Assembly: GCA_018064475.1 (NCBI GenBank)
Contig: JAGHVD010000017.1
Span: 1-61,406, forward strand
Source: Candidatus Scatonaster coprocaballi
GTDB taxonomy: Bacteria; Bacillota; Clostridia; Saccharofermentanales; Saccharofermentanaceae
Length of the DNA: 61,406 nt
Direction of reading: 5' to 3'
Below the pieces are notes generated by a model. The model saw only the letters and a program-made list of their open reading frames with translations, did not search any database and was not told where the DNA came from. The first letter of the stretch is position 1, and every line of letters starts with the position of its first letter. The translations under genes and the position numbers were made by a program. Positions 1 to 61,406 of the stretch are shown here, in pieces.

Positions 1-15
1 CATTAAAGTGCTGGT

Positions 16-153
16 ATGGTATTCTTTTATCAGCGGTTTATAAATCTCAACTACAGAGTTGAAAATAGCCACACGGATTATGTGCTGGTAAAATCACCCC
101 AGTATCAGCAGGCCTTGGATGCGCTTGCTGCGGCAGGATATGAGATAGAGTAA
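16..153 (+). pseudogene. 45-aa C-terminal-like fragment, possible ACT-domain remnant
   Basis: The frame ending at 153 is open only back to a TAA at 4-6. It gives a 45-residue peptide that ends in KSPQYQQALDALAAAGYEIE. The last part resembles the final strand and helix of small amino-acid-binding ACT domains, which often end in a similar ALxxLxxAG motif. There is no good ribosome binding site before the ATG at 16, and the upstream frame is closed. A decayed 3' end is therefore more likely than a real small gene. The next frame starts 13 bp downstream, so the two were probably cotranscribed. The family assignment is weak. Confidence 0.3.
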
Positions 154-165
154 GGAGCGTGTTTC

Positions 166-285
166 ATGAGACAAATTACACTTGGAAGTACGGGAATCAC
201 CTCGCCGCAGAATGCATTTGGTGCATTGCCGGACGCGTGGAGGTCTGAATCATCCTGTCAGGGGAGCGTGACCATCTTGATCTGA
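166..285 (+). pseudogene. 5' remnant of an aldo/keto reductase gene
   Basis: A good start (AAGGAG at 152-157, ATG at 166) opens a frame whose first 22 residues, MRQITLGSTGITSPQNAFGALP, cut here only for description, match the N-terminus of clostridial aldo/keto reductases. After the ALP the similarity stops. The frame then runs through unrelated sequence, the antisense of the phosphatase 3' end, and stops at 285 after 39 codons. Family members normally have over 300 residues, so everything downstream of the first beta strands is gone. The junction lies near 230-235 and looks like a deletion or rearrangement endpoint. No product of the usual function is expected. Confidence 0.6.
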
Positions 286-1061
286 CGCTTCTGGAAGTAG
301 CAGACTTCACGGACGCCAAGAGACTGAAGGAGCGCGGCAAATTGTGAGATGCCTGCGCCTACGTTCTCTTTGACGTGTGCGTCGGAAGCCAGCGCGAAGA
401 GTTCACCACCCATATCAAGATAACGTTGGAGGATGGCTGTATCCGGCATGGCGTGACGCCGCATCGAAGACGAAGTGTTCAGTTCAAGTGCTTTTCCCTT
501 ATAGATCAATGCTTCGAAGAAACGGTCAAATGCTTCTGGACAATCTTCGTAAAGCAGGTCGGCACTTGAATCGGAACAGAATTTGTTGATGTAGTCGAAA
601 TGTGTCGCTACGTCGAAATTGTTGACGTTCTCGACCATCTCAGCCAAGGTGGTAATGTATTCGCGGTGACGTAATGTCTTCGGAAGGAAGGGAAGCTCTT
701 GGCTATAGTAGACATCCCTACCACGAAATAGATGATTACTGAGAAGAACGATGTCCAGATCCGCCTCCTGGGCGATACGGTCGATGAGCGATGCGGTGTG
801 CTTCTGATACCCAAATTCGATTCCTTTCAAGAGCGTCAGCTCAGGCGGACATAACTGCTTCCATCCTTCGAATGCGGAGCTATACTCCTTCAGGTCAAAA
901 GTCTGAATATTATCATTCGGGTCTGGGTTATCGTACTCATAGTGAGGTGTGGAGGCCACAACGCCAAGATGCATGGCATTTGCCATCTCAATGAGTTCCA
1001 AGATGGTCATGTTCGCATCCGGTGAGAACGGCACGGTGTGATTATGTGTATCGATCAGCAT
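258..1061 (-). CDS. Histidinol-phosphatase, PHP family
   Basis: This 267-residue cytoplasmic protein of the PHP metal-dependent phosphoesterase superfamily most resembles the HisJ/HisK type, which removes phosphate from histidinol phosphate in histidine synthesis. The metal-binding start DTHNHT (residues 4-9), a second motif STPHYEY near residue 37, GIEFGY near 80 and the C-terminal ASDAH motif are all present, and the length is normal. The start ATG has GGAGG about 11 bases upstream. The gene stands alone, with no other his genes in view. Its 3' end overlaps, in antisense, the truncated aldo/keto reductase frame, so the 3' flank has been rearranged. Another PHP phosphoesterase substrate cannot be excluded. 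Confidence 0.82.
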   Translation of the reverse strand: MLIDTHNHTVPFSPDANMTILELIEMANAMHLGVVASTPHYEYDNPDPNDNIQTFDLKEYSSAFEGWKQLCPPELTLLKGIEFGYQKHTASLIDRIAQEADLDIVLLSNHLFRGRDVYYSQELPFLPKTLRHREYITTLAEMVENVNNFDVATHFDYINKFCSDSSADLLYEDCPEAFDRFFEALIYKGKALELNTSSSMRRHAMPDTAILQRYLDMGGELFALASDAHVKENVGAGISQFAALLQSLGVREVCYFQKRQIKMVTLP

Positions 1062-1164
1062 ACGATGGACGGGCCTCCTTTGATAGAATTCTTCTTTATC
1101 TTATTTCAAAAACGCGTTGTGCGCAACGGTGCGATCTTCGTAAGAGAAGAAGTGAGAAGAAATG

Positions 1165-1200
1165 AAAAAGCGGACGCTCCGAATCTTCGGCCCATCCGCT
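1165..1200 (-). terminator. Rho-independent terminator after tRNA-Leu
   Basis: Read on the minus strand, AGCGGA pairs with TCCGCT around an inner CCGAA/TTCGG stem, and a TTTTTC tract follows. It lies just past the CCA end of the tRNA and before the phosphatase gene. Confidence 0.7.
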
Positions 1201-1206
1201 CTTTCT

Positions 1207-1289
<83 letters not shown>

Positions 1290-1303
1290 ATGACACAAAT
1301 GCA

Positions 1304-1332
1304 ATGTTATCACTTTTTCGAACTTCGGTCAA
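1304..1332 (-). promoter_or_regulatory. Promoter of tRNA-Leu
   Basis: On the minus strand there is a -35 of TTGACC (1332-1327), a 17-bp spacer and a -10 of TAACAT (1309-1304), ending 14 bp before the tRNA. It lies back to back with the promoter of the kinase operon. Confidence 0.65.
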
Positions 1333-1335
1333 TTT

Positions 1336-1364
1336 TTGCAGGATTGATGAAGCGAATGTATAAT
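1336..1364 (+). promoter_or_regulatory. Promoter of the NarL-type kinase/regulator operon
   Basis: TTGCAG (1336-1341), a 17-bp spacer and TATAAT (1359-1364) lie 53 bp before the GTG start of the histidine kinase. The -35 boxes of this promoter and of the divergent tRNA-Leu promoter are only 3 bp apart. Confidence 0.65.
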
Positions 1365-1417
1365 GAACGGCAGAGTAGTGGCTTTTACATATTAACCAGA
1401 ACGATCGGAGGCATGTC

Positions 1418-2614
1418 GTGCGAATCAATTCATTTGAAAATCAAGCGGTATGGTATGGCGCGGGCTTGGCCGTGCTGGGCGAGAGCGTACTTCTGGCCAT
1501 CTTCCATGATTTCCGGCTGGCCTGCCTTGGATTCTGCATTAGCATGCTCCTTCTGAATCTGGCTTGTTTTCTTGAAGGGAGACCGAGAAGGGTGATGCAG
1601 ATTCTAGGTGTGATCCTGATGGCAGGTGGAATCGTGCTGGTTCCTCGCTGGTATATGGGATCGATGAGCCTTCTCCTTGTTTCTGGAATTTTCTTCGAAC
1701 ATAGACGTGTCATGCATGCGATGGGCCTACTTCTGGCGATCGGTGCTTTGGTGACGGACCTGCTGATCACTCGCCCGAATATCCTTGGCTTCTTGCTTAA
1801 TGTATCTCTAGCGTTGGCCATCTACGGATTATGGGAAGTGCTGTTATTTGCACTTCGTAAATTTGCGATGACGGAAGCACAGTTGAATCAGGCACTTACG
1901 GCTTCATCAGTAGATGCGATGGAGCAACGAAAACTACGTGAAGAATTGGGTAAAATGCAATCGACGAATGAGTACAACGCCCGTCTTCAGGAGCGTGAAC
2001 GTATTTCCCGTGACATCCATAACCAGGTCGGCCATACACTCTCTGCAGCAACGGTGACCTTGGATGCAGCTACACTTCTGATGCCCAGTGATGCCCAGCG
2101 GGCGAAGGAGAAGATCGATATCGCAAACTCTCGTGTCCATGAGGCAATCTCATCGGTGCGAAGTGTAGTGCGTACGTTGGATGCGGAGGACGACCGAATT
2201 GCGCTCAATGACTATATGCATTCACTTCAGAATATGGTCTCGGACTTCATGATGGATACGGAGATCAAGGTGTATCACAATTTCGGACAGATTGAGTCCG
2301 AGGAGAGAATTCCCATGCAGACTGCCTCGTTTCTCAGTAGTTCCTTGAAAGAACTGCTGACCAATGGCGTCAAGCATGGTCAGGCGAAGATCTTTGTCGT
2401 CACGTTTCTCCGTGACGAGAAGAATCTGCGTCTGAAGGTGCAGGACAACGGTTCTGGATGGGGCTTCCTTTCTTCAGAAGAGAAGCGGCAGCGAATCAAT
2501 CGTGGATTTGGACTTCGGAAGATGATTGACTATGCGGAGAAGAAAGGCGGCAATTGCACGATTGAAAGTGTGGATGGATTTGCAGTATGCATTTCCTTGC
2601 CGGTGGAGGGATAG
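1418..2614 (+). CDS. Membrane sensor histidine kinase (HisKA_3/NarX-LiaS type)
   Basis: This 398-residue sensor kinase starts at GTG with GGAGG at 1407-1411. The first ~150 residues are about six hydrophobic segments with little extracellular sequence, so the stimulus is probably sensed in the membrane. A coiled-coil stretch follows. Next is the dimerisation and phosphoacceptor box RERISRDIHNQVGH (predicted phosphohistidine His201), and then an ATPase domain with ELLTNGVKHG (N box), DNGSGWG and RGFGLRKM (G boxes). The partner response regulator starts 4 bp after the stop. A three-gene ABC exporter lies just downstream, so the pair probably controls it in response to envelope or peptide stress. 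Confidence 0.87.
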   Translation: MRINSFENQAVWYGAGLAVLGESVLLAIFHDFRLACLGFCISMLLLNLACFLEGRPRRVMQILGVILMAGGIVLVPRWYMGSMSLLLVSGIFFEHRRVMHAMGLLLAIGALVTDLLITRPNILGFLLNVSLALAIYGLWEVLLFALRKFAMTEAQLNQALTASSVDAMEQRKLREELGKMQSTNEYNARLQERERISRDIHNQVGHTLSAATVTLDAATLLMPSDAQRAKEKIDIANSRVHEAISSVRSVVRTLDAEDDRIALNDYMHSLQNMVSDFMMDTEIKVYHNFGQIESEERIPMQTASFLSSSLKELLTNGVKHGQAKIFVVTFLRDEKNLRLKVQDNGSGWGFLSSEEKRQRINRGFGLRKMIDYAEKKGGNCTIESVDGFAVCISLPVEG

Positions 2615-2617
2615 AAC

Positions 2618-3325
2618 ATGGCAAGAATACTGTTGGTTGACGATGAGCCGTTATTACTGGAGAGCCTGGAGATCATTCTGTCGATTTCGGGTGAGCACGA
2701 GGTATGCGGGAAAGCGCAGAACGGGTTGGAAGCATTGGGACTTCTGAAGGATCCGACGTGTGTGCCGGACGTGATGCTGGTGGATCTTAACATGCCTGAT
2801 ATGGGCGGCAATGAGTTGATTCCGATTGTCAAAGCACAGTATCCCGATATCCGCATCATTGTACTGACCACTTTCTACGATGAACAGAATATTGCCGGCG
2901 CGATCTCCGGCGGTGCTGTGGGCTATCTTCTGAAAGATTCCGGTAAAGACGCAATTCTCAATGCCGTAGAACAAGCGCTGAAGGGACAGAGCGTCCTAGA
3001 TATCAAAGTGATGCAGAAACTAAATGCCATGCTTTCTTCTGAACACGTTGAAACATCTGAAACGAAGTCGACTCTAAGCGATGCGAGAAGTAGTGCACGG
3101 ACCTATTCTTCGGAACCGAAACAGAAGATAGAAGATTGGGGGATTACTGATCGAGAGAAAGAAATCTGTAAGCTCATTTGCGAAGGGTGTACCAATGCGC
3201 AGATCGCCTCCATCCTCTTTATCAGCGAGGGAACCGTGAAGAATTATGTTTCCAGCATCTACGACAAATTGGACGAACACGATCGTACAAAATTGGCCAT
3301 TCGACTGCAGTCTTTCGATCTGTAA
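2618..3325 (+). CDS. Response regulator, NarL/LuxR type
   Basis: This 235-residue regulator has a receiver domain at residues 1-125 with the acidic pair DD (8-9), phosphoacceptor Asp56 in VDLNMPD and the conserved lysine in LLKDSG. A long polar linker rich in Ser and Glu (about 130-170) follows, then a LuxR-type helix-turn-helix (WGITDREKEICKLICEG...GTVKNYVSSIYDKL). It is the cognate of the kinase 4 bp upstream. The palindromic repeats at 3341-3419, between this gene and the ABC genes, are plausible binding sites for a dimer of this class. That link is inferred. Confidence 0.88.
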   Translation: MARILLVDDEPLLLESLEIILSISGEHEVCGKAQNGLEALGLLKDPTCVPDVMLVDLNMPDMGGNELIPIVKAQYPDIRIIVLTTFYDEQNIAGAISGGAVGYLLKDSGKDAILNAVEQALKGQSVLDIKVMQKLNAMLSSEHVETSETKSTLSDARSSARTYSSEPKQKIEDWGITDREKEICKLICEGCTNAQIASILFISEGTVKNYVSSIYDKLDEHDRTKLAIRLQSFDL

Positions 3326-3340
3326 TCGCGAACGCACAGT

Positions 3341-3451
3341 ATGACTTCAGTCATTGTCTAATATCCGAATGTGTGACCCCAGTCATATTTCTCTTAATGG
3401 GAGAATATGACTGGGGTAACTGTTCGATTTCATCGACAATCTCTACACTAT
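3341..3451 (+). promoter_or_regulatory. Candidate operator and promoter of the first ABC exporter operon
   Basis: Three copies of an ATGACT-type half site occur here. ATGACTTCAGTCAT (3341-3354) is a perfect palindrome. A much longer inverted repeat follows, ACCCCAGTCATATTTCTC (3376-3393) against GAGAATATGACTGGGGT (3401-3417), with one bulged T. There is no T run, which argues against a terminator. A weak TTCGAT/17 bp/CACTAT promoter follows at 3423-3451. The arrangement suits binding by the NarL-type regulator encoded just upstream. Confidence 0.5.
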
Positions 3452-3498
3452 GGATAGACTCGAGAAATCGGGTGTGAAAGATGAATGGAGCGTATAAA

Positions 3499-4644
3499 AT
3501 GAAGAAGCGAGAAGAGAAATCGAGACTGTCGCCATGGCCGTATATCCGAAACAATCGGGTACGGTCTACCGTGTTGGTGATTAGTTTAGCAGTGTTTGTC
3601 GTGTTGATCTATATGATGAATTATATTATCGGCGGCGTCGAGGAACCCTATTGGTTGGCAAATGTTGAACCTTATGATCGAATACAGTATGCTGCCGCTG
3701 CGATTGACATTACGCCGGAAGACTATGCAACGGTCGAGGAATACCGTCTTGGTGCATGGCAAGCAGTTTCCGAGCAGTGTGATGCCATTCGAGGGGAAGC
3801 AGGAATTATTGATGCCAAAGTATGCTCGATGCAACGAGTGGTCTTTCAGGCGACCGTCGGAACCAACTACCAGGAGTGTCTCTTGTTTGAAGGGAAAAGC
3901 GATTGTGAAGAGTACCTTCAACACATGGATGGAAGATTAAGCTCTGGAAGAATGCCAGAAGCAGCAGGTGAGATCCTGGTGGACCAGAGACTGGTGGACA
4001 ACAATAAGCATAGTGGACTGCTTCTTTCATTGATTGGAACGAGATACCACGTGGTGGGCGTTGTCGATTCTCCTTATTATCTGGCCTGCGGAATTGCGCA
4101 CCCCGGTGAGAATAACATCTGGATACTATTACTTACCGAGTCGGCGCAAGTGGATGCGCGGCCCATATTCGAGAAACATGGTTTCCGCCTTAAACTTTAC
4201 TCTGATCGCGCAAGTGCAGAAGTCAATCATCGAGCGAGCATTGGTGATCTAGATACTGTTCAGACACTATTTACTGTAGTGTCTGCCGCACTGCTCATGA
4301 TCTGTGTGGTCGTTGTACTTGCCTTGCATATTATGGACCGACACAATGAATGGTGTTTACTGAATTCCATCGGTTTTACCTCCGGCGAGATCTACCTGAT
4401 GGCGCTCAAAGAGATGCTCATCTGTATGGGTATTGCTCTTGCCGTTGGCGCTGTGCTGTGCTTCGGTGTCTCGATGCTGATCAAGTTCCTGCTATTTCAG
4501 CCACGCGGACTTTATGTAAAGATCTGGCGACCGCAAGTCATCCCAAGAATTCTGGCAGTATTCGTAGCATTACTGGGCATTATACAAATTCCGCTATTTT
4601 CCGGTATGCGTAAGATCCAGACAATTGATGAGATTGAGAATTAA
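3499..4644 (+). CDS. ABC transporter permease, FtsX/MacB-like
   Basis: The protein has about 381 residues when read from the ATG at 3499, which has GGAG 8 bases upstream. An in-frame ATG at 3481 has a poorer site. One N-terminal membrane segment (around VLVISLAVFVVLIYMM) is followed by a large external domain of about 200 residues and then three membrane segments, the FtsX topology. The cytosolic loop NEWCLLNSIGFTSGEIY matches the coupling-helix region of FtsX permeases. It lies 20 bp before the ATPase gene, with a second FtsX protein after that, so this is a heterodimeric-permease exporter. The substrate is unknown; peptides or lipids are usual for this class. Confidence 0.78.
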   Translation: MKKREEKSRLSPWPYIRNNRVRSTVLVISLAVFVVLIYMMNYIIGGVEEPYWLANVEPYDRIQYAAAAIDITPEDYATVEEYRLGAWQAVSEQCDAIRGEAGIIDAKVCSMQRVVFQATVGTNYQECLLFEGKSDCEEYLQHMDGRLSSGRMPEAAGEILVDQRLVDNNKHSGLLLSLIGTRYHVVGVVDSPYYLACGIAHPGENNIWILLLTESAQVDARPIFEKHGFRLKLYSDRASAEVNHRASIGDLDTVQTLFTVVSAALLMICVVVVLALHIMDRHNEWCLLNSIGFTSGEIYLMALKEMLICMGIALAVGAVLCFGVSMLIKFLLFQPRGLYVKIWRPQVIPRILAVFVALLGIIQIPLFSGMRKIQTIDEIEN

Positions 4645-4664
4645 GAGTGAAGAGGAGAAATACG

Positions 4665-5339
4665 ATGTTTGAATTACATGATGCAACCATGATTTACGAT
4701 ATGGACAAAGAAGAGAAAGTGTACGCAATGAAGAGCATGAATCTGACGCTACCGGATCGAGGACTGATTGGTATTATTGGCCCTTCCGGATCGGGTAAAT
4801 CTACACTGATGTACACGATGTCGACACTGAAGAAGCTGACATCCGGCGACGTGCTTTATAACGGCAAGTCACTTTCATCCATTAGTGACGCACAGAAGCA
4901 GCATCTGCGCAGAAATGAGTTTGGATTTGTCTTCCAGCGCCACTATCTGATTAACTATATGTCCGCCATGGATAATGCGACACTCGCGGCAACGACTTCC
5001 GTGGTGGAGGCAAGAAAAAAGGCGGAGAAACTGCTTCTGGAGATTGGATTGAAGAAGAGTGAACTTCATCACAAGCCGACGAAACTCTCCGGAGGTCAAC
5101 GTCAACGTGTTGCCATCGCTCGTGCGATGATGAATGACCCCAAGGTGTTATTTGCGGATGAGCCGACAGCTTCACTTGACCATGAGAATGCATTTCTAGT
5201 AATGGACCGATTGAAGGAATATGCCAAAGAGAGACTGGTGATCGTCATTACCCATGATACAAGTATCATCCAAGATGCGGATATGATCGTCAAGATCTGG
5301 GATGGTTCCATCGCTGAAGTGGAGACGAAGGAGGCTTGA
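4665..5339 (+). CDS. ABC transporter ATP-binding protein (MacB/LolD class)
   Basis: This 224-residue ATPase starts at the ATG with AGGAG about 8 bases upstream; an in-frame GTG at 4647 is less likely. Walker A is GPSGSGKST, the Q loop is VFQRHYL, the signature is [14 protein letters not shown], Walker B is VLFADEPTASLD and the switch histidine is in VITHD. All catalytic parts are intact. It energises the two flanking FtsX-like permeases. The gene ends inside the translation-initiation region of the second permease, which suggests coupled translation. Confidence 0.9.
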   Translation: MFELHDATMIYDMDKEEKVYAMKSMNLTLPDRGLIGIIGPSGSGKSTLMYTMSTLKKLTSGDVLYNGKSLSSISDAQKQHLRRNEFGFVFQRHYLINYMSAMDNATLAATTSVVEARKKAEKLLLEIGLKKSELHHKPTKLSGGQRQRVAIARAMMNDPKVLFADEPTASLDHENAFLVMDRLKEYAKERLVIVITHDTSIIQDADMIVKIWDGSIAEVETKEA

Positions 5340-5344
5340 ACAAA

Positions 5345-6460
5345 ATGAAAATCAGACCTTTTTCCGCGTGGAGATACATCCTAAATAACAAAGCGCGTGC
5401 AATGGCTTTGATCCTGATGATGATGTTCATTACGGTTTCGTTTACCTGCGGTATGTATGTGGACAATGCGCCGGAGATTTTTCGAATCTCGACGGATTTT
5501 TCGGACCAATATGTACTGATCTATCGTTCTGTATATAACACCGAATCCAATAAGCAATTTAAGGATTGTATGGAAGAACTGCCCGAGTATCTCGGTGAGG
5601 GAGAATATGAGCGACTCAATGTCGGCTTGTTGTACTGTGAGTTCCAATCCATTATGGAATTCAATTGTAATATGGAGTCTTTCGTCTTTGAAAGTGAAGA
5701 AGATTTCGAGACTTTTAAATCATGTACGACACTGGTACCGGAAGATTTGAAACTCAAAGACTGTGAGATTGCGATGAGTGAATACCTTGCCAATAATGGA
5801 GGTTACAAGGTCGGACAGCCTTTGAATGCTGAGGAAGATCTAGTTCTTACCCAAACAGTCTCTTCGTGGAAAGGTGTGCGTGCCTATGCAGTCGAGCGTA
5901 ACGTAGGAGATTGCGCGTTAATCATTAATCGTGAGGGTGTCCGTGATCATGAAAGAGAAAAGCGTACGGCGGAGACCCTGTCTGCCCTTTCCGAGGAACT
6001 ATCTTCGAAATATCCACTTCTTAGCTTTGATACGCCGTCTCGCTATATGGATAGTTGTAAAGCGGACTTTGAATTCATGTACTACATCTTCGGTGCAGCG
6101 TCACTTCTTCTGGATATTGTTCTGCTTGTTACGATCAATGCTGCATTTACGGCCGCTTATGACAAGCGTAAACACGAGTTTGCTATCTATAAGGCGATGG
6201 GTTTCACTCGTGGCCAGATCTTCCGGAAAGTCGCAAGTGAAGTACTCCTTCTTAACGCATTTGCCATCTTGATCGGTGCAATCGTCAATGCGGGTGTCAT
6301 TCTGGTTTGTAATCAGTTGATGTGGAGCCAAGGCCAATGCTTCTACCGTATTTCTAAGTTTGCAGTAGTGGCTACCATAATCAGTGAAGCAGTATTGCTA
6401 GTCTGCATTATCCTTCTGAACTGGTTCAAAACACGTAAGTATGAGGTCACGGAGGAATAG
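5345..6460 (+). CDS. ABC transporter permease, FtsX/MacB-like (second subunit)
   Basis: About 371 residues from the ATG at 5345, which lies 10 bases after AAGGAGG; the upstream TTG at 5336 is too close to that site. Topology is one N-terminal membrane segment, about 220 external residues and three C-terminal membrane segments, with the FtsX loop KHEFAIYKAMGFTRGQIF. It is diverged from the first permease, so the transporter is probably a heterodimer. It is the last gene of the operon; no clear terminator was seen in the 195 bp before the next regulator. Confidence 0.8.
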   Translation: MKIRPFSAWRYILNNKARAMALILMMMFITVSFTCGMYVDNAPEIFRISTDFSDQYVLIYRSVYNTESNKQFKDCMEELPEYLGEGEYERLNVGLLYCEFQSIMEFNCNMESFVFESEEDFETFKSCTTLVPEDLKLKDCEIAMSEYLANNGGYKVGQPLNAEEDLVLTQTVSSWKGVRAYAVERNVGDCALIINREGVRDHEREKRTAETLSALSEELSSKYPLLSFDTPSRYMDSCKADFEFMYYIFGAASLLLDIVLLVTINAAFTAAYDKRKHEFAIYKAMGFTRGQIFRKVASEVLLLNAFAILIGAIVNAGVILVCNQLMWSQGQCFYRISKFAVVATIISEAVLLVCIILLNWFKTRKYEVTEE

Positions 6461-6559
6461 AAGAAAGAAACGAAGACCAATCTCTATACGGCCGAACTGG
6501 AATTCATTCTCGACGGAGCGGGTATTTGCTCTCAATGAAACTGGATTCTGGGCTTGCCA

Positions 6560-6568
6560 TGGTATACT
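6560..6568 (+). promoter_or_regulatory. Extended -10 promoter of the OmpR-type module
   Basis: TGGTATACT matches an extended -10 (TGnTATAAT). It lies about 90 bp before the regulator start, without a clear -35 box. Confidence 0.4.
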
Positions 6569-6655
6569 ATGATATTAGCGGCACCGAGAACGATCGATTG
6601 TATGTGCAAAGATCGCGAGGTGTACGCTAATATTTATTTTGGAGAGGTGGGCTTC

Positions 6656-7339
6656 ATGTATCGGATTCTGATCGTAGACGATGAGCGGGCGCTGGCGGAT
6701 ATTATCGCGCAGATGCTGAAGGGATGTGGCTATGACACATGTACTGCTTACGATGCTGATCAGGCCTATGACACGCTCTCCAAAGGTCATTTCGATCTTC
6801 TGATCCTCGATATCAATCTTCCGGGTATGACGGGCTTTGAACTCTGCAAAGACCTCCGACAGGTGTCTGGGGTACCTGTCATTTTTGCCAGTGCTCGAAC
6901 GAATGAGACGGACCGGATCACAAGCTTCGATATTGGCGGCGATGACTATATCCAGAAGCCTTATTCGATGAAAGAACTCCTATCACGTGTGAATGCGCTG
7001 ATCCGTCGTGCGTACGGTGGTTCCCTTGAACAGGAGAAGATCGCTTTCGGCGACGTGAGTGTGGACTTAAGTGCCCATGTGGTGACCAGAGGCGGTGAAC
7101 GCGTGAATCTGGCTTCTCGGGAATTCGACTTACTGAAGTATCTCTGTCAGAATAAGAATACGGTCATACCCAAAGAGAAACTGATGGCCGAGGTGTGGGG
7201 TGCTTTTTCCGAATCGGAAGCTTCTTCCTTAACGGTGCATATCCGTTGGCTACGCGAGAAACTGGAGGAGGATCCCTCTCATCCGAAGTATATCAAGACC
7301 GTCTGGCGCATGGGTTATATGCTGGAGGTCAATGAATGA
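6656..7339 (+). CDS. Response regulator, OmpR/PhoB type
   Basis: This 227-residue regulator starts at the ATG preceded by GGAGAGGTGG. The receiver has the acidic pair at residues 8-9, phosphoacceptor Asp52 in LDINLPG and the lysine in QKPYSMKEL. The C-terminal winged helix includes LASREFDLLKYL and YIKTVWRMGYML. Its stop overlaps the start of the histidine kinase by 4 bp (ATGA). Together with the ABC genes that follow it forms a BceRS/AB-like layout, the type that answers cell-wall-active peptides. Confidence 0.9.
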   Translation: MYRILIVDDERALADIIAQMLKGCGYDTCTAYDADQAYDTLSKGHFDLLILDINLPGMTGFELCKDLRQVSGVPVIFASARTNETDRITSFDIGGDDYIQKPYSMKELLSRVNALIRRAYGGSLEQEKIAFGDVSVDLSAHVVTRGGERVNLASREFDLLKYLCQNKNTVIPKEKLMAEVWGAFSESEASSLTVHIRWLREKLEEDPSHPKYIKTVWRMGYMLEVNE

Positions 7340-8463
7340 GAAGACTGGCTCTGATCGGCGCGGTGTTGGCGCTGGCGCTTACGATATTTGCATTTTCGAT
7401 ATACCATATCTCTTCGTCGAAGACGCGTGAACCTGCCAATGAGAACGAAGCACTGACGGCCAATGAGATTGCGAATCTGGTTGCACAGGGTAGTTATGAC
7501 GAAGCAGAAGTGAAAGCTAATCAACTTCGAGAAACGCTGACCGAGGATAAGAAGGTCGAGCGAGGACCAGAAGATTATGCGCCGTTTCTGATGCTGGGTG
7601 TATGTATTCTCTTTATTGGCGGGACGTGCCTCTATGTCGGCTGGAAGATTCTCCGTCCGTTTCATAAACTGGAGCATTTTGCCGATGAGGTGGCATTAGG
7701 CAACTTGGACATGCCGCTTGAATATGAGCGTACGAATTGGTTCGGTAAATTCACGTTTGCCTTTGATAATATGCGAAATGAGATCAAACGTGCGCGCAAT
7801 GCGGAGCAGGAAGCAGTCGAGAACAATAAGACGGTGATTGCAACGCTTTCCCACGATATCAAGACACCGATCTCCAGTATCCGTGCCTATGCGGAAGCGA
7901 TGGAAATGGGGATGGATGCGACATCTGAAATGCGTGAACAGTATGTGTCGACCATTATGGAGAAATGCGATGAGGTCAGTAAGCTCTCGGAAGACATGCT
8001 GATGCATGCATTGGCCGATATGGAACGGCTACGCCTCTATCCAACGCGCTGCGAGTTGGGTCATTTTCTAGAAGAGAATTTGGCCGGCGCATCGCTTGTT
8101 CGCCCGCAGGAAGAAGTGTTCGTCATGGTCGACGAACTTCGACTGGGCCAGGTGATCGAGAACATCCTGAGCAATGCGAAGAAGTATGCCGATGGACATG
8201 TTGAAGCACGTCTGGATGTGAAGAGAGATGACGCAAAATCGTATGCGGTCATGACATTTCGAGATCATGGACAAGGCATTCCGGACGAGGATCTGCCTTT
8301 CGTATTCGAGAAGTTTTACCGTGGCAGAAATATAGGGAAGAACAGTGGTGCGGGGCTGGGATTATTTATCGTGAAGTATATTATCGAGAATTTCAACGGC
8401 ACGATCCGTGCGTACAACGATGGGGGGCTGGTAATCGAAATCAGACTTCCCGTTCTTCCTTAA
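7336..8463 (+). CDS. Sensor histidine kinase (HisKA type)
   Basis: A 375-residue kinase with two membrane segments: about residues 5-25, and about 80-100 (FLMLGVCILFIGGTCLYVG). Between them is a short, charged extracytoplasmic region of only ~55 residues. A HAMP-like linker follows, then the H box ATLSHDIKTPISS (predicted His173), N box ENILSNAKKYA, DHGQGIP and GAGLGLFIVKYI. All kinase motifs are present. The overlap with the regulator indicates cotranscription. The small sensor loop suggests it may sense through the partner transporter rather than bind a ligand itself, as reported for BceS-type kinases; that is inference. Confidence 0.87.
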   Translation: MRRLALIGAVLALALTIFAFSIYHISSSKTREPANENEALTANEIANLVAQGSYDEAEVKANQLRETLTEDKKVERGPEDYAPFLMLGVCILFIGGTCLYVGWKILRPFHKLEHFADEVALGNLDMPLEYERTNWFGKFTFAFDNMRNEIKRARNAEQEAVENNKTVIATLSHDIKTPISSIRAYAEAMEMGMDATSEMREQYVSTIMEKCDEVSKLSEDMLMHALADMERLRLYPTRCELGHFLEENLAGASLVRPQEEVFVMVDELRLGQVIENILSNAKKYADGHVEARLDVKRDDAKSYAVMTFRDHGQGIPDEDLPFVFEKFYRGRNIGKNSGAGLGLFIVKYIIENFNGTIRAYNDGGLVIEIRLPVLP

Positions 8464-8475
8464 GGATTTCTTAAT
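8459..8475 (+). promoter_or_regulatory. Direct-repeat operator candidate before the second ABC exporter
   Basis: CTTAAG (8459-8464) and CTTAAT (8470-8475) are spaced at an 11-bp period, the classic geometry for OmpR/PhoB-family dimers. The site overlaps the stop codon of the kinase and lies 46 bp before the ATPase gene. It is probably the target of the regulator encoded at 6656. Confidence 0.45.
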
Positions 8476-8520
8476 ACCAACTGCGATAAGGTATGTGTAT
8501 CAAGCGAAAGGAAGGACAAA

Positions 8521-9288
8521 ATGGAAATGAAGAAAACACTCCTATTTACCAAAGGTCTTTGCAAGAGTTTTGCACATAACGGTGGACAGACACATATCTT
8601 AAGCGGTGTTGACCTGGAGATTTATGAAGGAGATTTTACCGTCATCATGGGCGCATCCGGTTCTGGAAAATCAACCATGCTATACGCATTAAGTGGTATG
8701 GATCGTGCAACGGCCGGTCAAGTCATGTATGGCGAGCTGGATATTGCCAAAGCATCGGAGAAACAGCTTTGCGAGTTGCGTCACGGTGAGTTTGGATTTA
8801 TATTTCAAGAGATGCATCTGGTGAGCAATCTCTCGCTTCGTGAGAATATTACGGTCCCAGGATATCTGAATAAGAACAAGACGGGTTCTCAGGTCGATGC
8901 GCGTGCGGATGAGTTGATGAAGTTGATGGGCATCGATGGCATCACCAACCATATGCCATCACAGTGTTCCGGAGGCGAGAAACAACGTTGTGCGATTGCG
9001 CGTGCCATTATCAATGAGCCGAAACTTCTTTTTGCCGATGAACCGACAGGCGCACTGAATCGTAGAAATACTACAGAAGTGCTGGACCTAATGACGGAAT
9101 TGAATCGAAGAGGCCAGAGTATCCTAATGGTTACCCATGATTCTCGTGCTGCAGTCCGTGCAAATCGAATCCTCTATATCGAAGATGGCAAGATCATTGG
9201 CAATCTAGATCTGCAACCATACGAAGGGTCGAATGAGAAGAGCCGTCAGACGCAGGTAGACAGCTGGCTCTCATCGATGAAATGGTGA
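8521..9288 (+). CDS. ABC transporter ATP-binding protein (BceA/MacB class)
   Basis: A 255-residue ATPase. Walker A is GASGSGKST, the Q loop is FIFQEMHL, the signature is CSGGEKQRCAIARA, Walker B is LLFADEPTGALN and the switch is MVTHD. A tail of about 25 polar residues extends past the usual end. The ATG is preceded by AAAGGAAGG. Its end overlaps the alternative start of the large permease. It is the nucleotide-binding half of the exporter controlled by the OmpR-type pair upstream. Confidence 0.9.
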   Translation: MEMKKTLLFTKGLCKSFAHNGGQTHILSGVDLEIYEGDFTVIMGASGSGKSTMLYALSGMDRATAGQVMYGELDIAKASEKQLCELRHGEFGFIFQEMHLVSNLSLRENITVPGYLNKNKTGSQVDARADELMKLMGIDGITNHMPSQCSGGEKQRCAIARAIINEPKLLFADEPTGALNRRNTTEVLDLMTELNRRGQSILMVTHDSRAAVRANRILYIEDGKIIGNLDLQPYEGSNEKSRQTQVDSWLSSMKW

Positions 9289-9293
9289 TCCAT

Positions 9294-11630
9294 ATGAGAA
9301 GTATATTGAAATTATCCTGGGCGAATATCAAGCACGAGAAGAGTTCGTTCATTGGTGTCGTGCTTCTCGTTTTCATCATTGTACTCTCTGCTGTACCGAC
9401 GATCAGTAACTCTCACAACGCGGAGAAGGCTATCGATGAGGCCTGCGAACGCGCAAATCTTGGCGACGTGACGATCATGATCGCTCAAGATCTCTTCACA
9501 TATGACATGCGGCAAGTGCTGAAGGATAGTACAATTATTGATTCAATCGAAGAAAGTACATGTCTTTCCATTGTTGGAAGTCTGCAGCTGAACGGCGAAG
9601 AGAAAGACTTCCTGACGCATATCCGCTCCTTTAAATCGGATACACAAGTGTATAACAGTGACTGTTCCGAGTACTATGATTCCTTCGATCTACTGGAGGG
9701 GGAGATCCTTCTTCCTTATAAGGTGAAAGAATACGATGGTGTCCAAATCGGTGCAGCAATCACGATTCCCGTCGGTGATGCCGTTGAATCATTTACCGTT
9801 CGTGGCTTCTACGATGATCCGGTTTTGCGCCCGAGAACATTTGCCTTCACATGCGCGGTGGTTTCTGAATCAGACTATGACCGCCTAATGAGCGAGAAGA
9901 GTCATATTGAAGATGATGGAAGATCCTTCATTGCCCATGATATGCTTCAGGTCCATCTAGCCGAGGGAACATCTTTCAAGGCATTCTCTGATGAGATGAA
10001 AGCAACCAGCAGCATTATGAGTACCGCGACGATCATTCCTATGGAAACCTTGCGAAAAAGTAACATGATCTACGCGGATATAGGTTCCAAGATTCTCTTG
10101 ATATTTCTGGGTCTCATGTTTGTGGGTGTGTTGATCTCCATGAAGAACAGCATCAATTCTGCCATCGAGATGAACTATGTAGAACTCGGTGTATTGAAAT
10201 CACAAGGATTCAGCATAATGGACATCCGAATGGTTTTTATCGTCCAGTATGTATTAGCGACCTTGCTTGGTGCAATCCTCGGTCTCGTTTTGGCGATTCC
10301 ACTTACTTCCTGGACGGTCGGACTATTTGAGACCGTAACCTGTATTCTGACAAGTAAACATATCCTCCTTGGTAAGTCATTGCTGTTCATCTTGATACTC
10401 ATTATGGTCAGTGCGGCATGTGTGTTCTTGTCGACCATGAAGGTGGCGAAGATTTCACCTGTACGCGCGATCCGTGGCGGCGAAGCAGATGTGTTCTTTC
10501 ATTCAAGATTCCAGCACAAGATTTCATCGAAGTCATTAACGCTTTCGCTTTCCTGGAGACAACTTCTATCGAATGCGAAACACTACATCGGAAGTGCGCT
10601 GATAGTAGGCCTTCTCGTTTTCTTTATGGTAAGCATCTCCGTTCTGACGAACGGACTGGATGTAGACAACATTTGGAATCTGATCGATGGCGAGATTACA
10701 TTGAAATCTGATTCTATCGTTTCTCAGGAGAGACTGGAAGAGTTGGAACAAGTGGCTCGAGAAGTGGATCCGAAGGCCTATATCCGAGCACAAGGCTATA
10801 CAGATTTGCTTGTGGATGGCGAAGATGTCGCGCTTTGTGTTCATTTGCGAGAAGAGGATCGTTTGAAGACGATGAAAGGACGCCTGCCTCAATATGACAA
10901 TGAGGTAGTCCTAGGTACGATGATCGCCAAGATGCTGGATAAAAGTGTGGGTGATACGGTAGTGGTTCAGTATCACGATGCAGAACAGGAATATGTTGTG
11001 TGTGGAATATATGACTCTACCCACAATTACGGCATGGTAATCCAATTAATGCCCTCATCCGCAAAACTACTTGGATTTGATGACTACAAAGAAAGCTATA
11101 TCAAACTTTCAGATCCTCAACTGACGGCGAAGGTCATCGAACGAGTTTCAAAGATGGATGGTATCACGGCCACAGAGTACGAAGTCAATGAAAACTTCGG
11201 ATTCTACATGGATATCGTCGATATCCTACTTCAGACAGTGAGCATCGTTGTAGATGTGATTTCTTTACTGTTTGCCCTAGTGGTTGCAGCCATGGTCTGC
11301 CATCGATCCTTCCTTCGTGAGCGGAAGAATATCGGTATCTACAAAGCGGTGGGCTTCCAAGTGCGAAGACTGCGTTGGGAAGTGGCAATTCGATTTGGTA
11401 TCGTCGCATTGGTAGGCGCACTCCTTGGTGTGGTGACAGCGCTTTTCCTAGCGAAACCGTTGATCCTGTCCATTCTCCAACTGGTCGGCCTGACAAACTT
11501 TGTTGGCAAACTGTCAATCATGACTTACTTGATCCCGGTCCTCATTATCACTATCGGCTTTGGCCTGTTCTCCTATTTCTTCTCGCGCTTCATCAAGAAG
11601 GTGCAGGTGCGAGAACTGATTACGGAGTAA
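9294..11630 (+). CDS. Large ABC permease with duplicated FtsX units
   Basis: About 778 residues from the ATG at 9294; an in-frame ATG at 9282 overlaps the ATPase stop. Two FtsX units lie in tandem. The first has an N-terminal membrane segment, ~200 external residues and three membrane segments with the loop MNYVELGVLKSQGFSIMDIR. The second begins near residue 405 with another membrane segment, ~190 external residues and three membrane segments with the loop RKNIGIYKAVGFQVRRLR. The two external domains are similar in size, unlike BceB, which has one dominant external domain. Probable role: export of, or protection from, envelope-active compounds, powered by the preceding ATPase. Confidence 0.85.
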   Translation: MRSILKLSWANIKHEKSSFIGVVLLVFIIVLSAVPTISNSHNAEKAIDEACERANLGDVTIMIAQDLFTYDMRQVLKDSTIIDSIEESTCLSIVGSLQLNGEEKDFLTHIRSFKSDTQVYNSDCSEYYDSFDLLEGEILLPYKVKEYDGVQIGAAITIPVGDAVESFTVRGFYDDPVLRPRTFAFTCAVVSESDYDRLMSEKSHIEDDGRSFIAHDMLQVHLAEGTSFKAFSDEMKATSSIMSTATIIPMETLRKSNMIYADIGSKILLIFLGLMFVGVLISMKNSINSAIEMNYVELGVLKSQGFSIMDIRMVFIVQYVLATLLGAILGLVLAIPLTSWTVGLFETVTCILTSKHILLGKSLLFILILIMVSAACVFLSTMKVAKISPVRAIRGGEADVFFHSRFQHKISSKSLTLSLSWRQLLSNAKHYIGSALIVGLLVFFMVSISVLTNGLDVDNIWNLIDGEITLKSDSIVSQERLEELEQVAREVDPKAYIRAQGYTDLLVDGEDVALCVHLREEDRLKTMKGRLPQYDNEVVLGTMIAKMLDKSVGDTVVVQYHDAEQEYVVCGIYDSTHNYGMVIQLMPSSAKLLGFDDYKESYIKLSDPQLTAKVIERVSKMDGITATEYEVNENFGFYMDIVDILLQTVSIVVDVISLLFALVVAAMVCHRSFLRERKNIGIYKAVGFQVRRLRWEVAIRFGIVALVGALLGVVTALFLAKPLILSILQLVGLTNFVGKLSIMTYLIPVLIITIGFGLFSYFFSRFIKKVQVRELITE

Positions 11631-11649
11631 GGTGTATTGTAGTGCAGGC

Positions 11650-11681
11650 GTGAGGCGGGGAGAAGTCGAATTCTCCCTCAC
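11650..11681 (+). terminator. Hairpin after the large permease
   Basis: GTGAG/CTCAC and GGGAGAA/TTCTCCC stems are separated by a small bulge, 20 bp after the permease stop. The downstream T content is poor (TGTGTTCT), so it may be a weak terminator or a mRNA-stabilising hairpin. Confidence 0.4.
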
Positions 11682-11756
11682 TGTGTTCTAAAACGTCACC
11701 GTCTAGCACTTGCATCATTTCACAGTCCTGGCCACAGTTTAAATTCCAGATAATGA

Positions 11757-11797
11757 AGAAAGACCGTCTTCATGCAACAAGAGAAGACGGTCTTTTG
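11757..11797. terminator. Bidirectional terminator between convergent operons
   Basis: AAGACCGTCTTC pairs with GAAGACGGTCTT around a short loop, with TTTT on the plus side and TTTCTTC on the minus side. It separates the ABC operon (+) from the pyrophosphatase (-). Confidence 0.8.
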
Positions 11798-11818
11798 TAT
11801 TTGAGTGTAAAGGAGAAA

Positions 11819-13429
11819 TTAGCCCCACAAAGCGGTGAGCATAGGGATAATCTGCTTCTTTCTTGACATCACGCCCGGCAGGAAAATGGCATTGTCTTTG
11901 GGTTCTACGGAGAAGGCGAATCGGATAGTGTCATCTTCGCCCTCATAGAGTAATTCGGTACCTTCCAACAGCACGTCTGTCAGCATCAGGATGACAAAGT
12001 CGTAGTTGCGCTCGCACTTGAGTTTGGACATGTGCGCGAGGAACTCGTCCTTGCGGTCCATCATCTTCAAGGAGTCGATGCAGATGATCTGCGCAACACC
12101 CAACGTGTGTTCAGCAATATGGAATTCTTTGAAATCCGCCTTGAAAAGGTCTTCCACGCTCTTGTCGTCGAAGGAGGCGTCGAAGAGGTCGCGTCCCAGT
12201 TCGTCGATGGAGACACCGGCGATTCTGGCCAGACGCTCTGCCATGGCGATATCACGCTTCGTGCAAGTCGGTGACTTGAACATAACCGTATCGGAGAGAA
12301 TTGCGGCACACATGAGACCGGCCATGTTGGAAGAAGGCATTACGCCGTTCTCCTGATACAGCTCAGTGATGATCGTCGTGGTGCTGCCCACCGGTTCATT
12401 ACGCATGGCGATGGGCTGTGTCGTCTGAATATCAGCAAGTCTGTGGTGGTCAATGATGCCAAGGATCTCTGCTTGTTCTAATCCAGGAACTGCCTGAGCC
12501 AGCTCATTGTGGTCGACCAGTACGATTCTCTTTCTTCTCGGACGAAGGAGGTGGAAACGAGCCAAGGTACCAATGACCTTCTGGTTCTCATCCAGCACCG
12601 GATAACTTCTAAAACGGCTCTTCAGCACGACTTCTCGAACATCGTCGATATAGTCCGTCAAGTGGAAACATTCTATATCGCCGGTAAAACATGCGCGAGA
12701 GATTGGAATCGCCTGGTAGATGAGCTTGACGACCTTACTAGCATCCAGCGGGGTGGAAATGACGCAAGTAGAATGCGCATCGGTGAACCAATTCTGATCC
12801 ACATCTGTCTGACAGAGGATTAGGCATTGCACCCCAAGCTTCAAGGCGCGCTGAATCATATCCGGCTGGTTGCCGCAGATGACGATGGCGTCGTTGGAGG
12901 AGAACATCAGGTTCTCACAAGTTTGTGGTAATGCGATGAAAATCTCGCCGGAGACTTCATCAATCGTCATCTCGCTTTCATTGACGATTCGACCTTCCAA
13001 TACGCTCAGAAGGTTAAACAGCGGAACTTTATCGATACGCGGTTCATGAATGGTCTGCATGTAGTAGTCGGCGATATCGCCTGCGGATAAAGTACCGTAG
13101 AGTGTGCCGTCGTCATTGATGACCGGAATTACTGGAATCTTACCGTCTGACATGGTGGTCCAAGCGTGGTCCAGTGTAACGGAGGCGTTGAGGGCCGGCG
13201 GTGTATCGAAATCCAGATCTTTGACCTGTGTCCGAACATCTCGGATACGAACAGGGGTTTCGAAGCCAAAACGCTGCAGCATTCGCTTGGTTTCGTCGCT
13301 TAGATGATCCAGACGTGCAGCCGTATAATCCTTCTCGCCAAGCGCATGCTTCAACGCCGCGTATGACATGGCGGATACGACTGTATCGGTATCCGGATTC
13401 TTATGACCAACTACGTAAATTTCACTCAT
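11819..13429 (-). CDS. Mn-dependent inorganic pyrophosphatase with CBS and DRTGG domains
   Basis: This 536-residue family II pyrophosphatase hydrolyses PPi to phosphate in the cytosol. The DHH catalytic domain begins VVGHKNPDTDT. It is interrupted by a regulatory insert: a CBS motif (~65-120), a DRTGG-like domain (~130-240) and a second CBS motif (~250-305). DHH resumes with VDHNE and IIDHHRLAD, and the DHHA2 part closes the protein and ends with MSRKKQIIPMLTAL. Family knowledge: the CBS pair binds adenine nucleotides (AMP/ADP inhibit, ATP activates) and diadenosine polyphosphates. The gene is monocistronic, with 27 bp separating it from the GH43 stop upstream. Confidence 0.92.
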   Translation of the reverse strand: MSEIYVVGHKNPDTDTVVSAMSYAALKHALGEKDYTAARLDHLSDETKRMLQRFGFETPVRIRDVRTQVKDLDFDTPPALNASVTLDHAWTTMSDGKIPVIPVINDDGTLYGTLSAGDIADYYMQTIHEPRIDKVPLFNLLSVLEGRIVNESEMTIDEVSGEIFIALPQTCENLMFSSNDAIVICGNQPDMIQRALKLGVQCLILCQTDVDQNWFTDAHSTCVISTPLDASKVVKLIYQAIPISRACFTGDIECFHLTDYIDDVREVVLKSRFRSYPVLDENQKVIGTLARFHLLRPRRKRIVLVDHNELAQAVPGLEQAEILGIIDHHRLADIQTTQPIAMRNEPVGSTTTIITELYQENGVMPSSNMAGLMCAAILSDTVMFKSPTCTKRDIAMAERLARIAGVSIDELGRDLFDASFDDKSVEDLFKADFKEFHIAEHTLGVAQIICIDSLKMMDRKDEFLAHMSKLKCERNYDFVILMLTDVLLEGTELLYEGEDDTIRFAFSVEPKDNAIFLPGVMSRKKQIIPMLTALWG

Positions 13430-13456
13430 ACATTCACCTTCTTATTTTGTGAAGAA

Positions 13457-14908
13457 TCAGATTTGGAATACAAAACCGAAAAAATCGAAGAGGTTTCTGC
13501 CGTCGAAATAATGACCGCCCCAACCCTTATAATTGCCTTCGACGAGGAGGTAGATTGCATGCTTGCCGGTGAGTCTCTCAACATCGGCTGTTACGACGCG
13601 GCAGTCAGGTGTAAAGCGTACTGCACCAATCTCATGACCTTCGCGACACAGACCGAACTTTGCTTCGTAAGCAAGTGTATCGGCTTCCTGGGCTTTGGCG
13701 CGAAGTGCCTCTTTGGCCTCGTGATCCGGCTCATCCGGGAAAATCGGACGCGCATATTTCTCCACGTCCGCCAGTGGGACGCCGTCAGCATAGATGTGGA
13801 TCGTACCGTTGGTAAAACAACTGTCCAGTTTCAGAAGCATCTTCATGGCAGAACCAGAATGGTTACCGAAGTCATAGTACTTGAATCCGATGACGGTACC
13901 GTCGGCAATCTTCGTGATGCACTGATCGAAGGCATTGCGTTCAGAGATGATCGCACCATTAGTCAGTACACAGGCCATCTGTGGGTTCGTGACGCGATAA
14001 GGATTCAGTACATCCTCGAAGCCCAAAGAGGTCATCTCAGTCTGCTTGAATTCTCCGTCTTCGGTCAATGTAATCTTGTCCGCACAGCCGACGCGGCTCA
14101 TGATGGAGTTATTTGTCATCTTGTGATAGAAGATGTACCACTGATCCTTAATCTTGGCGACAGAACCATGGTCGTTGCCGCCAGGGAAATTGCAACCGGA
14201 ATCTACAAGTGTACCCTTAAACTCGAAAGGCCCTCTCGGTGAGTCAGAAACGGCATAGACCAGCTGACTGCAAGGTTTGGAAGAGGAGTAGATCATGTAG
14301 TATTTACCGTTGATCTTACGAGGTGAACATGCTTCGAAGAAGTTGAAAGGTTCCGTGTTCGGGATGATGTCCAGTTGGAGGGAACCATCGATCACTTCGC
14401 ACATGTTGTCTGGATTGACTTCCACCATATAGGAACGAAGAAAACCGCAATATACGTACACACGACCGTCATCGTCAACGAGCGTACCCGGATCGATGAA
14501 GATTCCGCCATCCGGATGCGTATCGACATCGTAGTTATAGTAACGCGAGATTAATTTGAAAGGACCTTCCGGCTTGTCGGAAACTGCGACACATCCTGCG
14601 GCTTCTTGAATATAAGCATACAGATAGTATTTACCATCCTTCTCGACAACATCCGGTGCAAACAGGCGACCGTCTGTCCAATCGGTATCTGAAGGATGTC
14701 CGGGAAAATCTCTCGTCGCAAATGCGATGCCGTGAGCGGTCCAGTTGGTGGGGTCATCCACCGGCGCAGACCAGACTTTCAGACAGAAATCACAGAATTC
14801 GTCAGTGTCGGCATTGTCATGAGATCCATAGATGTAGATGCGATCGCCGAAGACACGTGGTTCGCCGTCCGGAATATGTTCCCACATGGGAAGGTAAGGA
14901 TTAGCCAT
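13457..14908 (-). CDS. Intracellular GH43 glycosidase with C-terminal CBM6-like domain
   Basis: 483 residues from the ATG at 14908, which has GAGGTG upstream. There is no signal peptide, so it acts in the cytosol on imported oligosaccharides. The five-bladed propeller carries the three GH43 acidic residues: Asp14 (HIPDGEP), Asp139 (FIDPGTL) and Glu192 (FFEACSPRK). From about residue 320 a beta-sandwich-like region ends in GKHAIYLLVEG...NLFDFFGFVF, which resembles CBM6. Members act as beta-xylosidases or alpha-L-arabinofuranosidases; which one cannot be told here. No transporter or sugar regulator is adjacent. Confidence 0.83.
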   Translation of the reverse strand: MANPYLPMWEHIPDGEPRVFGDRIYIYGSHDNADTDEFCDFCLKVWSAPVDDPTNWTAHGIAFATRDFPGHPSDTDWTDGRLFAPDVVEKDGKYYLYAYIQEAAGCVAVSDKPEGPFKLISRYYNYDVDTHPDGGIFIDPGTLVDDDGRVYVYCGFLRSYMVEVNPDNMCEVIDGSLQLDIIPNTEPFNFFEACSPRKINGKYYMIYSSSKPCSQLVYAVSDSPRGPFEFKGTLVDSGCNFPGGNDHGSVAKIKDQWYIFYHKMTNNSIMSRVGCADKITLTEDGEFKQTEMTSLGFEDVLNPYRVTNPQMACVLTNGAIISERNAFDQCITKIADGTVIGFKYYDFGNHSGSAMKMLLKLDSCFTNGTIHIYADGVPLADVEKYARPIFPDEPDHEAKEALRAKAQEADTLAYEAKFGLCREGHEIGAVRFTPDCRVVTADVERLTGKHAIYLLVEGNYKGWGGHYFDGRNLFDFFGFVFQI

Positions 14909-15059
14909 AGTAAACACCTCGATATGAAGAACTTGTGTGAGCAAGAATGAACTCACACATACGCTTTTATTATATCAAATCTCACGCGGGGAATGTGAAA
15001 TATTCAAACTTTATTTATATATAGATCTGTGGTATTCTTTACATAGTATGCAAGAGGGT

Positions 15060-15086
15060 GCTACGCCCTTTCCAGTAGGGTGTGGC
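15060..15086 (+). other. Stable hairpin in the leader of the lipid-kinase operon
   Basis: GCTACGCCCT (15060-15069) pairs fully with AGGGTGTGGC (15077-15086), counting two G-U pairs, around a 7-nt loop. It ends 18 bp before the ATG, right beside the only ribosome-binding-site-like sequence (GAGGG), so it may control translation. Confidence 0.45.
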
Positions 15087-15104
15087 GAGGGTAAGTGAAA
15101 CAGC

Positions 15105-16055
15105 ATGAAACATATCTTTATCATCAATCCACGCGCGGGAAAAGAGAAAGAGAATATATCTGTTCGCGTGCGCCAGTATGTGGACTCGCGTCCTGATCTT
15201 GAGACACTGGTTTTCAATACTGAATACGTCGGACATGAGACGGAACTTGTGAAGAGACTTTGTCATATATTCGAAGACGAGATGATCCGACTGTATGTGT
15301 GCGGCGGTGGCGGGTCGCTCTGCCGAGTAATTAGCGGTATTACGAATTTCTCGATGGTGGAGGTAGCATTCCACCCTTGTGGTATGAATAATGACTTCCT
15401 CAATGTGTTCGAAGGAGATACGGCTGCCTTTAAGAATCTGACTTCTCTGGTCAATGGTACACCGATGTATATGGATCTTCTGGACTTTGGACTTGGCCGT
15501 GCACTGAATTCTTGCTCAGTAGGTTATTCGGCGAAGATTTCATCCGATGTGAATAACTTGGCTCGATATAATTTTGGTGGTACCAAAGCGCCGTATTACT
15601 TGTCTATCGCGAGGAATACGCTTGTGCTGATCAGTTCTCATTACGATATTCTGGCTGATAAGCAAGACTTCTCTGGACACTATACACTGATTTCGGCTTT
15701 TAACGGCATCAGTTACGGAGGTTACTATTCTCCGCTTCCAAAGGCCAGTCCGCTCGATGGAAAGATGAATCTTTTGATGTATGAACTCCCTTCATGGTTT
15801 GGTGAGTTTGCTGCGATACGTCATTTCAGAAAAGGCGAATTAGATAAGCTTGGCAAGAATGTCAAACTTGTAGCATGTACAGAGATGAACCTGAAAATGC
15901 CGGAAAGCCGTAAGATGTATTTCTCTGCAGACGGTGAGGTTTTCGATATGTCTTCTGCGAAGAATCAAGTCGCGATCCGTGTGATGCCCGCGATGCTGAA
16001 ATTTGTTCTGCCTGCCGGTGTTTCGCTCAAAGAGCAGTGCAGAGAAGGAGAGTAG
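15105..16055 (+). CDS. DAGK-catalytic-fold protein (YegS/DgkB-like) with altered active site
   Basis: 316 residues with the fold of diacylglycerol/lipid kinases: N-terminal IFIINPRAGK, a long middle and C-terminal FSADGEVFDM, which matches the usual DGE motif. The nucleotide motif normally reads GGDGT; here residues 67-71 are GGGGS, followed by LCRV in place of LNEV. The second conserved stretch is GMNNDFLNVF rather than GTGNDFAR. Both changes hit residues needed for phosphoryl transfer in characterised members, so catalysis may be lost or altered and a lipid-sensing role is possible. It lies 3 bp before a hybrid histidine kinase in an apparent three-gene signalling operon. Confidence 0.7.
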   Translation: MKHIFIINPRAGKEKENISVRVRQYVDSRPDLETLVFNTEYVGHETELVKRLCHIFEDEMIRLYVCGGGGSLCRVISGITNFSMVEVAFHPCGMNNDFLNVFEGDTAAFKNLTSLVNGTPMYMDLLDFGLGRALNSCSVGYSAKISSDVNNLARYNFGGTKAPYYLSIARNTLVLISSHYDILADKQDFSGHYTLISAFNGISYGGYYSPLPKASPLDGKMNLLMYELPSWFGEFAAIRHFRKGELDKLGKNVKLVACTEMNLKMPESRKMYFSADGEVFDMSSAKNQVAIRVMPAMLKFVLPAGVSLKEQCREGE

Positions 16056-16058
16056 CCC

Positions 16059-18776
16059 ATGCTTCTAGAGAAGAAGGACGCCCAGCGTATTCTCATTTTT
16101 ATATATGTGATCGTCTGTATATTCTTCCTGTTTCTGTCCAAACAAGTTGAAGAATATCCATTGTTTTTCAATATCTACTGTATCCTCACGCCGATCGTAG
16201 TGATTCTGTTGACAAAGATTGCTGGGAAAAACTACCAGTTTTCCATGTACCTGATTACGACATTGTACTTAGTGCTGGTCGTCTTGTATGGGATTTACTA
16301 TCAGAATCCGGGCACGATTCAGAACGGATTTATCACAGTAGCCTGTATCATTTCTTTGTTCTTTGACTTTGGAATCAACTTGTACTGCCTGATGTTCACA
16401 GCCATGTACTATTCTTTCTGGATCGTCTTCGATTTGGATACTTTGCTTGCATATCGTACCCCAATGGAGATGGGCGTTCGTATCACGCTCCTGATTGTTG
16501 CCCAGATCTTCTTGATGGCACTGGTTTCGTCCATCAAACTATCCAAGCAGACGCTTGAACAGAAGTCGCAGAGTACAGAAGATCTGCTCAAAATCGTTGA
16601 GATGAAGAAGAAGGATGCGATTGCGGCATCGCAGACAAAGGCCGACTTCTTAGCCAGTATGTCCCATGAGATCCGTACGCCGATGAATGCAATTGTCGGT
16701 ATGACCGAGATGATCCTTCGAGACGATATCAATCCAAGTGTGCGTGAGAATGCGCGAAATATCAAGAGCGCGGGCAATGCGCTTCTTTCCATTGTTAATG
16801 ATATTCTGGACTTCTCTAAAATCGAATCCGGTAAGATGGAGATCATTAACGTACGTTATCAGCTGACATCCGTCGTGAACGATATTATCAATATTATCTC
16901 CGTGCGTATGGCGGATAAGAATCTGGATCTGGTGGTCAGCATCGACCCTAGGATCCCTTCTGATCTGGTAGGCGACGAGATTCGAATCCGTCAGATCCTG
17001 CTGAATCTGCTGAATAATGCTGTGAAATTCACTTCGGAAGGACATATCTCCTTAACCGTCTCCTATCAGCCGGTCTCCAGTGATATGTGTCTGCTGCACT
17101 TCGATGTTTCCGATACAGGTATGGGCATTCGTCCGGAAGATAAGCAGAGACTGTTTGGAAGCTTCCAGCGTCTGGATTCCAGACAGAATCGTTCTGTAGA
17201 AGGCACGGGACTCGGTCTTTCAATCTGTAAGCGCTTGATGGACCTGATGGGCGGTACGATCTCCGTGGAGAGTGAATACGGCAAAGGAAGTACATTCTCT
17301 TTCGAACTTCACCAATACATTGCCAAGCAGAAACCATTGGCCAGTATTCCGGATCCGAAGAAAGAACATATTCTTTACTTTGATGAGAAGGGAATCTATC
17401 GTGATTCGGCTCGAAGCGATCTGCAGAAGATGGGCGTATCCGCACGCTTCGTATCGAGAATTGGAGATTTGGATACCGTAACCAATTCTGAATATTCGTA
17501 TTTCTTTGTTTCCAAGGTGCTTTTCGATGAGTATTCACACGAGATTCGTAACTTTGTAGTGAATCATGGTCAGCCCAAGGTCGTTCTGATGATCGATAAG
17601 AATGATCTGGCTACCGGATATAAGGACATTCTCGTTGTACATCGTCCTGTCTACTGCGCAGTATTTGCTTCCGTGCTTCAGGATCAGCCATTGGAGTCCC
17701 GCGATGAGAATGAGTTCCAGGAGACATTCATTGCACCTTCTGCGCGCATTCTTGTTGTCGACGACAATGCGGTCAATCTCAAAGTTGTGAAAGGCCTTCT
17801 TGAGCCATATCAGATGCATGTGGATACAGCATCAAGTGGACAACAGTGTCTGGATATTCTGAAATCCGATACAGAACCCTACAACCTGATCTTCATGGAT
17901 CACATGATGCCGGAGATGGATGGAATCGATACCCTTCGACTGATCCGCGCAATGGATGGCGAGTATTTCACACAGGTGCCGGTGATTGCATTGACGGCGA
18001 ACGCAGTGAGCGGTGTAAGAGAGATGTTCAGGAAAGAAGGCTTCCAGGACTATGTCAGTAAGCCAATTGAATTGGCTCAATTGGAAAAAGCACTCAAAGA
18101 CAATCTGCCCGAGGAGATGATCATTCGCAAACAACATACGGTGCAGAGTACGCCGGTATCTGGTGAAGGTGAGATCGTCCTACGCGGTGTGGATGTGCGC
18201 AGAGGTATGCTGAATTGTGGCAATCGTTTCGAGAACTATTTGGATCTTCTGAAGGTGGTCTATGAGGATGGGTTGGTGAAGCATGCGCGACTCCAGGAAC
18301 TTGCGGAGTCCAAGGACTATGAGACTTATGGTATAGAAGCTCACGCACTAAAGAGTGTTGCGGCATCGATCGGTGCCCAGGATCTTTCAGAACGGGCCAA
18401 AGAACACGAATTTGCAAACTATGAGAAGAATTACAAATTTATCGATACGCACTACAAAGATTTGTTGTCGCAGTACCAGTCCTTGCTGGACGATATTGGT
18501 CTGGAACTTGAGGCGAGAGGTGCCTTGAGCGCTAGTTCCGACGCCACTGCTTCTGATGAACCGAAGCCGGTCTTCCCTGAAGAAGAGTGGGACAAATCAC
18601 TCCTGAGTATTCGCTCGAGTATCGAAGATTTTGATTCAGACAGTGCAATGCAGATGCTGGACTGGATGCTCGGCTATGATGTGGGTGCAGAGCGCGAACT
18701 GGCCCTCCGAAGAACCCGGAATTACTTAGGTGATTTCCAGTACGATGAAGCCGCTGAAAGCCTGAAGAACCTTTAA
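16059..18776 (+). CDS. Hybrid sensor histidine kinase with pseudo-receiver, receiver and Hpt domains
   Basis: A 905-residue phosphorelay protein. Residues ~10-165 hold about six membrane segments with short loops. A coiled coil leads to HisKA (FLASMSHEIRTPMN, His203) and an ATPase domain (NLLNNAVKFT, DTGMGI, GTGLGLSICKRL). Residues ~435-550 look like a receiver fold without the phosphoacceptor Asp. A true receiver follows (ILVVDDN, Asp614 in FMDHMMPEMDG, lysine in YVSKPIE). The Hpt-like domain carries EAHALKSVAASIGA (His762). A helical C-terminal tail ends the protein. The phosphoryl group probably goes on to the GGDEF response regulator encoded next. Confidence 0.9.
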   Translation: MLLEKKDAQRILIFIYVIVCIFFLFLSKQVEEYPLFFNIYCILTPIVVILLTKIAGKNYQFSMYLITTLYLVLVVLYGIYYQNPGTIQNGFITVACIISLFFDFGINLYCLMFTAMYYSFWIVFDLDTLLAYRTPMEMGVRITLLIVAQIFLMALVSSIKLSKQTLEQKSQSTEDLLKIVEMKKKDAIAASQTKADFLASMSHEIRTPMNAIVGMTEMILRDDINPSVRENARNIKSAGNALLSIVNDILDFSKIESGKMEIINVRYQLTSVVNDIINIISVRMADKNLDLVVSIDPRIPSDLVGDEIRIRQILLNLLNNAVKFTSEGHISLTVSYQPVSSDMCLLHFDVSDTGMGIRPEDKQRLFGSFQRLDSRQNRSVEGTGLGLSICKRLMDLMGGTISVESEYGKGSTFSFELHQYIAKQKPLASIPDPKKEHILYFDEKGIYRDSARSDLQKMGVSARFVSRIGDLDTVTNSEYSYFFVSKVLFDEYSHEIRNFVVNHGQPKVVLMIDKNDLATGYKDILVVHRPVYCAVFASVLQDQPLESRDENEFQETFIAPSARILVVDDNAVNLKVVKGLLEPYQMHVDTASSGQQCLDILKSDTEPYNLIFMDHMMPEMDGIDTLRLIRAMDGEYFTQVPVIALTANAVSGVREMFRKEGFQDYVSKPIELAQLEKALKDNLPEEMIIRKQHTVQSTPVSGEGEIVLRGVDVRRGMLNCGNRFENYLDLLKVVYEDGLVKHARLQELAESKDYETYGIEAHALKSVAASIGAQDLSERAKEHEFANYEKNYKFIDTHYKDLLSQYQSLLDDIGLELEARGALSASSDATASDEPKPVFPEEEWDKSLLSIRSSIEDFDSDSAMQMLDWMLGYDVGAERELALRRTRNYLGDFQYDEAAESLKNL

Positions 18777-18805
18777 GGCATGTGAATCAGACAGGAGATA
18801 GACTT

Positions 18806-20176
18806 GTGGAGAAAGAAAAGACGATCTTAGTTGTTGATGATAGCAAAGCCAATCTGACGTTAGCGAAGCAGGCACTTGAGGATTATTATCAGGTAAGCTT
18901 GGTGCCATCAGGAAGTATGGCGCTTCGGTATCTTGAGAAGCATGTTCCGAGCTTGATCCTGCTGGACATTAATATGCCGGAGATGGACGGATTAGAGACC
19001 CTTCGCCAGATTCGTATGTTGGAAGAGGGCGGGGATATTCCGGTCATCTTTCTTACCTCTCGTACAGATCCGGAAACGGAAGTCTCCTGTCTGCGATTGG
19101 GTGCGTCAGACTTCATCGGAAAACCATTCGTGCCGGAAGTTATGCGAAGCCGTATCGCCAGAACACTCGAGCTCGAGGACTACCGACGCCGCGCAGAGAA
19201 ACGCGCGAAAAGATTCGAGAATATTGCCTTGACGGACGGACTCACAGGACTTTGGAATCGTTCGTATCTGACAACGAAGATTCATGAGGTACTTGCTCGT
19301 GGTTCTCAAGCAGCTTATCTAATCGTCGATGTGGACCATTTTAAGAGCGTCAACGATAAACTTGGCCACATCAAAGGCGATGAGGTACTGAAGCGTATTG
19401 CGCACATGATGGCGGAAGCTTTCCCAGATGATATCGTCGCGAGATTAGGTGGCGATGAGTTTGTAATCTTCATCGAGAATCCGCCGGAGAACGATAAGCT
19501 GAGTTCGCGTATTACGAAGTTCCAGACATGGGTCAATGATGACTTAAAGAATTCTGCCAATGGTATTCCGACACTTTCAATCGGTGTGGCATTTGCCCCA
19601 CAGGATGGTGATAGTATGGAAACCCTGTACGACAAGGCGGACCGTGCACTCTACTATGTTAAGAAGGAAGGCCGTAATAATTTCAGATTCTATACGTCAA
19701 CATTGCCTTCGAAGCAGGCGCAGACGGAGAGACCGGATACAGAGAGCCAAGATGTTCAAGAATTGCTTCAACAGCTCAAAGAACCCGGAACGATCCGAGG
19801 TGCGTACTGGCAGGAGTATGAACCCTTCCTTGCGATATTCCGCTTCATTGAACGTATGATATCCCGATCGGATGGAACGTTCTGCGTCATGCTTGTCACA
19901 ATGGTCGATTCCAATGGCAACAAACTGGAGAATGATCTTCTGCAGGAAGGAATGGATACATTATTCTCGACCATTCAGAATACGTTGCGTAAGGGCGATG
20001 TCTTTACCAAACTTAGTAGTACGCAGTATGTAGTGATGTTGCCGTCTGCCAATGCCGAGAAAGGCGGACAGGTGGCGGCCAAACGATTGGAGAGTGCTTT
20101 TGCCGAAGCAAATCAGGATGAAAGCGTACGCATTAAGATCGATCTAACGATGTTGGATCTTCTGGAAAGGGCGTAA
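18806..20176 (+). CDS. Response regulator with active GGDEF and a second degenerate GGDEF domain
   Basis: 456 residues from a GTG preceded by AGGAG at 8 bp; a GTG at 18782 is an alternative. The receiver has ILVVDDS and the phosphoacceptor in LLDINMPEMDG. The diguanylate cyclase domain has an intact GGDEF (215-219), but the inhibitory I-site five residues before it reads FPDD, lacking the arginine. The C-terminal region (~310-456) looks like a second GGDEF fold: SSTQY stands at 404-408, and RKGD at 395-398 sits exactly five residues before it, the canonical RxxD I-site spacing. Synthesis and product sensing may thus be split between two domains. It follows the hybrid kinase by about 30 bp. 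Confidence 0.88.
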   Translation: MEKEKTILVVDDSKANLTLAKQALEDYYQVSLVPSGSMALRYLEKHVPSLILLDINMPEMDGLETLRQIRMLEEGGDIPVIFLTSRTDPETEVSCLRLGASDFIGKPFVPEVMRSRIARTLELEDYRRRAEKRAKRFENIALTDGLTGLWNRSYLTTKIHEVLARGSQAAYLIVDVDHFKSVNDKLGHIKGDEVLKRIAHMMAEAFPDDIVARLGGDEFVIFIENPPENDKLSSRITKFQTWVNDDLKNSANGIPTLSIGVAFAPQDGDSMETLYDKADRALYYVKKEGRNNFRFYTSTLPSKQAQTERPDTESQDVQELLQQLKEPGTIRGAYWQEYEPFLAIFRFIERMISRSDGTFCVMLVTMVDSNGNKLENDLLQEGMDTLFSTIQNTLRKGDVFTKLSSTQYVVMLPSANAEKGGQVAAKRLESAFAEANQDESVRIKIDLTMLDLLERA

Positions 20177-20208
20177 TATAGAGATTCTTTGAGAACTTCC
20201 ATTTTGCT

Positions 20209-20237
20209 GTGCCAGTGGGACGGTATTATGGTAAAAT
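20209..20237 (+). promoter_or_regulatory. Promoter of serS
   Basis: An extended -10, TGGTAAAAT (20229-20237), with only a weak -35 about 17 bp upstream. No T-box-like leader fits in the 34 bp left before the start codon. Confidence 0.45.
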
Positions 20238-20270
20238 AATATGGTTATTTAAGAATTGGAGGCGGAAAAC

Positions 20271-21560
20271 ATGCTCGATATTAAATTTGTTCGTGCGAAT
20301 CCGGATGCTGTAAAGGAAAACATCAAGAAGAAGTTTCAGGATGAGAAGATCCCCATGGTGGATCAGGTCATCGAATTAGATAAAGCGCTTCGTGAGGCGA
20401 AGACTCGTGTTGAGTACCTGAGAAGTCAGCGAAACACCATCAGTAAGCAGATTGGTGCATTTATGGCTCAGGGCAAGAAAGACGAAGCTGAACAGGCGAA
20501 GAAACAGGTTGCTGAGATGGCTGACGAGATGGCGGCACTGGATGTGAAGGAACAGGAGCTTGCAGCAGAAGTTCGCAAGATCATGCTGGTTCTGCCGAAC
20601 ATCATTGATGATTCTGTCCCGATTGGTAAAGATGATAGTGCGAACGTTGAGAATGAGCGCTTCGGCGAGCCGCTAGTGCCGGATTTCGAAGTACCGTACC
20701 ACGTTGATATTATGGAAAGATTTGACGGCATCGATCTGGATGCTGCAAGAAAGACCAGTGGTAACGGTTTCTATTACCTCAAGGGTGATATTGCAAGACT
20801 TCATTCCGCGATCCTTTCTTATGCACGTGATTTCATGATCGACCGTGGATTCACTTACTACGTACCTCCGTTCATGATCCGTTCTGCAGTTGTGGACGGT
20901 GTCATGAGCTTCTCTGAGATGGAGAACATGATGTATAAGATCGAGGGCGAAGATCTTTACCTCATCGGTACATCCGAGCACTCCATGATCGGTAAGTTTA
21001 TCGATACGATTCTTGATGAGGAACAGCTTCCTCAGACTCTGACTTCCTACTCTCCGTGCTTCCGTAAGGAAGTAGGTGCACATGGTATCGAAGAGCGTGG
21101 TGTCTATCGTATCCACCAGTTCGAGAAGCAGGAGATGATCGTCGTCTGCAAGCCAGAGGAAAGTATGGATTGGTACAACAAACTGTGGCAGAATTCCGTA
21201 GACTTCTTCAGAAGTCTGGATATCCCGGTTCGTACTTTGGAGTGCTGCTCCGGTGACTTGGCTGACTTGAAGGTGAAGTCCTGTGACGTGGAAGCATGGT
21301 CTCCTCGTCAGCAGAAGTATTTCGAAGTTGGTTCCTGCTCCAATCTGGGTGATGCACAGGCTCGTCGTCTGGGTATTCGTATCCGTAGCAAGGAGAAGGG
21401 CAACTACTTGGCTCATACGCTCAATAATACAGTTGTCGCACCGCCGCGTATGTTGATTGCTTTCCTCGAGAACAATCTGAATGCAGATGGCTCCGTGAAC
21501 ATCCCTGAACCACTCCGTATGTATATGGGTGGTAAGGCGAAGATCGAACCGAAGAAGTAA
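20271..21560 (+). CDS. serS: Seryl-tRNA synthetase
   Basis: 429 residues from the ATG after GGAGGCGG. It charges tRNA-Ser in the cytosol. The N-terminal two-helix antiparallel coiled coil (about residues 30-105, with YLRSQRNTISKQIG) is the tRNA-binding arm. The class II core has motif 2, FRKEVGAHGIEERGVYRIHQF, trimmed here to its recognisable part, and motif 3 with NTVVAPPRMLIAFLEN. Length and motifs are those of a normal bacterial SerRS. It is the first gene of a unit with an anchored hypothetical protein 14 bp downstream. Confidence 0.96.
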   Translation: MLDIKFVRANPDAVKENIKKKFQDEKIPMVDQVIELDKALREAKTRVEYLRSQRNTISKQIGAFMAQGKKDEAEQAKKQVAEMADEMAALDVKEQELAAEVRKIMLVLPNIIDDSVPIGKDDSANVENERFGEPLVPDFEVPYHVDIMERFDGIDLDAARKTSGNGFYYLKGDIARLHSAILSYARDFMIDRGFTYYVPPFMIRSAVVDGVMSFSEMENMMYKIEGEDLYLIGTSEHSMIGKFIDTILDEEQLPQTLTSYSPCFRKEVGAHGIEERGVYRIHQFEKQEMIVVCKPEESMDWYNKLWQNSVDFFRSLDIPVRTLECCSGDLADLKVKSCDVEAWSPRQQKYFEVGSCSNLGDAQARRLGIRIRSKEKGNYLAHTLNNTVVAPPRMLIAFLENNLNADGSVNIPEPLRMYMGGKAKIEPKK

Positions 21561-21574
21561 AGGGTACGTCTAAT

Positions 21575-22597
21575 ATGCGAAATCGCAAATTCATCATTGG
21601 TTTCTTAATATTTGATATTGCTTTAGTTGCTGTGATTGCATTGTTTCTTCTTATCAAGAACCCGTTTAAGCGCAAGGTAGCACCGAACACGGATCCGACG
21701 ACAGCAGGTACAACATTTGAACCTGGAGAGGATGCGACGACTATCCCCAGTGTACAGGCTTCTTTCGCCGATGTAGAGAACAAGCAGATTTATTCGACAA
21801 TACCGAATTTGGTCGGCATGCGTGAAGAGTCCGTGCTTACCGATGATGGACGTTTCTATACATCATACAAGGCCAGCTTGGATCTGGATATGGACGGAGA
21901 CGGTCAGATTGAGTCAGTATCCATCTCGCTCGACGATCATAGTGAAGCTTTCTACGTGCTCGTGAATGATAACGGCGCTGTACAGGACTACGTGATACCA
22001 GGCCTTGAATTCACATACAAGGATGCCTATGGTTGTAAGGCCTGTAAAGGTGCACTCCAGAGCTTCACTGTGGACTTGGACAGTAGTGATAAATATCAGG
22101 AAGTAGCTGTCGAGTTGAACCGTGACACATGGATGGAATATAAGACGATCGTTGTTCGTTATGACGGCAATCAAATCTGCGCTTCCATGGTGCCGGGCAA
22201 GCTCAATGGCGTGTCCAATCAGGGCGAAGTTCAGTTCTATGAGTATGACTACATGACAGGTCGTCATCAGCTATTTCGTACATATACCATGTCTGCAGAT
22301 CAGGATTTCCTGCAACCACAATCGGACTTCTTTGTAGATGCCGAAGTAGAACGGGCGACTCTTCTGACAACGCTGAAGACAGATGTGCAGGGTATTGATT
22401 CGCAGTCACAGCCAGCTACAGTGAAGGCAGGTACCTCGTTCTATTGGTATTGCACAGATAATGAGACGTATGTTGAGGTAGTAGCGGGTGATGGTGAGAT
22501 CTATCAGTTTCCTATTGAGAAGGAGGAAATCACCAATTCAACGGGCAAAGAAGAGACAATCTACAAGATTGCCGGCTTGTTAGCATCGGAGTTTTGA
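21575..22597 (+). CDS. Hypothetical protein with N-terminal membrane anchor
   Basis: 340 residues of unrecognised family. An N-terminal hydrophobic segment (about 8-28, IIGFLIFDIALVAVIALFLLI) is followed by basic residues and a Thr/Pro-rich linker (~38-62), so most of the protein should be outside the cell. LDLDMDGDGQIES (near 108) is a DxDxDG calcium-binding-like loop, as found in surface beta-propeller and dockerin-type proteins, in a region that reads as beta-strand rich. Two closely spaced cysteines (CKAC) could form a disulphide. It lies 14 bp after serS and 92 bp before pssA. Function unknown. Confidence 0.7.
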   Translation: MRNRKFIIGFLIFDIALVAVIALFLLIKNPFKRKVAPNTDPTTAGTTFEPGEDATTIPSVQASFADVENKQIYSTIPNLVGMREESVLTDDGRFYTSYKASLDLDMDGDGQIESVSISLDDHSEAFYVLVNDNGAVQDYVIPGLEFTYKDAYGCKACKGALQSFTVDLDSSDKYQEVAVELNRDTWMEYKTIVVRYDGNQICASMVPGKLNGVSNQGEVQFYEYDYMTGRHQLFRTYTMSADQDFLQPQSDFFVDAEVERATLLTTLKTDVQGIDSQSQPATVKAGTSFYWYCTDNETYVEVVAGDGEIYQFPIEKEEITNSTGKEETIYKIAGLLASEF

Positions 22598-22689
22598 CCG
22601 ACATAATGAAATTTCCTCTCGACAGAGAGGGAGATTAAACGTATTATAACGTATGAATGAGGCGAAAAACTTATAGAGGGGTAGATTGA

Positions 22690-23385
22690 GTGGAGCCTGA
22701 ACAAGAGAAGAAAGTTATCCAGCAGGGGAAGAGAGCGCTGGAACACGGTGAGTTGCCGTTTTGCATCGGTTACTACAATCGTTCTGTAATTCTGACTTAC
22801 ATCAGTTTGATTTCTGCTGTGGGTGGAATTTGCTTTGCATATGTTACTTTTCTTACGTGGTCTGTCGTCTGCTTAATTGTGGCAGGTGTCTGCGATATGT
22901 TCGACGGGAAGATTGCACGTGCTTGCAAAAATCGTTCAGACAAAGAGAAAGACTTCGGCGTACAGCTGGATTCACTCGCAGATACGGTTGCTTTCGTAGT
23001 GCTTCCGGTTCTCATTTCTATGGAAATGGGACATATTGATCCAGTCAGTATCACGATTTGCGTGTTGTATGTGATGGCCGGTGTATGCCGACTCGGATAT
23101 TTTAACGTACTGGTCGCGCATACGAATACAGATCAACCTGTTCCGAATTACACAGGACTTCCGGTCACTTCTGCTGCGATTATTTTCCCGACACTTTGGC
23201 TGATCTTCAGATTGCTTCCGAAGTGTCCGACACTGTATATCTACGACGGCATCATGTTCCTGACAGCCATGTTATTCGTCTCTCGTCTCAAGATCAGAAA
23301 GCCGAAGGGCATCGCCTACTACATCTTTACGGCCATCGCAGTGATTGGTATTGGCTTGCTCCTTTATCTTCAGTACGGAAAGTAA
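22690..23385 (+). CDS. pssA: CDP-diacylglycerol-serine O-phosphatidyltransferase
   Basis: 231 residues from a GTG start with GAGGGG upstream. It makes phosphatidylserine from CDP-diacylglycerol and serine at the cytoplasmic membrane. The CDP-alcohol phosphotransferase motif is clear: CDMFDGKIAR, an insert, then FGVQLDSLAD, which together supply the four metal-binding aspartates. About six to seven membrane segments follow the amphipathic N-terminus. The insert KNRSDKEKD between AR and FG is typical of Gram-positive PssA. No phosphatidylserine decarboxylase gene is in view. Confidence 0.9.
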   Translation: MEPEQEKKVIQQGKRALEHGELPFCIGYYNRSVILTYISLISAVGGICFAYVTFLTWSVVCLIVAGVCDMFDGKIARACKNRSDKEKDFGVQLDSLADTVAFVVLPVLISMEMGHIDPVSITICVLYVMAGVCRLGYFNVLVAHTNTDQPVPNYTGLPVTSAAIIFPTLWLIFRLLPKCPTLYIYDGIMFLTAMLFVSRLKIRKPKGIAYYIFTAIAVIGIGLLLYLQYGK

Positions 23386-23412
23386 GTTCTACATCTTCAT
23401 TTCTAAAAAATG

Positions 23413-23454
23413 AAAAACCACGAGATCCGATTGAAGGGATTTCGTGGTTTCATT
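23413..23454. terminator. Bidirectional terminator between pssA and trpA
   Basis: AACCACGAGATCC pairs with GGGATTTCGTGGTT with one G-U pair. The minus side ends in TTTTTCATTTTTT, the better T tract, and the plus side in TTTCATTG. Confidence 0.8.
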
Positions 23455-23487
23455 GTTAATCGTCTTTTTCTAGGGCGAAGAGATTCA

Positions 23488-24240
23488 TTACGCCTGAAGT
23501 GCGGCCTTGATCTCCTTGATATATTCAGCGATGTGACTGGGTGCTTCCGTACCATACTTCTCGAGAAGCTCAACTACACCGGAAGGAAGGACAACGCCGT
23601 CAGAGTAAGTCGCGGCAGTCTTGGCCTGGATAGCGGTAGAGATGGAAGCAGAGGTCACACAAGGAAGGGTGACACCCTGTGCGCGTACATCGGAAACGAC
23701 TGTAGAACTCTCACCCTCGCCGGCATCGGCAGAGATATAGAGGAATCCTTCTGCATCCTTTGCAATCATGGAAATTCGATTGGTAGATGTCGGAGCCAGT
23801 ACGGAAATCAGTGAAATACCGACTTCTTTGCAGATCTCTGCAAACTCGGATTTTTCTTCATACGGCACGTCTGGGATGATGATGCCGTCTATGCCACAAG
23901 AAGCAGCTTTGCGAATGAAGTCCTCTGTGCCATAGGAGAAGACGGGATTTGCGTAAGTTACCAGTACGAATGGAACCGTGATTTCTTTGCGAAGGTCACT
24001 GACCAGTTCGAAGATTTCATCAGCATAGGTGCCGACTTTCAGCGCGCGGTCGTAAGAAGCCTGCACGACCGGGCTTTCTGCGGTCGGATCAGAGAAGGGG
24101 ATGCCCAATTCAATGATATCTGCGCCACCTTCAACCATGGCTCTAACCGCGGCCTTTGTCACATCGCGATTCGGGTCACCACAGGTGATGAAAGGAATCA
24201 GTACTTTATTATTTGTAAAAACACTTTCTAACTTATTCAT
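23488..24240 (-). CDS. trpA: Tryptophan synthase alpha chain, divergent
   Basis: 250 residues from the ATG at 24240, which overlaps the trpB stop by 8 bp. It should split indole-3-glycerol phosphate to indole for TrpB. The barrel opens [10 protein letters not shown], the catalytic Glu is in [11 protein letters not shown] and the Asp in FSDPTAESP. Two normally conserved regions are unusual: the loop that usually reads like SSLGVTG is [10 protein letters not shown], and the phosphate-binding GS near the end, usually like VVGSAIV, reads VVLPSGVV. It may be a slow or altered enzyme. No trpEGDCF genes lie nearby. Confidence 0.85.
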
Positions 24241-24979
24241 GGATGTCTTCTCCTCTGTAACGTGCAATGGCTGCACAGTCCTTGTCACCACGTCCGGAGA
24301 TCGTGGCTACAATGATTTGATCCTTACTCATGGTCGGAGCCAGCTTCATGACGTGTGCGATGGCGTGAGCCGATTCGATGGCCGGGATAATGCCTTCTAC
24401 ACGGGAAAGGTACTCGAAAGCGTTGACGGCTTCGTCATCCGTAATGGCTACATAGGAGGCGCGTCCACTGTCGTAAAGGTTCGCGTGCTCCGGTCCGATG
24501 CCAGGGTAATCCAAACCTGCGGAAATGGAGTATACCGGTGCGATCTGACCATGTTCATCCTGGCAGAAGTAGGACTTCATGCCATGGAAGATGCCCAGAC
24601 GACCTGTATTGATCGTTGCAGCTGTCTCAAATGTATCAATACCACGACCGGCTGCTTCGCATCCGATCAACTTGACGTCTTGGTCAGGAATGTAGTGGTA
24701 GAAACTACCGATTGCATTGCTTCCGCCACCTACACATGCTAATACAGCATCCGGCAGACGACCTTCTGCCTTCAGGATCTGTGCACGGGATTCGCGTGAA
24801 ATGACAGCTTGGAAATCACGAACGATCGTCGGGAACGGGTGAGGACCCATAACAGAACCCAAGCAATAGTGTGTATCAGAGATACGACGTGTCCACTCAC
24901 ACATGCATTCCGAAACGGCATCTTTCAGCGTGGCGGTTCCGGACGTAACCGGAATGACCTCTGCACCGAGAAGACGCAT
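24233..24979 (-). pseudogene. trpB: trpB, 3' part downstream of an in-frame stop
   Basis: The open frame is the C-terminal ~60% of tryptophan synthase beta. It resumes in the same frame immediately after TAA at 24985-24983, starting at [12 protein letters not shown]. It keeps the PLP-phosphate loop [10 protein letters not shown], the Glu in IGCEAAGRG and the C-terminal ISGRGDKD. The first ATG, at 24979, has no ribosome binding site, so independent translation is doubtful unless restarted after the stop. Joined to the upstream piece through one changed codon it gives a normal ~396-residue TrpB. Confidence 0.85.
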
Positions 24980-24982
24980 ACG

Positions 24983-25423
24983 TTATACATTCAAGGCTTG
25001 ACGGATGGTGTCTTCCTTACCCATGAAGATGACACATTCCATACCCATGAGGGCAGCGGCTGTCGCGGTGGCCACACCGTGCTGACCGGCACCGGTCTCG
25101 GCGATGAGACGGGTCTTGCCCATCTTCTTGGCAAGCAGTGCCTGCCCCAGAACATTGTTGATTTTATGAGAACCGGTGTGGTTGAGATCTTCACGCTTCA
25201 GGTAGATCTTGGCGCCACCGAGATCTTTGGTCATCTTCTCTGCGAAGTAAAGACGGCTTGGACGGCCGGCATAATTGTCGAGAAGATCTTGAAGCTCTGC
25301 ATTAAATTCCGGGTCATCTTTATAGCGGTTATAGGCCGCTTCCAGTTCGTTGACGGCATTCATCAGGATCTCAGGAATATACTGACCACCGTGAATACCG
25401 AATCTTCCGTTAGGGTTGGACAT
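24983..25423 (-). pseudogene. trpB: trpB, 5' part ending at an in-frame TAA
   Basis: From ATG 25423 (GGAGG 8 bases upstream) 146 codons encode the N-terminal part of tryptophan synthase beta, including [13 protein letters not shown] and the PLP lysine in [13 protein letters not shown]. The frame ends at TAA right after RQALNV. In homologues this position carries Glu or Phe before RMxLLGA; GAA to TAA, a single base change, would create it. No frame change is involved. This is either a real nonsense mutation, which makes the strain unable to form tryptophan from indole, or a sequence error. Confidence 0.85.
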
Positions 25424-25537
25424 AATTCGTGCCTCCAGCTCCAGCAGTATGGAAAAAATCCTCGCCAAACTGTACTTCTATCAGTCTGTCAAGGACGAGT
25501 CACTTTACCACTGTTTCTTAGAAATATTACCTTGATT

Positions 25538-25565
25538 ATTATATTCTTTTGCCTTGATTCGTCAA
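25538..25565 (-). promoter_or_regulatory. Promoter of trpBA
   Basis: On the minus strand TTGACG (25565-25560), a 16-bp spacer and TATAAT (25543-25538). The leader before trpB is about 105 bases, and neither a T-box nor a Trp-rich leader peptide was found in it. Confidence 0.7.
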
Positions 25566-25571
25566 GCGTGA

Positions 25572-25601
25572 TTGGGTTTTTCAGCGAATCTGTGATATAA
25601 T
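25572..25601 (+). promoter_or_regulatory. Promoter of the coaW-hemZ operon
   Basis: TTGGGT, an 18-bp spacer and TATAAT (25596-25601) with an upstream TG giving an extended -10. The ~105-base leader contains a GCGCTC/GAGCGC long-loop inverted repeat. It overlaps the divergent trpBA promoter zone. Confidence 0.65.
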
Positions 25602-25711
25602 TTCCTAGTATTGTTTGGGCGCTCTTTCAGCCGTTTCTGGGATATGAAGCGAAGATTGATGAGCGCTTCCTGAAATAGCAGAATTACGCTTTCTTGGAAG
25701 AGGTAAGAAAT

Positions 25712-26530
25712 ATGAGCATTATTGTTGGCCTGGATGTAGGCGGCAGCACTACAAAAGTGGTGGGTATGGATGGAAATCAGATCATCGGCCATGAGATCGT
25801 GAAGGCAGATGATCCGGTTACTTCGGCATTCGGAGCATTGGGAAAATTCATGGATTCCTACCGTCTTCAGATCTCGGATATAGAGAAACTGAAGATCACA
25901 GGTGTTGGTGCCTCGTTCCCCACTGGTGACCTTCTCGGCATTCCTACTGTTCGTATTCAGGAATTCTTTGCAACCGGCCAAGGTGGATTGTTCCTGTCCG
26001 GACTGGATCGAGCAATTGTGGTAAGCATGGGAACGGGCACGGCTTTCGTGGATGCAAGTAAGAAAGAAGTACGTCATATCATCGGTTCCGGTGTAGGTGG
26101 CGGTACGTTGGTAGGTCTTGCCAATTGCTCTCTAAATATGCGTGACTTTGATCTGATTGCGGATCTTTCAGCAGATGGTAATCTGAATCATGTTGACCTG
26201 ACGATCGGGGATATTTCTCATGCAGGTATTCCGGGATTGACGATGGATACAACTGCATCCAACTTCGGCAGAATGCAGGAAGATGCAAGTAAGTCCGATG
26301 TGGCCATGGGACTTTTCAACTTGGTATTCCAATCGATCGGTACCATGGCTGTGCTTGCGGCCAGAAATGCCGGCTTGAAAGATGTTGTCTTCACAGGTCA
26401 AGCAACCAAAGCACCGATGTGCCAGACCGTGTATAACAACTTCTCTGCGCTATATGATATTCACTTTGTAGTGCCGGAGATGTCTGAATTTGCAACAGCA
26501 ATCGGCGCAGCGATTGCTTCTGAGGATTGA
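25712..26530 (+). CDS. coaW: Type II pantothenate kinase
   Basis: 272 residues from the ATG after GGAAGAGG. It phosphorylates pantothenate, the first step of coenzyme A synthesis. The ASKHA-fold phosphate-1 motif GLDVGGSTTKVVG, the phosphate-2 motif VSMGTGTAFV and the glycine-rich GSGVGGGTLVGL are all present, and the C-terminus VVFTGQATKAP...ATAIGAAIAS fits the adenosine motif. The pattern matches the PanK-II (CoaW) group of Firmicutes rather than CoaA or CoaX. First of five tightly spaced genes. Confidence 0.87.
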   Translation: MSIIVGLDVGGSTTKVVGMDGNQIIGHEIVKADDPVTSAFGALGKFMDSYRLQISDIEKLKITGVGASFPTGDLLGIPTVRIQEFFATGQGGLFLSGLDRAIVVSMGTGTAFVDASKKEVRHIIGSGVGGGTLVGLANCSLNMRDFDLIADLSADGNLNHVDLTIGDISHAGIPGLTMDTTASNFGRMQEDASKSDVAMGLFNLVFQSIGTMAVLAARNAGLKDVVFTGQATKAPMCQTVYNNFSALYDIHFVVPEMSEFATAIGAAIASED

Positions 26531-26536
26531 TCACAG

Positions 26537-27373
26537 ATGGAGAGCGTGACTGAGAAGAACGAGAAAGAGACACCGATCAAGCTTTCTGAGAGTAAGCGTG
26601 CTTTCGAACTCGATGTCATTCGTGGATTTGCTATCTTCATGATGATTCTTCATCATACGGCCTATGATTTCCGCTACGTATTGGAATATAAGAACCTTTT
26701 CACATTCATCAGCGGAAACTGTCTGTGGTTCTGGGGACTTCTGCAACCGTTCTTTCTCTGCTTCTTTGTAGGCGTATCCGGCATATGCTGTCAGTTCTCG
26801 AGAAATAACTTCAAGCGTGCGATGAAACTAGGCCTGGTGGCGATTGGCTTTACAATCGCGACAGTGGTTGCTGACCATTTCTTAGATCTAGGTTGCACCA
26901 TCTATTTTAATGTACTCCATTTGCTGACTGTGGCAACACTGCTGTTTGCTGTGTTTGACCACTTCGAGCGGAAGAAAACGGGAGAGAGACAGAGCCGTGG
27001 CGGTACACTCGTGCTGTTGCTGATTGTCCTGGGCTCGATGTTCCTTTCAAATGCCATTCCAACATATAACGAGGTATTTAAGAATGGATTTGTATTCATC
27101 TTGGGCATTGAACCTCATCCGGATTTTGCTTTTGCCATGGGCGATGAAATGGGAATCTTCCCGTGGTTGGGCGTATTCTTCCTAGGAGTCCTGATTGGAA
27201 GACTTGTCTATACGAACAAGGAGACACTATTTCCCAGAACACCGAAAGCGCTTCGCACGGCGATGAAGCCATTTGAGTGGATCGGACAGCATTCACTTCT
27301 CATTTATATTCTTCACCAGCCTATTGTCCTTGGTATTCTTTACGGACTTCGTGCAATAGGAGTATTACCATGA
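26537..27373 (+). CDS. DUF1624/HGSNAT-like membrane acyltransferase-fold protein
   Basis: 278 residues, about seven to eight membrane segments. After a charged N-terminus comes RAFELDVIRGFAIFMMILHH, the opening of the DUF1624 (heparan-alpha-glucosaminide N-acetyltransferase catalytic) family, with the conserved histidine pair. WIGQHSLLIYILHQPIV at the C-terminus matches the family end. Relatives transfer acyl groups across the membrane to sugars; the substrate here is unknown. It lies 6 bp after coaW and overlaps the next gene by 4 bp, so a CoA-derived acyl donor would fit the context. Confidence 0.78.
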   Translation: MESVTEKNEKETPIKLSESKRAFELDVIRGFAIFMMILHHTAYDFRYVLEYKNLFTFISGNCLWFWGLLQPFFLCFFVGVSGICCQFSRNNFKRAMKLGLVAIGFTIATVVADHFLDLGCTIYFNVLHLLTVATLLFAVFDHFERKKTGERQSRGGTLVLLLIVLGSMFLSNAIPTYNEVFKNGFVFILGIEPHPDFAFAMGDEMGIFPWLGVFFLGVLIGRLVYTNKETLFPRTPKALRTAMKPFEWIGQHSLLIYILHQPIVLGILYGLRAIGVLP

Positions 27374-28527
27374 CGAAGAAACAATTCTTGAAGAAGTGGG
27401 GAATTGGAATCATACTCCCCATTTTGCTGATCATCCTTCTATATGTGATACAGTCGATCTTGGTCCATTTCCCCAATGTGTGTGAAGGATATAGTAAGAC
27501 AGTATTTGGCGTGTTGAGTTTCCTGCCGGTGAAGCTTTCTTCCATAGTGCCGATTTCATTAACGGAAGTATTTGTGGTGAGCTTAGTATTCTCGGCGCCT
27601 TTTCTCATAGCGTGGCTGGTGATCCGTATTGTCCGCGCGTGTAAGAAGAAAGAAGGGAAGAAGTTCTTCTTCCGGAATGGCCGGATCCTGGCGTGGAGTG
27701 TTGCTGTCATTTATCTGCTGTTTATGCTTCTGCATGGTATGAATTACACAAGATGCTCGTTGGACGATGAACTTGGTTTCGGGGTAAATCATTACTCCGT
27801 AGAAGAAGTGAAAGAAGCATTTGTCTGGGTCGTGGACGAATTGAATGCATGCCGGATGAATTGCCCAGAGGATGAAGCGGGTGTATTAACATATCCCGAC
27901 GGAATCGAAGCATTCCTGAATGATATGCCGGATATCTACCAGAATAGTGCGAAATACATTCCACAGATCAAGGGCAATGCCGGAAGACCGAAGCCGGTTA
28001 TGCTGTCTCATTACTGGTCCTATACCAATATCGTCGGCATGTATTTCCCTTTCTTCGGTGAAGCCAACATCAATACAGATCTTCCTTTCCCGGCTATTCC
28101 GATGAACGTATGCCACGAAATGTCGCATGTCCACGGCTATGCGGTGGAGAATGATGCGAATCTCGCGGCGATGTTGATTGGATTCTATAGTGATTGTCCG
28201 CAAGTGAGATATGCGGCTTTTTGCGAGGCAATGGATCTGATTCTTCTTGACCTGGTGGTCGCCTATAACGGGAATAATGTGGAGCTTGATGCATTCCTCT
28301 CCGAACATCCGGTCTGTATGGGATATTTTCGAGATCAGGAGGCCATCGCTGAGTATTGGGAGGGGATCAATCCACCCAAGATCATTGAGCAGGCTTCCAG
28401 TGCGGTCAACGATACATATTTGAAGGCGAATCAGCAGGATGAAGGTGAGAAGAGCTATCAGATGCCTACCTCTACGGTTACGGATTTCTACATGATTTAT
28501 GTTCGTTCGCAGCTGGAAGGGACGTGA
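27370..28527 (+). CDS. DUF3810 family membrane protein with HExxH metallopeptidase motif
   Basis: 385 residues from an ATG overlapping the previous stop (ATGA). Three N-terminal membrane segments (about 10-35, 60-85, 95-120) are followed by a large external region. CHEMSHVHGYAVENDANL contains HEMSH with a downstream Glu, the zinc-binding pattern of gluzincin-like peptidases and typical of DUF3810. It is probably a membrane-bound zinc metallopeptidase with an extracytoplasmic active site. The substrate is unknown. Confidence 0.8.
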   Translation: MTKKQFLKKWGIGIILPILLIILLYVIQSILVHFPNVCEGYSKTVFGVLSFLPVKLSSIVPISLTEVFVVSLVFSAPFLIAWLVIRIVRACKKKEGKKFFFRNGRILAWSVAVIYLLFMLLHGMNYTRCSLDDELGFGVNHYSVEEVKEAFVWVVDELNACRMNCPEDEAGVLTYPDGIEAFLNDMPDIYQNSAKYIPQIKGNAGRPKPVMLSHYWSYTNIVGMYFPFFGEANINTDLPFPAIPMNVCHEMSHVHGYAVENDANLAAMLIGFYSDCPQVRYAAFCEAMDLILLDLVVAYNGNNVELDAFLSEHPVCMGYFRDQEAIAEYWEGINPPKIIEQASSAVNDTYLKANQQDEGEKSYQMPTSTVTDFYMIYVRSQLEGT

Positions 28528-28532
28528 ACCAT

Positions 28533-29999
28533 ATGTTGAAGATTCACCTTGTTGGTCATACCCACGATTATCCTTTGTGTGATGTAGTTCGCCTGCTGAC
28601 CGGTATCATTCCAAGATGTACCGATGGCTGCATTACGGTTGAAACTGAATGGGAGGCTACTATCCGAAGCGAAGTGACCGAGTCGGAAGTCTTGACGGCG
28701 CTGGAAAACGGCCCAGAAACTTCAATTTTAGGTCAGAAACTGCTTCGTACGTCATTGGACGGGGAGAGAACAGTAGACGGGCTTCCCATCTCCAGAGCGC
28801 TGAAGATTCAGTTATATACGCTACTTTCAGAATTGCTGGAGAAGACCTTCCCATGGGGGTCCTTGACGGGGATCCGTCCGACTCAGGTTGCGCGAGAATT
28901 AAGTAGACCGGAGGAGATGACGAGGATCTACGGTGTGCGGGAAGATAAGGCCAAACTGGCCTTTCTGACACGAGATGGGGAGGATCAGGTCTTGATGCAT
29001 ACCGATCCGAATCACCTGCATGTATATATCGGCATACCTTTCTGTCCGACAAGATGTGCCTATTGCTCGTTTATCGCGCAGGAAGCACCGAATAAACGCG
29101 AACTTCTGCCATCCTATGTGGATGCCATGCTTGAAGAAATGGACCGCGTGTTGCCTACGATTACGCGAAAAATCGAAACATTATATATTGGAGGCGGTAC
29201 ACCGACCGTTCTGGACGATGAACTTTTTACCAGGTTTATACATGGTGTATTTGCGCATGAAGCATTTCAGCATCTCAAAGAAGTGTGCGTGGAGGCAGGA
29301 AGACCGGATACCATTACACATAGGAAACTCGAGGTTCTATTGGAAGTGGGGGTGACACGTATATGTATCAATCCTCAGACACTCTGTGATGCAACGCTTC
29401 TAAGAGTCGGAAGAAAACATACCGCAGCTGATTTTGAGAAGGCTTTTGAACTGGCCAGAAGTATGGGCTTTACCGTGATCAACACGGATCTGATCGCGGG
29501 ACTTCCGGGAGAAAGTGCTGAAGAATTTTGTGAGTCACTCTCTCGAATCGTGGAGTTGGCACCGGAAAATATTACTGTACACTCACTTTCCAAGAAACGC
29601 CGTTCGGATCTGTCCCGAGAGGAAATCGTCAGGCAGGAGAAAACGGACCTTCTGAAGATGGAGAAGATGCTGTCCTTTGCTTTTGAAACGCTATCTGAGG
29701 CGGGTTATGTACCGTATTATCTTTATAAGCAGAAAGATACGATCGGTGGACATGAGAATGTTGGATATCAGAAGGACGGGACACCGTGCATCTATAATGT
29801 GGCCATGATGAGCGATGCCCGAAGTGTGCTTTCATTTGGTGCAGGTGGCATGAGTAAACGTGTATATCCTGAGGGCGAATCTATACGAGTGGAAAGATGT
29901 TCTTGCATCAAGGACCCGATCCAGTATATCCAGAATGTGCAGAATATGGCAGAGAAGAAGATTGCTTTTTTTAAAGAGGAGGGAACAGAAAATGATTGA
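28533..29999 (+). CDS. hemZ: HemZ-like radical SAM protein (coproporphyrinogen III oxidase family)
   Basis: 488 residues from the ATG at 28533 with GGAAGGG 11 bases upstream; a GTG at 28524 overlaps the previous stop. The radical SAM cluster motif is FCPTRCAYC (CxxxCxxC), preceded by VYIGIP and followed by YIGGGTPTVL. The N-terminal ~160-residue extension and C-terminal YYLYKQKDTIGGHENVGY match clostridial HemZ. Whether HemZ proteins oxidise coproporphyrinogen or act as heme-related chaperones is not settled for the whole family, and no other heme genes are in view. Confidence 0.88.
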   Translation: MLKIHLVGHTHDYPLCDVVRLLTGIIPRCTDGCITVETEWEATIRSEVTESEVLTALENGPETSILGQKLLRTSLDGERTVDGLPISRALKIQLYTLLSELLEKTFPWGSLTGIRPTQVARELSRPEEMTRIYGVREDKAKLAFLTRDGEDQVLMHTDPNHLHVYIGIPFCPTRCAYCSFIAQEAPNKRELLPSYVDAMLEEMDRVLPTITRKIETLYIGGGTPTVLDDELFTRFIHGVFAHEAFQHLKEVCVEAGRPDTITHRKLEVLLEVGVTRICINPQTLCDATLLRVGRKHTAADFEKAFELARSMGFTVINTDLIAGLPGESAEEFCESLSRIVELAPENITVHSLSKKRRSDLSREEIVRQEKTDLLKMEKMLSFAFETLSEAGYVPYYLYKQKDTIGGHENVGYQKDGTPCIYNVAMMSDARSVLSFGAGGMSKRVYPEGESIRVERCSCIKDPIQYIQNVQNMAEKKIAFFKEEGTEND

Positions 30000-30525
30000 T
30001 ATCAACACTTTATCACTTGTGAACTACTGTCATCCCGATTGTGAACCCTTGAAGAATATAATGAGGCTTCCAAAAGAAGAGGCTTTTGCTATGGCCAAAG
30101 CATTTGCTGATGCACATCCACAGACCATGGCATTCTATCGTTTTGGGGATTTTGTGAACTACTATCATTTGAGAGAAACCCAAGATCGATACCTGTATGA
30201 ACAGTTCATCAAGCTTGGGGGAGAACCGGAAGAAGAGCATCCGCTGTCTTTTGTGGTCGAAGGAAGCGAATATCTTGCGGATTGGTTTGGACATGGAACG
30301 GAAACCCGAATACCGCTTTCTGTTATTGATGCAAAGCATATCAGTTTCACACTGGGTGACAGTGGCGCTGAATACGGAAGAAACGGGTCTGTGAAACTTT
30401 ACACGCTTCAGGAACTGGAAGCACTTCTCGCGGCACAGGAGGGCGATTTTGTCAGCTTTATGAAGTCGATCGGCAAACAATACATCGAGGTTCAGGTCTG
30501 GTCAGATCAGTATTTCAAGATGTGA
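29992..30525 (+). CDS. Hypothetical protein, 177 aa
   Basis: Starts at an ATG inside the end of hemZ (8-bp overlap, GGAGGG upstream), so translation is probably coupled. It is soluble, acidic and has no membrane segment or signal. The N-terminal third contains EEAFAMAKAFADAHPQ and FYRFGDFVNYYHLRE; no catalytic motif was recognised. The context suggests a role linked to the HemZ-like protein. Last gene of the five-gene operon, followed directly by the tRNA-Pro promoter. Confidence 0.65.
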   Translation: MIDINTLSLVNYCHPDCEPLKNIMRLPKEEAFAMAKAFADAHPQTMAFYRFGDFVNYYHLRETQDRYLYEQFIKLGGEPEEEHPLSFVVEGSEYLADWFGHGTETRIPLSVIDAKHISFTLGDSGAEYGRNGSVKLYTLQELEALLAAQEGDFVSFMKSIGKQYIEVQVWSDQYFKM

Positions 30526-30536
30526 AAAAATAATAC

Positions 30537-30565
30537 TTGCCAAAAAGGCATTCTATCTGTATAAT
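30537..30565 (+). promoter_or_regulatory. Promoter of tRNA-Pro
   Basis: TTGCCA (30537-30542), a 17-bp spacer and TATAAT (30560-30565) end 13 bp before the tRNA. Confidence 0.8.
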
Positions 30566-30578
30566 AACTAGGCGTTAT

Positions 30579-30654
30579 CGAGGTGTAGCGCAGCTGGTAG
30601 CGTACGTGCTTTGGGAGCATGGGGTCGCAGGTTCGAACCCTGTCACCTCGACCA
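30579..30654 (+). tRNA. tRNA-Pro (anticodon TGG)
   Basis: Acceptor arms CGAGGTG and CACCTCG pair, CCA is encoded, the T arm is GGTTCGAACCC and the anticodon loop in GTGCTTTGGGAGCAT reads TGG. Length is 76 bases. Confidence 0.96.
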
Positions 30655-30685
30655 AAAAGGGAGCTGATCATTCAGCTCCCTTTTT
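30654..30685. terminator. Bidirectional terminator after tRNA-Pro
   Basis: AAAAAGGGAGCTG pairs with CAGCTCCCTTTTT around a 6-nt loop. The T tracts work on both strands, so it also closes the minus-strand fragment that ends at 30709. Confidence 0.9.
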
Positions 30686-30708
30686 ACGTTTGTTCATTTT
30701 TGTGTGCC

Positions 30709-31140
30709 TTATGGTTTTGGATAACCGATTTTGTCAAGGAAAGAGTCAATCAACGCCTCATCACTGTACTTGTGCTTTGAATTTGCATTGGAAACCATGA
30801 TGATTACATTATCCTTAAAGTAGATGCCACCATATATCTGTACGCTACTCATATCGAAATCGAAAAGTGCGTATCCCATGTCATCTTCTATGAGAAGATT
30901 GATCTCACGGTCATGATCGGTGGTATAGTAATAGCCATATTCCATGAAATGCTGTTTGAAATACTCATGTGCGAAGTATGTATCAACATATTCAACGTAG
31001 GAAAACACTACGTCGTTCAATTCTCCTATTACGCCACCAGATACACCCTCGCCGAGATGACTTTCAATATACGAAGCATTGGTCAGGATAAGCTCGTCAA
31101 TACTTGAGTACTCGATGTTGGTATCCTTTGCGGCATTAAA
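30709..31140 (-). pseudogene. 5'-truncated gene fragment of unknown family
   Basis: On the minus strand the frame is open from just after a TGA at 31143-31141 to a TAA at 30711-30709, 143 codons, but has no ATG or GTG with a ribosome binding site in its first 35 codons; only a TTG with AGGAG two bases away could start a 103-residue piece. The peptide is acidic and aromatic-rich (YVDTYFAHEYF, EYGYYYTTD, IYGGIYFKDN). It begins 8 bp past the stop of the polyamine-binding protein gene and looks like the C-terminal domain of a larger, probably secreted protein whose front was lost. Confidence 0.5.
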
Positions 31141-31150
31141 TCACAAGGCA

Positions 31151-32644
31151 TTAACGGGATTCTTTCTTCTTTCTGATGGCATAACTGATAAGAAAAGCGA
31201 TGACGAAGAAGGCGAGTGCCCATCCCCAGATCGGGACATTCTTAATGTTATAGCAACGGATGTTGATCCACATCTGATTGGTGGATCTACTGACTTCCTC
31301 ATTGAAGTAGACCATGATCGAAGCACGATGCAGCACATCTTCAGATGGGTATTGCGCAGCGAGCTGGCGGCGTAACTGTTCCTCTGGAACGGTCAGCACA
31401 TAATCTTCCGGATCATCATCTTCAGATGCGAAGAACATTGCTACGGAGTAATCAACGGTATTTTCTTCGTCCTCCTCTGCACCATAGTTCCAGTCAAGAT
31501 ACTCGAAGATTCGACCATCCTCTGATGCGGAAATGACGGAGGTATAACCGATGTAGTACATGTTACGGATGGCATTGTCCGGACGGGAAACGAAGTTAAT
31601 GAAAGCTTCTGCTGCCTTCTGACGTTCAGGATTGCCCTCAACACCACATTTCAGCATGGCCCAACCGTCAAAATATACATTGGTTACTTCGTTTGGTACA
31701 GCGAATTCAAGATAGAAATCATCCTCATCCGCCTGGTCAAGGGTATAGACAGCGTCACCGGACCACTGAAGGTTGGCCACTACCTTGCCGGTGATCATGT
31801 CAGCCTTACCAGAGTCAGTCTCGAAAGAATAAAGATTATTCTTAGTTGACTGGAGATAATCCTGGATCTCCTGGATCATTTCCGGAGAAGTGTCATTCAT
31901 CTCATCCTGCAGATTCATGGCATAGTTTGGATCGTTCCGAAATGACTCGGAAAGAAGCAGGTCGGATTTTACCGCGCCAACTGCAGCAAAGTAGGTATCG
32001 CGGACATTGTCCTTGACGGTAACCTGATGAGCGAAGTCTTCATTGTCCATGAGATGCCATGTGGAAGCTTCCTCACGGGATACGACATCCGGGTTGTATA
32101 CAAAACCTGTCACGCCCCACATGTAACCGGCAGCATAACGGCTCCATTTCTCACCATTGATCTCATGGGTCTCGAAGATATTTCGGATGTAAGGAGAAAC
32201 ACCGTTAATATAGTAGTTGTACTCATTACTCTCATCGAAGAACTCATCTGAAAGCGGCTGAAGTTTGTCTTCTGCCATCAATTTCATGATCATGTACTCA
32301 GAAGGGCAGACAAGGTCATACACATCTCCGAGTGTCAGCATGTTATAGAGATCCTCATTTGTACCAAAAGTTGAATATTCTACGCGGACTTTGGTTCCGG
32401 TGGTCTCGTAGTACCATTCTTCAAAGTCTTCAACCATCGAATTTTCACCGATAATATCTCCACTTTCCAAGTCGATGAGATCTTCTTCCTCATCCCAGTC
32501 GCCCTCATCGATGTATTCTTCCCAGTTGCAGACACGAAGAACGACTTCGTTATCTGCACGTACCATAGAGGTCGCAGGGGCGATATTGGGAAGTAGGAGT
32601 ACACTGAGCAAGGCTGCAAAAGCCTTCATGGAATGCTTTTTCAT
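31151..32644 (-). CDS. potD: Spermidine/putrescine ABC transporter substrate-binding protein, C-terminally anchored
   Basis: 497 residues. An N-terminal signal peptide (about 1-30) has no lipobox cysteine. The periplasmic-binding-protein fold shows PotD-like features such as VLRVCNWEEYID, YDLVCPSEYMIMKL and the C-lobe WAMLKCGVEGNPERQKAAEAF. It ends with a membrane segment, WGWALAFFVIAFLISYAI, and RKKKESR. The usual Gram-positive solution is a lipid anchor; here the C-terminal segment seems to hold the protein. An acidic insert (DEGDWDEEEDLIDLESGD) follows the first strand. Start overlaps the potC stop by 4 bp. Confidence 0.88.
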   Translation of the reverse strand: MKKHSMKAFAALLSVLLLPNIAPATSMVRADNEVVLRVCNWEEYIDEGDWDEEEDLIDLESGDIIGENSMVEDFEEWYYETTGTKVRVEYSTFGTNEDLYNMLTLGDVYDLVCPSEYMIMKLMAEDKLQPLSDEFFDESNEYNYYINGVSPYIRNIFETHEINGEKWSRYAAGYMWGVTGFVYNPDVVSREEASTWHLMDNEDFAHQVTVKDNVRDTYFAAVGAVKSDLLLSESFRNDPNYAMNLQDEMNDTSPEMIQEIQDYLQSTKNNLYSFETDSGKADMITGKVVANLQWSGDAVYTLDQADEDDFYLEFAVPNEVTNVYFDGWAMLKCGVEGNPERQKAAEAFINFVSRPDNAIRNMYYIGYTSVISASEDGRIFEYLDWNYGAEEDEENTVDYSVAMFFASEDDDPEDYVLTVPEEQLRRQLAAQYPSEDVLHRASIMVYFNEEVSRSTNQMWINIRCYNIKNVPIWGWALAFFVIAFLISYAIRKKKESR

Positions 32645-33453
32645 GCTTTACCCTCCTGTCTTTTCTGATTGGAATTTTGCTTGAGCGAATAGATATTCAT
32701 GCCGAGTACAACGAGTAGAACTACGACAAAAATCACGGTAGAGAGTGCCCAGAGCGCAGTTTTGATTTCGGTATGAGAGCCACGTGTAGCGTTTACGACA
32801 TAAGTGCTGATCGTATCAAAGGTTGCCGGTTTCGTGTAAGTGGCGATGAAGTAATCGTCCAGCGAGAGTGTGACGGCCAGCATAAATCCGGAAACGATAC
32901 CAGATGTGATCTGCGGAAGGATGACCTTGAATAAGGCCTTGGCAGGTGTGGCGCCAAGATCCAGTGCTGCCTCATAGAGACTGGAATCCATCTGCTTCAG
33001 TTTCGGTACAACAGACAGGTATACGAACGGGGCCGAGAGGATCGTGTGACCGATGATCAGCGGAATATAGGTATCTTTGCTGATGCCGAACACAACAGCG
33101 ATCAGGATACAGGCAGAGAAGCCCGTAACAACATCGGCGTTGATGACAGGGATCTGGTTCACAGAAGAGTAGAGCTTGCTGATTTTACTCTTTGAATAGA
33201 AAGAACCGATAGCACCCAGTGTGCCCAGGATCGTGGCCAACAAAGCTGAACCAAGTGCCAGCACTAATGTGTTCACGATCATTTCGCGAAGTTCTTCTGT
33301 AGTAAACAGTGTCACATAGTTGTGGAAGGAGAAATCCTGGAAGGAACCGATCTGAGAAGCATCTGTGAAGCTGTAGAAGGCCAGGATCAGGATCGGGGCA
33401 TACAGGAACAGAAGCATAAAGGTAATGAAAACCGGTGAAAGTACTTTCTTCAC
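32641..33453 (-). CDS. potC: Polyamine ABC transporter permease PotC
   Basis: 270 residues, about six membrane segments. The EAA loop EAALDLGATPAKALFKVILPQI, shown here by its core LGATPAKALF, contacts the ATPase. FYSFTDASQIGSFQDFSFHNY near the start is typical of PotC. It overlaps potB and potD by 4 bp each, so the four transport genes are translationally coupled. Confidence 0.92.
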   Translation of the reverse strand: MKKVLSPVFITFMLLFLYAPILILAFYSFTDASQIGSFQDFSFHNYVTLFTTEELREMIVNTLVLALGSALLATILGTLGAIGSFYSKSKISKLYSSVNQIPVINADVVTGFSACILIAVVFGISKDTYIPLIIGHTILSAPFVYLSVVPKLKQMDSSLYEAALDLGATPAKALFKVILPQITSGIVSGFMLAVTLSLDDYFIATYTKPATFDTISTYVVNATRGSHTEIKTALWALSTVIFVVVLLVVLGMNIYSLKQNSNQKRQEGKA

Positions 33454-34241
33454 AGCAATGCACCTCCTCTCACGGATGAATCGTCTGCTTCAAGTGTGTT
33501 CGAGAACAGGGTGAACAGACAGATGATAAGCAGCAGGATCAGAGCAATCATGGAACCACCGTTCCAGTTGTCGTTGGAGAAATAGCTACCAATGAGGCTA
33601 CCCATGATATATGTGCTGTTATAGAGCATATCCAGCACAACGTAGTTCGTCATGGCCGGCAGGAAAACCATGGAAACACCGCTTACGATGCCCGGAACAG
33701 ACATTGGAAGTGTAACATGTACGAAAGCACGCCATGGGGTTGCGCCCAGGTCACGTGCCGCTTCAGTCAAGGAAACCGGAAGTTTCACGATGACATTGTA
33801 AATCGGCAGGATCATAAAGGGCAGGAAGTCATAGGTCATACCCAATACGGAATTCAGGAATGGATACGCGGAAAGATTTCCTTCTATTGCGTCCAGTATT
33901 TCTTTCAACGCAGTAATACGAAGAGAGAAGTTGATCCACATTGGCATCACGAAGATCATGATGACGACACTCTTGGCTTTGATCTTGCTGGTTGCCAGAA
34001 AATAGGCTGTCGGATAAGCCAGGAAGAGACACAGAAGTGTGGTTACGAAAGAAAGTGCAAAGGAGTAGCATAAGGTACCCAATGCATTTGGATCGGTAAA
34101 AAAACCGGTCAGGTTACTGATGGTGAACTGGCCGTCACCATTGGTGAACGCGTAGTAGAACAGCACAAGAAGCGGTGCTACTACGAACAGCAGCAGGAAT
34201 ACGGCATAAGGTATTCCCAAGACTTTTCTAGAAAACTTCAT
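33450..34241 (-). CDS. potB: Polyamine ABC transporter permease PotB
   Basis: 263 residues with about six membrane segments. The EAA loop core is AARDLGATPWRAFVHVTLP and the N-terminus VLFYYAFTNGDGQFTISNLT is PotB-like. It begins 12 bp after the true (out-of-frame) end of potA, with GGAG in between. Confidence 0.92.
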   Translation of the reverse strand: MKFSRKVLGIPYAVFLLLFVVAPLLVLFYYAFTNGDGQFTISNLTGFFTDPNALGTLCYSFALSFVTTLLCLFLAYPTAYFLATSKIKAKSVVIMIFVMPMWINFSLRITALKEILDAIEGNLSAYPFLNSVLGMTYDFLPFMILPIYNVIVKLPVSLTEAARDLGATPWRAFVHVTLPMSVPGIVSGVSMVFLPAMTNYVVLDMLYNSTYIMGSLIGSYFSNDNWNGGSMIALILLLIICLFTLFSNTLEADDSSVRGGALL

Positions 34242-34253
34242 GTCCGTTACTCC

Positions 34254-34430
34254 TTACTTCTTTACTGTAAACTTCATTTTTTCAACCGGCAGGATCAGGC
34301 CAACGCGGTCGTCCATGTTCCACAGATATTCATCGTCAACGATGAAGTCCTGTCCCACATCGGTGCTGACTACGTAACTGTAGTGGTCACCTGTATAAAT
34401 CAGGCTGGTGATGACGCCCTGTACAAGACT
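34254..34430 (-). pseudogene. potA: Detached C-terminal TOBE segment of potA in another frame
   Basis: From about 34430 a second minus-strand frame encodes [19 protein letters not shown] and later DEYLWNMDDRVGLILP and a terminal KFTVKK. This is the expected last ~55 residues of PotA's regulatory TOBE domain. It has no start of its own. Restoring one base near 34425-34431, for example GTCCTTGTACAG for GTCTTGTACAG, would join it to potA. Confidence 0.8.
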
Positions 34431-35692
34431 TCCTCTGCATCGTCTGTCATCTTGATGTCGCCTGGTTCAATGGCTGCAATGATGCGGATCTTGTCCGGAT
34501 CGATGATCTCACCATTGGCGTCTACGAGCTGCTTGTCTTCATTGCGCTTACTGCCTTTAATGATCTTTGTCAGGCTGGTATCAAGGATGGTGCCGTTGTA
34601 CTCGAGACGGTGATCACGGTTCATATCTACGTTGAAGTAATTGGTGTGGTCTTCGGCAATCATGATATGAATACCATCCGGTTCGACCTTCATGCCGACC
34701 TGATCACCCACTGTTGCACTCTTGGTGCTCTGGATGACCATCTCATAACGGCCGGATTCTACAGTGATCTCATAATGCATGCCCTTGAAGATGACGTCGG
34801 AAACGATACCCTTGATCTGGCCTTCAGAAGGGGAGACGATCTGCACATCTTCCGGACGAATGACGGCAGTGATCTGTGTGCCTTCCTTGACATCATCAAC
34901 AGTGATGAATTCGCCACCGGCAAAACGAGCCTTCATCGAGCCGGTCATGATGCCGTTGAAGATGTTGCTCTCGCCGATAAAGTCAGCAACGAAAGTATTC
35001 TTCGGTTCATTGTAGATGTCTTCTGGAGTGCCGATCTGTTGAATCTCACCAGCGGACATGACGACGATCTTATCGGACATTGTCAGGGCTTCTTCCTGAT
35101 CATGGGTAACGTAGATGAAGGTGATACCCAGTTCACGGTGCATGTTCTTCAGCTCGAGCTGCATCTCTTTACGCATCTTCAAGTCCAGCGCACCCAAAGG
35201 CTCGTCGAGAAGCAGAATCTCAGGCTTGTTGACCAGTGCACGCGCGATGGCTACACGCTGTTGCTGACCACCGGAAAGGGTGGAGACATTACGATGCTCG
35301 AAACCTTCCAAGTCAACAAGTTCCAAGACTTTCTTGACCTGTTTCTTGATTTCGGCCTTCGGTGTTTTCTTCTGCTTCAGACCGAAAGCAATGTTCTCAT
35401 AGATATTCATATGCGGGAAAAGCGCATAACGCTGGAAGACGGTGTTGATTGGACGAATGTGCGGCGGAAGATGTGAGATGTCTTCGCCGTTCAGAAGGAT
35501 CTCTCCGCTTGATGGCGTCTCAAAACCTGCAATCATACGAAGCGTAGTCGTCTTTCCACAACCGGAAGGCCCTAAGAATGTTACGAATTCGCCTCGCTTG
35601 ATCTCAAGATTGAAATCATTTACTGCAGCAAATCCGTCTTCGAAAGACTTGGTGATGTGCTTCAATTCAATAATGTTTTCACTGTTCCCCAT
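34400..35692 (-). CDS. potA: Polyamine ABC transporter ATP-binding protein PotA, frameshifted near the 3' end
   Basis: 430 residues as read. The ATPase domain is complete: Walker [12 protein letters not shown] loop [11 protein letters not shown], signature [14 protein letters not shown], Walker [13 protein letters not shown] and switch VTHDQEEAL. The TOBE-containing C-terminal half begins near residue 240 and includes RPEDVQIV. The frame then slips and ends in ASSPA, and the expected terminal segment follows in another frame. The catalytic part may still work, but the regulatory domain would be incomplete. The start has GAGAGGG upstream. potB translation would no longer be coupled to potA. 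Confidence 0.9.
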
Positions 35693-35733
35693 TTTTGTAC
35701 CCTCTCTTATTTATGATTCTGAATTCTTACTTA

Positions 35734-36291
35734 CTAAAATGATGGTGGTGTGCTGACCCAGATCAGCTTCGCTGGACGCTTGCCAGGATTCTCGAGGTAA
35801 TGTGCACGGTCTGCTTCGAAGTAGAAACTTTCACCGGTTTTGACCTCTTTCTTTCGATCACCTCGGTGAAGAATCACGCGGCCGGAAAGAACATAGCCGA
35901 ATTCTTCGCCATTGTGAGGCGTGTCTTCCTCCGTCTTCTGTCCCGGTTGGATGGTCATGAGAATCGGCTCCATCTGATTGGATTGAGCAGAAGGAACAAC
36001 CCAGCAGGTAACATTTCCGACATCATCGGTCTTCTCGAAATAATCTTCTGTTCGGAAGACGATCTGTCCCTGATTATCTTCCTTAAAAAACTCAGAAGGT
36101 GTTGTACCCAGACATTCAATCAGATCGAATAGTGTTACGACAGAAGGCGAAACCTGTCCATTTTCCAGCTGGCAGATAAAGCCCTTGGTCAACTCCGCAC
36201 GATCTGCCAGTTCCTGCTGCGTCAAACCATACTGTTTTCTAAGGTTTTTCAGCTTTAGACCGATCATGGCATTTGCGGTATCCACATCCAT
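35734..36291 (-). CDS. XRE-family regulator with C-terminal cupin domain (PuuR-like)
   Basis: 185 residues from the ATG at 36291; the ATG at 36300 lies too close to AAAGG. The N-terminal helix-turn-helix is LKNLRKQYGLTQQELADRAEL...GFICQLENGQ, cited by its ends. The cupin has PGQKTEEDTPHNGEEFGYVL and the second motif FYFEADRAHYLENPG. Regulators of this build control polyamine uptake genes, and the gene leads the pot operon 41 bp before potA. It probably represses its own promoter when polyamines are plentiful. Confidence 0.88.
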   Translation of the reverse strand: MDVDTANAMIGLKLKNLRKQYGLTQQELADRAELTKGFICQLENGQVSPSVVTLFDLIECLGTTPSEFFKEDNQGQIVFRTEDYFEKTDDVGNVTCWVVPSAQSNQMEPILMTIQPGQKTEEDTPHNGEEFGYVLSGRVILHRGDRKKEVKTGESFYFEADRAHYLENPGKRPAKLIWVSTPPSF

Positions 36292-36302
36292 AGTCAGCAT
36301 CC

Positions 36303-36345
36303 TTTCTAAATTCTAATTCTAAACCTAGCATTTACGATTACTAAA
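36303..36345 (-). promoter_or_regulatory. Repeated TTTAG motifs, candidate operator of the pot operon
   Basis: Between the -10 box and the regulator start the minus strand shows TTTAGTAAT and then TTTAGAATTAGAATTTAG, i.e. several TTAGAA-type half sites. This is a plausible binding region for the XRE regulator. Confidence 0.35.
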
Positions 36346-36356
36346 CAAGCAGTATG

Positions 36357-36384
36357 ATTATAACGCGATTAAACATCGAGTCAA
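36357..36384 (-). promoter_or_regulatory. Promoter of the potRABCD operon
   Basis: On the minus strand TTGACT (36384-36379), a 16-bp spacer and TATAAT (36362-36357), followed by a ~65-base leader. Confidence 0.8.
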
Positions 36385-36476
36385 GTAAAAATAAACAAAT
36401 TGCGTAATTTTTCTGTAATTTTTATCAGAGGAAAAATTGCACAGCCGAAAACCAATCGCACGGATGGTGAATTGGA

Positions 36477-36504
36477 TTGACACACTTTCGTGGAAGTATA
36501 TAAT
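36477..36504 (+). promoter_or_regulatory. Promoter of the phosphonate operon
   Basis: TTGACA (36477-36482), a 16-bp spacer and TATAAT (36499-36504): near-consensus, so strong unless repressed. The inverted repeat that starts 5 bp downstream would cover the transcription start. Confidence 0.85.
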
Positions 36505-36508
36505 GGAA

Positions 36509-36547
36509 GTGTTCATTTTCACGATGAATATATATAGAAATGAACAC
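36509..36547 (+). promoter_or_regulatory. Inverted repeat operator/hairpin in the phosphonate operon leader
   Basis: GTGTTCATTT (36509-36518) and AAATGAACAC (36538-36547) are exact inverted copies, separated by an AT-rich stretch, with AAAGGAG directly after the right arm. It may be an operator for a dimeric winged-helix protein at the start site, or an RNA hairpin that presents or hides the ribosome binding site. Confidence 0.6.
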
Positions 36548-36562
36548 AAAGGAGTGTGCAAT

Positions 36563-37453
36563 ATGTCATTGTCCAGAAAACAGTTCGATATCCTTGTTGC
36601 CATAGTAGAATCGGCTTCTCCGCTGTCTCAGAGAGAACTTGAGAATGTGACCGGTCATTCCCTTGGTACCATCAATAAAGTGTGTAAAGAATTAACGGAG
36701 ATGAAGCTGATTCTGAACGGTCAGGTTACAGAGAAAGGCATGGAAGCCTTGGAGCCTTATCGTGCGAAGCGTGCGATCTTCATTGCCGCGGGGTTCGGAT
36801 CAAGAATGGTCCCGATTACGCTGAATACTCCGAAACCACTGGTCCGTGTACATGGAAAGCGCATCATTGATACACTTCTGGATGCGGTAATTGAAGCGGG
36901 AATCGAAGAGATCTACATTGTTCGCGGATATTTAGGCGAACAGTTCGATCAGCTTCTTTATAAATATCCGATGGTCCATTTCCTGGATAATCCGGTCTAT
37001 AACGAGGCCAACAACATTTCCAGCTCCATGATCGCGCGTTCATTGCTTTCAAATGCTTATGTGTTTGAGGCGGATCTTCTGCTCTCGAATCCGAAAATCA
37101 TTACCAAATATCACTATACTTCCGATTTCCTTGCAATTCCGAAGGATCGTACCGATGACTGGTGCTTCGAAGTCAAAGACGGCGTGATTCGCGAAGAGAA
37201 GGTTGGTGGAGAGAACTGCTGGCAGATGGTAGGCATTTCCTATTGGAACGCGGAAGATGGCCAGAAGTTGACGAGCGACATTGAGAAAGTCTTTACCGGA
37301 CCTGGCGGACGTGAACGTTACTGGGAACAGGTGCCGCTTGTGTACTGTAAAGAGAACTACCAGGTTGCTGTTCGAGCATGTAAAGAAGAAGACATCGTGG
37401 AGATCGATACTTTCCGCGAACTGAAGGAGATCGACAAGTCATACGATGTGTGA
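36563..37453 (+). CDS. Winged-helix plus nucleotidyltransferase (PntC/LicC-like CTP transferase)
   Basis: 296 residues from the ATG after AAAGGAG. Residues 1-65 form a winged helix-turn-helix (LSQRELENVTGHSLGTINKVCKEL, cited by its core SLGTINKVCKEL). From ~70 the nucleotidyltransferase domain begins IFIAAGFGSRMVPITLNTPKP, with the Arg and Lys of the NTP loop, and continues with the acidic metal site in FEADLLLSN. LicC-type enzymes make CDP-choline from phosphocholine; the PntC group makes CMP-activated 2-aminoethylphosphonate. The phosphonate genes beside it favour the second. The fused DNA-binding domain suggests the enzyme may also regulate the operon. Confidence 0.8.
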   Translation: MSLSRKQFDILVAIVESASPLSQRELENVTGHSLGTINKVCKELTEMKLILNGQVTEKGMEALEPYRAKRAIFIAAGFGSRMVPITLNTPKPLVRVHGKRIIDTLLDAVIEAGIEEIYIVRGYLGEQFDQLLYKYPMVHFLDNPVYNEANNISSSMIARSLLSNAYVFEADLLLSNPKIITKYHYTSDFLAIPKDRTDDWCFEVKDGVIREEKVGGENCWQMVGISYWNAEDGQKLTSDIEKVFTGPGGRERYWEQVPLVYCKENYQVAVRACKEEDIVEIDTFRELKEIDKSYDV

Positions 37454-37495
37454 CGGTGAACCGGAAGCATCTTTATTTTCATAAGGAGAAAGAAT

Positions 37496-38629
37496 ATGGA
37501 AACTATCAAGAGAAATATTCTGCTGAATCCTGGTCCGTCTACGACTACGGATACGGTAAAATACGCGCAGGTCGTACCGGATATCTGCCCGCGTGAGAAA
37601 GAGTTTGCCGGACTCATGAAGGGCCTTCGTGAGGATCTGGTGAAAGTAGTACATGGAGATTTAGAGAAGTACACATCCGTACTGTTCTGTGGTTCAGGCA
37701 CAATTAATATCGATGTGTGTCTCAATTCTTTACTACCGGAAGGAAAGAAGGCACTGGTTATCAATAATGGTGCTTATTCCACGCGTGCAGTGGAGATTCT
37801 ACAAGGATACGGTCTTCCGTACATTGATCTGAAATTTGCGGTTGACCAGCGTCCAGACCTCGCCATCGTGGAGGAGACGCTGAAGAATGACCCGGACATT
37901 GCGCTGGTACATACGACGCATAATGAGACGGGAACCGGCATCTGTAATCCGATTTCTGAGATTGGCGCATTGGCCCATCGTTATGGCGCTATTTTTACCG
38001 TAGATACCACGAGTACCTACGCGATGGTTCCTATCGATATCGAGAAGGATAACATCGATTTCTGCATGGCCTCTGCACAGAAAGGCTTGATGGCGATGAC
38101 CGGTCTTTCTTTCGTAATCGGAAACCGTTCCATCATAGAAGCATCTGCCAACTATCCTAGACGTAGTTATTACTGTAACCTGTTCTTGCAGTATGATTGC
38201 TTCGAGAAGACAGGGGAGATGCATTTCACCCCACCGGTACAGACCATCTATGCGACAATTCAAGCTTTGAAAGAATACTGGGCAGAGGGCGAGAAGAATA
38301 AGTGGGCCCGCCATACCCGCGTGTTCAATGCCATCAATCGTGGGCTTGATGAACTAGGGTTCCGTCAGGTCATTCGACCGGAGTGGCGGACCGGACTTGT
38401 ATCCTCGGCGATTTATCCGGATGATCCGAATTTCAGCTTCGAGAAAGTACATGATTACTGCTATGAACGTGGTTTTACCATCTATCCAGGTAAAATTTCC
38501 ACCACCAATACATTCCGCCTTTGTGCCTTGGGTGCGATCGATGAACCGGATATCGTGGCTTTCTTCGAAGTCTTCAAGGAAGCACTTGCGACAACGGGCG
38601 TCAACGTGCCGGTACACTACAACAGTTAA
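37496..38629 (+). CDS. phnW: 2-aminoethylphosphonate aminotransferase
   Basis: 377 residues, class V PLP aminotransferase. It begins ILLNPGPSTTTDTVK and has CGSGTINID, TTHNETGTG and the PLP lysine in ASAQKGLMAMTG; RLCALG is near the C-terminus. It converts phosphonoacetaldehyde to 2-aminoethylphosphonate when run in the biosynthetic direction, which is expected here because the mutase and decarboxylase genes follow. No phosphonate degradation gene (phnX, phnA) is present. Confidence 0.88.
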   Translation: METIKRNILLNPGPSTTTDTVKYAQVVPDICPREKEFAGLMKGLREDLVKVVHGDLEKYTSVLFCGSGTINIDVCLNSLLPEGKKALVINNGAYSTRAVEILQGYGLPYIDLKFAVDQRPDLAIVEETLKNDPDIALVHTTHNETGTGICNPISEIGALAHRYGAIFTVDTTSTYAMVPIDIEKDNIDFCMASAQKGLMAMTGLSFVIGNRSIIEASANYPRRSYYCNLFLQYDCFEKTGEMHFTPPVQTIYATIQALKEYWAEGEKNKWARHTRVFNAINRGLDELGFRQVIRPEWRTGLVSSAIYPDDPNFSFEKVHDYCYERGFTIYPGKISTTNTFRLCALGAIDEPDIVAFFEVFKEALATTGVNVPVHYNS

Positions 38630-38647
38630 GTATTGAGGAGATAGAAA

Positions 38648-39955
38648 ATGGGAGAAGAACGCAAGACAGTATATACCTGCTTCTGTACAGATGTGATCCA
38701 CAAGGGACACTTGAACATTCTGAATGAAGCTTCGAAATTAGGACGTGTCATTGTCGGATGCCTGTCGGACTGTGCATTGATCCGATATAACCGGTTTCCG
38801 ACTCTTCCGCAGGAGGAAAGACTAAAACTCTACAGATCCCTGCCGGGTGTCGAGGAAGTGGTGCTGCAGGAACAGATGCATTACGATGACGTGATCGCGT
38901 TGATTCATCCGGATTACATCGTACACGGTGATAACTGGCAGAATGGTCCAGAGAAGGCGATCCGCGATCACGTGGAGAGCCTTCTGCAGGAATACGGCGG
39001 AGAAATCATCGATATACCTTACACTTATGATGAAGATGTGCATAAGATCGACATGCAACTTCGCGAGAAACTGGCGATGCCGGAATACCGTCGTAAGCGT
39101 TTGCGTCAACTTCTGAAGATGACACCGGTCGTGAAGACTATGGAAGCACATAGCGGATTGACCGGACTCATCGTGGAAAAGACAGTAGTAGAGAATGAGG
39201 GAAAACTCGATCAATTCGATGCCATGTGGGTCAGCTCGCTTTGTGACAGTACAGCGAAGGGCAAACCGGACATTGAACTCGTAGATATGACCTCACGCTT
39301 CCGCACAATTGAGGATATTACCGAGGTCACGACGAAGCCGATCATCTTTGACGGAGATACCGGTGGATTGACCGAACACTTCGTCTATACGGTGCGAAGC
39401 CTTGAGAGATTGGGCGTATCAGCAGTGATTATCGAAGATAAGACCGGACTGAAGAAGAACTCCCTTTTCGGCACTGAGGTAGAGCAGACGCAAGCGAGTA
39501 TCGAGGAATTCTCCGCCAAGATCGCGGCCGGTAAGAAAGCACAGTTGACGGATGATTTCATGATTATTGCGCGTATCGAGAGCCTGATCCTAGAACGAGG
39601 TATGGAGGATGCACTGGCTCGTGCGAGAGCTTTTGTCAAAGCAGGCGCGGACGGCATCATGATCCACAGTAGAAAGAAAGATCCGGAAGAGATCCTGACC
39701 TTCTGCGACCGTTTCCGCAACGAAGACAGTAAGACGCCGATCGTTGTAGTACCTACAAGTTTTAATACAGTGACGGAAGAAGAACTGGGAGCACATGGTG
39801 TGAATATCGTGATCTATGCCAACCAGCTGACACGAAGTGCTTTTCCCGCTATGCAGAAGACGGCAGAAGATATCTTGAAGAATCACCGTGCGAAAGAAGT
39901 AGACGATCGCCTGATGTCCATTAAGAATATCATTACGCTGATCGACGAGATCTGA
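38648..39955 (+). CDS. aepX: Phosphoenolpyruvate mutase with N-terminal cytidylyltransferase-like domain
   Basis: 435 residues in two domains. Residues 1-140 form a nucleotidyltransferase fold with CTDVIHKGHLNIL (HxGH motif) and a VGCLSD strand. Residues ~150-435 are PEP mutase, with WVSSLCDS, FDGDTGG and the signature EDKTGLKKNS, which distinguishes mutases from isocitrate-lyase-like relatives. The mutase makes the C-P bond of phosphonopyruvate. The operon thus has two nucleotidyltransferase folds: this one and the separate PntC-like gene. Whether the N-terminal domain here is active is unknown; the ISS(T)ER-type second motif was not obvious. Confidence 0.92.
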   Translation: MGEERKTVYTCFCTDVIHKGHLNILNEASKLGRVIVGCLSDCALIRYNRFPTLPQEERLKLYRSLPGVEEVVLQEQMHYDDVIALIHPDYIVHGDNWQNGPEKAIRDHVESLLQEYGGEIIDIPYTYDEDVHKIDMQLREKLAMPEYRRKRLRQLLKMTPVVKTMEAHSGLTGLIVEKTVVENEGKLDQFDAMWVSSLCDSTAKGKPDIELVDMTSRFRTIEDITEVTTKPIIFDGDTGGLTEHFVYTVRSLERLGVSAVIIEDKTGLKKNSLFGTEVEQTQASIEEFSAKIAAGKKAQLTDDFMIIARIESLILERGMEDALARARAFVKAGADGIMIHSRKKDPEEILTFCDRFRNEDSKTPIVVVPTSFNTVTEEELGAHGVNIVIYANQLTRSAFPAMQKTAEDILKNHRAKEVDDRLMSIKNIITLIDEI

Positions 39956-39979
39956 TCATCAATATGTGAGGAGAACAAC

Positions 39980-41104
39980 ATGAAAGTTGAGAAATTAGTA
40001 GATATTATCGGTGCGGATTTCTATACAGGCGTGCCGGATTCACAGCTTAAGGCGTTATGTAACTACCTGATGTACACCTATGGTATTGATGCGCATCACC
40101 ACGTCATTGCAGCCAATGAGGGCAACTGCACCGCGCTGGCGGCAGGTTACCATCTGGCCACGGGCAAAACACCTGTTGTGTATATGCAAAACAGCGGAGA
40201 GGGAAACATCATTAATCCGGTGGCAAGCCTTCTGAACGATAAGGTGTATGCCATTCCGATGGTCTTCATTATCGGCTGGCGTGGAGAACCCGGTGTACAC
40301 GATGAGCCGCAGCATATCTACCAAGGTGAAGTGACCGTTAAGCTCTTGGACGATATGGGCATCGCGAATTTTGCGATTGGAAAAGATACGACCGACGAAG
40401 AAGTCGAAACGAAGATGGCCGAATTTAGAGAGGTTCTTGCAGCGGGCAAGGATGTGGCCTTCGTCATCCGTAAAGGTGCACTGTCCTTTGATGAGAAGGT
40501 CCACTATGAGAACGAGAATAAGATGGTGCGTGAAGAAATTATTCAGCACATCGTAGCGATCAGTGAAGAAGATCCGATTATTTCCACAACAGGCAAGGCT
40601 TCACGCGAACTCTTTGAGACACGTGTAGCCAATGATCAACCGCACAAGTACGATTTCCTGACTGTTGGCTCGATGGGTCATAGTTCCTCGATTGCACTGG
40701 GTGTGGCGATCAACAAGCCGCAACAGAAGATCTGGTGTATAGATGGAGATGGCGCGGTCCTGATGCATATGGGCGCTATGGCTGTGATCGGCGCAAGTGC
40801 ACCACAGAATCTGGTTCATATCGTGATCAATAATGCGGCGCATGAGACTGTGGGCGGTATGCCGACTGTCATGGATCATGTCGATCTGGTGGCTATGGCC
40901 AAAGCTTGCGGTTATCCGTATGCAGTACGTGTGGATGATTTCGAATCGTTGGATCGTGAACTTTCACTTGCGAAGGGCCTGAATGAATTGTGCCTCATAG
41001 AAGTGAAGTGCTCAATTGGCGCAAGAGAAGACCTCGGACGTCCGACGACTACTGCACTTGAGAATAAGCAGAACTTCATGTCCTATTTGGCAGAACTGGA
41101 ATAG
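39980..41104 (+). CDS. aepY: Phosphonopyruvate decarboxylase
   Basis: 374 residues, thiamine-diphosphate enzyme. The N-terminal PYR domain starts DFYTGVPDSQLKALCNYL and has the catalytic Glu in HVIAANEGNCTALAAG; the PP domain has GSMGHSSSIALG and the diphosphate/metal motif DGDGAVLMHMG...INNAAHE. It removes CO2 from phosphonopyruvate to give phosphonoacetaldehyde, which pulls the unfavourable mutase step forward. Normal length. It ends 5 bp from the stop of the oppositely oriented YidC-fusion gene. Confidence 0.93.
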   Translation: MKVEKLVDIIGADFYTGVPDSQLKALCNYLMYTYGIDAHHHVIAANEGNCTALAAGYHLATGKTPVVYMQNSGEGNIINPVASLLNDKVYAIPMVFIIGWRGEPGVHDEPQHIYQGEVTVKLLDDMGIANFAIGKDTTDEEVETKMAEFREVLAAGKDVAFVIRKGALSFDEKVHYENENKMVREEIIQHIVAISEEDPIISTTGKASRELFETRVANDQPHKYDFLTVGSMGHSSSIALGVAINKPQQKIWCIDGDGAVLMHMGAMAVIGASAPQNLVHIVINNAAHETVGGMPTVMDHVDLVAMAKACGYPYAVRVDDFESLDRELSLAKGLNELCLIEVKCSIGAREDLGRPTTTALENKQNFMSYLAELE

Positions 41105-41109
41105 AAGAA

Positions 41110-43752
41110 TCAGAAGATTTCATCCTCATCCTCTTTCTGCCAACTGTCCATATCGAATATATCTTGTCCCTCTAGAGAATACCAGATAGTATCTTGGAAG
41201 ACATTGCCGGAATCAGAAGTAAGTGCCCAGTTGTCAGTGTACATGATGTACTGTTTGCCGGCCTTCTCCTCCGGACGATAGATTGGACGATTTGTGAACG
41301 GGTTGATTGGGTTTTCCAACAGCCCGTTCATTGCGATATACGGTGTATCAGCAGAAGTCATGAATGAATCATCAATCTTCATCTCACCACTAGATCCGAA
41401 ATCCTTATATAGAAGTACCGGATTATAAGCCATTGAGTCTTCGGAATTATATTCGGCGTCTGAATTACTACCATCTAGGAAGTATCTGTCATCGAAGTGA
41501 CCGAGCGGCCAACCGTGGTCAGACACGATGATGATTCTTGTATTATCGTAGACACCGAGTCTTTTCAACTCATCCATCCAGTTTCCTAACTGGATCCAAG
41601 CGGCCATATTGCATTGGTAATGTGTAAGCTTGTACCGACGATTGGTCTCCATCTCTAAGGTGATGCCATCACACGTGAATCGTTCCGGATGATTCTTGTC
41701 GAATTCAGTGTTATCGACTTCATACTGCGGCGCATATTCCGGTTCCTGAAGAGGCATCGTGTTGTGTGCGGTACTGTTCTGAAGCAGGAAGAAATGATTC
41801 TTTCCAGAATCGTCAACGGTTGTTAAGGAGGGGAGAGCCTGTAAGGCCGAGTAGGAATTGTTGAAGAGATTCATATAGGCAGAAGAAACGATATAGTGTC
41901 CTTCTTCACTAAAAGTCTGCAAAGAGAGACCGGAACGCTTCGATGAGAAGTAGGAACCGTCCGTATAGAGGAAAGACTGCAGGCAAAGCGGGGAGGCTTT
42001 CATCAAACTATAGCAGAAGAAATTACGCTTCCAAGTTGCAATGACCTCTTTATCGCTCTCGACTGAATCGCAGAACATTCCCTGCTCTGTGTTATATGCT
42101 TTGATATTGTCGTAGCCATCGTAGATGCTTAGATCCGGAATACCACTATATCCTGCAAAAGGAGGATCAAATACAGTTACATCGTAACCTGCTTCAGAGA
42201 AAATGACTGGCATGGTTAAGAGCGCTTCATCATGTTTCTGACGTAATGAGACATCCGAACGCTCGTTGATGGCGTACGGAGTATAATCGTAACCTCCAAA
42301 GAGGGCAGGAGCGGCAATGACTGTACGCATACCGAATGAAAGTGTATTCGGGTACCAAGTAAATCCAGAGAATTGTTCTTGTAACTCCGGCTTTTCCTGA
42401 AACATATATGGGATGTATGCCGGAATTGCGCGGTCTATCATAACGACGACTACATTCTGTCCTGTCTTGCTTAACGGAATTTCCGGAAGTTCCTGAGAGG
42501 TATTGTCCAGCACCCTACGAATATCCTTCATATCTGTTTGAATCCGATAGATGTTGAAAACTGAGATGATGGTTACTACGATTAGGAGAATCGGTGCCAA
42601 GAATCGAATGATGGATTCTTTTCTCAGAAATATGAAAATCACGATACAAATCACAGCCAGAACGAGAAGACCATTCATGAAAACCGAATTTGCAGGATGA
42701 GAAAGACCAGTATCGAACTGAAGATCGGAAGAAAGAATACTCTCACTTTTGCCGAACATTAGAAAATCTATAAAACTGATAGCCACGAAGCACCATATGG
42801 CGATACGGGCACGTTGGCGATTCTTACTTCCAGCGAGATAGTAGAAAAGTCCTCCCCAGATGACCAAGGCCCCAACAGCTGTGAACAAGGAGTAGAGAAT
42901 ATATCGGACGGGCGAGTGAACATTCGTCATGAGGATAAATTCTGATGTGGAGGACGAGATGACCAAAGAAGGAATCAATGCGCCGAGAAAGACACTCAGA
43001 ATCCCAGCGCCGTAAAGGAAAAGTCGATTGTCGACCTTATCTTTTGCCGAGGACGAAGACTTATCTGTCTTGGGAAGATGGCGATGAGCATAGACGATGT
43101 TTTTGACCAACGAGAAGACATTGTTCAAAGTCCAGTAGAGAACCAGTCCGGATGGAGACTGATAGAGTAGAACGAGGAAAATCAACGCCATACCATGAAG
43201 GGTGATCTTATCTTTCCACTTCATTCCTTTGGTGTAAATCTCGCTGGAGATAATATTGATCAGCGTCATGAGTACTGGGAGTACATTGATCGAGAAATTG
43301 CCGATGCGTAACAAGGCATCTGGTTCACCTAGATCCTTCAGCATCAGGAAACTTGCGCCTCGAAGAACAGAGAGATTCGACAGGAATCGGTACGCGGCAA
43401 TGAAGAACGGTACTTCTAGGATCAATGCGATAGAAGAACGAAGTGCATAGATGGGTTTGTAGTTGTTCTCACGATAGAAAGATTGAAGCATCATGTAACG
43501 CTCATCACCCTTGAAAGTCTTCTTGATGTGGGTGATAAATGGATCCATCTGCTTCTCGCGATCTTTCTCTTCGGCCTGAATCGCATCAGCCCGATTGTAG
43601 AAGGGGAGAAGAAGAAAATTCACAACGAGACTCAGCGGAATGATCGCAGCCCCGTAGTTATGGAGGAAATGGAAGGCTATCGCATAGACAGCCTCAAGAA
43701 TGAGTATCAATGGGGAGAGGATAAATTGATAAAGAATACTCCCGAACGACAC
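41110..43752 (-). CDS. YidC/Oxa1-like domain fused to LTA-synthase/alkaline-phosphatase-superfamily domain (paralogue 2)
   Basis: 880 residues. Residues 1-225 are YidC-like: FKGDERYMMLQSFYRENN and the final segment QSPSGLVLYWTLNNVFSLVK match the insertase fold, but the groove arginine (Arg in VRGIMYPL of E. coli YidC) aligns with Asn45. Four to five further membrane segments (~243-400) lead to an extracytoplasmic alkaline-phosphatase-superfamily domain (~430-880). Its likely metal-site Asp440 is in VVVVMIDR, the nucleophile is probably Thr477 (GMRTVIAAPALFGGYDY) and RIIIVSDHGW supplies the DH pair. Members of this superfamily transfer phosphoglycerol, phosphoethanolamine or sulfate groups. 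It is the last gene of the operon. Confidence 0.85.
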   Translation of the reverse strand: MSFGSILYQFILSPLILILEAVYAIAFHFLHNYGAAIIPLSLVVNFLLLPFYNRADAIQAEEKDREKQMDPFITHIKKTFKGDERYMMLQSFYRENNYKPIYALRSSIALILEVPFFIAAYRFLSNLSVLRGASFLMLKDLGEPDALLRIGNFSINVLPVLMTLINIISSEIYTKGMKWKDKITLHGMALIFLVLLYQSPSGLVLYWTLNNVFSLVKNIVYAHRHLPKTDKSSSSAKDKVDNRLFLYGAGILSVFLGALIPSLVISSSTSEFILMTNVHSPVRYILYSLFTAVGALVIWGGLFYYLAGSKNRQRARIAIWCFVAISFIDFLMFGKSESILSSDLQFDTGLSHPANSVFMNGLLVLAVICIVIFIFLRKESIIRFLAPILLIVVTIISVFNIYRIQTDMKDIRRVLDNTSQELPEIPLSKTGQNVVVVMIDRAIPAYIPYMFQEKPELQEQFSGFTWYPNTLSFGMRTVIAAPALFGGYDYTPYAINERSDVSLRQKHDEALLTMPVIFSEAGYDVTVFDPPFAGYSGIPDLSIYDGYDNIKAYNTEQGMFCDSVESDKEVIATWKRNFFCYSLMKASPLCLQSFLYTDGSYFSSKRSGLSLQTFSEEGHYIVSSAYMNLFNNSYSALQALPSLTTVDDSGKNHFFLLQNSTAHNTMPLQEPEYAPQYEVDNTEFDKNHPERFTCDGITLEMETNRRYKLTHYQCNMAAWIQLGNWMDELKRLGVYDNTRIIIVSDHGWPLGHFDDRYFLDGSNSDAEYNSEDSMAYNPVLLYKDFGSSGEMKIDDSFMTSADTPYIAMNGLLENPINPFTNRPIYRPEEKAGKQYIMYTDNWALTSDSGNVFQDTIWYSLEGQDIFDMDSWQKEDEDEIF

Positions 43753-43766
43753 GGTCTACCTCCAGA

Positions 43767-45062
43767 TTATTGTTCCTTCTGTTCTGATTCGTCTTGCTTA
43801 GTTGTCTGATTGAAGGAGGCGAGCTTGTTCTCTAGATAATCGGCCATACGGGTCGCGCCTTCACCCTGGTATGCCCACGCCTCGTCACGAACCTGATGGC
43901 GGCTTTCAGTGAAACTTTCGTCTTCCAGACAATCATCAATCATTTTCTTCAGGTCAGCACGATTCTCTTTCGTCAGCTTGGCGCCTAGACGTGGAATGAC
44001 GCTTAATCCCCATGGAAGACGCTTGAGCCACCATGCATCGTACGGCGATGCGTCGAATTCAGTATCCGCACAGATGACCGGCTTATCGAATACCAGCGAG
44101 AAGTCGAAGATGACGCCGGAAAAGTCAGAGATGAGAATGTCGGAACGATTGAGTGCATCGAAGTTATCAGAATCTCTATTCCATTCAAGTTGATCATTTT
44201 CCGGGAACTCGGTCATCAGCTTGTCCATCAGTTCTTTCTCAGAAGTGAAAGACTGTGGATGAGGACGCACGATAATGTGATAACCTGTCGCCAGAAGATC
44301 TTTGATGAATTCTGAACCGTAACGGCTCAAGATGCTGCTCGTACCCCAAGATGGTGCAAGAAGAACGGTACGTGTGCCGTTTTGGTTGCTACTGTTGTCG
44401 GAAGAGGCTAGACGCGCTTTGAATTTGCGGGCTTTCTCGTCCATAAAAGGACTTCCTGTCAGCACGAGTTCTTTGGCTGGGAGCTTACGGATCGCTTCGA
44501 TATCGCGTGTATCATCAATCTGGAATTGTCCAGACAGTAACAATGCGTCGTAGTAGTCAATACCGAACATGCGGTATGTGGTCATTTCAGCAGGAGAGTG
44601 AGGGATATGTACATAGTACTTTACGTCCTTAGAACGCTTCCACTGATAGACATCAAGTCCTGGCGTGGTGGAAAGAAGGATAGTTGCCTTCAAGAAGTTC
44701 AGCTTCGCAAAGGCCTTGTTTCCAGGGCCGATGTATTCCGTCTTTACGTGAGACATCTCTGTCTGCTTTAATCCTGGGTCGTCTTCAGAAGCTGTCATAT
44801 AGACGCAGTCTACGCCACGTTTGTCCAACTCGCGAAGAAGTGGTTCAAATACAGACCAGTAGCGCTTATCGTCAGAGAATACAGCAATTGGAATGGCCTT
44901 ATCGATATTGTCTTTCTGTTTGCCTCCGGATAAGAGAAAGCGAATCTTGACCCACAGTCCTTTGAAGGCGAAACGAGCAACGCCCAGAAGACCGATCAGG
45001 ATCGCGAAGAGCATGGAACCCGTTCCCGGGTCGATATATAGTCTCAGTAATGATGGGTTCAT
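43767..45062 (-). CDS. CDP-glycerol glycerophosphotransferase family protein (TagB/TagF-like)
   Basis: 431 residues. An N-terminal membrane segment follows the motif LYIDPGTGSMLFAILIG, a leader seen in clostridial envelope-polymer proteins. The PF04464-type catalytic domain shows YYVHIPHSP, LLAPSWG, IIVRPHPQ and LISDFSGVIFDFSL, which contain the conserved His and Asp/Ser positions of TagF enzymes. It should transfer glycerol phosphate, or another CDP-linked polyol phosphate, to a cell-surface polymer at the inner face of the membrane. It overlaps the upstream YidC fusion by 4 bp and precedes the second by 14 bp. Confidence 0.88.
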   Translation of the reverse strand: MNPSLLRLYIDPGTGSMLFAILIGLLGVARFAFKGLWVKIRFLLSGGKQKDNIDKAIPIAVFSDDKRYWSVFEPLLRELDKRGVDCVYMTASEDDPGLKQTEMSHVKTEYIGPGNKAFAKLNFLKATILLSTTPGLDVYQWKRSKDVKYYVHIPHSPAEMTTYRMFGIDYYDALLLSGQFQIDDTRDIEAIRKLPAKELVLTGSPFMDEKARKFKARLASSDNSSNQNGTRTVLLAPSWGTSSILSRYGSEFIKDLLATGYHIIVRPHPQSFTSEKELMDKLMTEFPENDQLEWNRDSDNFDALNRSDILISDFSGVIFDFSLVFDKPVICADTEFDASPYDAWWLKRLPWGLSVIPRLGAKLTKENRADLKKMIDDCLEDESFTESRHQVRDEAWAYQGEGATRMADYLENKLASFNQTTKQDESEQKEQ

Positions 45063-47848
45063 GGTTCTTTGTCCTCTTTCTTCCAGTTTTCTTTGTCTAA
45101 GATATTCTGGTTCGCACAGGAGAACCAGATCGTGTTTGTAAACTTGTTTCCGGTGTTAGCGTTCGGAGACCAGTTGTCCGTGTAGAGAATATACTGCTTC
45201 TCGGACAGCTTAGCCTCTGGCTGGAACATCGGGTTATTCGTGAATGGATTGATCGGATTCTCAATGAGATTGTTCATCGCCAGGTAAGGTGTGTCGGCAT
45301 TGGTCATGAAGGTATTATCTGTGGCAAAATCACCTTGAGAATCGAAGTCTTTATAAAGAAGAATCGGATTATATCCCATAGTATCATACGGATTGTAGAT
45401 GGCATCAGATGACTGTTTGCCGAAGACACGATCTTCGTCGTGTTCCAGTCCCCATCCATGGTCAGATACGACAATGATTCTTGTGTTGTCATATACGCCT
45501 AGTGCACGCAGTTCATCGAACCATTTTCCGAGCTGGATGAGGGCCGCCATATTACTCTGGTAGTGCGCAAGCTGGTAGGTGGTCTCCATCTTGATGGACT
45601 TGCCTTCATAGGTGAATCGATCAGCATGTGCAGAATCATATGCTGCATTGTCTACCACATCGATTGGTTCGTAGGAAGGTTCCTGAAGCGGAATGATGTT
45701 ATGAGTGGTACTGTTCTGCATCAGTATGAAAGAACCATTGTCGGAAGGCTCGGCTTTCGTAATCGAAGGTAAAGCCTTGAGTACCTCGTAAGAATTCAGG
45801 AAGGAATCCATGAGGGCGCTTGGTACAGCATATCGATCGATATTACCACTCTGAATCAGTGCGGTGGTTGAAGTACCTGGCTGGAAATAAATACCGGACG
45901 AGTATACCGCAGGCTGGAAGAAGAGCGGACAGACCTTCATGAAACCATAGCAGAAGAAGTTGCGCTCCCATGTTTCTTGAATGATGTCCTGAATATCGTC
46001 TGAAGTACGGAACTGACCAAATTCAGTGTTGTATGCCTTGATCTCCGGATATGGGTCGTAGATAGACAGGTCAGGAACCTGACTATATCCAGCATAAGGT
46101 GGGTCCATGACTGTGACATCATAACCTGCTTCAGAGAAGAGAATCGGCATAGTCAGGAGTGCCTGATTATGCTTCGTTTTCAGGGAGACATCTGAACGCT
46201 TATCGGTATTGACCGGAGTAAAATCATATCCACCGAAGAGGGCCGGTGCAGCGACCAGGGTTCTGGTTCCGTAAGAAAGCGTATTCGGATAGTAGGTGAA
46301 ACCGGAGAATTGCGAAGCGAGAGTAGGATTCTCCTGCATCATATATGGTACGTAGGCAGAGACGGAGCGGTCCAGCATCAGCACAACGACGTTTTGTTCA
46401 GTCTGGCTGAATGTGAGGGTTGGCTTTCCGTCCTCTGCACTTTCGTTGATGACACGACGAATTTCCGGCATCTCTTTCTGGATGCTGTAGACATTGAAAC
46501 CAGCCATCGCACCTACCGCAATCAGCAGAACCGGTGAAATGAAGGTGATGATATGTTCTTTCTTGAACTTAAAGATGAGGATGACTACTGCGATGATGGC
46601 GACGATGGCGACTACATCCCAGACTTTACGTGCGAGAGGGAAAGTCTGCGCAACTTCGAACCGAAGATCCTGTGTCAGAGAGTTGGTATTATCACCGAAG
46701 GCCATGTAGTTCACGATACCGGAGATGGCACAGATCCAAATAACGATGCAGAAGTTTCGCTTGACTTTCGGATTGGCTAACGCATAGAAAAGCCCAAACC
46801 AGATGACGTAAAGACTGATCGCCGTTAAGAAAGCGAACAGTACGTAAATGGCCGGAGAATGAACGGCTGAAGTCAGTACGAATTCGGAGACAGATGACTT
46901 GATTACAGAGGATGGAACTAGCGCGCCAACTACGATAGCCAGAAATAGTGCACCACCGAAGAATAGTTTCGCGCTTGGCTTCTTCTCGTCCGCAGAAATG
47001 TCTTTCTTGTCGGAAGACTTCGGAATGAGACTGAGAACGAGCGGTAATTGCAGGAGAATGGCCGTTACGTAGATGATCATGCGATAATCGCTTGGACCGT
47101 GATAGGAGAACAGATTGTAGAAGATCACGCCGACACCGGCAAGGCTGAAGAAGTAACCGGAAGTTCTCAACTTGTTCTTGGTTGCATTGACGATGTTCTT
47201 GATCAAGGAGAATACATTGTTCAGTGTCCAGTAAAGTACCAGACCGGAAGGAGAGTCATAAAGGACGACCAGGAAAATGAGCGCCATCACATAGAGCATG
47301 ATCTTATCCTTGAATTTCTGCCCCTTGGTATAGATCTCACTGGAGATGATGTTGATGACGGTCATGAGAATCGGCAGTACATTGACACCGAAACCACCGA
47401 TCATAATCAATTTGTCCGGAGAAGAGAGGTCGGACAGCATGGCAAATCTTGCACCCTGCAAGTCCGGAAGCTTGGACAAGAAGTTATATGCTGCGATGAA
47501 GAAAGGTACCTCGAGGATCAGGGCAATCGAGCTTCGAACGGCATAGATCGGCTTATAATTATTCTCACGATAGTAAGCTTGGAGCATCATGAAGCGCTCG
47601 TCGCCTTTGAATGTTTTCTTGATATGTGTAACGAAGGGCTCCATCTTCTGATTTCGGATCCGCTCTTCTTCAGAAATCGCATCTGCGCGGTTGTAGAAGG
47701 GGAGAAGTAGAAGATTGACAGCTAGGCTCAAAGGAAAGATAGCTGCGCCACTGCTTCGTAGAATGTGGAATGCTGTACTATAGACCGCTTCGAAGATAAG
47801 TGTCAGCGGTGACAGGAACAGCTGGTATAGAAATTGACCAAAAGACAT
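45059..47848 (-). CDS. YidC/Oxa1-like domain fused to LTA-synthase/alkaline-phosphatase-superfamily domain (paralogue 1)
   Basis: 929 residues from the ATG at 47848 (AAAGGAT upstream). Same architecture as the paralogue at 41110: YidC-like residues 1-222 with Asn45 at the groove-arginine position, a longer set of membrane segments (~230-455) that includes an extra segment pair near 231-275, and the external domain with Asp493 (VVVLMLDR), Thr530 (GTRTLVAAPALFGGYDF) and RIIVVSDHGW. The two copies are closely similar over the YidC part and catalytic motifs and differ most in the linker. First gene of the operon. Confidence 0.85.
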   Translation of the reverse strand: MSFGQFLYQLFLSPLTLIFEAVYSTAFHILRSSGAAIFPLSLAVNLLLLPFYNRADAISEEERIRNQKMEPFVTHIKKTFKGDERFMMLQAYYRENNYKPIYAVRSSIALILEVPFFIAAYNFLSKLPDLQGARFAMLSDLSSPDKLIMIGGFGVNVLPILMTVINIISSEIYTKGQKFKDKIMLYVMALIFLVVLYDSPSGLVLYWTLNNVFSLIKNIVNATKNKLRTSGYFFSLAGVGVIFYNLFSYHGPSDYRMIIYVTAILLQLPLVLSLIPKSSDKKDISADEKKPSAKLFFGGALFLAIVVGALVPSSVIKSSVSEFVLTSAVHSPAIYVLFAFLTAISLYVIWFGLFYALANPKVKRNFCIVIWICAISGIVNYMAFGDNTNSLTQDLRFEVAQTFPLARKVWDVVAIVAIIAVVILIFKFKKEHIITFISPVLLIAVGAMAGFNVYSIQKEMPEIRRVINESAEDGKPTLTFSQTEQNVVVLMLDRSVSAYVPYMMQENPTLASQFSGFTYYPNTLSYGTRTLVAAPALFGGYDFTPVNTDKRSDVSLKTKHNQALLTMPILFSEAGYDVTVMDPPYAGYSQVPDLSIYDPYPEIKAYNTEFGQFRTSDDIQDIIQETWERNFFCYGFMKVCPLFFQPAVYSSGIYFQPGTSTTALIQSGNIDRYAVPSALMDSFLNSYEVLKALPSITKAEPSDNGSFILMQNSTTHNIIPLQEPSYEPIDVVDNAAYDSAHADRFTYEGKSIKMETTYQLAHYQSNMAALIQLGKWFDELRALGVYDNTRIIVVSDHGWGLEHDEDRVFGKQSSDAIYNPYDTMGYNPILLYKDFDSQGDFATDNTFMTNADTPYLAMNNLIENPINPFTNNPMFQPEAKLSEKQYILYTDNWSPNANTGNKFTNTIWFSCANQNILDKENWKKEDKEP

Positions 47849-47887
47849 ATCAAATGCATCCTTTATATATATTACAATCAAAAAGAT

Positions 47888-47896
47888 ATTATACCA
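47888..47896 (-). promoter_or_regulatory. Extended -10 promoter of the YidC-fusion operon
   Basis: On the minus strand TGGTATAAT is an exact extended -10, 40 bp before the start codon; no good -35 is seen. Confidence 0.6.
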
Positions 47897-47989
47897 TAAA
47901 ACCATCTGTTTTCCTTTTGTGAGATAGAACGAAACTTTTGCCCATATAGTTATAGAAATCTGCCGTTATCTCTGATAATATTAAATTGT

Positions 47990-48009
47990 TGTGTCATATG
48001 TGGGACACA
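47990..48009 (+). promoter_or_regulatory. Inverted repeat upstream of putP
   Basis: TGTGTC and GACACA flank 8 bp, about 75 bp before putP. It may be an operator; a GATAAT -10-like element lies just upstream at 47974-47979. Confidence 0.35.
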
Positions 48010-48082
48010 GCAGATTTAGGGTATGTGAATCTGGTTTTTCCGAATAGACGGTGAAACGAAGGATTCAGAAAAAGGGGTGTAT

Positions 48083-49630
48083 ATGTCAACGACAAACATT
48101 GTCATTATGGTTGCCATAGTGATCTATCTTGCTGCGATGGTCATTATCGGTGCCGTATTGAGTAAACGAAACAAGAACACAGATGATTTCTATTTGGGTG
48201 GACGTAAGTTGGGCCCGCTCGTAACGGCGATGAGTGCCGAAGCTTCCGATATGAGCTCTTGGCTCTTGATGGGTCTTCCGGCTGTTGCCATGATGACCGG
48301 TATTCCGGAGGCATTCTGGACTGCATTGGGTCTGGCCATTGGTACCTACGTTAACTGGCTGATCGTTGCGAAGCGTCTTCGTGTCTACACAAGTAAAGTA
48401 GAAGCCGTGACTTTGCCAGACTTCTTCGCGAAGCGTTTTGGTGATAAGAAGCACATTATTACGCTGATTGCCGCGCTGTTTATTGTTATTTTCTTTGTAC
48501 CATATACAGCATCTGGATTTGCAGCATGTGGTAAGCTTTTCTCCTCGCTCTTTGGAATCAGCTATACTAAGGCGATGATCGTATCTGCGATCGTTATTGT
48601 TGTGTATTGCACATTGGGTGGCTTCCTTGCGGCATCCACGACTGACTTCATTCAGTCGATCATCATGACCCTCGCACTACTGGTTGTACTGGGTGTTGGT
48701 GAAGGTGTCGTGAATGGCTTTGGAAATGTCTTCGATAATGTCAAGAATTTCGATGGCTATCTCAATGTTTTCAAGGGTTATAACGTGAATACCGGTGCAA
48801 TCGGTAGTTACGGTGCGCTTCCGGTAGTCTCCACAATGGCCTGGGGTCTTGGTTACTTCGGTATGCCACACATCCTTCTACGCTTCATGGCCATCGAGGA
48901 TCGTGACAAACTCAAGCTTTCCCGTCGAGTTGCCTCCATCTGGGTCGTGATCTCCATGGGTATCGCATTGGTCATTGGTTTTGTCGGATATTCGCTCATG
49001 CAAAGTGGCATTATCCCGACATATGCAGATGCTTCTTCTGCAGAGACCATTATTGTAGATATTGCAAAATGGATCGCTGATCATGGTTTCATCCCGGCTT
49101 TCGTCGGTGGTGTAATTCTTGCCGGTATTCTGGCATCTACCATGTCTACTGCTGACTCACAACTTCTCGCAGCGGCTTCCTCAATCTCTCAGAACCTTGT
49201 TCAGGAGACATTCGGCGTGAAACTCTCTGAGAAGAAGAGCCTGTGGCTGGCACGTATTTCTGTTATCGTGATTTCAGTCGTTGCAGTATTCCTGGCACTC
49301 GATCCGAGTAGCTCTGTATTCCGTATCGTATCTTTTGCTTGGGCAGGATTTGGTGCAGTATTCGGACCACTGGTTTTGTTCGCACTCTTCTGGAAACGCA
49401 CCAATAAGTGGGGCGCAATTGCCGGTATGCTATCCGGTGGTGTAACGATCTTCGTATGGAAGTTCGTCATCCGCGATGTATTTGCAGATACCATTCTGAA
49501 CATCTACGAATTGCTCCCAGCCTTCATCGTGGCTTCCATCTTCATCGTCGTATTCAGCCTGATCACTAAGGCTCCGGACGAGGAGATCGGAAAGACATTT
49601 GATCAGGTTAAGAAACTGACCAAGTCTTAA
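48083..49630 (+). CDS. putP: Sodium/proline symporter
   Basis: 515 residues from the ATG after AAGGGG; a GTG at 48077 is the alternative. It imports proline with sodium. It belongs to the solute-sodium symporter family, with about 13 membrane segments: DFYLGGRKLGPLVTAMSAEASDMSSWLL (quoted here by its core AEASDMSSWLL) and GILASTMSTADSQLL are the sodium and proline-binding regions typical of PutP. The C-terminus is short and cytosolic. It stands alone with its own terminator. Confidence 0.93.
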   Translation: MSTTNIVIMVAIVIYLAAMVIIGAVLSKRNKNTDDFYLGGRKLGPLVTAMSAEASDMSSWLLMGLPAVAMMTGIPEAFWTALGLAIGTYVNWLIVAKRLRVYTSKVEAVTLPDFFAKRFGDKKHIITLIAALFIVIFFVPYTASGFAACGKLFSSLFGISYTKAMIVSAIVIVVYCTLGGFLAASTTDFIQSIIMTLALLVVLGVGEGVVNGFGNVFDNVKNFDGYLNVFKGYNVNTGAIGSYGALPVVSTMAWGLGYFGMPHILLRFMAIEDRDKLKLSRRVASIWVVISMGIALVIGFVGYSLMQSGIIPTYADASSAETIIVDIAKWIADHGFIPAFVGGVILAGILASTMSTADSQLLAAASSISQNLVQETFGVKLSEKKSLWLARISVIVISVVAVFLALDPSSSVFRIVSFAWAGFGAVFGPLVLFALFWKRTNKWGAIAGMLSGGVTIFVWKFVIRDVFADTILNIYELLPAFIVASIFIVVFSLITKAPDEEIGKTFDQVKKLTKS

Positions 49631-49656
49631 TCATCATTCTTCACAATAGATGAATC

Positions 49657-49694
49657 AAGCGGCTGCTCTTCACTTTGGAGAGCAGCCGCTTTTA
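49657..49694 (+). terminator. Terminator after putP
   Basis: AAGCGGCTGCTCT pairs with AGAGCAGCCGCTT around a short loop and TTTTATT follows. Confidence 0.9.
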
Positions 49695-49735
49695 TTAGCA
49701 CAGGTCAATCTGAACGATAGAGGCTATTTGCCTTC

Positions 49736-51379
49736 TTAGGATTCTACTTCGCGTAGTAGGAAATTCCCGGTCAAGGGATCTTTCTGTTCGTAATCAAAGC
49801 GATTCTTGTCCGGCGGGTTCGTAACGAAGTCCGGACGGCTCTTCGGCTTCTCACGAAGATAGTAGTCCAAGGTGAGGGCTTCGCGGAAAGGCTCGATATG
49901 CTCAGTTGTTTTCTCGTCTACAAAAGCAAGCAGAATCTCATAACGTCTAGCACGGGCCGGCGTGACAGTGAAGAAGTGATTCTCCTGATAGTACTCCGCC
50001 AGCGCACTATACATGTCGAAAGGAGTATCGAAGGACTTTAGAAGAAGCGCGATCGTGTTGTCGAACTGGTGAGAATTGTAGTAGATCTCCACCATTTCTG
50101 CCATGCGCTTCAGGTGACACAACTCATCGAAATGAAGCCATCTTGTTGCCAGTACTTCGTATGGCGCTGTCTCTTCATGAAGGATATTGTACTGTTCGCA
50201 GTCCTGCTCGATTGGGGTACCCTTGAGTACCTTCAGAAATCCAAGTTGAAGCTCGGTCGGATTCATCTCATATACGTCGTTAAAAGAACTCCGGAAACTG
50301 CGAAGTCCTTCATAGGGAAGTCCTGCAATCAGATCCAGATGGAGTTTCAGATTGTGAGATGCGGTCAGTCGCTGCATCACATTCCTGATTGTCTCGATTG
50401 ATGCGGGACGGGAAATTGCCTGAAGTGTATCAAGATTTGTAGTCTGAATGCCGATTTCTAATTGCACCTGCCCCGGACGCATCTTCGTAAGGAGTTCGAT
50501 CTCTTCATCATCCAGATACTCCGCTGTGATTTCAAAATGGAAATTCGTGATGCCGTTATCATGTTCTTGGATGTACTGGAGGATCGCCTTGCTTCGCTGT
50601 TTGTCGCTGTTGAAAGTGCGGTCGATAAACTTGACCTGCGGCACTTGCTCATCTAAGAAGAACTGAAGCTCTCTGAAGACGAACGGTAGGCTTCTATAGC
50701 GGACAGACTTATCGATCGAGGATAGACAATAACTGCATCGGAACGGACAGCCACGAGAAGACTCGTAGTAGACGATACGATGAGAGAAATCTTCCAAGCC
50801 CTCATCATAAATGAAGGGGAGAGCATCCATATCAGTTAGAACTTGTGAGACAACTTCCGGACGTTCCGCCAATGCAAGGTTAGGAATGGTGGAGAAGTCC
50901 TTCTCGTATGGGAGATCGTCGCAATCTGGGAAAATCTTCACATCAGGCTCTTCTGCGCCCTCTCCGCGTTTGCTGCTTTGTTCTGAAGCTTGGACATACT
51001 CTCCGATGATGCGTGTGCAGGTTCGCTCTCCTTCGCCAACAATGATGCCACGCAGTTGCGGAAACTCCTTCAATAGTTCACAGTAGTTGTAGGATACTTC
51101 CGGACCACCCAGCCAGATATCTGTTTCTGGCAGGACTTTGGGGAGCTCGGTAATCAGCCGACGAACAAGATCGATGTTCCATATATATGTGGAGATTCCG
51201 ATGGCTTCGGGGCGAATCTCACAGATCTCAGAAAGAATCGTGTGGAAAGACTGATTGATGGTGCATTCCAGAACAGAAGAAGCACCCGGATATACGCGCT
51301 CCGCAAACCCGTGCAGCGAATGAACGGCAGGATTCGAATGAATGTATTTTGCATTGATTGCAACGAAAAGAAAGTTCAT
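49736..51379 (-). CDS. B12-binding domain radical SAM protein (DUF4080-type)
   Basis: 547 residues. The N-terminal cobalamin-binding-like domain (1-~135) opens FLFVAINAKYIHSNPAVHSL and has IWLGGPEVSY and VGEGE. The radical SAM core has SSRGCPFRCSYC (CxxxCxxC), and the C-terminal part (~380-547) with NHFFTVTPARARRYE resembles DUF4080. There is no His ligand of the DxHxxG type, which is normal for this group. The substrate is unknown; relatives methylate or rearrange metabolites. It lies 24 bp after the membrane glycosyltransferase-like gene. Confidence 0.87.
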   Translation of the reverse strand: MNFLFVAINAKYIHSNPAVHSLHGFAERVYPGASSVLECTINQSFHTILSEICEIRPEAIGISTYIWNIDLVRRLITELPKVLPETDIWLGGPEVSYNYCELLKEFPQLRGIIVGEGERTCTRIIGEYVQASEQSSKRGEGAEEPDVKIFPDCDDLPYEKDFSTIPNLALAERPEVVSQVLTDMDALPFIYDEGLEDFSHRIVYYESSRGCPFRCSYCLSSIDKSVRYRSLPFVFRELQFFLDEQVPQVKFIDRTFNSDKQRSKAILQYIQEHDNGITNFHFEITAEYLDDEEIELLTKMRPGQVQLEIGIQTTNLDTLQAISRPASIETIRNVMQRLTASHNLKLHLDLIAGLPYEGLRSFRSSFNDVYEMNPTELQLGFLKVLKGTPIEQDCEQYNILHEETAPYEVLATRWLHFDELCHLKRMAEMVEIYYNSHQFDNTIALLLKSFDTPFDMYSALAEYYQENHFFTVTPARARRYEILLAFVDEKTTEHIEPFREALTLDYYLREKPKSRPDFVTNPPDKNRFDYEQKDPLTGNFLLREVES

Positions 51380-51403
51380 AAGTTACCTCTTTGATTTTGA
51401 AAG

Positions 51404-52978
51404 TCATGTTAATGTAGATGCACGGACGTATACGTAGGTTAGGTAGTCCTCATTCACTTCGAAATAGCAACAATATCCGTTTTCTTCGAGAAAACCGTCT
51501 ATAGTCATCATATAATCATCATCCATACTGTCCGGACGCCAGAATGCAATGACATCTGGAAGCCCTGCTCGTACATACTGCATCTGGGATGTGTACATCT
51601 CGGCAGGTCCTTCTCGAGGAATATAGAAATATTTGAAGTTTGGTACAGTTGTGGTCTTGCTGTAATAGAAGGAATAGCATCGATTAAAGAAGAAGAGGGT
51701 GGTACTGTCCGGATGTGTCTCGTAGTACTCATCCATCGCTTGCTCAACAGGCGGTACTTCACGAGGGATGGAAGGATAAAGGATCGTCTGATAGACTGCA
51801 AAATTCACAGTGACGAGAATAGTCAAACTAAAGAAGGCGATACGCATGATTTTGGGTGAGATAAATGCAAATATCAGATCGACGAGTACGGCACATCCCC
51901 AGATATAAAGAGGAATCAACAGTACGAACGTATACATAAAGACTTCCGGCAAAGCAATCATTCCATAGGAGACTAGACCGCAAAGTACGAGAATGATACG
52001 TGTCATTCTGCGCTGGGATGTCTTCAGAAAGACTGACACTGCAAGGAGCAGGAATACGAACAGTATCAAGATGATAAGGGTATTCTCCTCATCGATGAAT
52101 GGTCGTGAGAAGAGAAGGTGAATGCCACCGTTTTTGGCATAGGAAGAGTTGAACTTGAAGTAAGCGTAGAAGAAATCAGAAAGCGCATGGTGACCGCAGA
52201 AGTAAATCATAAATGGAACAGAGACTGCACCGATTCCAAGAAGAAACATTCCGCAAGAGGAGAAGAAAGACTTCCAGTTCTTGCGTATGAGTAACCATAA
52301 CAGATAGAAACCAATGAAAGCCAGATAGTAGATGCAGACGTTGAGCTTTACCATGAACACCGCGCCACAACAAAGTCCGATGATCAACATTTCCTTTAAT
52401 GTGAAAACTTGAGGAACGGATGTTGCAGAAGATACTTCATCAGCTTGAGCGGAGTTGTACTTGGCGGCCCCATAACGCTTGAAGCCTCGTACGTAGAGGT
52501 ATTCCGATATCAGAAGCATCAGAAGGATAAAATGATCTGGTTTGGTGGCACTGGCGTAGAGTGATTCTTTCTTGATGAAAAATAACGTAATCAGTAGGAG
52601 CGTGCTGACGAGTGAACGATCAGGATCGAAGCAGTGACGGAGCGTACGATAGATCAGGATGAAGATGCCCGCGTTGATGGCCATAAAGACGAATAAAATA
52701 CCGATCGGTCGCTGACCGCTTAGCAACAGGCCTAGCATATATATGAGATAACTGAGAGGACCCTTGTGATCGAAGAGGTCACGGTAGGGAACTTTGCCTT
52801 GGAGCCATCCTTGTGACATGATCTGGTAGCAGATCTCATCCGGTTCGAAGTTGTAACGATAGATAGGCGAGAAAGGACAGACGAGAAATGTCAGGAAACA
52901 TGCCAAGAGGGCCATTCCCCAGAATACTCTCCGATCAAATTGCTGTTGCTTCTTGGCGAGCGTGAGTTTCTCTTCCAT
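51404..52978 (-). CDS. GT-C fold membrane glycosyltransferase-like protein (PMT/ArnT type)
   Basis: 524 residues, about 10-12 membrane segments. After the first segment the external loop reads FEPDEICYQIMSQGWLQGK, then RDLFDHKGPLSYLIYMLG. The acidic DE and the D-KGP motif are hallmarks of the GT39/GT83-like GT-C enzymes, which use polyprenyl-phosphate sugars. A C-terminal external domain of ~120 residues follows. The acceptor is unknown. The nearest ribosome-binding-like GGGGG is 15 bp from the ATG, so the start is less sure. Confidence 0.75.
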   Translation of the reverse strand: MEEKLTLAKKQQQFDRRVFWGMALLACFLTFLVCPFSPIYRYNFEPDEICYQIMSQGWLQGKVPYRDLFDHKGPLSYLIYMLGLLLSGQRPIGILFVFMAINAGIFILIYRTLRHCFDPDRSLVSTLLLITLFFIKKESLYASATKPDHFILLMLLISEYLYVRGFKRYGAAKYNSAQADEVSSATSVPQVFTLKEMLIIGLCCGAVFMVKLNVCIYYLAFIGFYLLWLLIRKNWKSFFSSCGMFLLGIGAVSVPFMIYFCGHHALSDFFYAYFKFNSSYAKNGGIHLLFSRPFIDEENTLIILILFVFLLLAVSVFLKTSQRRMTRIILVLCGLVSYGMIALPEVFMYTFVLLIPLYIWGCAVLVDLIFAFISPKIMRIAFFSLTILVTVNFAVYQTILYPSIPREVPPVEQAMDEYYETHPDSTTLFFFNRCYSFYYSKTTTVPNFKYFYIPREGPAEMYTSQMQYVRAGLPDVIAFWRPDSMDDDYMMTIDGFLEENGYCCYFEVNEDYLTYVYVRASTLT

Positions 52979-53060
52979 ATCGATGTATGTCGAACCCCCT
53001 TTCGAATCTTCATATAAATTATAACAGAATTTGATACTTATGAGGGATATGGGCGGTGAC

Positions 53061-53090
53061 TTGACATATATATGTCGGTGCTTCTACTAT
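53061..53090 (+). promoter_or_regulatory. Promoter of the NUDIX gene with overlapping palindrome
   Basis: TTGACA (53061-53066), an 18-bp spacer and TACTAT (53085-53090). GACATATATATGTC (53063-53076) is a perfect 14-bp palindrome lying across the -35 box and spacer, a likely repressor site. Confidence 0.65.
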
Positions 53091-53140
53091 TCTATTGATT
53101 GATCGATCAGAAGAAAATAGTGAGAGAAGGCGCAGAAGAA

Positions 53141-53629
53141 ATGAATCGATATGAGACCACACTTTGTTATCTTTATAGTTCGGATGGTGTGCTGATGCTT
53201 CACCGTACGAAGAAAGAGAACGACATCAACAAAGATAAATATATCGGCGTGGGGGGACACATCGAACATGGTGAATCTCCTGAAGAATGCGTCCTTCGCG
53301 AAGTATGGGAAGAGACGGGACTTACGATGAAGTCTTTCCGACTTCGTGGCGTGATCACTTTCGTCATAGATGAGATTGACGAGGTCACATTCTTATATAC
53401 CTGCGACGACTTCGAAGGTGAGATGAGAGATGGCGATGCGTGCGCAGAAGGAGAACTGATGTGGGTGCCGGAGGAGAAGGTTGAACAGTTGCCGATCTGG
53501 CCCGGAGATAAGATATTCTTCCGCCTTCTCAAGACACGGCAGGATGTATTCTCCTTGAAACTTACTTATGTGAAAGATGAATTGATCGCGGCTTCTGTAG
53601 ACGGGAAGAAGATCGAACTTCCTTTGTAA
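53141..53629 (+). CDS. NUDIX hydrolase (MutT/8-oxo-dGTP diphosphatase-like)
   Basis: 162 residues from the ATG at 53141. The Nudix box is complete: GGHIEHGESPEECVLREVWEETGL, quoted by its core GESPEECVLREVWEETGL. CYLYSSDGVLMLHR at the N-terminus and MWVPEEKVEQLPIWPGDKIF after the box resemble MutT-type 8-oxo-dGTP diphosphatases of Firmicutes. It probably cleans oxidised nucleotides; other nucleoside diphosphate derivatives are possible. Confidence 0.87.
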   Translation: MNRYETTLCYLYSSDGVLMLHRTKKENDINKDKYIGVGGHIEHGESPEECVLREVWEETGLTMKSFRLRGVITFVIDEIDEVTFLYTCDDFEGEMRDGDACAEGELMWVPEEKVEQLPIWPGDKIFFRLLKTRQDVFSLKLTYVKDELIAASVDGKKIELPL

Positions 53630-53654
53630 TCAGAATCACGATCGGTGTAAAAAA

Positions 53655-53678
53655 GAACCGCACCCGAGGGTGCGGTTC
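53655..53678 (-). terminator. Terminator of the HEAT-repeat gene
   Basis: GAACCGCACC pairs with GGTGCGGTTC. The T tract (TTTTTT) is on the minus strand, so it serves the gene ending at 53707, and it may also halt the plus-strand NUDIX transcript. Confidence 0.8.
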
Positions 53679-53706
53679 CGAAATTTCACATCATAAAAGC
53701 GAGATC

Positions 53707-54048
53707 TTAGAAGAGCGGAGTCTTCATCTTGTCGTAAGCTTCTCTTGCCACTGCGCGTACGCTCGGGTCAGAGTCAGCAAATGCAAGCTTCTTTAGGTAC
53801 TCTTCGCAATGCTTAGCGTTAATCATACCTGCGGATTCAGCTGCTGCAGCACGAACCATCGGTGAAGGATCACGGAATAATGGAATCAAGTGCATACCTG
53901 ATTCATATGAATTAATCTGTCCCATCGCTTTCGCTACTGCCAGGCGGATCTCATCTTCTGGATCCTCAACCATCTTCAACAGCGCGCCCAGATTCTGCTT
54001 CTTGCCAAGCTTCTCAATCTTTTCGCTTAATCTATCAATCTTTGCCAT
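53707..54048 (-). CDS. Small HEAT-repeat protein
   Basis: 113 residues from the ATG at 54048 (GGGG upstream). Two to three alpha-helical HEAT/PBS-lyase-type repeats are visible: VEDPEDEIRLAVAKAMGQI, FRDPSPMVRAAAAESAGMI and ADSDPSVRAVAREAYDKM. Such repeats bind other proteins. There is no catalytic motif. Single gene. Confidence 0.8.
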   Translation of the reverse strand: MAKIDRLSEKIEKLGKKQNLGALLKMVEDPEDEIRLAVAKAMGQINSYESGMHLIPLFRDPSPMVRAAAAESAGMINAKHCEEYLKKLAFADSDPSVRAVAREAYDKMKTPLF

Positions 54049-54269
54049 CCGGATCGCCCCTTTCAATATCATGTAGTTTCTATAGTCATTATGCACTTAA
54101 TTTCAATTTAATGCTAGTAGCAGATAGAAATAAGTTCATAAAAAAGTGTTGCATTTTTGTAAACACCACGTCTTGATTCTAAAGACTATTTTATTGTTTG
54201 TAAAGACAATTTCTTCAAAATGAAAAAGAATCTTCATTTTACGGATGTTCTCACATCTAGGCTGGTCTG

Positions 54270-54286
54270 TTACACTTAATATGTAA
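54270..54286 (+). promoter_or_regulatory. TTACA-N7-TGTAA inverted repeat before the CapA-like gene
   Basis: A short inverted repeat 22 bp before the GTG start, overlapping the likely promoter. It may bind a dimeric regulator. The 160 bp upstream are AT-rich and hold an AAAATGAA/TTCATTTT hairpin but no gene. Confidence 0.3.
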
Positions 54287-54308
54287 ATTATATAAGGTGG
54301 TTCTTGAC

Positions 54309-55412
54309 GTGCGAAAATTCCGTTTTCTTGCTTTAATACTGATCGTTTCGATGATGAATCTGACATTTGTGTCGTGTAAACATGCTGATTCATCAGAAGA
54401 TGTAACGGAAACAGAAATATCGACGACGATCGCAACAACCACGTCTTCGACACCGACGCCAAGTCCAACTCCGACCGAGACGCCCACACCGACCCCCAGT
54501 CCGACACCGACGCCGACAGAGATACTTGTCAGCTTCATCGGAGATACAACACTGGGCGAGCAGCGTACCCATGCCGGAGCCGGCTATTGCTTCACAAGTG
54601 TCGTAGGCGACAACTTCGCGTATCCTTTTTCCAAGGCTAAATCCTACCTGGAACAGGATGATATGACCTTGTGTAACCTGGAGTGCGCGCTGACCAAGTC
54701 CAATAATCTCCGCCCAGAGCGTGAGATCTACCTCAAGGGCGATCCGAAATATGTGCAGTGCCTGAGAGAAGCCAGTGTTGAATGTGTGAATCTTGCGAAC
54801 AACCACTCGCATGACTACTGTGAAGAAGGACTCACCGATACGCGAGAAGCGCTGGAAGAAGCGGGTATTCGATGGAGCGACAGCGATTATTACACCATCT
54901 ACGAGACCAAAGGCGTGAAGATCGGCATGGCCGGCTTCTGCCAGTCCTATGAACGCGAACTTTACTATCACGCGATCGATTATCTACGTCAGAAAGGCTG
55001 CGAGATCGTCATCATTTCCAGCCATATCGGTATCGAGCGTATGTACGAGCCGGAACAACGTGCAATCGATCTGGCTCACGATGTCATCGACTACGGCGCA
55101 GATATTTTCGTCGCTTCCCATCCGCACCGCCTTCAGCCGGTCGAATACTATAATGGTAAATACATTATTTATAGTGAGAGTAATTTCTGCTTCGGTGGAC
55201 AACCGTGGCTCACGGATCCGGACACAGCGATCTTCCAGTGTGCTTTTACCGTGGAGGAGGGGAAAGTCGTACGTTGCAGAATGACCTGCATTCCATTCTC
55301 CATGCGCTCCTGCGATGATGGGAACGATTACTGCCCGATGCCCTACGAGAAGGGGTCTGAGGGATATGAGCGTGTCATGGCCAAGCTCCACTGGTCTGAC
55401 GAGAATGAGTGA
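54309..55412 (+). CDS. CapA/PgsA-like lipoprotein (poly-gamma-glutamate-type capsule protein fold)
   Basis: 367 residues from the GTG at 54309, which has AGGTGG 8 bases upstream. A signal peptide ends in the lipobox-like TFVSC, so the protein should be lipid-anchored. A ~35-residue Thr/Pro repeat linker (TPTPSPTPTETPTP) follows. The CapA metallophosphatase-like domain begins ILVSFIGDTTLGEQ and has NLECALT, VNLANNHSHDYCEEGL, VIISSHIGIE and VASHPHRLQPVE, which supply the expected metal ligands. Members help make or degrade poly-glutamate or other surface polymers. Monocistronic. Confidence 0.88.
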   Translation: MRKFRFLALILIVSMMNLTFVSCKHADSSEDVTETEISTTIATTTSSTPTPSPTPTETPTPTPSPTPTPTEILVSFIGDTTLGEQRTHAGAGYCFTSVVGDNFAYPFSKAKSYLEQDDMTLCNLECALTKSNNLRPEREIYLKGDPKYVQCLREASVECVNLANNHSHDYCEEGLTDTREALEEAGIRWSDSDYYTIYETKGVKIGMAGFCQSYERELYYHAIDYLRQKGCEIVIISSHIGIERMYEPEQRAIDLAHDVIDYGADIFVASHPHRLQPVEYYNGKYIIYSESNFCFGGQPWLTDPDTAIFQCAFTVEEGKVVRCRMTCIPFSMRSCDDGNDYCPMPYEKGSEGYERVMAKLHWSDENE

Positions 55413-55489
55413 CCGATTCGCGCCACTGTCGAAAGATGGCAGTAAATCTGAATGAAAGTTGTTGCTTTTGCCGAAATTGCAAAAACCCG

Positions 55490-55519
55490 TTCACGAGTGA
55501 ATGATTTTTGTTCTATAAT
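55490..55519 (+). promoter_or_regulatory. Promoter of purEFN with palindrome over the -35 region
   Basis: TATAAT (55514-55519) with TTCACG 18 bp upstream. TTCACGAGTGAA (55490-55501) is a 12-bp perfect palindrome over the -35 region. It does not match the B. subtilis PurBox closely. Confidence 0.5.
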
Positions 55520-55553
55520 AGGAATGTTCTTTTTTTAGAAGGAGGGTGTTAGC

Positions 55554-56057
55554 ATGGCAAAAGTACTTGTAGTCATGGGCAGTGACTCGGATTTCCCGGT
55601 AATGGAAGGTTGTTTAAAACTCCTGAAGAAGTTCGATATCTCCTTTGATGCGAAGGCGTGCTCGGCACACAGAACACCGGATCTGGCGGCAAAGATCGCA
55701 AGTTCGGCGAAAGAAGATGGTTATAGTGTAATTATTGCGGCAGCAGGACTGGCGGCTCATCTGGCCGGCGTGATCGCTGCCCATACTGTTTTACCGGTGA
55801 TCGGTGTACCTTGTAAGGGTGGCGCACTTCACGGTGTCGACGCACTTTACGCAGTCGTACAGATGCCGACAGGTATTCCGGTTGCGACAGTCGCAATTGA
55901 TGGTGGCAGCAATGCAGCGATTCTTGCAGCGCAGATGCTGGCATTGAGCGATGAGGCATTGTCTCAGAAGTTAGTGGAATACAAAGAAGGCCTAGCCGCT
56001 TCCGTTGCGGAGCGCGACGCTCGTCTTCAGGACAAAATAGCAAACTTAGGAGAGTGA
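55554..56057 (+). CDS. purE: N5-carboxyaminoimidazole ribonucleotide mutase
   Basis: 167 residues after AAGGAGGGTG. It converts N5-CAIR to CAIR in purine synthesis. VVMGSDSDFPVM, CSAHRTPD and AAGLAAHLAGVIAAHT are the class I PurE active-site motifs, and PVIGVPCKGGALHGVDAL closes the site. Normal length. Its stop overlaps nothing, but purF begins 5 bp later. purK is not in view. Confidence 0.95.
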   Translation: MAKVLVVMGSDSDFPVMEGCLKLLKKFDISFDAKACSAHRTPDLAAKIASSAKEDGYSVIIAAAGLAAHLAGVIAAHTVLPVIGVPCKGGALHGVDALYAVVQMPTGIPVATVAIDGGSNAAILAAQMLALSDEALSQKLVEYKEGLAASVAERDARLQDKIANLGE

Positions 56058-56062
56058 CACGT

Positions 56063-57478
56063 ATGAGCAGAAAATGGCAGGAGGAATGCGGTGTATTCGG
56101 TGTCTTCGATACGAAGAAGACCAGCCCCGACATTTCCAAACTTACTTACTATGGTATTTTCTCGTTGCAGCACCGTGGACAGGCTTCCGCCGGTATCGTG
56201 GTAAATCACGATGGTACATTCTTGTGCCACAAGGCGCCGGGTCTCGTATCCGATGTGTTTGATGAATTGCATTTGGGTGCACTTTCCGGACATGCAGCGC
56301 TGGGTCACGTTCGCACACCGGCTTCCGGTGAGAGCGGATTCGATGTGGTTCAGCCGATGCAGATCAAGTCCCATTCCGGACAGATTGCGATTTCCATGAA
56401 CGGTTCCATCATGAACGCCAGCGAGCTTCGTGAATCCTTGAAGGAAATCGGTGCTTTCTTCCAGACGACTGCAGACTTCGAAGTGCTCCTTGCCCTGATC
56501 GCTCGTAACCGTGTCGCGACGGATTCCCTCGAGGGTGCGATTGCGAAGATGATGACTGAGATCTCCGGTGCATACGCGATGCTCTTCATGAGTGAAGACC
56601 GTATCATCGGTGTGCGTGACCCGCTCGGACTTCGTCCGTTGGTTCTGGGTAAGAAGGATGATATGTACATGCTCGCATCTGAGACATGTGCTTTCGACGC
56701 AATCGGCGCAGAGACGATTCGCGACGTACTCCCAGGTGAGATCATCACCATTACCGAAGAAGGTGTTTCCTCTATCTATACAGTGCCGGAAACGAGCGCA
56801 CACAAAGACGGTAAACTCTGTATCTTCGAGTTCGTCTATCTGGCTCGTCCGGATAGCTTCATGGATGGTACAAGCGTCTATGCTTCCCGTGTGAATACGG
56901 GCAAAGCACTCGCACGCGAGTGCCCTTGTGATGCGGACTTGGTTGTTGCAGCTCCTGACTCCGGTATCGCAGCAGCAATCGGTTATGCAGAAGAAAGCGG
57001 CATTACATATGGTCAGGCGCTGCTGAAGAACCGTTATGTGGGTCGTACCTTCATCGAGGGTACACAATCTGCTCGTGAGATGGCTGTAAGACTGAAGTTC
57101 TCCGTACTGAAGACAGCAGTAAAGGATAAGAAGATCGTCATCGTCGATGACTCGGTTGTACGTGGTACAACGACCAGACATATCATCAGCTTCCTGCGTG
57201 AGGAGGGTGCGAAAGAAGTACATCTTCGTGTTGCATCTCCGCCGGTTAAGTTCCCTTGCTACTACGGTGTATCTGCTTCCGAGTCTTCCGAGCTTCCGGC
57301 TCGTACAAAGTCCGTCGAGGAGATCTGTAAGGAGATCGGTGCCGATTCGCTCGGCTATGTCAGCCTCGAAGGCTTGAAGGCTTCTACCAACGGCGCACTT
57401 TGCGGTCACTGTAGCGCATGCTTCGATGGTATTTTCCCAGCAGGTGTTCCAGCCGGCGCGGAAGAAGAGAACAAGTAA
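56063..57478 (+). CDS. purF: Amidophosphoribosyltransferase
   Basis: 471 residues from the ATG at 56063. First committed step of purine synthesis, making phosphoribosylamine from PRPP and glutamine. The catalytic Cys follows a short propeptide (MSRKWQEE, then CGVFGVF), and LQHRGQASAG, the PRPP loop IVIVDDSVVRGTTTRH and YYGVSASESSEL are present. The long antisense open frame over this gene is only a coding shadow. Cysteines near the C-terminus (CGHCSAC) fit the iron-sulfur type of PurF. Confidence 0.96.
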   Translation: MSRKWQEECGVFGVFDTKKTSPDISKLTYYGIFSLQHRGQASAGIVVNHDGTFLCHKAPGLVSDVFDELHLGALSGHAALGHVRTPASGESGFDVVQPMQIKSHSGQIAISMNGSIMNASELRESLKEIGAFFQTTADFEVLLALIARNRVATDSLEGAIAKMMTEISGAYAMLFMSEDRIIGVRDPLGLRPLVLGKKDDMYMLASETCAFDAIGAETIRDVLPGEIITITEEGVSSIYTVPETSAHKDGKLCIFEFVYLARPDSFMDGTSVYASRVNTGKALARECPCDADLVVAAPDSGIAAAIGYAEESGITYGQALLKNRYVGRTFIEGTQSAREMAVRLKFSVLKTAVKDKKIVIVDDSVVRGTTTRHIISFLREEGAKEVHLRVASPPVKFPCYYGVSASESSELPARTKSVEEICKEIGADSLGYVSLEGLKASTNGALCGHCSACFDGIFPAGVPAGAEEENK

Positions 57479-57489
57479 CGGAGAGAACC

Positions 57490-58110
57490 ATGAAGATTGC
57501 AGTATTTGTAAGCGGCGGCGGCACGAACCTTCAGGCGATCATCGATCGCATCACTTCCGGTGAACTCACCAATGTCGAGATTGCAGAAGTCATTGCCAGC
57601 AACGACAGTGCTTTTGCCATCGAAAGAGCCAAGATAGCAGGCATTCCAAGTAAAGTGATCAGCAAGAAGATCCTAGGTGCCGAGGCTTACGATGAGGCCA
57701 CGCTTTCTGAATTGGAGTCCATCGGCGCCGAGCTTGTCGTACTCGCCGGATTCCTCTCCATGCTTGGCCCGAAGACGGTCAAAGCATATGCAAACCGGAT
57801 CATCAATATCCATCCAGCCCTCATTCCGGCTTTCTGCGGGCAGGGCATGTATGGAATCCGTCCTCATGAGGCCGTACTGGCCAAGGGCGTCAAGGTCTCC
57901 GGTGCGACAGTACACTTCGTCAATGAACACTACGATGAAGGACCAATCATCTTGCAGAAGGCAGTGGACGTACTGCCGGACGATACAGCGGAGACCCTGC
58001 AGAAGCGCATCATGAAAGAATGCGAGCAGGTCATTCTCCCGAAGGCCATCCAGCTCTTCGCGGACGGCAAACTGGAAGTCGTGGATAACCTGGTGAAGTT
58101 CAAGAACTGA
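57490..58110 (+). CDS. purN: Phosphoribosylglycinamide formyltransferase
   Basis: 206 residues from the ATG with GGAGAG upstream. It formylates GAR with 10-formyl-THF. AVFVSGGGTNLQAIIDRI binds the ribotide phosphate; the catalytic Asn/His/Asp appear in INIHPALIPAF and HFVNEHYDEGPI. Here purN follows purF directly, 11 bp apart, whereas purM often stands between them in other Firmicutes. Confidence 0.95.
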   Translation: MKIAVFVSGGGTNLQAIIDRITSGELTNVEIAEVIASNDSAFAIERAKIAGIPSKVISKKILGAEAYDEATLSELESIGAELVVLAGFLSMLGPKTVKAYANRIINIHPALIPAFCGQGMYGIRPHEAVLAKGVKVSGATVHFVNEHYDEGPIILQKAVDVLPDDTAETLQKRIMKECEQVILPKAIQLFADGKLEVVDNLVKFKN

Positions 58111-58123
58111 TTTTCGAAAATAT

Positions 58124-58160
58124 GGGGGCGTCTCATTTTGTCATGAGACGCCCCTTTTTT
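58124..58160 (+). terminator. Terminator of purEFN
   Basis: GGGGCGTCTCAT pairs with ATGAGACGCCCC and TTTTTT follows. A perfect 12-bp stem; it may also stop the convergent small gene. Confidence 0.95.
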
Positions 58161-58186
58161 GCTCGTATGACACTACTTGTTAAGGA

Positions 58187-58495
58187 TCAGTACTTCGGTT
58201 TGCTCTTCTTGTACTTCAGGCAAAGCAGTGTGACAATAATGCCCAGTGCGAAGGCAATCATCGCAGTGAGTACATATGCACCGGCTTCTTGCCGTAAGAG
58301 AAAAGCACCGTACACAGTCGTTTCGGATTGAACTTTATTCTCTCCCTGTAGGGTCGCAATGACAGCGATCAACCCGGCAAAAGTAACCGCGACAAGGCCG
58401 AGAAGCAATTGGCAAGTGCGTCGTTCACGTGCGATCACGACTTGTTTGCTTCGTTTCATAATCTCGGATAGCGCTTCTTCCGAAGAATACTTCAT
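58187..58495 (-). CDS. Small two-TM membrane protein, related in layout to the sigma-linked protein at 60074
   Basis: 102 residues from the ATG at 58495 (AAGGAG upstream). A basic N-terminal helix with EEALSEIMKRSKQVVIARERR precedes two membrane segments (around LLLGLVAVTFAGLIAVIA and LTAMIAFALGIIVTLLCL). The motif EIM-R and the end FALGI-TLLC recur in the 113-residue protein at 60074, so the two are probably distant paralogues. It is cut off from the sigma operon by a terminator. Family unknown. Confidence 0.6.
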   Translation of the reverse strand: MKYSSEEALSEIMKRSKQVVIARERRTCQLLLGLVAVTFAGLIAVIATLQGENKVQSETTVYGAFLLRQEAGAYVLTAMIAFALGIIVTLLCLKYKKSKPKY

Positions 58496-58573
58496 TGTCT
58501 CGTCACTCCTTCCTTGTTCAAGAGATTTTTGCTTTACATCTATTAGTTGCACGAAGGAAAGAATTTACTCGGT

Positions 58574-58620
58574 GCTTTTTCCATATTTTTCAGAAAATTT
58601 TCCGAGAAAATGGAAAAAGC
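58574..58620. repeat. 11-bp exact inverted repeat overlapping a terminator tail
   Basis: GCTTTTTCCAT (58574-58584) and ATGGAAAAAGC (58610-58620) are exact inverted copies around an AT-rich core. The right arm shares bases with the adjacent terminator stem, so the two structures could be mutually exclusive. Confidence 0.5.
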
Positions 58621-58646
58621 CGCCGCTCATTTGTGAGCAGCGGCTT
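58614..58646 (-). terminator. Terminator of the sigma-PrsW operon
   Basis: On the minus strand AAGCCGCTGCTCA pairs with TGAGCGGCGGCTT and TTTTCC follows. Confidence 0.85.
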
Positions 58647-58665
58647 GGGGAAAGCAGTGTTTCGT

Positions 58666-59298
58666 TTATTTTTGGGATATTTGTAACCGTCGATAGAGCG
58701 GATAGAGACAAATGGCGGTGAGGAGCGGAAGCAGATAACCGATTGCACGTGTTACGCCGGGCTCGGAGACGAGAAGATTGTACAAAGCGTGGAAGGACAT
58801 GGCGATACTTAGTCCACCAATGATTGCAGGGAAGGAGAACACATGGAAGCGCTTGACGAAGATGAGCCAGATCGACAGTGCGAGGAGGCTGACGATATGC
58901 ATGACACCGACGGCCAGACCGCGGATCATGATATAGGTGATACTTTCCGCACCGAAAGACAAGATATAGCAGCAGTTCTCGAACGTGGAGAAGCCGGCAC
59001 CGATTGCAACCGCCAGCATGATGAAATCGTGTTCTTCCGGTTCTAAAAGTACGAGGAAGAACAGAAGCGGCAGGAGCTTGATCAGTTCTTCCACCATAGG
59101 GGAAAGAAAGATGGAGGCATCGTTCTGTTCGAGGTGGGCAACGAGACTTAAGAAACCACTGATATAGGCGGCAACCAGACACATCCCCATGCCAAGGAGA
59201 AAGGCGGATACGTAACGACGCACTTCTCCGCGCAAGAACAGAACGGAGACGAGGAAAGGGATGGCGATGCAAAGGAGTATATTTTCCGCATAGATCAT
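58666..59298 (-). CDS. PrsW-like intramembrane protease
   Basis: 210 residues from the ATG at 59298 (GGGAGG upstream), about seven to eight membrane segments. It shows the PrsW/CAAX-like motifs: MVEELIKLLPLL (the Glu pair), GFSTFENCCYIL and MSFHALYNLL (His). In Bacillus, PrsW starts cleavage of the anti-sigma factor RsiW and so releases the sigma factor. Here it lies in an operon with a sigma factor and a small membrane protein, which fits a similar release role. That role is inferred. Confidence 0.8.
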   Translation of the reverse strand: MIYAENILLCIAIPFLVSVLFLRGEVRRYVSAFLLGMGMCLVAAYISGFLSLVAHLEQNDASIFLSPMVEELIKLLPLLFFLVLLEPEEHDFIMLAVAIGAGFSTFENCCYILSFGAESITYIMIRGLAVGVMHIVSLLALSIWLIFVKRFHVFSFPAIIGGLSIAMSFHALYNLLVSEPGVTRAIGYLLPLLTAICLYPLYRRLQISQK

Positions 59299-60077
59299 GA
59301 TGCAACCGCCTCCCTTCGCGCGGCCAGGAACATCAAGACGAAACAAATCGCCGAGAGGATCATGGCGGCGGTATAGAAATAATCACTACTCATATATAAG
59401 GTGATGACGTTCCATGCAAAAGCGGCAAAAGCATAGCATACGATCTTGGAAGCGTTTCGCTCACGGATCAGTGCGTAGATTGCTTTGGCGATAAACATGG
59501 CAGACGCAAGAAAGAGAAGCGCATAACATGCATAGTCCAGAGGTTTCTGAAGCGTCTCCGGCACAAAGAAGATCGCGGCTTGTGCAGAAAGAAGCACGGC
59601 GCAGGAGATGGCCAGTGCGCACCAGTTTCTCGTTCCGTAGGCGGCTTCCTCCTTGATGGAGATGATGAGTGCATAGAGAAAATAGGCGAGTACAATGCCG
59701 GTCAGAATATCCTGTAGCCATTCACCGGACCAAGCGATCCATAGGGCAACATTTCCGATGGTGAAGATCGTCGTACCCAGAAGTTCTTTCTTTGCTAGGG
59801 AGAAGTGGATCGGGTGAAGGGTCGCAAGACAAGCGCCGAGTAGAAGGAACATCGCCCATTCGGCGATTTCGTTCGCGGCGAAGGGCATTCGTACGCCCGG
59901 ACGCAGTAGGTCATACACGAGCCAGTAGAAATCACTGAGCATGATGCTGGCGATGGCCAGCTCGAAGAAGACGAGACGAAGAGGATTCTGACGGGACAGA
60001 ATCAAGCGCAGCGTTCCTATAAAAACGACCAATAGAACAAGTGCTCGTAGTAGATCAAGAAACGCATCCAGATTCAT
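59295..60077 (-). CDS. Polytopic membrane protein of unknown function
   Basis: 260 residues, about eight membrane segments, little soluble sequence and no recognised catalytic motif. It overlaps the genes on both sides by 4 bp, so it belongs to the sigma-factor operon. It may form part of the sensing complex. Confidence 0.65.
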   Translation of the reverse strand: MNLDAFLDLLRALVLLVVFIGTLRLILSRQNPLRLVFFELAIASIMLSDFYWLVYDLLRPGVRMPFAANEIAEWAMFLLLGACLATLHPIHFSLAKKELLGTTIFTIGNVALWIAWSGEWLQDILTGIVLAYFLYALIISIKEEAAYGTRNWCALAISCAVLLSAQAAIFFVPETLQKPLDYACYALLFLASAMFIAKAIYALIRERNASKIVCYAFAAFAWNVITLYMSSDYFYTAAMILSAICFVLMFLAARREAVAS

Positions 60078-60415
60078 CGTTGGCTCTGCTCCTTCTGTTT
60101 GAGTTCCTTATTTCTGAGATCTTTCCAGAAGATGCAAAGTAGCGTAGCGCAGATGCCTAGCGCAAAGGCCAGTATCCCGACGATGACATATCCGATATAC
60201 GAGGCCCCCAGAAGAAGACTGCCGTAACGTTGCATGACCTGGTCCTTGGATTCAGAAGTGAGGTGAGGCAGATAGAAGGCGGTGGCAGTGAGAAGAATTG
60301 CACAAATAGCGGTTGCAAATGCGCTTGCATAGATCTTCTTGCGGATCAGGCGATTCTCTTTCACACCTTCTGCGCGTCTCATGATCTCCTGTAATTGTTC
60401 ATTCGTATTGCGCAT
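60074..60415 (-). CDS. Small two-TM protein, candidate anti-sigma factor
   Basis: 113 residues. A cytosolic helix (NEQLQEIMRRAEGVKENRLIRKK) leads to two membrane segments around AFATAICAILLTATAFYL and IGYVIVGILAFALGICATLLC. It overlaps the end of the sigma gene by 17 bp, the usual place for an anti-sigma factor, but lacks a ZAS-type zinc motif. A similar small protein lies at 58187. The anti-sigma role is inferred from position. Confidence 0.6.
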   Translation of the reverse strand: MRNTNEQLQEIMRRAEGVKENRLIRKKIYASAFATAICAILLTATAFYLPHLTSESKDQVMQRYGSLLLGASYIGYVIVGILAFALGICATLLCIFWKDLRNKELKQKEQSQR

Positions 60416-60956
60416 CGTTATATCCTATCCTTTCCAGTTCTTCTTTCAATGCTTTACGACTTCGTTCTGCAAGATTGTAGACTTGCTTCCGGCTCTTGCC
60501 CATGACGCGTTCGACTTCCTCATGGGACATTTCTTCAAAATAAAGCAGAATGAGGACCTGCCGATATTCTTGGTTCAATTTGTTGAGCGCTTCGTAGAGA
60601 TGCCGATTGCGTTCTTCTTTCAGTATATCCAATTCCACAGAAGGTGGTGATGAAGGAATCTCGGCTTGATCATCTTCGATGCTGAAGAACCACTTGTGTT
60701 TGCGTAGCTGCATAAGCGCTTTCTTCTTTCCGATGGCGAATAACCATGTTTTGAAAGAACTCCGTCCACGGAAACTTGAACTTGCAGCAACTTCTGCGTA
60801 GGTATCCAGCATCAACTCTTCCGCATCATCTTCATTATGAACAAAACTCATGAGAAACAGAAGAAGGCTATCTTTGTGTCGTTCCAGAAGAACGCGAAAA
60901 TCACTCTCGTTATGTTCGGTGAGATAACGGCTGTATATCACTTCATCTGTTTCCAT
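60399..60956 (-). CDS. RNA polymerase sigma factor, ECF-like (sigma-70 family)
   Basis: 185 residues. Region 2 appears as RHKDSLLLFLMSFVHNEDDAEELMLDTYAEV and FKTWLFAIGKKKAL (quoted by parts), the core-binding and -10-recognising part; region 4 has EALNKLNQEYRQVLILLYFEEMSHEEVERVMG, again typical. No region 1, 3 or 3.2. First gene of the operon with the small membrane protein, the polytopic protein and the PrsW-like protease. Confidence 0.9.
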   Translation of the reverse strand: METDEVIYSRYLTEHNESDFRVLLERHKDSLLLFLMSFVHNEDDAEELMLDTYAEVAASSSFRGRSSFKTWLFAIGKKKALMQLRKHKWFFSIEDDQAEIPSSPPSVELDILKEERNRHLYEALNKLNQEYRQVLILLYFEEMSHEEVERVMGKSRKQVYNLAERSRKALKEELERIGYNDAQYE

Positions 60957-60992
60957 ACGTACCGTAACCTCACATACACATACTTTACTACT

Positions 60993-61021
60993 AATATATG
61001 CGAGCGTAGGTCCTTTTGCAA
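60993..61021 (-). promoter_or_regulatory. Promoter of the sigma-factor operon
   Basis: On the minus strand TTGCAA (61021-61016), a 17-bp spacer and TATATT (60998-60993), 37 bp before the start. This is a housekeeping-type promoter, not an ECF-type one. Confidence 0.65.
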
Positions 61022-61066
61022 GATTTCAGATTCTTTCTCTTCGTAATCTTGAAGGGAAGACATGAA

Positions 61067-61127
61067 GAGACCGTCCCATCATGAGTGGTTGACCATGGCC
61101 AACGCACATCGTTCTTGAGACGGCCTC
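61067..61127 (-). terminator. Structured element after the LPXTG gene
   Basis: On the minus strand GAGGCCGTC pairs with GACGGTCTC (one G-U pair) around a 43-nt loop that itself holds a near-palindrome, TTGGCCATGGTCAA. TCTTC follows rather than a clear T run. It is either a large terminator or a structured RNA element. Confidence 0.4.
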
Positions 61128-61156
61128 TAACAAATCTTTGTTTCGTACTTCAGAAA

Positions 61157-61406
61157 TTAGGTGTTATGCTTTCTCTTTCTGTCGTAGATCACTGTACCAA
61201 TCAGGGCTACACTGCTCAGGAGGAGGAAGGCAACCAGCAAGGTGGAATGGCTGTCATCGCCTGTCTTCGGGAGCGGGGAATCCGGAGCCGGTGATGTGGT
61301 CGGTGTCGGTGTTGGCGTACCGGTTGGTGTCGGTGTCGGATTCGGGTTCGGTGTAGGTGTTGGGCCAGGTGTCGGCGTCGGTCCAGGTGTAGGTGTTGGC
61401 GTTGGA
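61157..61406 (-). CDS. LPXTG cell-wall-anchored protein, 3' end
   Basis: Only the last 82 codons are inside the window; the gene continues past 61406. The visible part starts in a Thr/Pro/Gly/Asn repeat spacer (TPTPGPTPTPGPTPTPNPNP), then SPLPKTGDD, a sortase A-type LPXTG site, a membrane segment (STLLVAFLLLSSVALIGTVI) and the basic tail DRKRKHNT. This is a complete cell-wall sorting signal, so the protein is covalently attached to peptidoglycan. The functional domain lies outside the window. Confidence 0.88.
   Translation of the reverse strand, partial: PTPTPTPGPTPTPGPTPTPNPNPTPTPTGTPTPTPTTSPAPDSPLPKTGDDSHSTLLVAFLLLSSVALIGTVIYDRKRKHNT

Follow-up and report, generated by a model that had tools for sequence, protein, structure and literature searches.

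A YidC fusion with an outer phosphatase-superfamily domain and its TagB-like partner in Clostridia: a candidate module for decorating the cell surface with choline- or phosphonate-derived groups

We analyzed a stretch of 61,406 nucleotides (the window) from Candidatus Scatonaster coprocaballi, a member of the Saccharofermentanaceae within Clostridia (assembly GCA_018064475.1, contig JAGHVD010000017.1). In it, two genes that each join a YidC-like domain to an outer alkaline-phosphatase-superfamily domain enclose a gene for a TagB/TagF-like protein. The fusion is almost always accompanied by the TagB-like protein, and the association of this module with choline or phosphonate genes is well supported. 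The module is probably an undescribed machine that equips the cell surface with small charged groups. The narrower reading, in which it works on both sides of the membrane to decorate the surface with small amino-alcohol phospho-groups, has in our judgment an even chance of being right. Among the titles and opening lines of abstracts listed from the open-licence literature, none describes this fusion between YidC and a sulfatase-type domain.

Organization of the locus

The arrangement reported in an earlier note on this DNA, with YidC-fused genes of 880 and 929 codons around a TagB/TagF-like gene and a 4-bp overlap, was confirmed (Table 1). The open reading frame of the larger fusion spans 45059-47905 on the minus strand, its conserved start being the ATG at 47848 (929 aa). 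This upstream gene overlaps the TagB-like gene by 4 bp, and the smaller fusion starts 14 bp past the TagB-like gene. A complete aminoethylphosphonate pathway adjoins the module: PEP mutase, phosphonopyruvate decarboxylase and 2-aminoethylphosphonate aminotransferase all exceed their equivalog cut-offs and, with a PntC-like gene, make up the set typical of Pnt clusters (cf. PMC6697681). The phosphonate genes are convergent to the module and do not form a single operon with it; the decarboxylase gene lies 5 bp from the end of the smaller fusion. Choline kinase had no match at E 1e-10 in the genome of the window.

Misassembly or a chance fusion is ruled out, since the genome survey found 107 fusion ORFs of at least 500 aa in the named loci and the window.

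Table 1. Module and neighboring phosphonate genes in the window
Feature	Position	Strand	Remarks
Fusion A, 929 aa	45059..47848	-	YidC-like domain, TM hairpin, five TM helices, outer alkaline-phosphatase-superfamily domain
Fusion A, YidC-like domain (residues 1-222)	47183..47848	-	
Fusion A, residue 45	47714-47716	-	Asn; Arg/Lys in plain YidCs
Fusion A, extra TM hairpin (residues 226-265)	47054..47173	-	Missing in the 880-aa fusion
Fusion A, five TM helices (residues 293-472)	46433..46972	-	LtaS-type pattern
Fusion A, outer alkaline-phosphatase-superfamily domain (residues 478-929)	45062..46417	-	D493, T530 (46259-46261), H716, D796, H797
TagB/TagF-like protein, 431 aa	43767..45062	-	N-terminal TM with invariant YIDPGTG, GT-B fold, RPHP and SDFSG motifs
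Fusion B, 880 aa	41110..43752	-	GTG start; architecture of fusion A minus the TM hairpin
Phosphonopyruvate decarboxylase (Ppd)	39980..41104	+	TIGR03297 455 bits (cut-off 312.5)
Cytidylyltransferase-like domain + phosphoenolpyruvate mutase	38648..39955	+	TIGR02320 420 bits (cut-off 319.55)
2-Aminoethylphosphonate aminotransferase (PhnW/AepZ)	37496..38629	+	TIGR03301 439.3 bits (cut-off 360.8)
Winged helix + LicC/PntC-like cytidylyltransferase	36437..37453	+	Putative AEP activation, from PMC6697681

The YidC-like half

Both fusions belong to the YidC/Oxa1 family by the curated cut-offs of its core profiles: Pfam 60KD_IMP (YidC) is matched with E 8e-23 and 4e-23, PF02096 with 81.7 and 82.7 bits (cut-off 35) and TIGR03592 (yidC_oxa1_cterm, NCBIfam) with 91.0 and 90.6 bits (cut-off 84.3). 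They share the TM core with its cytosolic hairpin. The N-terminal part also matches solved YidC structures in a sequence profile comparison (E 2e-11), which bears out the kinship proposed in the earlier note. None of the 50 matches reported with the full 929-aa model, where the outer domain dominates, is a YidC structure, so the assignment rests on sequence profiles.

The likeness to YidC/Oxa1 proteins stops at the groove and at the fusion to a transferase. According to the accessible part of PMC8920935, a basic groove residue is strictly conserved among insertases, and it was basic (Arg/Lys) in all five plain YidCs compared. The corresponding position 45 is, in contrast, non-basic in each of the 105 fusion ORFs that have a letter there (Asn in 103, Ser in one, Thr in one); in a smaller alignment (27 of 41 extracted proteins) Gln, Thr and Ser also occurred. 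A separate YidC is encoded on another contig of the same genome (C52), which rules out the fusion as the sole YidC of the cell. The YidC-like domain is probably no longer an insertase.

These data bear on the possibility that nascent or secreted membrane proteins are still bound by the YidC domain, which would deliver them to the outer domain for the addition of phosphocholine or phosphonate. The strong YidC homology would agree with this, as would PptA, a protein of the same superfamily that puts phosphocholine on pilin (PMC10434233, as far as its available text goes). However, the consistent loss of the basic insertase residue makes modification of proteins by this route distinctly improbable.

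The outer half

The Sulfatase profile of Pfam is matched by the two fusions with E 3e-7 and 9e-7, above cut-offs. In the AlphaFold2 model of the 929-aa protein (pLDDT 88.7), YidC-like helices and hairpin are followed by five TM helices and, last, the outer domain, predicted to face outside by the positive-inside rule. Five TM helices followed by an outer catalytic domain, evident from both hydropathy and the model, are what defines the LtaS/EptA type in the excerpted text of PMC4192460. Structure search with this model gave EptA, PbgA, a Vibrio homologue, LtaP and LtaS as the best PDB matches, EptA being first, which answers the comparison with LtaS proposed in the earlier note. The NCBIfam EptA equivalog, on the other hand, was not reached (17 versus 660 bits for the 929-aa fusion, no match listed for the 880-aa one). 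The same genome encodes other members of the sulfatase family, and profile comparison of three of them with the fusions yielded no significant match.

The 107 fusion ORFs comprise 75 in the main alignment and 32 more. The main alignment was filtered by the motifs [GQ]DE[RK] and NTRI[IV], passed by 73 ORFs from 54 of the 79 named loci, so that these motifs are invariant by construction; positions 45, 493, 530, 716, 796 and 797 lie outside them and were rechecked in the 32 ORFs left out. D493, T530, H716, D796 and H797, whose active-site roles are assigned by motif order, are identical in all 75 aligned fusions and kept in every letter present in the other 32, some of which are cut at contig ends. 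The Asp/Thr/DH set described as intact in the earlier note is invariant as Asp/Thr/His/Asp/His.

The fusions resemble LtaS and LtaP in the five TM helices, the outer domain and its presumed Thr nucleophile. Unlike the fusions, LtaS and LtaP have no YidC domain; their donor is phosphatidylglycerol, and the first metal ligand by motif order is Glu in LtaS and Asp in the fusion. Likewise, no YidC domain or TagB-like partner is known for EptA, MCR or PptA. Phosphonate monoester hydrolases and sulfatases follow closely behind the EptA/LtaS group in the structure search, and these enzymes and choline-sulfatase match by profile or fold, as expected if the outer domain were a phosphodiesterase stripping or recycling headgroups. 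Yet every copy has Thr where the nucleophile is presumed to be, the membrane part has the five-helix LtaS-like form, and the module sits in biosynthetic gene runs, making hydrolysis very unlikely.

The TagB/TagF-like partner

The TagB-like protein matches Pfam Glyphos_transf above cut-off (E 2e-13) and PF04464 with 50.5 bits (cut-off 22.1) over part of the profile. TagF with CDP-glycerol is its top structure match. In contrast to TagB/TagF, it stays far under the TarF/TarL equivalogs (13.2 versus 550 and 11.5 versus 1000 bits), carries a fixed N-terminal YIDPGTG TM segment and is accompanied by genes that point to other donors. Its alignment included 61 of the 62 named proteins and that of the window (L143 was left out).

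Of 12 fusion genomes, 11 encode a full-length TagB-like protein (E <1e-160), compared with none of the 379 others. At 65 of the 79 named loci (from the best 80 of at least 539 relatives), the TagB-like gene lies within 300 bp of the fusion on the same strand. Weaker partial matches with the N-terminal part missing (E 1e-59 to 1e-52) occur in three genomes lacking the fusion (G191, G286, G380) and a second weak partial match in G254; these were not counted.

The earlier note took this protein for a CDP-glycerol transferase. No pointer to CDP-glycerol was found, and a TagD-like cytidylyltransferase was detected at only one of the 79 nearest named loci (by a six-row, uncalibrated profile of uncontrolled sensitivity). 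CDP-glycerol is thus disfavored as the donor. The neighboring genes point instead to CDP-choline, CMP-aminoethylphosphonate and perhaps CMP-hydroxyethylphosphonate. The same observations bear on an LTA-like synthase, in which the outer half would build a glycerol phosphate polymer with phosphatidylglycerol as the donor, priming with CDP-glycerol would fall to the TagB-like protein, and the choline and phosphonate genes would be polymer-decorating bystanders. Although the LtaS-like architecture, the presence of LtaS/LtaP among the best structure matches and the PF04464 match and TagF fold of the partner speak for it, a single locus with a TagD-like gene compared with 27 that carry choline or phosphonate genes renders it improbable.

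Choline and phosphonate genes beside the module

The 79 named loci are those nearest to the query, from the best 80 of at least 539 confirmed relatives (at least 594 pattern matches, with plain YidC not filtered out). In the flanking DNA covered, choline-activation (lic-like) genes were found at 16 loci and phosphonate genes at 11, whereas another 11 have a LicC-like gene only and 41 none of these markers, the labels depending on uncalibrated HMM thresholds set by us, with the plain YidC loci L050-L053 scored as having no fusion. The LicC-like match reflects a generic fold and is a weak marker in the 11 LicC-only loci. ORF clusters 14 and 22 of the neighborhood clustering turned out to be antisense artefacts.

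Across genomes, with at most two fusion candidates scored in each, PEP mutase is found in 10 of 12 fusion genomes versus 22 of 379 others and choline kinase in 6 of 12 versus 23 of 379; the Fisher tests on these counts ignore kinship, although the 12 genomes come from just two families (nine and three genomes). Within the genus, each of the 23 genomes, including that of the window, matches the fusion (G016 with the C-terminal part only, at a contig end), and in 20 of the 21 that have PEP mutase, this gene is no more than 2.8 kb away from the match. The family of the window also includes genomes with PEP mutase but no fusion (G034, G380), and one genome (G033) has the fusion and neither the PEP mutase nor the choline kinase marker. 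The 41 marker-less loci come from 35 genomes, 19 of which have PEP mutase somewhere, five being genus genomes already counted.

Shared gene runs of both kinds exist: fusion-TagB-PntC-PhnW-PEPM-Ppd at L145, with another shared run at L149, and licC-licA-licB-TagB-fusion at L105, L106 and L121. One genome (G168) has one module per pathway, L145 with the phosphonate run and L146. On the tree, partners switched between choline and phosphonate six times, at least four changes being forced by supported branches (counting rows labeled choline or phosphonate and omitting the long rows L154 and L149b).

In relatives, LicA-, LicB- and LicC-like genes adjoin the module as in Lic-1 (LicABCD), except that the TagB-like protein and the fusion occupy the place expected for LicD. 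A six-row, uncalibrated profile detected LicD-like ORFs at two of the 79 nearest loci (L097, L113), among the 16 choline-type loci only at L113; LicD beside licABC, the mark of a Lic-1 pathway, is not the pattern of the module loci. LicD nevertheless adjoins PEP mutase at L161, follows the phosphonate genes of L145 together with a Polysacc_synt protein, and is matched elsewhere in 17 of the 23 genus genomes, including that of the window, where locus C80 combines Wzy, LicD and a full PF04464 protein. The idea that the module simply replaced LicD is weakened by these matches. No LicD match was obtained in five genus genomes that carry both PEP mutase and the module (G002, G012, G013, G018, G022).

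Since LicD is found elsewhere in most genus genomes, it stays a rival as the transferase, and the module may do something else. TagF-like (PF04464) enzymes are known for acting on lipid-linked glycans, not on simple lipids. The TagB-like enzyme or LicD could accordingly load phosphocholine or phosphonate directly on a cytosolic lipid-linked glycan, and the role of the fusion would be to flip or trim this glycan, or to transfer a different group, e.g. glycerol phosphate; the L145 and C80 arrangements fit such a route. Against it, the fusion tracks the TagB-like gene nearly one to one, its transferase-type residues are intact and LicD is rare at the nearest loci, and we regard it as rather unlikely.

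Proposed mechanism and significance

For the two-sided module, we infer a relay, its donor and its acceptor as follows. Inside the cell, the neighboring gene products would activate either phosphocholine or a phosphonate, which in the window would be aminoethylphosphonate, as a CMP ester. The membrane-anchored TagB-like enzyme would then transfer the CMP-bound headgroup to a membrane lipid, and the YidC-like groove would let the lipid headgroup cross to the outer leaflet. There, the five-helix and alkaline-phosphatase-superfamily half may take the headgroup on Thr530 and donate it to a polymer or protein of the surface, in the manner of LtaS, EptA and PptA. In all 24 pairs of fusions from the same locus, the YidC half is more alike than the outer half; with front halves alike and outer halves differing, we propose one donor and several acceptors, so that one TagB-like protein may serve several fusions. 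The envelope phosphotransferase on a YidC scaffold suggested in the earlier note is partly supported, by the YidC kinship, the lost groove residue, the LtaS/EptA-like outer domain and the pairing with the TagB-like protein; its CDP-glycerol donor is disfavored.

A wider proposal falls a little short of an even chance: that the Oxa1/YidC fold was repurposed as a lipid-headgroup passage, the fusion and the TagB-like protein providing both the last phosphonate-tailoring step and a LicD-independent phosphocholine route, one donor-maker feeding interchangeable outer domains. In the portions available, the 2019 study PMC6697681 calls the Pnt tailoring steps unknown, names LicD-like or glycosyltransferase neighbors, states that the route from CMP-aminoethylphosphonate to the bacterial surface was unknown, and contains neither the word YidC nor sulfatase. 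For this surface transfer of phosphonates, the module is a specific and widespread candidate that can be tested. Its carriers are Clostridia from the guts of animals and include named isolates such as Butyrivibrio sp. INlla21 (phosphonate-type locus L109) and 1XD8-76 (choline-type locus L107). If true, the YidC/Oxa1 fold would be doing lipid chemistry and not protein insertion, which fits the lipid scrambling in vitro by E. coli YidC, Oxa1 and Get1 described in the accessible part of a preprint (PMC10491306). There is currently no evidence that Lic-1 and PptA coexist within a species, according to the available text of PMC10434233. If the proposal is right, commensals would have a LicD-independent means of presenting phosphocholine, which is recognized by hosts.

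Architecture of the encoded proteins

Two large proteins of the window, of 929 residues (fusion A) and 880 residues (fusion B), contain both a YidC core, matched above the cut-off by PF02096 and TIGR03592 (Pfam, NCBIfam), and a Sulfatase domain of the alkaline-phosphatase superfamily (Pfam). The TagB-like protein encoded between them matches PF04464 over part of the profile (Pfam), and its family profile matches TagF-like Cps3D and TarL. The same genome (2.23 Mb, 94% complete) also has, at other locations, a separate YidC, three more proteins of the sulfatase family and one more full PF04464 protein.

Coordinates of the module and of features at related loci
Feature	Location	Strand	Basis
Three-gene set: 880-, 431- and 929-residue proteins, the 431-residue one in the middle	window:41110-47848	minus	ORF reading
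Winged-helix cytidylyltransferase (LicC/PntC-like)	window:36437-37453	plus	
Triple fusion	L099:4498-6300		
Iron alcohol dehydrogenase in module gene run	L149:6984-7964		
Iron alcohol dehydrogenase in module gene run	L158:12374-13363		
NTP_transf_3-Aminotran_1_2 fusion	L117:6930-8732		
NTP_transf_3-Aminotran_1_2 fusion	L097:14095-15888		
Tandem fusion paralogues	L110:7213-12787		
Tandem fusion paralogues	L127:2456-15035		
Fusion and TagB-like pair, Eggerthellaceae contig	L134:7978-12156		

In the AlphaFold2 model of fusion A (75 sequences, mean pLDDT 88.7, pTM 0.73), YidC-like helices extend to residue 222; a helical hairpin then occupies residues 226-265, five helices span 293-472, and the remainder up to the C-terminus is an alpha/beta domain. 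The positions of the five helices agree with hydropathy and charge across the alignment, by which the C-terminal domain is predicted to lie outside; according to the alignment, fusion B lacks the hairpin. The top structural matches are EptA, PbgA, a Vibrio homologue, LtaP and LtaS, with phosphonate monoester hydrolases and sulfatases close behind, and global TM-scores are low (query-normalised 0.19-0.26 among the matches listed). LtaS-type enzymes, as portrayed in an excerpt of PMC4192460, combine five TM helices with an outer catalytic domain carrying a Thr nucleophile. In the model of the TagB-like protein (pLDDT 88.2), a helix at the N-terminus precedes a GT-B fold, and TagF with CDP-glycerol is its top structural match.

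D493, T530, H716, D796 and H797 (fusion A numbering) are identical in all 75 aligned fusions, and in 32 further ORFs wherever the letter is present; judging by motif order, they make up a putative metal/nucleophile site. The groove position of the YidC half is Asn in 103 of the 105 fusion ORFs with a letter there (Ser and Thr once each). In plain YidCs its equivalent is Arg (the organism's own YidC) or Lys (four others), and a positive residue there is called strictly conserved in all homologues in a section of PMC8920935.

Distribution of the fusion and its TagB-like partner

Fusion matches were found in every genome of the window's genus (23, its own included) and, out of 59 genomes searched as relatives, in 27. 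Across 391 genomes sampled evenly from the class, the fusion occurs in 12, nine from the window's family and three from one other family, four plain-YidC matches being left out of the count. A scan of named genomes gave at least 539 confirmed relatives, possibly with plain YidC among them, of which the best 79 loci were kept. Their titles name Clostridia, Clostridiales, Lachnospiraceae, Oscillospiraceae/Ruminococcaceae, Butyrivibrio, Mageeibacillus and the like; some records carry no group. One fusion and TagB-like pair lies outside Clostridia, on an Eggerthellaceae contig, possibly owing to horizontal transfer or a binning error.

Full-length TagB-like genes (E < 1e-160) were detected in 11 class-sample genomes, every one with the fusion, and in none of the 379 genomes without it, three of which gave weaker partial matches. 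G292 is the only fusion genome of this sample lacking such a gene. By coordinates, 15 of the 17 TagB-like genes adjoin a fusion (the pair in genome G311 on opposite strands) and the remaining two lie 4-5 kb away. Among the best named loci, the two genes are same-strand neighbours in 65/79, and in 50/56 with both flanks longer than 1.5 kb.

Association with phosphonate and choline genes

The PntC-like, PhnW, PEP mutase and Ppd genes of the window form a run convergent with fusion B, and the two ends lie 5 bp apart. PEP mutase was found in 21 genus genomes; its distance to a fusion match is at most 2.8 kb in 20, and in the remaining one it sits at a contig end. The best 79 named loci comprise 16 labelled choline (choline kinase, EamA LicB-like protein or BCCT transporter), 11 phosphonate, 11 LicC-like only and 41 without marker genes in the flank examined. 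At the 38 labelled loci the nearest partner gene is closer than 400 bp in 26, on the same strand in 24 and both in 17. The LicC-like-only class is weakened by four loci (L086, L097, L117, L139) where the match sits within a protein of about 600 residues, since the two that were read (L097, L117) are NTP_transf_3 fused to Aminotran_1_2 (Pfam). Such proteins beside the module might produce another CMP-activated headgroup, e.g. of the ethanolamine type. PEP mutase occurs somewhere in 19 of the 35 genomes behind the 41 unmarked loci (14/29 without six genus genomes, a set defined by coordinates).

Among class-sample genomes, PEP mutase is present in 10/12 with the fusion versus 22/379 others, choline kinase in 6/12 versus 23/379, and either in 11/12 versus 39/379; nine of the 12 fusion genomes come from one family, and the Fisher tests applied to these counts do not correct for relatedness. 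Neither was found in fusion genome G033, and in the window's family G034 and G380 have PEP mutase without the fusion. Taken together, a genomic association of the module with choline/phosphonate genes is very probable.

At L145, a locus of genome G168, fusion, TagB-like, PntC-like, PhnW, PEP mutase and Ppd genes are co-directional and overlap or are separated by small gaps, and the run continues with a Polysacc_synt protein and LicD. The second module of this genome (L146) faces BCCT and lic-type genes in convergent orientation, and the TagB-like proteins of the two are sisters in the tree. Three loci (L105, L106, L121) share the order licC, licA, licB-like, TagB-like, fusion (families read in L101 and L099). 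The order at L149 is fusion, PEP mutase, iron alcohol dehydrogenase, Ppd, TagB-like; at L158, iron alcohol dehydrogenase and LicC-like genes lie upstream of the TagB-like/fusion pair. The dehydrogenase suggests hydroxyethylphosphonate instead of aminoethylphosphonate at both loci.

LicD-like and TagD-like ORFs occur in two and one, respectively, of the best 79 named loci. A LicD match exists somewhere in 17 of the 23 genus genomes. Of the other six, five carry the module together with PEP mutase. In a relative that has PEP mutase and lacks the fusion, three LicD genes surround the phosphonate genes (L150, G034:C1), an apparent alternative transferase arrangement.

Other neighbours were also observed. 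The LicC/PntC-like cytidylyltransferase of the window bears an N-terminal winged-helix domain, and at L099 winged helix, cytidylyltransferase and choline kinase form a triple fusion; these enzymes are possibly self-regulating. A glycoside hydrolase family 95 protein (Pfam read for L069 only) lies between the symporter and the fusion at L066, L068-L072, L074 and L093, unlike in the window.

Evolution of the two halves

Choline/phosphonate labels change six times on the tree of 72 TagB-like proteins, at least four changes being forced by well-supported branches; therefore, pairing of the module with one or the other pathway arose repeatedly. The 75-sequence alignment holds 24 same-locus fusion pairs, and in every one of them similarity is higher between the YidC halves than between the outer halves. 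For the L110 pair, identity is 98% in the YidC half versus 50% in the outer half, and third-codon-position identity drops near codon 240 from 0.73-0.88 to 0.22-0.43, as if the front half had undergone gene conversion. The same comparison revealed no such step in the window pair or at L067. Tandem paralogues with near-identical YidC halves, divergent outer halves and a step near codon 240 occur at both L110 and L127, apparently through conversion of half a gene. A shared partner and donor may constrain the front half, and the outer halves may diverge according to their acceptors.

Possible role of the module

Every component is from a known superfamily. Among the titles and abstract beginnings listed by the literature searches, we found no description of the fusion, its pairing or its phosphocholine/phosphonate link. 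Portions of two papers call tailoring steps after nucleotidyl activation unknown (PMC6697681) and state that there is currently no evidence for Lic-1 and PptA coexisting within species (PMC10434233).

Because the transferase domain lies outside, and CDP-choline and CMP-phosphonate occur in the cytosol, something must cross the membrane. According to excerpts of the respective sources, a membrane lipid supplies the group that LtaS transfers via its Thr (the model of PMC4192460), PptA may take its group from phosphatidylcholine, the donor being unproven (PMC10434233), and lipid scrambling occurs with reconstituted E. coli YidC, Oxa1 and Get1 (preprint PMC10491306). In the favoured reading, the TagB-like protein would load the headgroup on a lipid, the YidC groove would let the lipid headgroup pass and the outer domain would transfer it. 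Such a lipid relay is the simplest union of these facts, and we give the full relay an even chance. In the organism itself, a Wzy-type polysaccharide locus (L151, G000:C80) encodes a full PF04464 protein, an IspD-like cytidylyltransferase and LicD, and its polymer is a candidate acceptor.
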